Position numbers and translations under genes: made by a program. A stretch of 33,521 bases of DNA from Actinomycetota bacterium (GTDB lineage Bacteria > Actinomycetota > Actinomycetes > S36-B12 > GCA-2699445): contig JAPOIY010000028.1 of assembly GCA_029978705.1 (NCBI GenBank), positions 1 through 33,521 of the forward strand. Direction: 5' to 3'. This document shows, piece after piece, positions 1-33,521 of this stretch. Numbering within the stretch: the stretch's first letter is position 1; every line of letters starts with the position of its first letter. A model generated the notes under the pieces. It saw only the letters and a list, made by a program, of their open reading frames with translations. It did not search any database and had not been told where the DNA came from.

Positions 1-24
1 CACGTGCCCCGCACGGGGCAGGTG
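1..24. terminator. GC-rich hairpin, possible terminator
   Basis: Two 11-nt arms (1-11 and 14-24) pair with a single mismatch around a 2-nt centre. The hairpin sits just past the stop codon of the minus-strand gene that ends at 30. There is no T-tract, so termination here is an inference. It could equally serve a gene outside the left edge. Confidence 0.3.
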
Positions 25-29
25 TGCGG

Positions 30-572
30 TCAGGGTTTCGGGGTCAGGCGGAACAGGCGCGGCGGCAGGTCGCCGCGGCGCTCCAGGTACAACGCGTACC
101 CGGGGTAGACGCGCACCAGGCGCTCGAAGGTCGTGTCCCAGTCGTCGCCCTCGATGAGTTCCGCGTGTACCGGGAGGGTGACACCGGCCACCTCAACGGC
201 CGCATCCGGGTGCGCCAGCAGATTGGCGGTCCACGCGGGGTGTTTGGGCTGGCCGAAGTTGGTGCCCACCACGATGAAGTCGCGGCCGTCCCGGGCGTAG
301 AGCAGCGGGTTGCTGCGCGGCTTGCCGGACTTGGCGCCCGTCGTGTGGATCACCATGCCGGGCAACCCGTAGAGGGACTTCATCAACGCGCCGTCGCGCA
401 CGCGGCTCAGCGCAGGGTCGATCTTGGGGCCGAGCCGGCGGTACCAGCTGATGAACCAGGGCTGCGGACCGATGCGCAGGAGCAGCGACTGGAACAGGCC
501 GCCCCCCGGGCGTGCGTCGAACTCGTCGATCCGCGCGAGCTTCTGTGCGTTCGTCAGGGAGGTGTCGGGCAT
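30..572 (-). CDS. Ddn-like (DUF385) F420-dependent nitroreductase-family protein
   Basis: A 180-residue protein of the deazaflavin-dependent nitroreductase family (DUF385, related to mycobacterial Ddn). What is seen: the family block MVIHTTGAKSGKPRSNPLLY (about residues 73-92), then a strand reading DFIVVGTNFGQPKHPAWTANL (split-barrel core) and HPDAAVEV after it. Members bind F420H2 and reduce varied substrates such as quinones and nitro compounds; the substrate here cannot be told. The length fits the family. The ATG start overlaps the end of the upstream CrtO-like gene by 19 bp and has no clear Shine-Dalgarno sequence, so translation is probably coupled. This looks like the last gene of a pfp, CrtO-like, DUF385 transcription unit. 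Confidence 0.85.
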   Translation of the reverse strand: MPDTSLTNAQKLARIDEFDARPGGGLFQSLLLRIGPQPWFISWYRRLGPKIDPALSRVRDGALMKSLYGLPGMVIHTTGAKSGKPRSNPLLYARDGRDFIVVGTNFGQPKHPAWTANLLAHPDAAVEVAGVTLPVHAELIEGDDWDTTFERLVRVYPGYALYLERRGDLPPRLFRLTPKP

Positions 573-1039
573 GCCGTGAGACTAGCGACCGACTCGAGGA
601 GCCGTAACCGGTTGTAGCGCACGATCATGATGGCGATGCCGTTCACGACGACGGTGATCACGGCAAACCCCAGGACGATCCACCAGTCGGCGAACACGGC
701 GATCGGCACCACTCCCAGGTTGGCCAGCCAGTGCACCCATTCCGCGCGCCGGGTCTCCTCGATGTAACGCTGGACGGCAGCCGGGTCGTCGAGCCGCGGC
801 AGGAGGGACTTGGACTGCCCGCCGGCCCACTGGCCGCCGTCCGGGAAGCGGCGTTTCCACCACCTCACGCCCACCCGCTCCCACCCGCTCCGGGTGTCGA
901 ACCGCGTGAGGCGCAGCGGCCCCCGGTCTCGGTCCAGCCAGGCCCGCGGCCAGTGCGGTGCCGTCATCCCGATACCGACGGAGACGCCCGCCACGCAGGC
1001 GATGCCGCCCCCGATCTGCCACACCTGGGACCGGATCAT
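554..1039 (-). CDS. CrtO-like glycosyl-4,4'-diaponeurosporenoate acyltransferase family membrane protein
   Basis: A 161-residue membrane protein. Its pattern matches the staphyloxanthin acyltransferase CrtO: WWKRRFPDGG (60-69), a Lys/Ser-rich turn, IEETRRAEWVHW (93-104) and a terminal RYNRLRL (141-147) after the last membrane helix. Hydrophobic segments are at about residues 6-26, 107-118 and 120-140. In Staphylococcus, CrtO acylates a glycosylated carotenoid acid; the substrate of actinobacterial relatives is unknown. The reading frame stays open upstream to 1144, but that part lies inside pfp. The ATG at 1039, 10 nt after the pfp stop, gives the natural N-terminal helix. No carotenoid gene is nearby, so acylation of another glycolipid is possible. 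Family assignment is fairly sure; function is not. Confidence 0.72.
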   Translation of the reverse strand: MIRSQVWQIGGGIACVAGVSVGIGMTAPHWPRAWLDRDRGPLRLTRFDTRSGWERVGVRWWKRRFPDGGQWAGGQSKSLLPRLDDPAAVQRYIEETRRAEWVHWLANLGVVPIAVFADWWIVLGFAVITVVVNGIAIMIVRYNRLRLLESVASLTACPTPP

Positions 1040-1049
1040 CGCCGCGCCG

Positions 1050-2276
1050 TCAGTGACCGGTGGCGACCTTCTTGCCCTTCGGCTGTCCGATCTCCGCCAA
1101 CATGCGCGTGAAGTCGGGGGTGTCGATGTCGAAGGGACGCGCACCCTTGATCCGGGGGAACTCGATGACCCGCAGTTCGTCCTTGCGCTCGAGGTCCTGA
1201 CCGGTGACCCCGCTTTCCCCCCGCAGTGCGGCGTCGACGGCCAGGTCGGTGCACTGCTTGATGAGGGCGAGGTCGGCCGGATTGGCGGCGGCTGAGCGGG
1301 CGAAGTACCCGGACTTCCAGACCTGGGTCTTCTCCGCGTCGATCATCCCGGAGAACCGGGAGCCGAACCACTGGCCCGGGTTGATCTTGTCGAGCTTCAC
1401 GTGTCCGAAGGCGTCGCGGGGCACCTCCTGTCCGGCGGCCTCCAACTCGGCGACGATGCTGTCGACCCCGGCTCCCTCCGACAGGAAGATATTGACGTTG
1501 CCGACTTCGTCCATGACCCCTTTCAGGCGCGTGGCCTCGGCGGCCAGGTCGATCTCCATCTCCGGCACGTACACGGCATGCACGTCCCACGCCCGCTCCG
1601 ACAGACCGATCTCGGGTACCCACGTCTGGTCGGCCAGCCACTTGCGGTACTCCAGCGCCGTCTGCGCGGTCAGCCAGCCGCAATTGCGGCCCATCACCTC
1701 GTGAATGACCAGAGCGCGCGGATTGGCGGAGTGCTCCGCGACGATGTCGCGGGCGAACAGGGCACCCATCTCGGCCGCGGTCCAGGCTCCCAGCGTCTGC
1801 TTGATGGGCACCACGTCGTTGTCGATGGTCTTGGGCAGCCCCACCACCGTCAGTTCGTAGTCGTTCTCGTGCAGGTAGGCGGCGAGGTCAGCTGCTGTGG
1901 TGTTGGTGTCGTCACCGCCGATGGTGTGCAGCACGTCCACCCCGTCCCGGGTGAGCTGGTCGGCCGCCTCCTTGAGTGGGTCCTGACCCTCCTGGACCAG
2001 ACCACGCGAGACACAGTCGGCGACGTTGGTCAGTTTCACGCGGCTGTTGCCGATCGGGCTGCCCCCGAAGCGGTCGAGGACCGCCGCGTGGTCGCGGACC
2101 GCCTGCGTGACGGGAATCGAGTTGCCCAACAGCAGGCCGTGGTAGCCGTTGCGGTAGGCGATGATCTCGATGCTCGGATCGACCTCCGTGTAGCGCTGGA
2201 TGAGGCCTCCGACGGCGGCGGACAGGCAGGGGGCGAGGCCCCCGGCGGTGAGCAGGGCGACTTTGCGAACGGTCAT
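1050..2276 (-). CDS. pfp: Pyrophosphate-dependent 6-phosphofructokinase
   Basis: Interconverts fructose 6-phosphate and fructose 1,6-bisphosphate in the cytosol, using PPi rather than ATP. The 408-residue chain has the N-terminal loop LLTAGGLAPC (8-17), TIGGDDTNTTA (118-128), PKTIDNDV (148-155) and MGRNCGW (195-201). The GGDD sequence, where ATP enzymes have GGDG, and the Lys of PKTID are the known markers of PPi use. The length agrees with the actinobacterial group. The ATG has no Shine-Dalgarno sequence. A TAAGGT element lies 6 nt before it, which suggests a leaderless mRNA. The CrtO-like and DUF385 genes follow closely on the same strand. Confidence 0.93.
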   Translation of the reverse strand: MTVRKVALLTAGGLAPCLSAAVGGLIQRYTEVDPSIEIIAYRNGYHGLLLGNSIPVTQAVRDHAAVLDRFGGSPIGNSRVKLTNVADCVSRGLVQEGQDPLKEAADQLTRDGVDVLHTIGGDDTNTTAADLAAYLHENDYELTVVGLPKTIDNDVVPIKQTLGAWTAAEMGALFARDIVAEHSANPRALVIHEVMGRNCGWLTAQTALEYRKWLADQTWVPEIGLSERAWDVHAVYVPEMEIDLAAEATRLKGVMDEVGNVNIFLSEGAGVDSIVAELEAAGQEVPRDAFGHVKLDKINPGQWFGSRFSGMIDAEKTQVWKSGYFARSAAANPADLALIKQCTDLAVDAALRGESGVTGQDLERKDELRVIEFPRIKGARPFDIDTPDFTRMLAEIGQPKGKKVATGH

Positions 2277-2282
2277 GCCCCG

Positions 2283-2288
2283 ACCTTA
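2283..2288 (-). promoter_or_regulatory. Candidate -10 element of a leaderless pfp transcript
   Basis: TAAGGT on the minus strand fits the actinobacterial TANNNT consensus. It ends 6 nt before the pfp ATG, which places +1 at or next to the start codon. GTGAGT lies 17 bp upstream as a weak -35. Inferred from sequence alone. Confidence 0.45.
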
Positions 2289-2327
2289 GCCAGTGAGCGC
2301 CGCGCACTCACCCCGGCAACGGCAGTG

Positions 2328-2414
2328 CGGTGGGTCAGGGATTCGAACCCTGGGGGGCTGTTACACCCCACTCGTTTTCAAGACGAGATCCTTAGGCCGC
2401 TCGGACAACCCACC
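2328..2414 (-). tRNA. tRNA-Ser (anticodon UGA)
   Basis: An 87-nt cloverleaf. The acceptor stem GGTGGGT (2408-2414) pairs with ACCCACC (2329-2335), with discriminator G at 2328. The anticodon arm CTCGT-CTTGAAA-ACGAG carries TGA. The long serine-type variable arm is GC-rich. The T arm contains GGTTCGAATCC. The 3' CCA is not encoded. The tRNA reads UCA and related serine codons. It lies between the GerMN lipoprotein gene and pfp on the same strand. Confidence 0.96.
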
Positions 2415-2425
2415 TGTCAGCGACA

Positions 2426-2431
2426 AGTGTA
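2426..2431 (-). promoter_or_regulatory. Candidate -10 element of the tRNA-Ser gene
   Basis: TACACT on the minus strand (TANNNT) lies 11 nt before the mature tRNA 5' end, giving a leader of about 5 nt. It is in the short gap after the stop codon of the lipoprotein gene. The -35 is not obvious. Confidence 0.4.
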
Positions 2432-2437
2432 GGAGGC

Positions 2438-3022
2438 TCAACTCTCGATCAGGGGCGCGAAGTCGGCGGCCGTGACGGGTTCGCTGGTGAGGCGCCCGCT
2501 GGGTAGCGGTACACCGACCGGCGTGCCCTCCTCGTCCACGAACACGATGCTCGACCCGGGGCTGTCCGACAGGGTGAGCACCACCTGCCCCAGCACCAGG
2601 AGCTGCTCCTGGCTGGGCAGCCGGCTGAAGGCCGTGTTCAGCGCCACGGCGCTCTGTTCGGGCTGGACCGCGACCGGGATGCCCTGCGACTCCGCGGTCG
2701 CCACCAGCGGCTGGTCGGGGAGTACCGGAGTCAACGCGGTCCGCATGCCCTGGGCCGCCTCGGAGGCGGTGGGGCCGGCCTCCAGGGACCGGATCTTGTC
2801 CTCGTCGGTGGGGGGCGACTCGGTCGTGCGGTTCACCGGCACCAGATGGTCGTCGACGACGAACCAGAGCGCCTCGATGACGCCGGCGCGGTTGCCCTTC
2901 TCCGCAGGAGCCGCCTCCTGGTCGGCGCCGACCGGCAACGCGCGGGGGGCGCTCTCCGGGCCGACCCCGCAGGCCGTGAGCAGGACCGCGAGAGCGGCGA
3001 GGAGCAGAAGGGCCGGTCTCAT
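2438..3022 (-). CDS. GerMN-domain lipoprotein
   Basis: A 194-residue lipoprotein. It has a short hydrophobic signal ending in the lipobox LTAC (15-18; lipidated Cys18), a low-complexity linker rich in Ala and Glu to about residue 44, and then one GerMN-type domain to the end. The domain contains VIEALWFVVDDHLVPVNR, the Asp/Glu-rich stretch TDEDKIRSLEAGPTASE, and ALNTAFSRLPSQEQLLVLGQ. LpqB of actinobacteria has GerMN followed by a beta-propeller; the propeller is absent here. The ATG overlaps the stop codon of the kinase gene (ATGA), so the two are translationally coupled. This suggests that the lipoprotein modulates, or is sensed by, the kinase at the outer face of the membrane. Confidence 0.8.
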   Translation of the reverse strand: MRPALLLLAALAVLLTACGVGPESAPRALPVGADQEAAPAEKGNRAGVIEALWFVVDDHLVPVNRTTESPPTDEDKIRSLEAGPTASEAAQGMRTALTPVLPDQPLVATAESQGIPVAVQPEQSAVALNTAFSRLPSQEQLLVLGQVVLTLSDSPGSSIVFVDEEGTPVGVPLPSGRLTSEPVTAADFAPLIES

Positions 3023-4374
3023 AGCCGCCCCCGGTCGGGGATGTCCACGATGAAGCGCGCCCCGCCCTGGTCGGACTTGGCCACCTCGACGTTGCCACCG
3101 AGCAGTCGCACCTGTTCCCGCACGATGGCCAGCCCGAGGCCCGCCCCGTCCGGAGAGGTCGACTCACCGCGGGCAAACGGCTCGAAGATCTGGCCGGCGA
3201 GGTCCGGGGGGATTCCCGGGCCGGCGTCGTCCACGGTGAGGCGCAGCCCGGTGTCGGTCTGCTCCACCACAAGGTCGGTCAGTCCCTCCCCGTGGCGCTG
3301 CGCGTTGTCGATGAGGTTGCCCACGACGCGTTCGAAACGGCGCGGGTCGGTCAGCAGCCTCACCTCGTCCCCTCGCCGGACTTCGGGGTCCAGCCCCCGA
3401 CCCGACAGCAACTCGTCGATGAGCAAGCCGATGTCGATCTGCTCGACCTGCACCAGCTGGTCCCCACCGATCCGCGAGATCTCCAGGAGGTCCAGCACGG
3501 TGGCGCTGAAGCGGCGGACCTGGCGGTTGAGCGCCTCGACCAGGGTCGCCTCCCGCTTGGGGAGGCGGTCGAGTCGGCTCTCCAGCAGGTCGGCGGTGCC
3601 CATGATGCCCGTCAGCGGGGACCGCAACTCGTGGGAGACGTTGGCCGAGAACCGCCGCTCCCGCTCGAGCCGGTCCTCGACCGCATCGGCCATGTCGTTG
3701 AAGGCCACCGAGATCGCCGCCATATCGGGGTCGTCGGGCACGGCCACCCGGGCCTTCAGGTCGCCGGCGGTGATGTGGCGGGCCCCGTCGGCGAGGTCGG
3801 TCAGCGGGCTGACGAGGCGTTTGCCGGCGGCCCGTCCGACCCCCCCTCCCACCACGAAGGCGGCGATCGAGGCCGCCACGAGGACCCACCCCAGGATCGC
3901 CAGGGCGGAGTTCAGTTCCTTGAACGAGAAGACCTCGATGAACACCCCGCCGGTCACCGGCACGCGAACCGCGAGGTACGTCTCGCCGTTGGAGGCGCTG
4001 AACCGTTGCAGGGCGCCGGCGCCCCCGGGCATCTCCACCAGTTCCGGCGGCAGTTCCCGCGGCGACACGGTGACGTTGGAGGAGTACCAGACGCCCTCCA
4101 CCTGCAGGAGTTTCTGGGAGTCCTCGGTCTCGGGCAGCGCCTCCAGGGCCTTGCCCGGCCGCTGGCCGCGGGCGAGGTCGGCGTCCAGGATGCGCGCGTC
4201 GATGAGGGCGCGGTTGAGAGCGGCGTCCTCGCGCTGCTGCACGAGGTAGAGCCGAGCGCCGAAGTACGTAGCACCGGACACGACGAGAGCGACCACCATG
4301 GAGATGAACGCGAACGCCACGGCGACACGGTTGGCGAGGCCGGCCCGACGGCCGAACCACTTGCGCCGGCTCAC
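3019..4374 (-). CDS. Two-component sensor histidine kinase
   Basis: A 451-residue membrane histidine kinase. Segments in order: cytoplasmic N-terminus; membrane helix 1 (about 16-40); extracytoplasmic domain (about 41-155); helix 2 (157-178); HAMP (about 179-235); dimerisation/phosphoacceptor box SHELRSPL with His248; N box GNLIDNAQRHG (352-362); G1 DAGPGIPP (383-390); and G2 GAGLGLA (410-416). The frame is open upstream to 4659, but that part overlaps the response-regulator gene. The GTG overlapping the regulator's TGA (GTGA) is chosen because it gives a normal N-terminus. The stop overlaps the lipoprotein start. The layout recalls MtrB, but I see no reason to assign that name. Confidence 0.92.
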   Translation of the reverse strand: MSRRKWFGRRAGLANRVAVAFAFISMVVALVVSGATYFGARLYLVQQREDAALNRALIDARILDADLARGQRPGKALEALPETEDSQKLLQVEGVWYSSNVTVSPRELPPELVEMPGGAGALQRFSASNGETYLAVRVPVTGGVFIEVFSFKELNSALAILGWVLVAASIAAFVVGGGVGRAAGKRLVSPLTDLADGARHITAGDLKARVAVPDDPDMAAISVAFNDMADAVEDRLERERRFSANVSHELRSPLTGIMGTADLLESRLDRLPKREATLVEALNRQVRRFSATVLDLLEISRIGGDQLVQVEQIDIGLLIDELLSGRGLDPEVRRGDEVRLLTDPRRFERVVGNLIDNAQRHGEGLTDLVVEQTDTGLRLTVDDAGPGIPPDLAGQIFEPFARGESTSPDGAGLGLAIVREQVRLLGGNVEVAKSDQGGARFIVDIPDRGRL

Positions 4375-5057
4375 GGCTTGAGGCGGTATCCGAATCCGCG
4401 GACCGTGACCAGGTGCATCGGCTCGGCTGCGTCGACCTCGAGTTTCGACCGGAGCCGGTAGATGAGGTTGTCCACGACCCGACCGTCGCCGGCGTTTCCG
4501 TAGCCCCACACGCGGCGCAGGAGATCGTCGCGGGACAGGATCCGACCACCGGCGAGGATGAGTTCCTGCAGCACCTTGAACTCGGTGCGGGACAGGGCCA
4601 GCGGCTCGCCGTCCTTGAACGCCTCGGCGGTCTCGGGCCGGATCACGATAGGACCGCACGCGATGATGTCCTGCTGGGGTTCCCCCGCCTCGCTGGCGTT
4701 GCGCCGCAGTTGGGCCCGGATGCGGGCACCGAGCTCCTTCGGCACGAAGGGTTTGGTCACGTAGTCGTCGGCTCCGGCCTCCAGCCCGGCGACGACGTCA
4801 TGGCTGTCCGCCTGAGCGGTGACCACGATGATGGGCACGGAACTGGTCGCGCGCAGGGACCGCACCACGTCCAGGCCGTGGATGCCCGGAAGGCGAAGAT
4901 CGACCAGGACGACGTCGGGCGTCTCGTCCAACGACAGGCTCAGCGCCTGCTCACCGGTCTCGGCCTCGACGACGCGGTAGCCCTCGTCCTCCAAGTACGT
5001 ACTGAGGACCAGGCGGATCTCCGGCTCGTCCTCGACGACCATCACAGTCTTTCCCAC
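4371..5057 (-). CDS. OmpR/PhoB-family response regulator
   Basis: A receiver domain followed by a winged-helix DNA-binding domain, 228 residues from the chosen start. Receiver residues: the acidic pair in VVEDEP, phospho-acceptor Asp53 in VLVDLRLPG, Thr80 in VVTAQ, and Lys102 in TKPF. The effector domain (about 130-228) has the family signatures LSRTEFKVLQELI, GRILSRDDLLRRVWGY and a C-terminal VRGFGYRLKP. Two in-frame GTG starts are possible, at 5072 and 5057. The second is preferred because TCTAAT, a good -10, lies 6 nt before it and neither start has a clear Shine-Dalgarno sequence. It is the first gene of the regulator, kinase, lipoprotein operon. Confidence 0.92.
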   Translation of the reverse strand: MGKTVMVVEDEPEIRLVLSTYLEDEGYRVVEAETGEQALSLSLDETPDVVLVDLRLPGIHGLDVVRSLRATSSVPIIVVTAQADSHDVVAGLEAGADDYVTKPFVPKELGARIRAQLRRNASEAGEPQQDIIACGPIVIRPETAEAFKDGEPLALSRTEFKVLQELILAGGRILSRDDLLRRVWGYGNAGDGRVVDNLIYRLRSKLEVDAAEPMHLVTVRGFGYRLKP

Positions 5058-5063
5058 GGTGCT

Positions 5064-5069
5064 ATTAGA
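5064..5069 (-). promoter_or_regulatory. Candidate -10 element of the two-component operon
   Basis: TCTAAT (5 of 6 to TATAAT) on the minus strand, ending 6 nt before the GTG at 5057. If it is used, the transcript is leaderless and the GTG at 5072 cannot be the start. No convincing -35. Confidence 0.4.
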
Positions 5070-5159
5070 CACCGTCCGCGGCTCCGCGGGCGACGATCCT
5101 GTCGTATCCCTGCTCTGGGGAACGCGGCCGATCGGGTCGGGAGAGGGCAGAATCCCGTG

Positions 5160-6695
5160 CTAGAGCAGCGCGCCTCTCGTGCGGCGGATGTACAGCCACA
5201 TGAGGACGGCCGACAGGAGGAAGAGGGCGGCCGAGACGACCCCCATCGTGACGAAGGCCGTGGACTGGGCCTCCAGCAGGGCGGAGCCCTTGGCGATGAG
5301 CAACTGCTGGATATCGTGCCGCGGAATACCGACCGCCAGGTCATCGACGACGGCGCCGTTCCGGATCTGAGTGGCGATCAATTCCGCCTCCTGGGCGGGG
5401 AGTCCCTGGGCGCTGAGGATGTCTGTCATATCGCGCTGGAAGGCCCCGAAACTGAGGGCTCCGACGACGGCACCCCCCACTACCCGACCCACTGCCGTGG
5501 TCGCCTTGCGGACCGAGGACGCAGAGCCTGAGGCATGCGCGGGGGCGCGGTCCATGAGGGTCTCGGTGATGGGACCGACGACGAAGGCGACGGGCAGAGC
5601 ACTCACCGCGAGGGCGGCTACGGGTACCCAGATAGGCGCGTGGGGGGTCACCAGGAGGGTGGCCAGACTTGTCACAGCGCAGGCCAGGAGCGCGATCAGG
5701 GCCGATCGTGGCGGCCCCAGCCGCTGGCTCACCGGCGCGGACAGCAGACCTCCCACGACACCGAAGACCTGGACGATGATGAGCAGCAGCGCGATCTTCA
5801 CCAGTGGCTCGTTGTAGCGATACTGCAGCAGCAGGTCGGTGTAGAAGAAGAGGTTCGGCATCGAGGACACGGCCAGTGCCACGAGCAGAATTCCCATACC
5901 CCGCTGTCGGCACCACGTCAGATCGAGGGCGGGATTCGAGGTGCGCCTCCGCACGATCACGAACGCCAGAAGTGAGACAACTGCGATCCCGGCGGCGACC
6001 GCAGCGTCTCTCAGACTGGTGGCGAGGTTCGAGACGGCGAACGCGGCCCCGGCCAGGGCCAGTCCGGCGAGAGCGGGGGTGATGATCTCTCCACCGCCGT
6101 CGCCCGGCTGGTGCGGGATGAACCGAACGGTCGCCACCACGGTGATGCACCCCAGCACGATCCAGGGCACGACTCCGGCCCGCCATCCGACCCATTGCAC
6201 GACGAGGGCCGACATCGACGGCGCGATCATGAAGACCGCCGGGATGATCGCGGCGTAGCCGGCGAAGACGCGGGCCCGTTGCCGGGGCTCGGTCACGGTG
6301 GAGTTCAGGACCGACAGGGCCACGATGGCCATGGCGGCTCCTGCTGCCCCATCGAGGACGCGTCCGACGGTTACCCAGGTCAGCGTCGGGGCAAGCCCCA
6401 CCACGGCTGCACCCAGGATGTAGCCCATGACCGCAAGGACCAGCATGCGGCGCGCTCCCCACCGGTCGCCCAACGCTCCGGCGATGAACACCACGAGCAG
6501 GGATGCGGCTGCGGGGAGGAACGTCAATGCGTTGGCGCTGTCAACTGAGAACCCCAGGTCCGTCTGCATGGCCACCAGGACGAACTCGAAACTGCCCAGA
6601 GTGACGTAACTGGCAGCCAGGGCCAGGAAAGCCGTGACGACCGTGGCTGTGCGGGATGGTCCCGCCCCGCCGGAGGTCTCGGTCGACGTGGACAC
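5160..6695 (-). CDS. MFS multidrug-type exporter
   Basis: A 511-residue major facilitator superfamily protein of the drug:proton antiporter type. It has many long hydrophobic helices (about 14). Motif A is seen as GALGDRWGARRML (about 73-85) after helix 2, followed by the typical first half with GRVLDGAAGAAMAIVALSVL. The second half has a hydrophilic loop of about 50 residues before the C-terminal helix. Substrates cannot be predicted; export of a toxic small molecule is the family role. The start is GTG with no Shine-Dalgarno sequence and a TAGAGT element 6 nt upstream. A gap of about 100 bp separates it from the two-component operon downstream, and it may be its own unit. Confidence 0.88.
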   Translation of the reverse strand: MSTSTETSGGAGPSRTATVVTAFLALAASYVTLGSFEFVLVAMQTDLGFSVDSANALTFLPAAASLLVVFIAGALGDRWGARRMLVLAVMGYILGAAVVGLAPTLTWVTVGRVLDGAAGAAMAIVALSVLNSTVTEPRQRARVFAGYAAIIPAVFMIAPSMSALVVQWVGWRAGVVPWIVLGCITVVATVRFIPHQPGDGGGEIITPALAGLALAGAAFAVSNLATSLRDAAVAAGIAVVSLLAFVIVRRRTSNPALDLTWCRQRGMGILLVALAVSSMPNLFFYTDLLLQYRYNEPLVKIALLLIIVQVFGVVGGLLSAPVSQRLGPPRSALIALLACAVTSLATLLVTPHAPIWVPVAALAVSALPVAFVVGPITETLMDRAPAHASGSASSVRKATTAVGRVVGGAVVGALSFGAFQRDMTDILSAQGLPAQEAELIATQIRNGAVVDDLAVGIPRHDIQQLLIAKGSALLEAQSTAFVTMGVVSAALFLLSAVLMWLYIRRTRGALL

Positions 6696-6701
6696 GTGAG
6701 A

Positions 6702-6707
6702 ACTCTA
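6702..6707 (-). promoter_or_regulatory. Candidate -10 element of a leaderless MFS transcript
   Basis: TAGAGT (TANNNT) on the minus strand ends 6 nt before the GTG of the MFS gene, so transcription would begin at the start codon. The expected -35 position holds no recognisable hexamer. Confidence 0.42.
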
Positions 6708-6752
6708 GGCGGCTGACGCGCGTCCTGCAGGCCGGGTCGGCCGCTGCGCGGG

Positions 6753-8405
6753 TCAGGGATGCAGGTCGCGACGCCGCCAGCCGAGCAGACCGACCGCAAC
6801 CAGAACCGCGGCGACCGCAAGCAGCAGCACGAGGGTGACCGCGGAGACGTCGCCGCCGGGGACAGTGGGACTGTGCGAGAACGGTGACACGTCGAGCGCC
6901 CAGTCGGGCACTCCCCACAACTCACCGAATTCGCCGAGCAGGATGAAGACGACGTACAGCCCCCACACGAGGGAGACCGCCCGGGGTACCCACGCGAAGA
7001 CCACGAAGGTCAGCCCGACCATGACCCACATGGCCGGGACCTGGGCCAGCGCCGCGCCCGTCATTCGCACCATCTGGAAGGCGGGGTCGCCGACGGCCAG
7101 CCCGTGGCTCACCCCGATGGCGGCCCCGGCGACGACAGCGATCGCCGCCGAGCCGAGCAGGGCTACGGTGAGAAAGGACGCCGCCCACCGCAGCCGGGTG
7201 GCCCCACCCCCTAGTAGGAGTTCGGCGTGCCCCGCTGATTCCTCCGTGCGCAGCCGGATCACCGTTGCGATCCCGAACGCCGCGACGATGACCCCCATGA
7301 GCGTCACCTCTGCGGCCAGGAACGCATCGGTCAGCCCCTGCTCGCCGCCGAGCATCACCAGGTAGCGCGCCATCTCCGGGGAGTCGAAGAAGCCGGAGAC
7401 GTTGTGGGCCGCAGACCCGAGGAGCGCGCCCATGGCGGCCGCTGCCACGATCCATACCTCCCACGAACCGCGCAGGAGCCGCCACGCCAGCGTGGGGGTG
7501 CCCGCGATGTGACCGACGGGCGGCCCGGGCCGCTCCGGCAGGAGGCCGGACCCGAGGTCGCGGTGCGCCCGCAGGACGAACGCCAGCGCCGTCATCGCCA
7601 CAGCGCCGACGACCGGGATCAGCAGCACCCCCCACCGGTCGCCGGCGAAGGGACGGATCTGCTGGCTCCACCCGATGGGCGAGAGCCAGGACAGTACCCC
7701 CGGGTCGCCGGCGGCCAGGTCGCCGACCGCCCGGAGGGCATACGCGGCGCCCACTGCCAGCAGCCCCAGACCCAGGGCGGCGCGCGCCGACGTGGCCACT
7801 TGGGCCGCCACCGCGGCGATAGCGGTGAAGGCGACGGCACTGCAGCCCCAGCCCAGACCGAAGGCCACGGACCCGGCGGTCGGAAGGCCGACGGCGATGA
7901 GACCGGCGGTGGTCAGGGCTGCCAGCGCTGTGGCGGCCAGGACACCCTCGACGACCGCAGCCCACAGGGGGGCAGCTCGGCCCACCGCCCCGGCGGCGAC
8001 CAGTTCGAGTCGGCCACTCTCCTCCTCGGCGCGGGTGTGCCGAACGGTGAGGAACGTGAACAGCACAGCGACCAGCGCGGCGCCGAACGCCGTCATCTTG
8101 ATCAGGGAGACCGCGCCCAAGGAGGTGGCGACGTAGATCTTGCCGTACAACGCCACGAGCGCGGCAGTGGCGTTGACGGCCTCGGCAGCCGCCGCCAACG
8201 ACTGCTCGGTGGGGTAGAGGTCACGGGTGGCGGCGGCACTGAACAGGGGGATGGCAGCGAAGCCGAGCAGCCATACCGGGAGCAGGATGCGGTCCCGGCG
8301 CAGGGCCAGCCGCAGCAGTGCCCCGGTGCCCCGCAGGGATCCGTCCCGCTGCGCACCGGGGGGTGAGGCCGGTGCGCGCGGTGGGGCGCTCGAGGTGACG
8401 GTCAT
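6753..8405 (-). CDS. ABC-2 type exporter permease (polyketide-antibiotic exporter family)
   Basis: A 550-residue integral membrane protein with about 12 hydrophobic helices in two related halves, each opening with an RLALRRDR-like or WRLLRGSWEVW-like amphipathic stretch. This is the shape of the actinobacterial ABC-2 permease family annotated as putative exporters of polyketide antibiotics. The frame is open upstream, but the ATG that overlaps the ATPase stop (ATGA) is clearly the start because it opens a normal N-terminus followed by the first helix. It forms one transporter with the ATPase encoded just before it. Substrate unknown; no biosynthetic cluster lies beside it, so self-protection or lipid export are equally possible. 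Confidence 0.87.
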   Translation of the reverse strand: MTVTSSAPPRAPASPPGAQRDGSLRGTGALLRLALRRDRILLPVWLLGFAAIPLFSAAATRDLYPTEQSLAAAAEAVNATAALVALYGKIYVATSLGAVSLIKMTAFGAALVAVLFTFLTVRHTRAEEESGRLELVAAGAVGRAAPLWAAVVEGVLAATALAALTTAGLIAVGLPTAGSVAFGLGWGCSAVAFTAIAAVAAQVATSARAALGLGLLAVGAAYALRAVGDLAAGDPGVLSWLSPIGWSQQIRPFAGDRWGVLLIPVVGAVAMTALAFVLRAHRDLGSGLLPERPGPPVGHIAGTPTLAWRLLRGSWEVWIVAAAAMGALLGSAAHNVSGFFDSPEMARYLVMLGGEQGLTDAFLAAEVTLMGVIVAAFGIATVIRLRTEESAGHAELLLGGGATRLRWAASFLTVALLGSAAIAVVAGAAIGVSHGLAVGDPAFQMVRMTGAALAQVPAMWVMVGLTFVVFAWVPRAVSLVWGLYVVFILLGEFGELWGVPDWALDVSPFSHSPTVPGGDVSAVTLVLLLAVAAVLVAVGLLGWRRRDLHP

Positions 8406-9313
8406 GCCGCACCGTCCGCGTAGTGCTGCAGGAAGAGTTCCTCCAGGGTGGGCGGCTGGCTGGCCAGGCTGACGATCCCGCCCTCGGACAGCCGCGCCAT
8501 GAAGTCGGCCATGGCCGCCGCGTCTACGTGGGCGCGTACCTCGCCCTCTCCCACGGACACGTCGTGGACACCCGGCAGGTGGCTGATGTCCGGGAGGGTG
8601 CGCACCTGGGCGCGAACGGCGGTGCGGGACAGATGCCGCATCTCCGCGAGGGTTCCGGACTCGACGATCACACCGTTGCGGATGATGCTGACGCGGTCGC
8701 TGACGGCCTCCGCCTCGCTGAGGATGTGGGAACTGAGCAGCACCCCGCGGCCCGCGTCGCGCAGTTCCCGGACACACCGGCGGAACTCCTCCTCCTTGAG
8801 GGGATCGAGGCCCGACGTCGGTTCGTCCAGGAGGTACAGGGCGACGTCGCTGGCCAGCGCCGAGATCAGGGCGACCTTCTGGCGGTTTCCCTTGGAGTAG
8901 GACCGCCCATTGCAGGTCGGGTCGAGGTCGAACCGCTCGACGAGGATGTCGACCCGGTGCTGGTCGACGGGACCTCGTAGGGATACCAGTAGGTGGATGA
9001 TCTCCCCGCCGGTGAGGTTGGGCCACAACGCCACATCGCCGGGCACGTAGGCGACGTTGCGGTGCAGCGTCGCCACGTCGCGCCAGGGATCCATGCGGAG
9101 GACGCTTAGGGAGCCGGCGTCAGCCCGCAGGAGGCCGAGGAGGACCCGTAACGTCGTCGTCTTGCCCGCCCCGTTGGGTCCCAGGAAGGCGTGGATCTCG
9201 CCCTCTCGGACCCGGAGGTCTACGTCCGCCAGCGCGACGGTTCTGCCGAAGGTCTTGCGGAGGTGACGCACGTCGATCAGCAGGTCGGCGCCGTCCTCAT
9301 GACGACTGCCCAT
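8402..9313 (-). CDS. ABC transporter ATP-binding protein
   Basis: A 303-residue ATPase subunit. Walker A is GPNGAGKTTT (about 44-53). The Q-loop region is RNVAYVPGDVALWPNLTGGE. The signature is YSKGNRQKV rather than LSGGQ. Walker B plus D-loop is LYLLDEPTSGLDP, and the H-loop is LLSSHIL. The last 80 residues form a small C-terminal domain that is common in drug-exporter ATPases of the DrrA type. Its stop overlaps the permease start. The ATG at 9313 has no Shine-Dalgarno sequence and a TATACG element lies 6 nt upstream. Cytoplasmic, energising the partner permease. Confidence 0.92.
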   Translation of the reverse strand: MGSRHEDGADLLIDVRHLRKTFGRTVALADVDLRVREGEIHAFLGPNGAGKTTTLRVLLGLLRADAGSLSVLRMDPWRDVATLHRNVAYVPGDVALWPNLTGGEIIHLLVSLRGPVDQHRVDILVERFDLDPTCNGRSYSKGNRQKVALISALASDVALYLLDEPTSGLDPLKEEEFRRCVRELRDAGRGVLLSSHILSEAEAVSDRVSIIRNGVIVESGTLAEMRHLSRTAVRAQVRTLPDISHLPGVHDVSVGEGEVRAHVDAAAMADFMARLSEGGIVSLASQPPTLEELFLQHYADGAA

Positions 9314-9319
9314 ACTTCA

Positions 9320-9325
9320 CGTATA
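9320..9325 (-). promoter_or_regulatory. Candidate -10 element of the ABC exporter operon
   Basis: TATACG on the minus strand lies within a GTATAC palindrome and ends 6 nt before the ATPase ATG. It suggests a leaderless start. It departs from TANNNT at the last base, and the -35 is weak. Confidence 0.35.
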
Positions 9326-9379
9326 CGCCCGGGGCCGGTGGCGCACCACCCCCTTGGGACCCAGGACTGCGGCAGGCAG

Positions 9380-9409
9380 GACGTTCGGCCCTTCCCGCCG
9401 GGGAACGTC
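9380..9409. promoter_or_regulatory. Inverted repeat upstream of the secreted two-repeat protein
   Basis: GACGTTC (9380-9386) and GAACGTC (9403-9409) form perfect 7-bp arms, 23 bp apart from start to start. The repeat covers the expected -35 area of the gene starting at 9427, as an operator would. Seen directly; regulatory role inferred. Confidence 0.3.
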
Positions 9410-9414
9410 AGGCG

Positions 9415-9420
9415 TATTCC
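9415..9420 (+). promoter_or_regulatory. Candidate -10 element before the secreted protein gene
   Basis: TATTCC ends 6 nt before the ATG at 9427. The 6 nt between (GGAGTC) contain GGAG, but this is too close to the ATG to be a good ribosome site, so a leaderless start is plausible. Confidence 0.35.
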
Positions 9421-9426
9421 GGAGTC

Positions 9427-10119
9427 ATGAGGTACTTGCTCGTCCCCACCGCACTGCTCGTCGGCGCGGCCCTCACCGTACCCCTGGCGCCGGCAGCGGC
9501 GCGTCCGGCGGCCCCGGCCGCCGGGAAGACGACGGTGGACCTGTCACTGACGCCGACGACGGCGATGGTGGGGACGAGCGTCACCTTCCGTTCCATGGGC
9601 GCCCCGGCGACCGGAGTCGCGGGGCGCGCCGCTCATCTCCAGGTGGATGCCGGGAACATGTGGCGCGATGTGAAGACGGCTCGGTACGACACGGGTGGTC
9701 TGGCGCAGGCGGCCTTCACCTCCACGGGAAAAGGCACCAAGCGCTACCGCGTGGTCGTGCGCAGCTCGGGCACCGGGGCGCTGCTGGCGCAGTCCGCGAC
9801 GAAGACCGTGACGTGGCAGAAGGTCACTTGGTCGCCGACGTTGACGATCGCCAAGAGCGCGGCGCGGGTCGGAGAGAACGTTCCGTACACCGTCACCGTG
9901 CAGCCGACGGAGTTGTCGCCCGGCCGGAGGGTCCGGGTGCAGGTCAAGGGCCGGGTCACGTGGCAGACGATCGACTCGTTCGTGGTGAACTCGAAGGGCT
10001 TGGTCGTCGACGACGTGACTGGCTACAACCCCGGGCTGGGCCGTTACCGCGCGCAGGTGGTGTCGTCCAGCGGCGAGGCGTTGGCGACCTCTCCGATCGC
10101 GTCGGTGGCTTGGTCCTGA
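9427..10119 (+). CDS. Secreted protein with two Ig-like repeats, function unknown
   Basis: A 230-residue exported protein that I do not recognise beyond its fold type. It has a signal peptide with a hydrophobic core LLVPTALLVGAALTVPLAP and an AAA-rich cleavage area near residue 25. Two beta-rich repeats of about 95 residues follow: the first runs from KTTVDLSLTPTTAMVGTSV to KTVTW, and the second from KVTWSPTLTIAKSAARVGE to ASVAW. Each resembles the bacterial Ig-like or carboxypeptidase-regulatory repeats of actinobacterial surface proteins. No Cys, sortase signal or membrane anchor is present, so it is probably released or bound to the wall without covalent linkage. It stands alone on the plus strand between two minus-strand operons. 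Its stop lies 4 bp from the convergent stop of the hydratase gene. Confidence 0.75.
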   Translation: MRYLLVPTALLVGAALTVPLAPAAARPAAPAAGKTTVDLSLTPTTAMVGTSVTFRSMGAPATGVAGRAAHLQVDAGNMWRDVKTARYDTGGLAQAAFTSTGKGTKRYRVVVRSSGTGALLAQSATKTVTWQKVTWSPTLTIAKSAARVGENVPYTVTVQPTELSPGRRVRVQVKGRVTWQTIDSFVVNSKGLVVDDVTGYNPGLGRYRAQVVSSSGEALATSPIASVAWS

Positions 10120-10123
10120 CGGG

Positions 10124-10902
10124 TCAGGTGGCGGGGACCCAGGACGCGGGACGTCTCTGCAGCAGGGCGCTCATGCCTTCGATCCCCTCGTCGGAGCGGA
10201 AGAACTGCCCGGACAGTTCCGCGGTCCAGGCGAACCCTTCCTCGCGGCTCAACGTCGGCACCCGCCGCAGCAGTTCCTTCGTCCCCGCGAGTGCCTGCGG
10301 GCCGCCCTTGCGCAGTTGCTCGACCCAGCCGGACACCGTCGCTGCGAGCGCGTCCGCGGGCACCACTGCGTTGATCATGCCGGCCTCTTTGACCCGCTCC
10401 GCCGTGACCCGCTCGCCGGTCAGGAACAGCTCGGCAGCGTCGGCCGGGTGCAGTTTGGGCAGGCACACCACCGAGATGACCGCCGGGGTGAGCCCCAGGC
10501 GCACCTCGCTGAACGCGAAGCGCACGTGATCGCCGGCCACGGCGAGGTCGCACGCGGCCACGAGACCGTTGCCGCCACCGAAGACGTCCCCTTGGACGCG
10601 GGCGATCGTCGGCTTGGGGTGGTCCTGGATCTCCCCGAGGAGCGCGCCCATGGCCTCCGGACCTGCAGCCGCGAATCCCGCGGGGTCGCCGCTGAGGGCG
10701 GCCTTGAGGTCCGCTCCCGCGCTGAACACCGTGCCGGTGCCGGTGAGGACGACGACACGCACGGCATCGTCCGCGGCGGTGGCGGCCAGGGCCTCGCGCA
10801 GCATCGTCATCGCCTGGGGGTCGAGGGCGTTGCGCGCGTCCGGGCGGTTGAAGGTGATCGTCGCGACGCCGTCGGCGACGTCGACCAGGAGAGGCGCCTC
10901 GC

Positions 10903-10906
<4 letters not shown>
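10124..10906 (-). CDS. Enoyl-CoA hydratase/isomerase, LiuC/AtuE-like
   Basis: A 260-residue crotonase-fold enzyme. It has the oxyanion motif SAGADLKA (62-69), GGGNGLVAACD (110-120) and FSEVRLGLTPAVIS (132-145). Glu134 matches the second catalytic Glu of mitochondrial enoyl-CoA hydratase. The first catalytic Glu is replaced by Gly114, as in methylglutaconyl-CoA hydratases of the LiuC type. In the operon it would hydrate the carboxylated unsaturated acyl-CoA made by the carboxylase. The GTG start overlaps the stop of the acyl-CoA dehydrogenase gene (GTGA). It is the last gene of the operon. A general fatty-acid hydratase cannot be excluded, but the context favours branched-chain or isoprenoid acyl-CoA. 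Confidence 0.85.
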
Positions 10907-12037
<1,131 letters not shown>

Positions 12038-12054
<17 letters not shown>

Positions 12055-12694
12055 CGGATCCCTCCTGGTGCGGTGTCGTGGTGGCGGAGTCGGCGGGTGT
12101 GAGCCCGAGCGCGCGCTGCCACAGCAGCGTCAGCGTGGCCTGGCCATTGGGGTCCTGGGTCGAGCCGAACGCGGTCCAGTGCCGCGAGAAGCCCTCGACC
12201 ATGGCGCACAGCGCGGCGGCGGTCGTCTGCGGGTCCAGGTCGTGGTGCACCCGTCCTTCGCGCTGCTGGCGGCGGATCTGCGCCGTGACGCGGCGCAGAT
12301 GACTGCGGCGCAGGTCGTCCAGGATCGCCGAGAACCGAGCGTCCGTGACGGACACCTCCTCGACGACGCGCAGCAGGGGCGCGTTCTCGGCGAAGGCTCC
12401 GAGGTAGCGCTCGTTGGCATTGGCGATCTGGTCCATCGGGTCGGTGAGGTTCGCCCCGCCGATCGACTCGAGCAAGTGGTCGATGAGTTGCTGCAGGGTG
12501 GCCTCGAGCACGTCCTCTTTGGTGTCGAAGTACGTGTACACGGTCCCGTGGGACACCCCGGCCTCCGCAGCGATGTCGCCCATCCGGGTCGCGGCGAAGC
12601 CCTGGCGCTCGAAGACGGTACGGGCGGCAGAGATGAGGCTGTCGCGGGTGCGCCGCCCCCGATCGGTGCGCGGCTCGCGCGTGGCGGCGGTCAT
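12038..12694 (-). CDS. TetR-family transcriptional regulator
   Basis: A 218-residue repressor-type protein. The N-terminal helix-turn-helix region spans about 15-62, with ISAARTVFERQGFAATRMGDIAAEAGVSHGTVYTYF as the TetR signature. The C-terminal all-helical ligand domain has a hydrophobic face. It lies inside the catabolic operon, with an ATGA overlap with the AtuA gene before it and a 17-bp overlap with the dehydrogenase gene after it, so it is made together with the enzymes. The likely role is autoregulation by an acyl-CoA pathway intermediate. The palindrome at 18463-18478 is the best operator candidate. The ligand cannot be read from sequence. Confidence 0.92.
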
Positions 12695-14659
12695 CCGGCA
12701 CCCTCGCGAAGGACTCGCTCGGGGAGGGGGACCACGCGGGCGCGCACGTACTCGCCGAGGCCCTTCCCCTGCGGGTCGAGGGAGGCGTTCTCGCTGACGC
12801 CCCGTCCGAGGATCCCGTTACTCACGATGTTGACCGCACGCAGGTTGGGAAGGGCGACGACCAGATACGGCGGGTCCGCGGCCTCGGGAAGGAGCGCCGC
12901 CACGGTGCCCGGCTGCAGCATGAACGACTGGAGCCACGCGAACGCCTCGTCGGCCCGGCGCTCGAGGACGGGGTCCACCTCCAGGGCGGTCTCCGCGGCC
13001 CAGACGGCGGCGACGTCGGCGCCGGTCCGGATCTCGGGGATGACCATCGTGTCGACTTCCCCCGCCGCCAGGGCGACGGCCTCCGGCTCGGCGGGGTCGG
13101 GGACCCACAGGCCGATGTTGGCGCAGCCGCCCTTGTCGCCACTGCGGGCCCCGACCAGGTTGCCGAGGGGGGCCGGAATGGTCGGACCCTCGGACTTCGG
13201 CCAGGCAGCCGGGACGGGTGGGTGCCACTCGCTGGCTGCCGGGGCGGTCGTAGCGGGCGCCGCCGGCAGGGAACGGACCGGTTCGCCGTCGACCGTCACC
13301 ACTACCTCGACGAGGTCCCGCGGAATGGTCGTCGGCCAGAAGACGCCGTAGGGCGTGCCGTCGGCAGGCGGAGCCGCCGGGAACATGCCCGGGTAGGACG
13401 CCAGCGCTGACTCCACCGCCGGGGCGGTGAAGGCTTTGCCGACCTTGACCGGGTCCGGGTCCTTGACGGTGATGACGAGGCGGGACTGCGCGGCGGCGAT
13501 GGTGGGGGGGTCGACGTGGTCGTCGCCGACCAGCTGCACCGACAGTTCGGCCACATCAAGGGTGCTGCGCGCGGCCACCTCGGAGGGCTCTCCCGCCACA
13601 TCCGCCAGACCCAGACCCGTGACCTGCCGCAGTGCGAGATCCGCCTTGTCCACGACCCCAAGGCCGGTGAGGACCAGGGTGAGGGAGTTGCGGAACCCCC
13701 CCAGGTAGTTCAGGGACACCTTGAGGGAGTCGGGCGGGGGCAGCCCCCGGTTGCCGGAGATCCGCACCCGGTCGCGGCCGACCTGCGCGAGTTGGATCGC
13801 GGTGAAGTCGGCAATGACGTCGGGGTTGGCGTACTGCGGGGGTCCGATCTCGTAGAGCAGTTGGGACGTGACGGTCCCGACGCTGACCAGTCCCCCGGTG
13901 CCCGCATGTTTGGTGATGACGCTGTCGCCGTTGGCGGCCACCTCGGCGATCGGGAACCCGAGGGGGTCCATGTCGGGCACGTCGGTGAAGAAGGAGTAGT
14001 TGCCGCCCGTCGCCTGGGCGCCGCACTCGATGACGTGTCCGGCCACGAGGGCACCGGCCAACGGGTCGAGGTCGGTGGCGTAGTCCCACCCGTGCCACCA
14101 CGCCGCCGGGCCGATAGTCAGGGCGGCGTCGGTGACCCGGCCGCAGACCACGACGTCCGCCCCCGCCGCCAGCGCGGCGGTGATCCCGGCTCCACCCAGG
14201 TAGGCGTTGGCAGCCAGCGCGGGAACTCCGAGGTCGGCGAAGGCCTCGCCGGTGTCGAGGTTGGGGAAGGTCTGCCCCGCGTCCACGAGGTCCGCCATCC
14301 GTCCGGCCAGGTCGTCTCCGGTCACGACGGCGATGCGCGGCGCGAGTCCCGCCACGTCAGCGAGTTCCCGCAACGCGTCGGCCAGGCCCTGCGGGTCCAG
14401 GCCGCCGGCGTTGGTGACCACCTTGATGTCGCGTTCCAGGCAGTCGGCCAGCACGTCCTTCATCTGGTGGAGGAACGTGCGTGCGTAGCCGCTGCCGGCG
14501 CCGTGCTTCATCCGTTGGCGCGCGAGGATCAGCATGGTCAGTTCGGCCAGCCAGTCCCCGGTGAGCACGTCGATAGGTCCGCCGCGCACCATCTCCGCGG
14601 CCGCTGCCAACCGGTCGCCGTAGAAGCCGGAGCAGTTCGCCACCCGCAGCGGCCGCCGC

Positions 14660-14667
<8 letters not shown>
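12691..14667 (-). CDS. AtuA-family (DUF1446) protein with C-terminal AtuA-like ferredoxin-fold domain
   Basis: A 658-residue protein. The N-terminal part (about 5-450) is the AtuA/DUF1446 domain, with RVANCSGFYGDRLAAAAEM, TNAGGLDPQGLADAL, ANAYLGGAGI and CGRVTDAALTIGP. The last 110 residues, from LGNLVGARSGDKGGCANIGLW to LGRGVSENASLDPQGKGLGEYVRARVV, form the small AtuA-associated domain that is often a separate protein in proteobacteria. AtuA is needed for growth on citronellol and geraniol in Pseudomonas, but its reaction is not established to my knowledge. The ATG overlaps the biotin carboxylase stop by 8 bp. Its presence tilts the operon towards isoprenoid or related branched acyl-CoA catabolism rather than leucine only. 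Confidence 0.88.
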
Positions 14668-16798
<2,131 letters not shown>

Positions 16799-16806
16799 GT
16801 CCATCC

Positions 16807-18426
16807 TCACATCCGCCAGACGCCGTAGCCGTCGGCTCCCCGGACGGGAGCGGAGTGCACCGCTGACAGGCCCAGGGTGAGCGCCGTGCGGGTGTCGCGC
16901 GGGTCGATGATGCCGTCGTCCCACAGCCGGCCCGTCGCGAAGAGCGCTGTGGACTCGCTGTCCACCTGCTGCTCGAACGCGTCGCGGATGGGGGCGAACG
17001 CCGCCTCGTCGAACGGCGTCCCGGCCGCCTCGGTCTTCTGGCGCGCCACGATCGTCAACACCCCGGCGAGCTGTTTGGGTCCCATGACGGCGATGCGGTG
17101 GTTGGGCCAGCTGAACACGAAGCGGGGGTCGTAGGCGCGCCCGCTCATGCCGTAGTTCCCCGCACCGTAACTGGCGCCCATCATGACGGTCAGGTGGGGG
17201 ACCGCGGAATTGGAGACCGCGTTGATGAGTTTGGCGCCGTCCTTGATGATGCCGCCCTGCTCGTACTTGGTGCCCACCATGAACCCGGTGATGTTCTGGA
17301 AGAACACGATGGGGATGTCGTGCCGGTTGCACAGCTGGATGAACTGCGTCCCCTTCTCGCTCTCCTCACTGAACAGGATCCCGTTGTTGGCCAGTACCCC
17401 CACCGGGAACCCGCCGATGTGTCCCCACCCGGTGACCAGTGTGGTGCCGTACAGCGGCTTGAACTCCTCGAACTCGCTGCCGTCCAGCACTCGGGCCAGC
17501 ACCTCGCGCGCCTCGAACGGCACGCGGATGTCGGCGCTGGCGATGCCGAGCAACTCCTCGGCGTCGTAGCGGGGAGCCTGAGCCGGCCGGTCCGGGCCGT
17601 TGCCCTGTTTGCGCCAGCGCAGGTGGCCGACGATGTCGCGCCCGATACGCAGGGCGTCCATCTCGTCCTCGGCGAGGTAGTCCGCCAGGCCGCTGGTGCG
17701 GGCATGCATCTCGGCGCCGCCCAGTTCCTCCTCGTCGGCGTCCTCGTCGATCGCCATCTTCACCAGGGGTGGGCCGCCGAGGTAGACCTTCGCGGCCTGC
17801 TTCTGGAGGACGACGTAGTCACTCATGCCCGGCACGTAGGCGCCGCCGGCCGTGGAGGACCCGAAGACGAGGGTGACGGTGGGGACGCCCTCCGCGCTGA
17901 GCTGGGTGAGGTTCTTGAAAGAGGCGCCGCCCGGCACGAAGATCTCGGACTGCTTGGGGAGGTCGGCGCCGCCGGACTCGGTGAGACTGACCAGCGGCAG
18001 ACGGTTGCGCCGGGCCACCTCCATCGCCCGCAGCCCCTTCTTGACCGACGTGGGGCCCTGCGACCCCCCCTTCACGGTGGCATCGTTGGCGATGATCATG
18101 CATTCGGTGCCGGTGATGACGCCGATCCCCGTGACGATGCCGCCGCCCAGCGGATCATCGGTCCCCCAACCGGCGAGCGGGCTCAGTTCGAGGAACGGCG
18201 ACAGTTCGTCCAGCAGGACGTCGATGCGTTCCCGCGGCAGCATCTTGCCGCGCCCGCGGTGGCGCGCCACCGAGCGGGCGTTCTTGTCGGGGTCGGGGCT
18301 GCCGCCCCCCGCGACCACCTGGGCCTGTAGTTCCTCGACCTCGGCGAGCGCGGCCAGCATCGCGTCACGATTGGCCGCGAACGACCCGTCGTTGGGATCC
18401 ACCCGGCTGCGGATGACGTCACCCAC
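16807..18426 (-). CDS. Acyl-CoA carboxylase carboxyltransferase beta subunit (MCC/GCC type)
   Basis: Transfers the carboxyl group from biotin to an alpha,beta-unsaturated acyl-CoA. The 539-residue protein has two crotonase-like halves. The N half has RGRGKMLPRERID, GGSQGPTSVKKG, ESGGADLPKQ and STAGGAYVPGMSD. The C half has GIASADIRVPFEAREVLAR, FFQNITGFMVGTKYEQGG and GASYGAGNYGMSGRAYDPRF. These are signatures of the methylcrotonyl-/geranyl-CoA carboxylase beta group, not of propionyl-CoA carboxylase. Choosing between methylcrotonyl-CoA and geranyl-CoA needs a pocket model. The GTG start has GGAGGGAGG 4-5 nt upstream. First gene of the operon, 64 bp after the IclR-family gene. Confidence 0.93.
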   Translation of the reverse strand: MGDVIRSRVDPNDGSFAANRDAMLAALAEVEELQAQVVAGGGSPDPDKNARSVARHRGRGKMLPRERIDVLLDELSPFLELSPLAGWGTDDPLGGGIVTGIGVITGTECMIIANDATVKGGSQGPTSVKKGLRAMEVARRNRLPLVSLTESGGADLPKQSEIFVPGGASFKNLTQLSAEGVPTVTLVFGSSTAGGAYVPGMSDYVVLQKQAAKVYLGGPPLVKMAIDEDADEEELGGAEMHARTSGLADYLAEDEMDALRIGRDIVGHLRWRKQGNGPDRPAQAPRYDAEELLGIASADIRVPFEAREVLARVLDGSEFEEFKPLYGTTLVTGWGHIGGFPVGVLANNGILFSEESEKGTQFIQLCNRHDIPIVFFQNITGFMVGTKYEQGGIIKDGAKLINAVSNSAVPHLTVMMGASYGAGNYGMSGRAYDPRFVFSWPNHRIAVMGPKQLAGVLTIVARQKTEAAGTPFDEAAFAPIRDAFEQQVDSESTALFATGRLWDDGIIDPRDTRTALTLGLSAVHSAPVRGADGYGVWRM

Positions 18427-18462
18427 TGCGCCTCCCTCCGGGACCGGGAACGTCCGGCTGAC

Positions 18463-18494
18463 TTGACGCTAGTGTCAACTTCCCGGCAGGTCAA
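18463..18494 (-). promoter_or_regulatory. Operon promoter with palindromic operator over the -10
   Basis: On the minus strand, TTGACC (18489-18494) and TAGCGT (18466-18471) are separated by exactly 17 bp, a near-ideal -35/-10 pair. The 16-bp sequence TTGACACTAGCGTCAA (18463-18478) is palindromic in 14 of 16 positions and covers the -10. Transcription would begin near 18459, giving a leader of about 33 nt with a strong ribosome site before the GTG at 18426. The -35 overlaps the stop codon of the IclR-family gene. A repressor, most simply the operon's TetR protein, would block polymerase here. Confidence 0.65.
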
Positions 18495-19267
18495 CCACGC
18501 AACGCCTCCGGATCGGGCTGGAACCCACGACCCATGTCCTGTTCGATCAGGGCCGCGCACCGGCGCAGCCCGGCCACGTAGCCCGGCACATCGTCGGGGG
18601 CGAAGTCCTCCTCCCGCAGGGTGAGTTCCACTCCGGCCAGGACCTGTCCGTACCACCGCAGCGGCACCCCGATCTGGGTGTCCCCCGCGGCGTCGTCCTG
18701 CACGGCGTAGCCGAGCGCGCGGGCGGACTCCAGAGCCGCGGTCAGCGCGGCGCGGTCGGGTGCGGGCCCGGGGAGGTCCGGCAGGACATCCGCCAATTCC
18801 GCGTCGCTCATCTCGGCCAGGACCATCAGCCCGACCGCGGTGGACTGCAGCGGGAACAGCGCCCCCTCGCGGTCCTCATTCTGGGCCGAGTCGCTCTCGC
18901 GGCTGGCAAGCACACGGAGGAACACCCCGGACCGGATCACCAGGTGAACCGCGCGCATGGCGGCCAGGGACAGGTGGGCGAGATGGGACAACGCCACTCC
19001 CCGCAAACTCGCGCTGAAGGCCTGCTCAGTCGCGTCGGGCAGCAGGGCCGGTCCGGCGTGGTAGCGCCGATCGCCGGACTGGGCGGCGAACTGGCGGTGC
19101 TGCAGGGCCCGGAGCGCCCGGTGGGCGGAGGGAGGAGAGACGCCCAGCCGCCGCGCCGCGTCGCTGACCGTGATACTTCCTTCCCGCCGCAGGACGTTGG
19201 CCAACTGCAAGGCGTTGTCGGCGCTCTTGGATCCGGTTGCCCGGGATGGTCTGCGGCTGTCGGTCAT
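18491..19267 (-). CDS. IclR-family transcriptional regulator
   Basis: A 258-residue regulator. The N-terminal winged helix-turn-helix (about 14-75) includes LQLANVLRREGSITVSDAARRLGVSPPSAHRALRAL, and a GAF-like IclR effector domain follows (about 85-250). An ATG at 19267 with AGAGG 5 nt upstream is preferred over a GTG two codons earlier. It lies 64 bp upstream of the carboxylase operon on the same strand, and the operon has its own promoter between them. It may therefore regulate the operon, itself, or the divergent plus-strand genes from 19493. The ligand is unknown. The domain order and length are normal for the family. Confidence 0.82.
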   Translation of the reverse strand: MTDSRRPSRATGSKSADNALQLANVLRREGSITVSDAARRLGVSPPSAHRALRALQHRQFAAQSGDRRYHAGPALLPDATEQAFSASLRGVALSHLAHLSLAAMRAVHLVIRSGVFLRVLASRESDSAQNEDREGALFPLQSTAVGLMVLAEMSDAELADVLPDLPGPAPDRAALTAALESARALGYAVQDDAAGDTQIGVPLRWYGQVLAGVELTLREEDFAPDDVPGYVAGLRRCAALIEQDMGRGFQPDPEALRG

Positions 19268-19344
19268 ATCCACCTCTAGTAATCACTCTTCTCCCCGACG
19301 GCCTTTCGGGCCACCCCCCAGGGCCTTAACTACCCGATTCGACC

Positions 19345-19380
19345 GGGACCTTGGACCCAGAGACTCGGGACGTCCGACCC
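19345..19380 (+). promoter_or_regulatory. Tandem GGGAC-N4-GACCC boxes upstream of the signal-peptidase module
   Basis: GGGACCTTGGACCC (19345-19358) and GGGACGTCCGACCC (19367-19380) are two near-palindromic boxes exactly 22 bp apart, which is two helical turns. They resemble the DevR/DosR (NarL/FixJ-type) box GGGACTWWAGTCCC. CATACT at 19402-19407 could be a -10 without a good -35, the usual picture for activator-dependent promoters. The remainder of the 225-bp gap (19268-19492) shows no gene. Confidence 0.45.
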
Positions 19381-19492
19381 CTCAGGCACAGGACCCTTTC
19401 ACATACTGAAAGCCAGCGCAGGGGGCCACACTGCAGGTAACGGGAGACCGGTGGAGATGCAGCACCACCGATCGACTCCGGAGGTGGTCCCC

Positions 19493-19960
19493 GTGAAGAA
19501 AGAACTCTCAGCCATAGTGTCCGCGGGCATGTTGTTCGCCGTCACCGCCGTCGGCGCGTCGGTCCTGGATCTCAGCGGATCCGACACCGCACCCGGCACG
19601 GGCAAGACGGAAGCGGCATGCGCCGGCCCCCTGATCGTCACCAATCCGGTGACCATCGGTGGCCACAACAACAACCGCATCGAGCAGGTCACGGTCACCG
19701 GCGACATGAGCCAGTGCGCCGGCGAGACCATGTTCGTCGAGGTGGACCTGTTCAACGACACGTCCCACGCGTGGGCCGTCAAGCAGTTGAGCGGAGCGAG
19801 CAGCCTGACGTTCACCTTCGACGCCACCACTGGGGACTTCTACGACACGTCCCCGACTCCCAGTAACGGCACGCTGGTGCCCGCCGGGTCACGGGTCGGT
19901 CCCTACAAGGACAAGGAATTCGGCTTGGTGACGATCACCATTGCCTCCACCTGGCAGTGA
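19493..19960 (+). CDS. Small secreted protein of unknown family, putative substrate of the adjacent signal peptidase
   Basis: A 155-residue exported protein that I do not recognise. The GTG start is chosen for the GGAGG 8 nt upstream; an in-frame ATG at 19451 would add 14 polar residues before the signal. It has a Lys-rich start (VKKE), a long hydrophobic stretch (about 5-27), then a Ser/Thr/Gly linker and a beta-rich domain with TNPVTIGGHNNNRIEQVTVTG and LTFTFDATTGDFYDTS. Two Cys, in EAACAG and MSQCAG, could form one disulfide outside the cell. No wall anchor. Its stop lies 20 bp before a SipW-type signal peptidase gene, as with TasA/SipW pairs, though no TasA similarity is evident. Confidence 0.7.
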   Translation: MKKELSAIVSAGMLFAVTAVGASVLDLSGSDTAPGTGKTEAACAGPLIVTNPVTIGGHNNNRIEQVTVTGDMSQCAGETMFVEVDLFNDTSHAWAVKQLSGASSLTFTFDATTGDFYDTSPTPSNGTLVPAGSRVGPYKDKEFGLVTITIASTWQ

Positions 19961-19980
19961 CACCCCCGAGGGGGACGATC

Positions 19981-20976
19981 ATGGGAACGCCAGCCCCCAC
20001 CGGGCGCCGCCGGACGATATCCGCGCTGGCGCTCGGTGTGGCGATCCTCGGGCTCCTCTGGGCCTTCGTGGGCCCGACCCAGGTGGGCGGTCCCATGACC
20101 TACGCCATCGTGCACGGCCACTCGATGGAGCCGCTTCTCCAGGACGGCGATCTCGTCGTCGCCGCCCGGCGCGGGTCGTACGGCGTCGGCGACACCGTGC
20201 TGTACGACAAGTACGGCGGCCTCGTGATCCACCAACTCACCGGCGGCGACGCCACCGCCGGTTGGGTGAGCCGCGGATTGAACAATTCCTGGGACGACGC
20301 GTGGCGGGTCTTCCCGGCAGACGTCCGCGGCGAGTACGTCCTGCACTCGACGCTGCTCGGCGCCACCTTGCGCTGGCTGGCCCGGCACCCGGCCGCTCCC
20401 GCCCTGGCGGCTGTCGTCGTCTTCCTGCTGTTGTCCCTTCCCCTGCCCCGCCGGCGCCACCTCGACCCGCAGGTCCAGCGACTGACCCGTCAGTCGCGCT
20501 GCGAACGCTGCGGGTCGGTGGTCATGATCTGCGCCCTGGTGACTGTCGGGGTGTGTATGGCCGCCGTGGCCCTGCTGCTCTCCCGCGGTCAGACGGGCGG
20601 GACGAGTTGGTACGTGGCCGTCGCCTCTCTCGTCGGATCATGCGCCGTCGCGGCGTTCGCGGGCCGCGCGGGCGCCAGCGGAGAGGCGGAGCCACAACGC
20701 ACCCTGGCCGCTCTCGACGGGCAGGTGCGGCGACTGCCGTGCGACGTACCGATCGAGGGGGTTCCGCTGGGAGTCAGTTCCGTCGCCGACCTGCGGGAGC
20801 AGAGTGTGCACTGGCGCAGCCCGGTGTTCCACCAACAGTTCCCGGACCGCGACACGTTCACCCTCGTGACCCCCGCGGGGAACCCCACGTGGGCGGTGCG
20901 GCGCAACGGTTCGGTGCCGAGCACGCGACACGCGGCCGCGGCACCGACGGACGGGGGCAGCACCTCCGCAAACTGA
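19981..20976 (+). CDS. SipW/ER-type signal peptidase I with extended membrane tail
   Basis: A 331-residue membrane peptidase. It has an N-terminal helix (about 13-32), then HGHSMEPLLQDGDLVV with catalytic Ser48, and LVIHQLTGG with His84 where bacterial LepB has Lys. A Ser/His dyad is the mark of the ER/SipW type. SRGLNNSWDDA (98-108) corresponds to the conserved Asn/Asp region. A membrane helix at 138-155 follows. The chain then continues, unlike most SipW proteins, with CERC (174-177), two more helices (about 180-201 and 208-227) and a tail of about 100 residues. ATG at 19981 is used because GAGGGGG is 6 nt upstream; a GTG at 19957 overlapping the previous stop is less likely. Confidence 0.82.
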   Translation: MGTPAPTGRRRTISALALGVAILGLLWAFVGPTQVGGPMTYAIVHGHSMEPLLQDGDLVVAARRGSYGVGDTVLYDKYGGLVIHQLTGGDATAGWVSRGLNNSWDDAWRVFPADVRGEYVLHSTLLGATLRWLARHPAAPALAAVVVFLLLSLPLPRRRHLDPQVQRLTRQSRCERCGSVVMICALVTVGVCMAAVALLLSRGQTGGTSWYVAVASLVGSCAVAAFAGRAGASGEAEPQRTLAALDGQVRRLPCDVPIEGVPLGVSSVADLREQSVHWRSPVFHQQFPDRDTFTLVTPAGNPTWAVRRNGSVPSTRHAAAAPTDGGSTSAN

Positions 20977-20981
20977 TCACC

Positions 20982-22157
20982 GTGACCGGGACCCCGTGGC
21001 GCGAGGCGATGCGTACCGCCGCCGACCTGCCGCCCGCCCCAGCCGTCCGGGTGGGGCTCGAATCCGCGATCGGGGCGCGACTGGCGCAGCCCGTGGTCGC
21101 CCAGAGCGACCTGCCGCCGGTGGCGAGCGCCGCGGGGGCCGGATACGCGGTGCGCGGCATCGGACCGTGGCGGATCCGCCCCACCGGTACGACTCCCGAA
21201 GAAGGCGAAGCGGTCGCCGTGCGCGGGGGAGACCCGCTGCCCCCCGACACCCTTGCTGTCGTGGGCTCCCGGGAGGCTGTCGTGGAGTCCGACATCGTCC
21301 TGGTGGGCGATCCCGCTACCGGGCGCCCGGGCACGCGGCCGGGCATGGCGACGCCGGGGGAAGGAATCACGACCCGGGCCACCCAGGCCACCGCCGGTGA
21401 GGTTCTCGGCAAAGCCGGGACGACCGTGACCGCCGGAACGGTCGCACTGGCTGCCGCGGCGGGGATGGACGAACTCGTCGTCATCCCGCCGGCTACGGTC
21501 GCGCCGCTCGTCATCACCTCCGACTTCCTGGACTCCGGACCGCCCCGGCGGGGCCGCAACCGCGACATCGTCGCCGCGCTGTTGCCCGCCTGGATCATGG
21601 GCAGCGGGGCCCGCTGTCTGCCCGGCGCCACTGCGGCGCCCACCCACGCGGCAGCGGTCGCGGACCGGGTGGCCGCCTCGGATGCCGACCTGACGGTGGT
21701 CACAGCGGGGGCCGACCCCGGTCCCACCATCGCCTCCGCCCTGCGCCGCGCGGGCGGCACGATCCTGCTGGAGCGGGTGGCCGCCCACCCGGCCGACGCC
21801 GTGCTGCTCGCCCAGCTGGGCGCGGGTCGGCGCGTCCTGGTCCTCCCCCGCGACCCGGCGGCGGCGGTCGTGAACCTGGCCCTGCTCCTTTCGCCGATGA
21901 TCGCGTCCCTCTCGGGCCACCCCACCCCACCCGTACGTTCGGTCATGCTGCGGGCCGACGCCCCCGGTTCCGGTGAGCGGGCCGTACCGGTCCAGGTGGA
22001 GAGCGGCGAACTGGCCGACCTCGCCGTCGCCCAGCCGTGGGTGGGCCCCTTCGGCCTCACTCCCGTCGGCACATGCAACGGCATCGCGTTCCTGGGCGCC
22101 GGGCGCGGCCGGCGCGGCGACACCGTTCCGGTGATCTCGCTGCCGGGACGCAGTTAG
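20982..22157 (+). CDS. Degenerate MoeA-like protein, probably not a molybdenum insertase
   Basis: A 391-residue protein with the MoeA order of blocks. TPWREAM opens it. LESAIGARLAQPVVAQSDLPP leads into SAAGAGYAV (49-57), where MoeA has SxMDGYA. The middle has GITTRATQATAGEVLGKAGTTV and LAAAAGMDELVV, and the MPT-binding-like region is TVVTAGADPGPT (238-249). The key motifs are broken: the Asp of DGYA is Ala53, the GGVSVGxxD loop is replaced, and the LPGNP motif reads LPRDP. The chain ends in a short MoeA domain-IV-like barrel. The GTG start, 5 nt after the peptidase stop, keeps the N-terminal MoeA block. No molybdenum cofactor gene is nearby. A structural or binding role in the secretion module is inferred. 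Confidence 0.7.
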   Translation: MTGTPWREAMRTAADLPPAPAVRVGLESAIGARLAQPVVAQSDLPPVASAAGAGYAVRGIGPWRIRPTGTTPEEGEAVAVRGGDPLPPDTLAVVGSREAVVESDIVLVGDPATGRPGTRPGMATPGEGITTRATQATAGEVLGKAGTTVTAGTVALAAAAGMDELVVIPPATVAPLVITSDFLDSGPPRRGRNRDIVAALLPAWIMGSGARCLPGATAAPTHAAAVADRVAASDADLTVVTAGADPGPTIASALRRAGGTILLERVAAHPADAVLLAQLGAGRRVLVLPRDPAAAVVNLALLLSPMIASLSGHPTPPVRSVMLRADAPGSGERAVPVQVESGELADLAVAQPWVGPFGLTPVGTCNGIAFLGAGRGRRGDTVPVISLPGRS

Positions 22158-22160
22158 CCG

Positions 22161-22195
22161 CGGGGCAGCGACTCAGTAGGCTCCGTCGCCCCGCA
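22161..22195. terminator. Imperfect hairpin between convergent genes
   Basis: GCGGGGCAGCGAC (22161-22173) pairs with GTCGCCCCGC (22186-22195), with a small bulge. It lies at the meeting point of the MoeA-like gene and the sugar transferase gene. No T-tract on either side, so a bidirectional terminator role is only plausible. Confidence 0.3.
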
Positions 22196-22862
22196 CCACG
22201 ACCCCGACGGTGGCGCGCAGGATCCGCAGATCGCCGCGCAGCGAACGGGTGGCCACGTAGGTCAGATCGAGGTCCATCCGCTGCTCCCACGTCGTCTCCT
22301 TGCGGCCGCTCACCTGCCACAGACCGGTGAGCCCGGGACGGCAGTCGTGCCGCCGATGTTGACGCGCGGCCAGCAGCGGCAGTTCTTCGGGCAGGATCGG
22401 CCGCGGTCCCACCAGGGCCATCTCCCCCCGGACCACATTCCACAACTGCGGCAGTTCGTCGACGGACCAGCGCCGCAGTACGGCTCCTACCCGCGTGATG
22501 CGGGGATCGCTGCGGTAGCGCGCGGCCATGTCGGCATCGGGGGTGCCCAGGATCTCCTGGCGCAGCGCGTCGGCGCCGGGCACCATCGTGCGGAACTTCA
22601 GGAACGGGAAGAGCCGGCCGTCGCGGCCCACGCGCCATTGCGCGTAGAACACCGGGCCGGGCCCCGACAGGCGGATGGCCATGGCCACCGCCACGAAGAG
22701 CGGCAGCAGCGCGAGGAGCAGGACCAGCGCCCCCACCAGGTCGAATCCGCGCCCCACCCGCTCCGCCGCCGAGGGACGCCCGGCGCTGCGGACTGGCTGC
22801 GCGGGTCGCGGGATCGGGACCCTGCCGCGGGTCACCACTGTCTGGTCGTACGTAGTGCTCAC
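22173..22862 (-). CDS. Bacterial sugar transferase (initiating glycosyl-1-phosphate transferase)
   Basis: Transfers a sugar 1-phosphate to undecaprenyl phosphate to start a surface glycan. The 229-residue chain has one membrane helix (about 41-63), then KFRTM (89-93), [23 protein letters not shown] (118-140), [14 protein letters not shown] (142-155) and [14 protein letters not shown] (174-187). It has only the catalytic part, without the multi-helix N-terminal domain of WcaJ-like enzymes. GTG at 22862 is preferred because GGAGG lies 5 nt upstream; the frame is open to 22916. No other glycan genes are in the window, so it works alone or with genes elsewhere. The sugar is unknown. Confidence 0.9.
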
Positions 22863-22963
22863 GCCACCCTCCCCGTAGCCGACGCCGGCCGCTGGCGCCC
22901 GCGAGGCAGACCTCACGGGCGCCAGTCCCCCGGTTGTTGCGTGGCCCCCCAGCCACGTGTTTC

Positions 22964-22993
22964 ACGTTAGGTGACGCAGAGCGACCTTGGACC
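22964..22993 (-). promoter_or_regulatory. Candidate promoter of the sugar transferase gene with a shared box
   Basis: TAACGT (22964-22969, minus strand) fits the TANNNT -10. The expected -35 area holds GACCTTGGACC (22983-22993 on the plus strand), identical for 11 nt to the core of the box at 19345-19358. A 6-bp hairpin (22940-22957) lies in the leader. Activator control is inferred. Confidence 0.35.
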
Positions 22994-23044
22994 AGGTGAA
23001 AACATGCTGTGAATCACTCCCCGTGCCCTTGATCGGGGGCGTGC

Positions 23045-23073
23045 TTACAGCAAGTTACCGAGCCGGCTACCCT
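23045..23073 (+). promoter_or_regulatory. Candidate distal promoter of the GH3 lipoprotein gene
   Basis: TTACAG (23045-23050) and TACCCT (23068-23073) are spaced by 17 bp. A transcript from here would have a leader of about 110 nt containing a CGGGGG/CCCCCG hairpin near 23157-23177. The rest of the 328-bp gap 22863-23190 shows no gene that I can support. Confidence 0.4.
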
Positions 23074-23178
23074 CTGTGATGTCTCATCGTTGCTCCGGGT
23101 ACCGGCGCCCACAGCCGGTCGCGGATCACGCTGTGGTTACGCGGGTCCGGCGATGCCGGGGGACGCCGACCCCCGACT

Positions 23179-23184
23179 TAGCCT
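23179..23184 (+). promoter_or_regulatory. Candidate proximal -10 element of the GH3 gene
   Basis: TAGCCT ends 6 nt before the ATG at 23191, which has no Shine-Dalgarno sequence. It may give a leaderless transcript. No clear -35. Confidence 0.4.
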
Positions 23185-23190
23185 TAGCCC

Positions 23191-24333
23191 ATGTCTTCCC
23201 GCGCGCGTGTATCTCTGGTCGCCGGTGTCCTGGCGGGCGCCACGGTCCTGGCGGGGTGTTCCTCGCAGGGCAGCGGCGACGCCACCGACCCCAGCACCTC
23301 GGCCAGCAGTTCCGACTGCACGAACCTGCAGCAGGTGCAGCGGTGGGACCTGGACCGGCGTCTCGGGCAGATGCTGATGGGCGCCGTCTACGCCGACGCC
23401 GGTGAGACGGCCATTCGCGCCGCCGTCAACCAGATCGCCAAAGGCAACGTCGGCGGCGTCAACGTGCTGGGCGAGTCCACCTACTCCTACTCCAACAACG
23501 AGCTGGCGCAGGCAGTGGACGCCGGTGGGCAAGTGCCACCGTTCCTCGCCGTCGACGAGGAAGGGGGTCGCGTACAGCGGCTCACCGACGAGGTCGGCTA
23601 TCTGCCGTCTGCCCGCGAGATGGCCGACACCATGAGCCCTGCTCAGGTGCAGAAGACGGCCGAGAAGATCGGTCGGGCCATGAAACGCCTGTCCCTCAAC
23701 ATGGATCTCGCCCCGGTCGTCGACATCAGCAACGAGTACCCCGACGCCGTGATCGGGGACCGGTCGTTCAGCGGCAACCCGCAGACGGTGACTGAGTACG
23801 CCGGCGCCTTCGCCGACGGCCTGCGCGAGAAGGACGTCATCCCCGTCCTGAAACACTTCCCCGGCCTGGGCCGCGGCAGCGGCAACACCGACTACGAGTC
23901 GGCCACCACCCCGCCGTTGAAACAGCTGCAGAAGAAGGACCTCAAGCCCTACGAGACGCTTCTCCAGGACTCCCCCGTGGCGGTGATGACCACCAACGCC
24001 GCCGTCCCGGGTCTGACCGGAGGCAAGCCGGCCTCCCTGACGCCCGCCACCTACGCGTTGCTGCGCGACGACTACGGGTTCGCCGGTGTCGTCATGACCG
24101 ACTCGTTGTCGGCGGCCGCGGTCTCCCAGGGGCAGAACATCGGCCACGCCGTCGCCAAGGCACTCATCGCCGGAGCCGACGTCGCTTTGTGGGACCAGCT
24201 CTCGCAGCAGAAGGCGGTCCACCGGCAGCTGCGCAAGGCCGTGAAGGCCGGGAAACTCACCGAGGACCAGATCAACACGTCGGTGGTGCGCATCATGGAC
24301 CTCAAGGGCGTCAACCTGTGTGAAGGCCGCTGA
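23191..24333 (+). CDS. Glycoside hydrolase family 3 lipoprotein (NagZ/LpqI-like)
   Basis: A 380-residue lipoprotein. The signal ends in the lipobox LAGC (20-23), and a Ser/Thr-rich linker follows. One GH3 barrel follows, with FLAVDEEGGRVQRLT (118-132), NMDLAPVVDIS (170-180), VLKHFPGLGRGSGNTDYES and GFAGVVMTDSLSAAAV. Asp304 is the expected nucleophile. Family members remove N-acetylglucosamine from peptidoglycan fragments, and LpqI acts in muropeptide recycling. The loop that in NagZ carries the catalytic His of the His-Asp dyad (DSH) reads NTDYE here, and the preceding HG is LG, so the acid/base residue must differ. The next gene is 21 bp downstream. Confidence 0.87.
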   Translation: MSSRARVSLVAGVLAGATVLAGCSSQGSGDATDPSTSASSSDCTNLQQVQRWDLDRRLGQMLMGAVYADAGETAIRAAVNQIAKGNVGGVNVLGESTYSYSNNELAQAVDAGGQVPPFLAVDEEGGRVQRLTDEVGYLPSAREMADTMSPAQVQKTAEKIGRAMKRLSLNMDLAPVVDISNEYPDAVIGDRSFSGNPQTVTEYAGAFADGLREKDVIPVLKHFPGLGRGSGNTDYESATTPPLKQLQKKDLKPYETLLQDSPVAVMTTNAAVPGLTGGKPASLTPATYALLRDDYGFAGVVMTDSLSAAAVSQGQNIGHAVAKALIAGADVALWDQLSQQKAVHRQLRKAVKAGKLTEDQINTSVVRIMDLKGVNLCEGR

Positions 24334-24354
24334 CCCACCCGACGAGGAGGCGCC

Positions 24355-25506
24355 ATGTTCCGGTCCCTGCGAACCCTCGCCGCCGGCGCCGTCCTGGTCG
24401 CCACCCTGACCTCCTGTTCCACGTCGGGCAGTGAGTCATCGCCGGACCCGAGCGGTTCCGGCCTACCGCGCCAGACGCAGGATGCGCTGCAGCAGGTCCT
24501 CATCAGCGCGCAGGACGACCTGGGATTCCCCGGAGTGATCGCCGGGGTGTGGTCGCCGTCAGGCGAATGGGTGGGCACCGCGGGTACCACCGGAGCCGAC
24601 ACACAGGCCGCACCGACCCCTTCCGACCACACCCGCATCGGCAGCGTCACCAAGACGTTCACGGTGACGGCGCTACTGCAGCAGGTCGAACGCGGCACCA
24701 TGTCCCTCGCCGATCCCATCGAGAAGTACGTGCCCGGCCTGCCCAACGGCCGCACCGCGACGCTTCGGGACCTGGCACAGATGACCAGCGGCATCCCCAG
24801 TTACACGCAGAACCGCGCGTGGGGCACGGCCTACTTCGCCGACACCGCGTCCACCTACACGGCGCAGCAACTCGTGGACTACGTCAAGGGGAAGAAGCCC
24901 ATGTTCCCCGCGGGCAAGAAGTTCTACTACTCCAACACCAACACGGTCGCCCTGGGCATGGCGATCGCCCAGGCGACCGGAAAACCCCTCGAGACGGTGC
25001 TGGCCGACGACATCCTCGGCCCCCTCGGGTTGACGGGGACCAGCTGGCCGGGCCAGTCGGCGGAGTTGCCTCAGCCCTACCTGTCCGGGGTCACGGAACA
25101 GGGACTGCCGGTCGGCACCGAGAAGGACGCCACGATGTGGAACCCGTCCTGGGGGAACGCCGCCGGGGAGATGATCTCCACCCTGGACGACCTGCACACG
25201 TGGGGCACCGCCCTCGGTACCGGGAAGGGAATCCTGAAACCGCGCACGCAGAAGCTGCGCCTGAGAGCGCTGGAGCAGAACCTCGCAATCCCGGGGAACA
25301 GCCGCAAGCTGGTCTACGGGCTCGGGATGGGTCGGATGGACGGTTGGCTCGGCCACACCGGCGAACTGCCCGGCTACAACACCTCCGTGCTCTATGACCC
25401 GAAGTCGGAAACGACCGTCGTCGTCATGGTCAACAGCGACATCCCGGCCGACGGGAAGAACCCGGCCCCCTACGTGATGCGGCAACTGCAGGCCGTCCTG
25501 AGCTGA
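24355..25506 (+). CDS. Serine hydrolase lipoprotein (class C beta-lactamase/DD-carboxypeptidase fold)
   Basis: A 383-residue lipoprotein with lipobox LTSC (18-21) and a Ser-rich linker to about residue 37. A penicillin-binding-protein-fold hydrolase follows: SVTK (97-100, nucleophile Ser97), YSN (192-194) and HTG (334-336). Such enzymes are D-Ala-D-Ala carboxypeptidases, D-aminopeptidases or esterases; the exact substrate cannot be assigned. GAGGAGG lies 4 nt before the ATG. It follows the GH3 lipoprotein gene by 21 bp, so the pair is likely one transcript for wall trimming at the outer face of the membrane. Confidence 0.88.
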   Translation: MFRSLRTLAAGAVLVATLTSCSTSGSESSPDPSGSGLPRQTQDALQQVLISAQDDLGFPGVIAGVWSPSGEWVGTAGTTGADTQAAPTPSDHTRIGSVTKTFTVTALLQQVERGTMSLADPIEKYVPGLPNGRTATLRDLAQMTSGIPSYTQNRAWGTAYFADTASTYTAQQLVDYVKGKKPMFPAGKKFYYSNTNTVALGMAIAQATGKPLETVLADDILGPLGLTGTSWPGQSAELPQPYLSGVTEQGLPVGTEKDATMWNPSWGNAAGEMISTLDDLHTWGTALGTGKGILKPRTQKLRLRALEQNLAIPGNSRKLVYGLGMGRMDGWLGHTGELPGYNTSVLYDPKSETTVVVMVNSDIPADGKNPAPYVMRQLQAVLS

Positions 25507-25517
25507 CGTCGCTGTGG

Positions 25518-25523
25518 AACACT
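25518..25523 (+). promoter_or_regulatory. Weak candidate -10 element before bpa
   Basis: AACACT ends exactly 6 nt before the bpa ATG, which has no Shine-Dalgarno sequence. It misses the first T of TANNNT. It is listed because the spacing matches other leaderless candidates here. Confidence 0.25.
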
Positions 25524-25529
25524 GGCCCC

Positions 25530-26093
25530 ATGGCGGAGACCAGTGGAGCCGACGAGTCCGACGAGACCCCGAACCCCCACATGCTCGTCGTGGACCCGGC
25601 CGGCCGGCCGGTGGCCGAGCCGGACGACGCTGACGATGACCGCGAACTCACCGACCTCGTGGAGCAGCCCGCGAAGGTGATGCGGATCGGTTCGATGATC
25701 AAGCAGCTCCTCGAGGAGGTCCGGTCCGCGCCGCTGGACGAGGCGGCCCGGGCCCGGCTGCGGGAGATCCACGCTCGGTCCGTGCAGGAACTGGGTGATG
25801 CTCTGGCTCCCGAACTCGTCGCGGAACTGGAACGCCTGTCGCTGCCGTTCGGGGACGACAGCCAGCCGTCCGAGGCAGAGCTGCGCATCGCCCAGGCGCA
25901 ACTCGTCGGGTGGCTGGAAGGACTGTTCCACGGAATCCAGACGGCCCTGTTCGCCCAGCAGATGGCAGCGCGGGCACAACTGGAGGAGATGCGGCGGCGC
26001 GCCATCGGCCCGGGCGGTGGACCCTTCCCCGAGGCACCCCAGGCCCAGGAAGGGACACCGGCCCAGCGTCCCCCGTCGGGCCCTTATCTGTGA
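25530..26093 (+). CDS. bpa: Bacterial proteasome activator Bpa (PafE)
   Basis: An ATP-independent ring-forming activator that opens the 20S proteasome gate and helps degrade unfolded or specific proteins (HspR in mycobacteria). The 187-residue chain has a disordered acidic N-terminus (1-36), then the highly conserved LTDLVEQPAKVMRIG...IKQLLEEVR and PSEAELRIAQAQLVGWLEGL...QTALFAQQMAARAQL helices. It ends in GPYL, equivalent to the GQYL tail that docks into proteasome pockets. The match to Mycobacterium Rv3780 is clear by motif. It implies that the organism has a proteasome, although no prcAB gene lies in the window. serS starts 9 bp downstream. Confidence 0.93.
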   Translation: MAETSGADESDETPNPHMLVVDPAGRPVAEPDDADDDRELTDLVEQPAKVMRIGSMIKQLLEEVRSAPLDEAARARLREIHARSVQELGDALAPELVAELERLSLPFGDDSQPSEAELRIAQAQLVGWLEGLFHGIQTALFAQQMAARAQLEEMRRRAIGPGGGPFPEAPQAQEGTPAQRPPSGPYL

Positions 26094-26102
26094 GGCTCGG
26101 CG

Positions 26103-27419
26103 ATGCTTGACCCGCGGTCCGTGCGGACCGACCCCGACACCGTGCGCGCCTCGCAGGCGGCCCGCGGTGCCGATCCCACCGTCGTGGACCGGTACCTGGA
26201 CATCGACGCGGCGCGACGCGAGGCGATCGGCCGCTACGAGCAGTTGCGGGCCGAGCAGAAACAGCTGGGCAAACGCATCGGGCCGGCGCAGGGCGCCCTG
26301 AAGCGGGCCGATGAGGCTGACCGCCGCGCCCGACAGGACGAGGTGGATGCCCTCCTGACGCAGGCGGCGGGACTCGCGGAACAGGTGAAGGCGGCGGAGG
26401 CGCAGGCCGCCGACCTGCAGCAGCAACTCGACGTCATCGCCCTCGACCTGGACAACGTGGTCGACCCGGCCGCACCCGTCGGGGGGGAGGAGGACTTCGT
26501 CGTGCTCGCCGAGGTCGGCCACCCGCGGGACTTCCCGACGGAGGGATTCACCCCCCGCGACCACCTGGAGATCGGGGCGCGACTGCGGGCCATCGACGTG
26601 GAGCGAGGGGCGAAGGTGTCGGGCTCGCGCTTCTTCTACTTGACCGGCGACGGCGCCCTGCTCGAGATCGCCCTGCTGAACCTCGCCATCTCGTTGGCCA
26701 CCGGCAACGGCCTCACCCCGGTGATCCCACCTGCGCTGGTCAACCCAGCGGCGATGGAGGCCACCGGTTTCCTGGGACAGGCGGCCGAGAACGTCTACCA
26801 CCTCGCCGACGACGACATGTACCTCGTGGGCACCGCCGAGGTCCCCCTGGCGGGCTACCACGGGGACGAGATCATCCCCGCCGGGGACCTGCCGTTGCGC
26901 TATGTGGGGTTCTCGCCGTGTTTCCGCCGCGAGGCCGGGTCCCACGGCCGCGACACCCGCGGCATCATCCGGGTGCACCAGTTCGACAAGGTCGAGATGT
27001 TCACCTACTGCGCCCCCGAGGACGCGGTCGCCGAACACGAGCAGTTGTTGAGGTGGCAGCGGGAGTTCCTGGACCTCCTGGAGATCCCCTACCGGGTCAT
27101 CGACGTCGCCACCGGGGATCTGGGCGCCAGCGCGGCCCGCAAGTTCGACATCGAGGCCTGGATCCCGACCCAGGGCCGCTACCGCGAGGTCACCTCCACG
27201 TCGAACTGCACCACGTTCCAGTCGCGGCGCCTGAACATCCGGCTGCGTTCGGGCGAGGGGACGGTGGCTCCGCTGGCGACCCTCAACGGAACCTTGGTGG
27301 CCATGCCGCGAGTCATCGTGGCCCTGCTGGAGAACCACCAGACCCGTGACGGGGACGTGCGCGTGCCCCCCGCGCTCCGGCCGTTCCTGGGCGGCCGCGA
27401 GGCGCTGACCGCTCCGTGA
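26103..27419 (+). CDS. serS: Serine-tRNA ligase
   Basis: Class II synthetase that charges tRNA-Ser (and tRNA-Sec where present). The 438-residue chain has an N-terminal helical hairpin (about 30-110) that grips the long variable arm. The catalytic core contains GTAEVPL (243-249), motif 2 [21 protein letters not shown] (274-294), [17 protein letters not shown] (364-380) and motif 3 [20 protein letters not shown] (394-413). Length is normal for the family. GAGG lies 7 nt before the ATG. It sits between bpa and a HAD phosphatase gene, and its TGA overlaps the GTG of the latter. A tRNA-Ser gene is also in the window, about 24 kb away. Confidence 0.97.
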
Positions 27420-28270
27420 CCATGGCAGGCGTGGCCGTCGTCGCCACCGACCTCGACGGCACGCTCCTGCGGCCCGACCACACGGTGTCGCAGTACACCC
27501 GCGACATCCTGACCGAGGTCGTGTCCTCGGGGCGGCTGCTTGTCTTCGTCACCGGCCGCCCCCCGCGCTGGCTGCCGCCGGTCATGGCGACCACCGGCCA
27601 CGACGGGGTGGCGGTCTGCGCGAACGGCGCCGTCGTCATGGATGTGGCGGCCGAGGAGATCACGGCCCACCACACGCTGCCTCCCGGTACCCTCGCCGAC
27701 CTCTGTGCCGTGATCCGCGCGGAGATGGGGCCCGAGACCCGGTTCGGCTTCGAACTGGCGCCGCTCGGCCCGCTGGCGGGCACCCGCCTGGCGCACGAAG
27801 ACGGGTTCCAGGCGCTGCTCGCCGCCCCCGAGGAAGTCGCCCCCCTCGGTGACCTGGTGCGCGAGACCACGGTGGTGAAGGTCCTGGCCCGGGGAGCGGG
27901 GCACGTCGCGGACACCCACGACGTGGCGGCCCGCGTGACCGTCGCCACCGGGGACGCCGTGACAGTGAGCCACTCGAGCCGGACCACCCAGTTGCTGGAG
28001 ATCGCGCCCCCGGGAGTCACCAAGGCCTCCACCCTGGCCGAACTGGTCGCCGCGTCCGGCCTCGGGCCGGAAGCCGTGGTGGCCTTCGGGGACATGCCCA
28101 ACGACATCCCGCTGCTGTCGTGGGCGGGCGTGGGGGTCGCGGTCGCCGGGGCGCACGCCGGCTTGCTGGCGGTGGCCGACGCGGTGACGGAGGATCCGGA
28201 ACACGACGGCGTGGCACGCTACGTCGCCGCCCACGTACTCTCCGGAAAATCGGACATCCGGGACGTCTGA
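27416..28270 (+). CDS. HAD-superfamily phosphatase, Cof/HAD-IIB type
   Basis: A 284-residue cytoplasmic phosphatase. Motif I is ATDLDGTLL (about 10-18) with two Asp. Motif II is FVTGRPPRW. Motif III is the Lys in [10 protein letters not shown]. Motif IV is [14 protein letters not shown]. The cap between motifs II and III is the alpha-beta C2 type, hence Cof/HAD-IIB. These enzymes dephosphorylate sugar phosphates, pyridoxal phosphate or flavin nucleotides; the substrate here is unknown. The GTG overlapping the serS stop (GTGA) is taken as the start; an ATG two codons later is also possible. A serS-HAD pair is common in actinobacteria. Confidence 0.9.
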
Positions 28271-28602
28271 CCCCGGATTGTGGTCCACGCCACATCCACG
28301 TGGCGCTGGCCACTTTCAGTGCCCGGGCTGGCCGGTGCTTGCCCGCGTTCCCCGAGGGGATCCGCTCCCCGAGCTCCCCGAATGTGACACCCGTCTCACT
28401 ACAGGGTGTGAATCCACTCTCAAGAAGTTCTCAAAAGCCTCCCAGGCATGTCCTATATGCGGATGGCACCCTTGAGGGTCCGCCCTCGGCAGTTCACGGT
28501 CGTCAAGTTGCCCACGGGGGGGTGACCAGGAACGAAAGACGTTCTGGACCCGGTCGGACCGGGTCGACAACCGATCCGCACGGATCGGGAGAAGGAGTTG
28601 TT
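28271..28602 (+). promoter_or_regulatory. Long intergenic leader before the NlpC/P60 pair
   Basis: These 332 bp hold no supportable gene. TATATG at 28454-28459 is the most A/T-rich spot and may be a -10, without a clear -35. Two perfect hairpins follow near the start: 28547-28565 (8-9 bp arms GACCCGGTC/GACCGGGTC) and 28571-28588 (CCGATCCG/CGGATCGG). The second ends 3 nt before the AAGGAG ribosome site at 28592-28597. I found no known riboswitch class in it. Confidence 0.4.
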
Positions 28603-29100
28603 GTGGGTTCCCTGACCGCCCGGCTGACCGCCGGTGCTGCTCTCGCGGCACTGGCCGGCACCACGCTGGCAGTCGTGCCCGGAGTGGCGTCCGCCGCCAC
28701 CAAGGTCACCACCAAGGACCGCCAGCAGGCCATCGAACTGCGCGACCGCGTCGTGTCCGTCGCCCGGCATCAGGCCGGCGACCGCTACGTTCTCGGCGCC
28801 ACCGGACCGGGAGCCTTCGACTGCTCCGGCCTGGTCGTCTACTCGTACAAGAAGGCCACCGGCATCACGCTGCCGCGGACCTCGTACCTGCAGCGGGACC
28901 ACCTCGAGCGGGTGTCGCGCAAGAACCGCCGCCCCGGCGACATCGTCGTCGTGCACGGCGGCGGTCACGTCGGCATCTACATCGGACACAACCGCATCGT
29001 GCATGCCTCCACCCCGGCGACCGGCGTCAAGTACACCGATCTGTCCGACGGGTATGGGCATGCCATCAACGGCTACCGCCGCGTCATCATCCCCCGCTGA
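28603..29100 (+). CDS. NlpC/P60 endopeptidase, copy 1
   Basis: A secreted peptidoglycan hydrolase of 165 residues from a GTG with AAGGAG 5 nt upstream. The signal peptide has a hydrophobic core LTAGAALAALAGTTLAVVPG and cleavage near ASA-AT (about 31). After a short helical stretch comes one NlpC/P60 domain: FDCSGLV with Cys74, GDIVVVHGGGHVGIYIG with His122, and RIVHAS with His134 as the third residue. The family cuts the D-Glu-to-diamino-acid bond in stem peptides. There is no coiled coil or wall-binding domain, so it is unusually compact compared with RipA-type enzymes. Copy 2 follows after 55 bp on the same strand. Confidence 0.93.
   Translation: MGSLTARLTAGAALAALAGTTLAVVPGVASAATKVTTKDRQQAIELRDRVVSVARHQAGDRYVLGATGPGAFDCSGLVVYSYKKATGITLPRTSYLQRDHLERVSRKNRRPGDIVVVHGGGHVGIYIGHNRIVHASTPATGVKYTDLSDGYGHAINGYRRVIIPR
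28777..28864 (+). repeat. Near-identical 88-bp core, copy 1
   Basis: Matches 29351-29438 at 87 of 88 positions; the single difference is G at 28845 against C at 29419, a silent change. It covers the active-site Cys block. Sequence outside it diverges quickly. Confidence 0.9.
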
Positions 29101-29155
29101 CCCTCAGTCCCGTCCCCCGCGCGACCGCGCAACCCGAACCTCAAGGAGAATCACC

Positions 29156-29677
29156 ATGTCCAGCCTCACCACGTCCCGCATCCGCCGCATGGCCGCCGCC
29201 GTCGCGGTCACCGGCGTCGCCGCCACCGCCCTGACACTGGGCCCCGTGGCCACCGGGGAGGCAGCCGCCTCCAGCAAGATCCGCACCCGGGACGCCGCCC
29301 AGGCCCAGCAGCTGCGGGAACGCATTGCCACCATCGCCAAGGCGCAGAAGGGCGACCGCTACGTTCTCGGCGCCACCGGACCGGGAGCCTTCGACTGCTC
29401 CGGCCTGGTCGTCTACTCCTACAAGAAGGCCACCGGCAAGACCCTGCCGCGCACCTCCTACGCCCAGGCCTCGGCCATCGAGCACGTCCAGCCCAAACAC
29501 CGCAAGGTGGGCGACATCGTGTTCTTCCGGGGCAACGGGCATGTCGGGGTCTACCTCGGTCAGGGCCGCATCGCCCAGGCCCTGAACCCTGGCACCGGCG
29601 TCGTAGTCCAGAGCACGTCCGAGGGCTGGAACCGTCGCATGATCTACGGCTACGGTCGCGTCATCATCACCAAGTGA
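29156..29677 (+). CDS. NlpC/P60 endopeptidase, copy 2
   Basis: A 173-residue secreted hydrolase parallel to copy 1. AAGGAG lies 7-8 nt before the ATG. The signal peptide has RIRRM as its basic part and a core AAAVAVTGVAATALTLGP, with cleavage near residue 38. The NlpC/P60 domain has Cys81 in FDCSGLV and His129 in GNGHVGVYLG, but the third catalytic position is Gln141 (RIAQAL), where copy 1 has His. Both residues occur in the family, so both enzymes are probably active but may differ in pH range or rate. The tandem pair arose by duplication. Confidence 0.93.
   Translation: MSSLTTSRIRRMAAAVAVTGVAATALTLGPVATGEAAASSKIRTRDAAQAQQLRERIATIAKAQKGDRYVLGATGPGAFDCSGLVVYSYKKATGKTLPRTSYAQASAIEHVQPKHRKVGDIVFFRGNGHVGVYLGQGRIAQALNPGTGVVVQSTSEGWNRRMIYGYGRVIITK
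29351..29438 (+). repeat. Near-identical 88-bp core, copy 2
   Basis: Partner of 28777-28864. The identity includes third codon positions, while the rest of the two genes differs widely. This suggests recent duplication with selection elsewhere, or gene conversion limited to this block. Confidence 0.9.
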
Positions 29678-29705
29678 CCGCGCGGTGTCAGGCGTAGCGG
29701 TCACT
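29673..29705. terminator. Hairpin built from two convergent stop codons
   Basis: AGTGACCGC (29673-29681) and GCGGTCACT (29697-29705) are perfect 9-bp arms with a 15-nt loop. The left arm contains the TGA of NlpC copy 2 and the right arm the TGA of pheA on the other strand. No T-tract. A bidirectional terminator is likely. Confidence 0.45.
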
Positions 29706-30615
29706 CGCCGGCGCGCAGGCGGTCCAGCCAGTGCCGGGCCGCCGCGTAGTCGGCGTCGGTGAGGCCTTCGGGAGCCACCGACGCCTCCCCGTCCAAGCGC
29801 GGGTAGGAGCCCAGGAAGACCACATCGGCGCAGATCCGGTGCAGTCCCAGCAGCGCCTCGCCGATCCGCGCCTCGGCGACATGGCCCTCGATATCCACCG
29901 AGAAGCAGTACTCGCCGAGAACCTGCCTGGTGGGCCGGGACTCCAGTCGCGTCATGTTGATGCCCCGCACGGCGAACTCGGTGAGGATCTCCAACAGCGC
30001 ACCGGAGCGGTTGGCCTTCATGTAGAGCAGCAGGCTGGTCTTGTCGGAACCCGTCAGCGGGGGCAGCGTGCCAGGACGTTCCACCCGGACGAAGCGGGTC
30101 ACGGCCTCCCGGTTGTCGGCGATGTCGTCGGCCAGCGGCACGAGCCCGAACCGCTCCGCCGCCAGCCGGTTGCCGATGGCGGCGTCGAACGCCGCGGTCC
30201 CTTCCGCCAGGGCCTGCGCGGCCGCCGCCGTGGAGGAGGTCGCCACGATGTCCGCGTGCGGGAGGTTGTCGTGGATCCACCGCCGGCACTGCGCGGATGC
30301 ATGCGGGTGGGTGCCGACGGCGCGGATCTCCGACAGCGGCACGCTCGCCGGTGCCATCAGCGTGAAGCGCACCGGTACTGCGGTCTCGGCGGTGATCCGC
30401 AGGGCCGGGAGGGCAGCCAACTCGTCGAGCGTGCCGGAGACCGACCCCTCCACCGAGTTCTCGATGGGCACGATCGCGGCCGCCGCGTCACCGGTCCGTA
30501 CCTGCTCCAGCGCGGCGACCACGCTCGCCGCGGGTACCCGGGTCTCCGCGGGGGTCAGCTGCCGGGCCGCACTTTCGCAGAAGGTGCCCTCCGGGCCCAG
30601 ATACGCGACGGTCAT
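29701..30615 (-). CDS. pheA: Prephenate dehydratase
   Basis: Converts prephenate to phenylpyruvate in phenylalanine synthesis. The 304-residue monofunctional enzyme opens with VAYLGPEGTFCESAA (3-17), has PIENSVEGSVSGTLD (50-64) and the catalytic TRF motif at 173-175. The C-terminal ACT domain (about 191-270) includes the ESRP motif (225-228) that binds phenylalanine for feedback control. There is no chorismate mutase domain. The ATG overlaps the stop of the DUF4446 gene (ATGA), so it is translated from the same mRNA. Confidence 0.96.
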   Translation of the reverse strand: MTVAYLGPEGTFCESAARQLTPAETRVPAASVVAALEQVRTGDAAAAIVPIENSVEGSVSGTLDELAALPALRITAETAVPVRFTLMAPASVPLSEIRAVGTHPHASAQCRRWIHDNLPHADIVATSSTAAAAQALAEGTAAFDAAIGNRLAAERFGLVPLADDIADNREAVTRFVRVERPGTLPPLTGSDKTSLLLYMKANRSGALLEILTEFAVRGINMTRLESRPTRQVLGEYCFSVDIEGHVAEARIGEALLGLHRICADVVFLGSYPRLDGEASVAPEGLTDADYAAARHWLDRLRAGE

Positions 30616-31046
30616 GACGCCAACGCCTGCGCCACGGCGCGGGCCTCCTCGGGCGACAACTCACGCTGCCCGCTGTCCGGGGTGACCGGCACCTGCTTGA
30701 GGTAGGAGCGGGTCTCGGTGCGGCCGTGGATGGCCGTGAGGACCAGCCCACGGCCGTTGTCGTCGACGATGGCGGCGCTGAACGACAGGCGCCCCCCCAG
30801 ATCCTCGAACGCGTCGTACCGCACGACCGCCACCCGGGACAGGCCACTGGTGGCCCCGGACCTCTCCAGCGCAGCGACCCGGCGATCCAGGTCGGTGGGC
30901 GGCGTCCCGGCGGCGGGCGGCACCGCGGCGGGCCGATCTCCCTCCAGCCACTGCTTGGCGCGACGCTCCACCACGTCGGCGCGGCGCAGCGCCAGGACGG
31001 CGACGGCCAGCGCCACGAGGGCCAGCACGATGCTCACGACGGTCAC
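30612..31046 (-). CDS. DUF4446 family membrane-anchored protein
   Basis: A 144-residue protein with an N-terminal membrane helix (VVSIVLALVALAVAVLALR), a short helical linker with a Pro-rich spacer, and the DUF4446 domain: VAVVRYDAFEDLGGRLSFSAAIVDDNGRGLVLTAIHGRTETRSYLKQV, then LSPEEARAVAQAL. Function unknown. The family is widespread in Firmicutes and actinobacteria. The GTG start lacks a Shine-Dalgarno sequence, and TAGGCT lies 6 nt upstream. It is co-transcribed with pheA, with no metabolic reason visible. Only 32 bp separate it from the divergent larB. Confidence 0.85.
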   Translation of the reverse strand: MTVVSIVLALVALAVAVLALRRADVVERRAKQWLEGDRPAAVPPAAGTPPTDLDRRVAALERSGATSGLSRVAVVRYDAFEDLGGRLSFSAAIVDDNGRGLVLTAIHGRTETRSYLKQVPVTPDSGQRELSPEEARAVAQALAS

Positions 31047-31052
31047 GTCCGC

Positions 31053-31071
31053 AGCCTATCGGGACTATCGT
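31053..31071. promoter_or_regulatory. Back-to-back -10 elements between DUF4446 gene and larB
   Basis: TAGGCT on the minus strand (31053-31058) ends 6 nt before the DUF4446 GTG. TATCGT on the plus strand (31066-31071) ends 7 nt before the larB ATG. Both fit TANNNT and both give leaderless starts. With 32 bp between start codons, the two polymerase sites must overlap and exclude each other. Confidence 0.5.
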
Positions 31072-31078
31072 TGCGCCC

Positions 31079-31774
31079 ATGCCCAGCGACGGCCCTGATC
31101 AGCCCGGCTTCGTCGATCTGGGTTTCGCGCGGGTGGATACCGACCGGCTGGAGCGCACCGGTGACCCGGAGGGCGTCTACGGCGCTGGCAAGACGACCGA
31201 GCAGATCGTCGCGATCCTGACCCACCTGCACCGTTCGCACCCGGACCGGGCCGTGCTGGCCACGCGGGTCACCGACCCGGCGGCGGTCGTAGCCGGGCTG
31301 GGGGACCTCCCCGCCGTCCCGGACCTCACGGCGAACGCCGTGGTGGTGGGCCCGGTGCCGACACCCGTCGGGCTGGTGGGAATCGTCGCCGCCGGGACCT
31401 CGGACGGTCCCGTCGCCGCCGAGGCCGAACTGACGGTGGCCGTCCATGGGGCCGGGACCACCCGGATCACCGACGTCGGGGTGGCGGGCCTGCACCGGGT
31501 GATGGCCACCCGCGAGCAGCTGGACGGCTGCGACTGCATCGTGGTCGTGGCGGGCATGGAGGGGGCGCTGCCCAGCGTCGTCGGCGGTCTGACCGGGACC
31601 CCCGTCGTCGCGGTGCCCACGAGTGTGGGCTACGGCGCCTCGTTCGGCGGGGTGGCGGCGCTGCTGGGCATGCTCAACTCGTGCGCTCCCGGTGTGGTCG
31701 TGGTGAACATCGACAACGGCTACGGGGCGGGCGTGCACGCTGCCCGGGTGGCACGGCGGCGGTTCCCCTCATGA
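31079..31774 (+). CDS. larB: LarB, nickel-pincer cofactor biosynthesis carboxylase
   Basis: LarB carboxylates the pyridinium ring of nicotinic acid adenine dinucleotide and releases AMP, the first step to the nickel-pincer nucleotide used by lactate racemase and related LarA enzymes. The 231-residue protein has GVYGAGKTTEQI (32-43), a middle domain related to PurE-type AIR carboxylases with VVVAGMEGALPSVVGGL, and the signature VPTSVGYGASFGGVAALLGMLNSCAPGVVVVNIDNGYGA. The stop overlaps the larC start. The likely transcript is leaderless. Confidence 0.94.
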   Translation: MPSDGPDQPGFVDLGFARVDTDRLERTGDPEGVYGAGKTTEQIVAILTHLHRSHPDRAVLATRVTDPAAVVAGLGDLPAVPDLTANAVVVGPVPTPVGLVGIVAAGTSDGPVAAEAELTVAVHGAGTTRITDVGVAGLHRVMATREQLDGCDCIVVVAGMEGALPSVVGGLTGTPVVAVPTSVGYGASFGGVAALLGMLNSCAPGVVVVNIDNGYGAGVHAARVARRRFPS

Positions 31775-32952
31775 CGTCGCTGCATATCGATGCCTCGATC
31801 GGGTGCGCGGGCGACATGTTGCTGGCTGCCTTGGTGGATGCGGGTGCCGACCGGGCGCGGGTCAGCGCAGCCGTGGCCGCGGTACTGCCCGGGGCGACGG
31901 TGGGCTTCGCCGGGGTGCAGCGTGCCGGTCTGCGGGCGCTCCAGGCGACGGTCTCCGCACCCGACACATCCCCTTTCCACACCTGGCGGGAGCTACGGCC
32001 GGCCCTGACGGCGTCGCTGCCCCCCGAGATCGCCGCGGGCGCCGTGGCCGTGTTCGCGGGCCTGGCACAGGCTGAGGGAGAGGTCCACGGGATCGTTCCC
32101 GACGAGGTGCACTTCCATGAGGTGGGCGCCTGGGACTCCATCTGCGACGTGGTCGGGGGGGTCGCGGCGCTGCTCTCGCTGCATCCCGAGACCATCACGG
32201 CCGGCCCGGTGGCTACCGGGTCGGGTACCGTCACCGGCGCGCACGGGACCTTGCCGGTGCCCGTGCCCGCGGTCGTCGCGCTGTTGGCCGCTGCGCGAGC
32301 GCCCGTGCTTCCCGGGCCGGCTTCCTTCGAGGCATGCACGCCCACGGGAGCCGCTCTCCTCGGCCACTTCGTGGACCACTGGCAGGCGGGGCCCACGGGG
32401 GTGATCGAAGGCAGCGGTGTCGGGGCCGGCACCGCCGACCCGGCCGGGTTCGCCAACACCGTCCGGGTCTTCGTCACGGCAGACGCCCCGGTGCCGGGTT
32501 CGGCCGTGATGCTCGAGACCAATGTGGACGACATCGACCCCCGGCTGTGGCCGGGCATCCAACGGGAGTTGCTGGCGGCGGGAGCGTCGGACGCGTGGCT
32601 CACACCCATCCAGATGAAGAAGGGGCGCCCGGCGACCACCCTGTCCGTCCTGTGCCGACCCGACCAGCAGTCGGCGGTGGCGCGCCTGGTGTTCCGGCTC
32701 ACCCCAGCCATCGGCCTGCGTGTCCTCCCCGTGGGGAAACTGGCGGCGGAGCGCACGATGGCCACCGTTGCCGTTGCGGGGTGCCCGATCGCGGTCAAGA
32801 TCGCCTCCTGGGAGGGCGCCATCGTCAATGTGCAGCCGGAGTGGGAGGATGTGGCCACGGCTGCGCGGGAGTTGGGGGAGCCGGAGAAGACGATCCTCGC
32901 CCGCGCTCAGGCCGCCGCCGCCGAGTTGTGGCCCAACCCACGGAATCCGTAG
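31771..32952 (+). CDS. larC: LarC, nickel-pincer cofactor cyclometallase
   Basis: LarC inserts nickel into the pincer ligand in a CTP-dependent reaction. The 393-residue chain begins LHIDASIGCAGDMLLAAL and has VHFHEVGAWDSICDVVG (113-129), GPVATGSGTV, ACTPTGAALL, and the second half MLETNVDDIDPRLWP and IQMKKGRPATTLSVLC, followed by a C-terminal domain with VNVQPEWEDV. In Lactiplantibacillus plantarum larC is split and joined by frameshifting; here it is one frame. The ATG overlaps the larB stop (ATGA). larE and larA are not in the window, so the cofactor user is elsewhere. A terminator lies 67 bp downstream. Confidence 0.95.
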   Translation: MTSLHIDASIGCAGDMLLAALVDAGADRARVSAAVAAVLPGATVGFAGVQRAGLRALQATVSAPDTSPFHTWRELRPALTASLPPEIAAGAVAVFAGLAQAEGEVHGIVPDEVHFHEVGAWDSICDVVGGVAALLSLHPETITAGPVATGSGTVTGAHGTLPVPVPAVVALLAAARAPVLPGPASFEACTPTGAALLGHFVDHWQAGPTGVIEGSGVGAGTADPAGFANTVRVFVTADAPVPGSAVMLETNVDDIDPRLWPGIQRELLAAGASDAWLTPIQMKKGRPATTLSVLCRPDQQSAVARLVFRLTPAIGLRVLPVGKLAAERTMATVAVAGCPIAVKIASWEGAIVNVQPEWEDVATAARELGEPEKTILARAQAAAAELWPNPRNP

Positions 32953-32982
32953 CAAATATTTGGGAAAACCGGAGAGCCGCGC

Positions 32983-33012
32983 TTGTGCGGGTATTCCCTC
33001 GTCATCTAGGGT
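32983..33012 (+). promoter_or_regulatory. Candidate promoter with tandem GGGTAWTCCCT repeats
   Basis: TTGTGC (32983-32988) and TAGGGT (33007-33012) are 18 bp apart. GGGTATTCCCT (32989-32999) and GGGTAATCCCT (33009-33019) are direct repeats 20 bp apart; the second touches the -10. A transcript starting near 33019 would consist only of the terminator hairpin. Could also be chance sequence after larC. Confidence 0.3.
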
Positions 33013-33019
33013 AATCCCT

Positions 33020-33067
33020 GTTCGAGCGTTGCTGCATCCCCCGTCGGTGACGCTCGAACCTTTTTTT
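33020..33067 (+). terminator. Strong intrinsic terminator after larBC
   Basis: GTTCGAGCGT (33020-33029) and ACGCTCGAAC (33050-33059) form a perfect 10-bp stem with a 20-nt loop, followed after one C by seven T (33061-33067). It is the only classical terminator with a T-tract noticed in the window. It ends the larBC transcript. Confidence 0.85.
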
Positions 33068-33107
33068 GCCCTCAGCCCTGGCCCCGGGCCTCCCGGATGT
33101 GGCCGAC

Positions 33108-33521
33108 TCAGGGCCCCAGCTCCGCCCACAACTCATCGCGCCACCGCAGCACATCGTGCGGCCGATTGGTGATCACAGCGGCGATGCCCGCCGTCATACA
33201 GCGCGCGAGATCCTCGTATGTGTCCACCGTCCACACGTGGACCGGATAGCCGGCCTTCTGCCAGCGCACGATCTGGTCGGGCTCGGACCGCACGATCTCG
33301 ATGGACGGTCCGGCGATGGCGGCCGCGAAGGGCAGGGACCCGTACCGCTGCAGCATCGGGACCTTCTCCATCAGATACACGGTGGGCAGCCGGGGAGCGA
33401 GGTCGCGCATCCGGCGCATGGCCACCGACGAGAACGACATGACCCGCACCCGGCCGCCGTCGCCGTCGGCGAGCCCGAACCGTTCCAGGGTCTGCACCAG
33501 CACCTGTTCGGTGTAGCCGCC
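33108..33521 (-). CDS. Glycerophosphodiester phosphodiesterase, C-terminal part (cut by window edge)
   Basis: The last 137 residues or so of a GDPD-family enzyme, which hydrolyses glycerophosphodiesters to glycerol 3-phosphate and an alcohol. What is seen: VMSFSSVAMRRMRDLAPRLP (the strand after the acidic metal site), TVYLMEK, and the C-terminal barrel signature VHVWTVDTYEDLARCMTAGIAAVITNRPHDVL. The catalytic His pair and metal Glu/Asp of the N-terminal half are outside the window. The frame is open through the last base, so a Met at 33503 should not be taken as the start. It converges with larC. Whether it is cytosolic or secreted cannot be decided here. Confidence 0.88.
   Translation of the reverse strand, partial: GGYTEQVLVQTLERFGLADGDGGRVRVMSFSSVAMRRMRDLAPRLPTVYLMEKVPMLQRYGSLPFAAAIAGPSIEIVRSEPDQIVRWQKAGYPVHVWTVDTYEDLARCMTAGIAAVITNRPHDVLRWRDELWAELGP

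Follow-up and report, generated by a model that had tools for sequence, protein, structure and literature searches.

A probable MoeA-fold pseudoenzyme, possibly repurposed as a docking scaffold, in an actinobacterial genome

The window, the whole stretch of DNA analysed here (33,521 nt), contains a gene whose product resembles MoeA but has its signature motifs replaced, raising the question of whether the protein still acts in molybdenum cofactor (Moco) synthesis, is decaying, or has been put to another use. We lean towards reading it as a MoeA-fold pseudoenzyme repurposed as a docking scaffold. Judging from its motifs, the protein is very probably not an Mo-insertase, and we regard the docking role itself, suggested by sequence and by analogy, as evenly balanced.

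Homology of the protein and its catalytic motifs

The gene starts with GTG at 20982, a start position equivalent in four relatives from its family in the alignment, and its stop ends at 22157; the frame is intact and GC3 is 0.88. A Pfam search of the 391-aa protein returned MoeA_N (2.4e-16, 60 bits, above cut-off) and no further domain. With phmmer against the PDB, the protein matched Cnx1E (4e-9) and E. coli MoeA (about 2e-7), and all of its PDB matches were MoeA, Cnx1E, gephyrin or Glp. A five-sequence profile of the protein and its four nearest relatives gave stronger matches to Cnx1E (4e-25), gephyrin (7e-23), E. coli MoeA (1e-16) and C. glutamicum Glp (5e-12), the best of which, to Cnx1E and the gephyrin E domain, spanned about 300-325 residues; the block order and domains I-III of E. 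coli MoeA were recovered with this profile. These matches bear out the MoeA homology proposed in the initial annotation, and on their evidence the gene encodes a homologue of the Moco-synthesis enzyme that carries out molybdenum insertion.

Other searches yielded less. NCBIfam models of MoeA type matched the protein weakly at most, Glp leading with 59.8 bits where the cut-off is 475. The Pfam domain MoCF_biosynth scored 94 bits in the MoeA on contig C40 of the same genome and 70-74 bits in enzyme-like orthologues, fell to 24-26 bits, under the cut-off of 26.6, in three of the other members of the window family, and was not matched in the window protein or the fourth of these members. The homologue scan of genome contigs returned three Pseudomonas MoeA and nothing more, and scans of viral contigs returned no further homologue; an AlphaFold model with the window protein and these three distant sequences as input reached a pLDDT of 33, too low to be interpreted.

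Alignment to E. coli MoeA showed replacements along the whole set of catalytic motifs (Table 1). The three changes reported initially, in DGYA, in the GGVSVGxxD loop and in LPGNP, were real, with SGGVSVGEADYT replaced by TAGADPGPTI, and further replacements were found at T100, R137, E188 and KPGKPF. The statement that all motifs were replaced is slightly too strong: the structural residues G60, A62, P105, G199, D203, P298 and P301 (E. coli numbering) are retained. The protein failed the catalytic-residue test (D59, T100, E188, D259, LPGNP), and the active site was lost in all five members of its family; D59, T100, E188, D259 and N300 are jointly lost, and these positions vary among the relatives.

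Table 1. Features of the MoeA-like gene, with positions in the window
Feature	Coordinates	Strand	Basis
Predicted MoeA-fold pseudoenzyme, 391 aa	20982..22157	+	Pfam MoeA_N 2.4e-16; PDB profile matches; clade of five 100/100
DGYA site, reads AGYA (MDGYA to GAGYA); D59 lost	21138..21149	+	Alignment to E. coli MoeA
MTGAPVP site, reads RGGDPLP; T100 lost	21222..21242	+	Alignment to E. coli MoeA
IRRRGED site, reads ITTRATQ	21366..21386	+	Alignment to E. coli MoeA
STGDEL site, reads VITSDF; D187 and E188 lost	21510..21527	+	Alignment to E. coli MoeA
Family-specific basic stretch RRGRNRD (relatives SGPPRRG[KR][DN]R)	21546..21566	+	Alignment; R189, R190, G191, R194 invariant
GGVSVGEAD loop site, reads TAGADPGPT; D259 lost; largest conservation loss in the protein	21702..21728	+	
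KPGKPF site, reads HPADAV (IKPGKPF to AHPADAV)	21786..21803	+	
LPGNP site, reads LPRDP	21843..21857	+	
Domain-IV hairpin PVQVESGELADLA; most conservation gained; overlaps the FtsZ-binding loop of C. glutamicum Glp	21987..22025	+	

Locus, paralogues and persistence without the Moco pathway

Orthologues of the gene lie in a row made up of a carboxyltransferase, (a MobA-like gene), MoeA, a K+ channel with TrkA_N, a quinone oxidoreductase, BPA, serS, a HAD hydrolase and pheA, which is conserved throughout the order and also in further families of the class (f22 and f24 among them), some members lacking genes. The row-linked MoeA members form one clade (95/95, recovered in 96% of bootstrap trees), within which the window family is supported at 100/100. 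By synteny and tree, the serS-linked paralogues at L045, L053 and L150 (MobA/K+ channel type) are direct orthologues of the window gene; they keep DG[YFW]A, TGA, GDEL and LPGNP, which the window family has lost. Outside the eroded lineages (f1, f3, part of f5, and G020), most row-linked members appear enzyme-like. Tree and gene order thus place the window gene in an old actinobacterial MoeA paralogue that is elsewhere enzyme-like. Where MoeA has GGVSVGxxD, the enzyme-like members have GSTAxGPxD or GGTAxGPxD, and since this loop is already altered in them, the ancestor of the window gene is, on the alignment, not a canonical MoeA. In the tree, the f5 clade with eroded motifs (100/100) falls beside enzyme-like f5 genes and not beside the window family (90/96); by this topology, active-site erosion in the serS-linked paralogue is an event that took place at least twice.

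Around the window gene itself the row is altered. In the window's family the row lacks the quinone oxidoreductase, and the window also lacks the K+ channel, which adjoins the gene in three of the four other family members. The window holds no Moco gene over its 33,521 nt, as noted initially; this absence does not extend to several orthologues elsewhere, which adjoin a MobA-like gene. A small exported-looking protein and then an archaeal-type signal peptidase I (19451-20976; TIGR02228 40.3 bits, under the cut-off of 51.85) occupy the upstream side, ending 5 bases before the MoeA-like gene. A functional link to this signal peptidase was rejected, no match to it being seen beside the orthologues. 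The K+ channel as an obligate, gephyrin-like partner was likewise rejected as a general rule: the window's genome has no orthologue, only weak matches, and in G024 the channel is present although the gene is absent; a literature search for a link between MoeA and K+ channels gave nothing relevant. At L103 of G024, the carboxyltransferase, K+ channel, quinone reductase, BPA and serS are kept, but no MoeA gene separates the carboxyltransferase from the K+ channel, whose matches lie about 100 bases apart. For G001, G006 and G007, loss of the gene was not established, their serS contigs stopping before the gene's place. Elsewhere in the window, LarB-like (AIRC domain) and LarC-like (Ni_insertion, 377 bits) genes at 31079-32952 suggest synthesis of a nickel-pincer cofactor, and a tandem pair of NlpC/P60 genes lies at 28603-29677, where several relatives show one match.

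The window's assembly (G000) carries three MoeA_N genes, on C40, C46 (the window gene) and C75, and all three types co-occur in G000, G002 and G003. The C40 gene is the second, motif-complete moeA that the initial annotation had suggested looking for in the genome. It lies inside a moaA/moaC/moaE/narG cluster, adjoining moaC, a mogA-moaE fusion, moaA, a MobA-like gene, a molybdate transporter and a narG-like gene, and its motifs are complete except for GGTAAGPVD in place of GGVSVGEAD; the window's own genome has the Moco pathway. The C75 gene occupies a Glp locus, with 5-FTHF cyclo-ligase, the MoeA-like gene, rimJ and a membrane protein in glpR's place, and its motifs are eroded. Glp-locus copies without catalytic motifs were seen in the window's family at L059:10047-11210 (the C75 gene), L096, L107 and L108; moaC and mogA did not adjoin them, no long FtsZ-binding hairpin of the C. 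glutamicum type was seen, and the score of L059 for the Glp model, 239 bits, lay below its cut-off of 475. G024 (G024:C23) and G036 (L114:5225-6448) have one MoeA_N gene each, beside moaC; that of G036 is of the canonical/Glp-locus type with complete catalytic motifs, and in such genomes one protein may serve Moco synthesis plus any Glp-type role. L092:3565-4776 (G053) passes the NCBIfam Glp cut-off (506 against 475) with a complete MoeA active site and adjoins moaC, which is at odds with the idea that Glp has lost its enzymatic role in general.

The window gene is also retained in genomes that lack the pathway. G004 is the closest relative in the careful tree (100/97) and carries an orthologue in a genome that is 98% complete; no moaA, moaC or moaE was found there, all three were absent from two further genomes of its genus, and G004 has no C40-type MoeA. 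In a second case, G026 (f5), the orthologue is the single MoeA_N gene, and again no moaA, moaC or moaE was found. Molydop_binding was strong in G000 and G003 (77-84 bits, one match being the narG-like gene of G000) and weak in G004 and G026 (34.0 and 23.8 bits), where the matches are perhaps NuoG. In incomplete assemblies, one missing contig could hide several linked Moco genes in G004 or G026; for G004 this is unlikely because three genomes of one genus lack them. In G004 and G026, the gene persists without the Moco pathway (INDEPENDENCE from Moco).

Conservation along the protein and comparison with Glp and gephyrin

We compared pairwise identity within groups at 27 signature columns with that in the remaining protein; for the window family the whole conservation argument rests on five sequences. 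In these five, signature identity was 0.48 vs 0.48 for the rest (z 0.1), whereas C40-type MoeA of the same family reached 0.97 vs 0.51 (z 6.1), canonical or Glp-locus genes of other families 0.93 vs 0.51, and enzyme-like serS-linked genes of f7 0.99 vs 0.72. About half of the 27 sites matched the signature in the window clade, as against 91-93% in functional-looking actinobacterial MoeA genes, which sets the clade apart from E. coli MoeA. The four other family members are 43-51% identical to the window protein, with frames intact in all five. The initial proposal of recruitment rather than decay gains support from these results: frames are intact, non-catalytic sites are conserved as in true MoeA (48% vs 51%), the signature sites have lost their special constraint, the gene is kept in G004 and G026 without Moco genes, and a second, motif-complete moeA is present in the genome.

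A scan of 12-residue windows over the whole protein, scaled to the group mean, set the window family, with its five sequences, against four reference groups and was not limited to any region in advance. The greatest losses fell at residues 237-244 (the GGVSVG loop), 261-265, 287-290 (LPGNP) and 127-130, and the greatest gains at residues 333-344, the domain-IV hairpin. Residues E340, G342, E343, L344, D346 and L347 of the hairpin are invariant in the window family, and identity over residues 337-348 was 0.72 compared to 0.26-0.44 in five other groups. R189, R190, G191, R194, W204 and R211 are family-specific invariant residues. In these alignments the scan shows a shift of conservation, away from the GGVSVG loop and towards the domain-IV hairpin.

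Gephyrin and Glp are known cases of a repurposed MoeA, Glp being the actinobacterial paralogue so described, according to the sections of PMC10522489 and PMC11733289 used here. In those of PMC10522489, Glp of C. glutamicum binds FtsZ through a domain-IV hairpin/loop, gephyrin binds its receptor through domain IV, and the two other MoeA paralogues of C. glutamicum are cytoplasmic; the same sections of both papers do not describe erosion of another, non-Glp MoeA paralogue. Glp (Cgl0883, PDB 8bve/8bvf, NCBIfam NF045515) and the window protein are both actinobacterial, with a MoeA fold and an eroded active site, and the conserved hairpin of the window family sits at the place of the FtsZ-binding loop of Glp (M361-L370 in the alignment). 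However, the hairpin is shorter than that loop and of other sequence, the window gene has no adjoining glpR or rimJ, and the genome's own Glp-locus gene is on C75; identity of the window gene with Glp was ruled out by score (59.8 vs 475 bits for NF045515), locus and tree, the last two marking it as another paralogue. Gephyrin is the classic case of the fold serving as a scaffold, but gephyrin and Cnx1E keep Mo-insertase activity and a fusion to a G domain; the window protein has no such fusion and very probably no such activity.

A docking scaffold and the alternatives

The scaffold reading supposes the following course. The gene would descend from a second actinobacterial MoeA-type paralogue (MobA-like/K+ channel/serS-linked), which was probably an Mo-insertase originally; in the presence of another MoeA, constraint on its catalytic cleft (PMC6954367) would have been lifted in the ancestor of the window's family. 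The remaining protein would then have stayed under selection for a job independent of Moco, its frame and body conserved and the gene kept without Moco genes. The MoeA-type body, presumably still dimeric, may present the domain-IV hairpin (E-x-G-E-L-A/I-D-L) to a partner protein; the conserved hairpin could alternatively serve folding or dimer stability. Less likely than not, but worth stating, is that the MoeA fold was here converted once more and independently, starting from a non-Glp paralogue, into a non-catalytic docking protein with its binding site at the domain-IV hairpin used by Glp, in a lineage whose Glp-locus copy is also eroded. MoeA is one of the few enzymes known to have been turned into a scaffold more than once (gephyrin, Glp), and a further lineage from another paralogue, if true, would test how and where the fold gains a binding site, with intermediate stages seen in neighbouring families and persistence after loss of the Moco pathway. 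An annotation as "molybdopterin molybdotransferase" in Actinomycetes need not mean an enzyme.

MoeA works as a dimer in which the active site lies between the two monomers (PMC9458074), and G000, G002 and G003 each carry all three MoeA-type genes, so that the window protein might be a regulatory pseudo-subunit that pairs either with the active MoeA or with the eroded copy at the Glp locus, tuning Moco synthesis or that copy's function. We judge this unlikely, since G004 has neither a C40-type MoeA nor the Moco pathway and G026 has only one MoeA_N gene. There is a similarly small chance that the fold has been taken over for a different small-molecule or enzymatic role, with a different ligand in the altered cleft and the arginines of RRG[KR][DN]R involved. 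The six family-specific invariant residues do lie near the old binding site in sequence; the loops lining that site, however, are the least conserved in the protein, unlike what a new active site would lead one to expect.

Slow decay of a redundant MoeA copy heading for loss, with no present function, appears quite improbable. Several lineages at the locus are eroded, and G024 lost the gene with its neighbours kept, which speaks for decay, but frames have stayed intact in five genomes despite their divergence, non-catalytic sites are conserved to the level of true MoeA, and some regions show raised conservation. Retention of Mo-insertase activity by a divergent active site is extremely unlikely. 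Paralogues that have GGTAxGPxD for GGVSVGxxD are found in Moco clusters and are presumably functional, which implies some tolerance of change in this loop; against this, the five catalytic residues from D59 to N300 are lost together and vary among the relatives, and the gene is retained without moaA, moaC or moaE.
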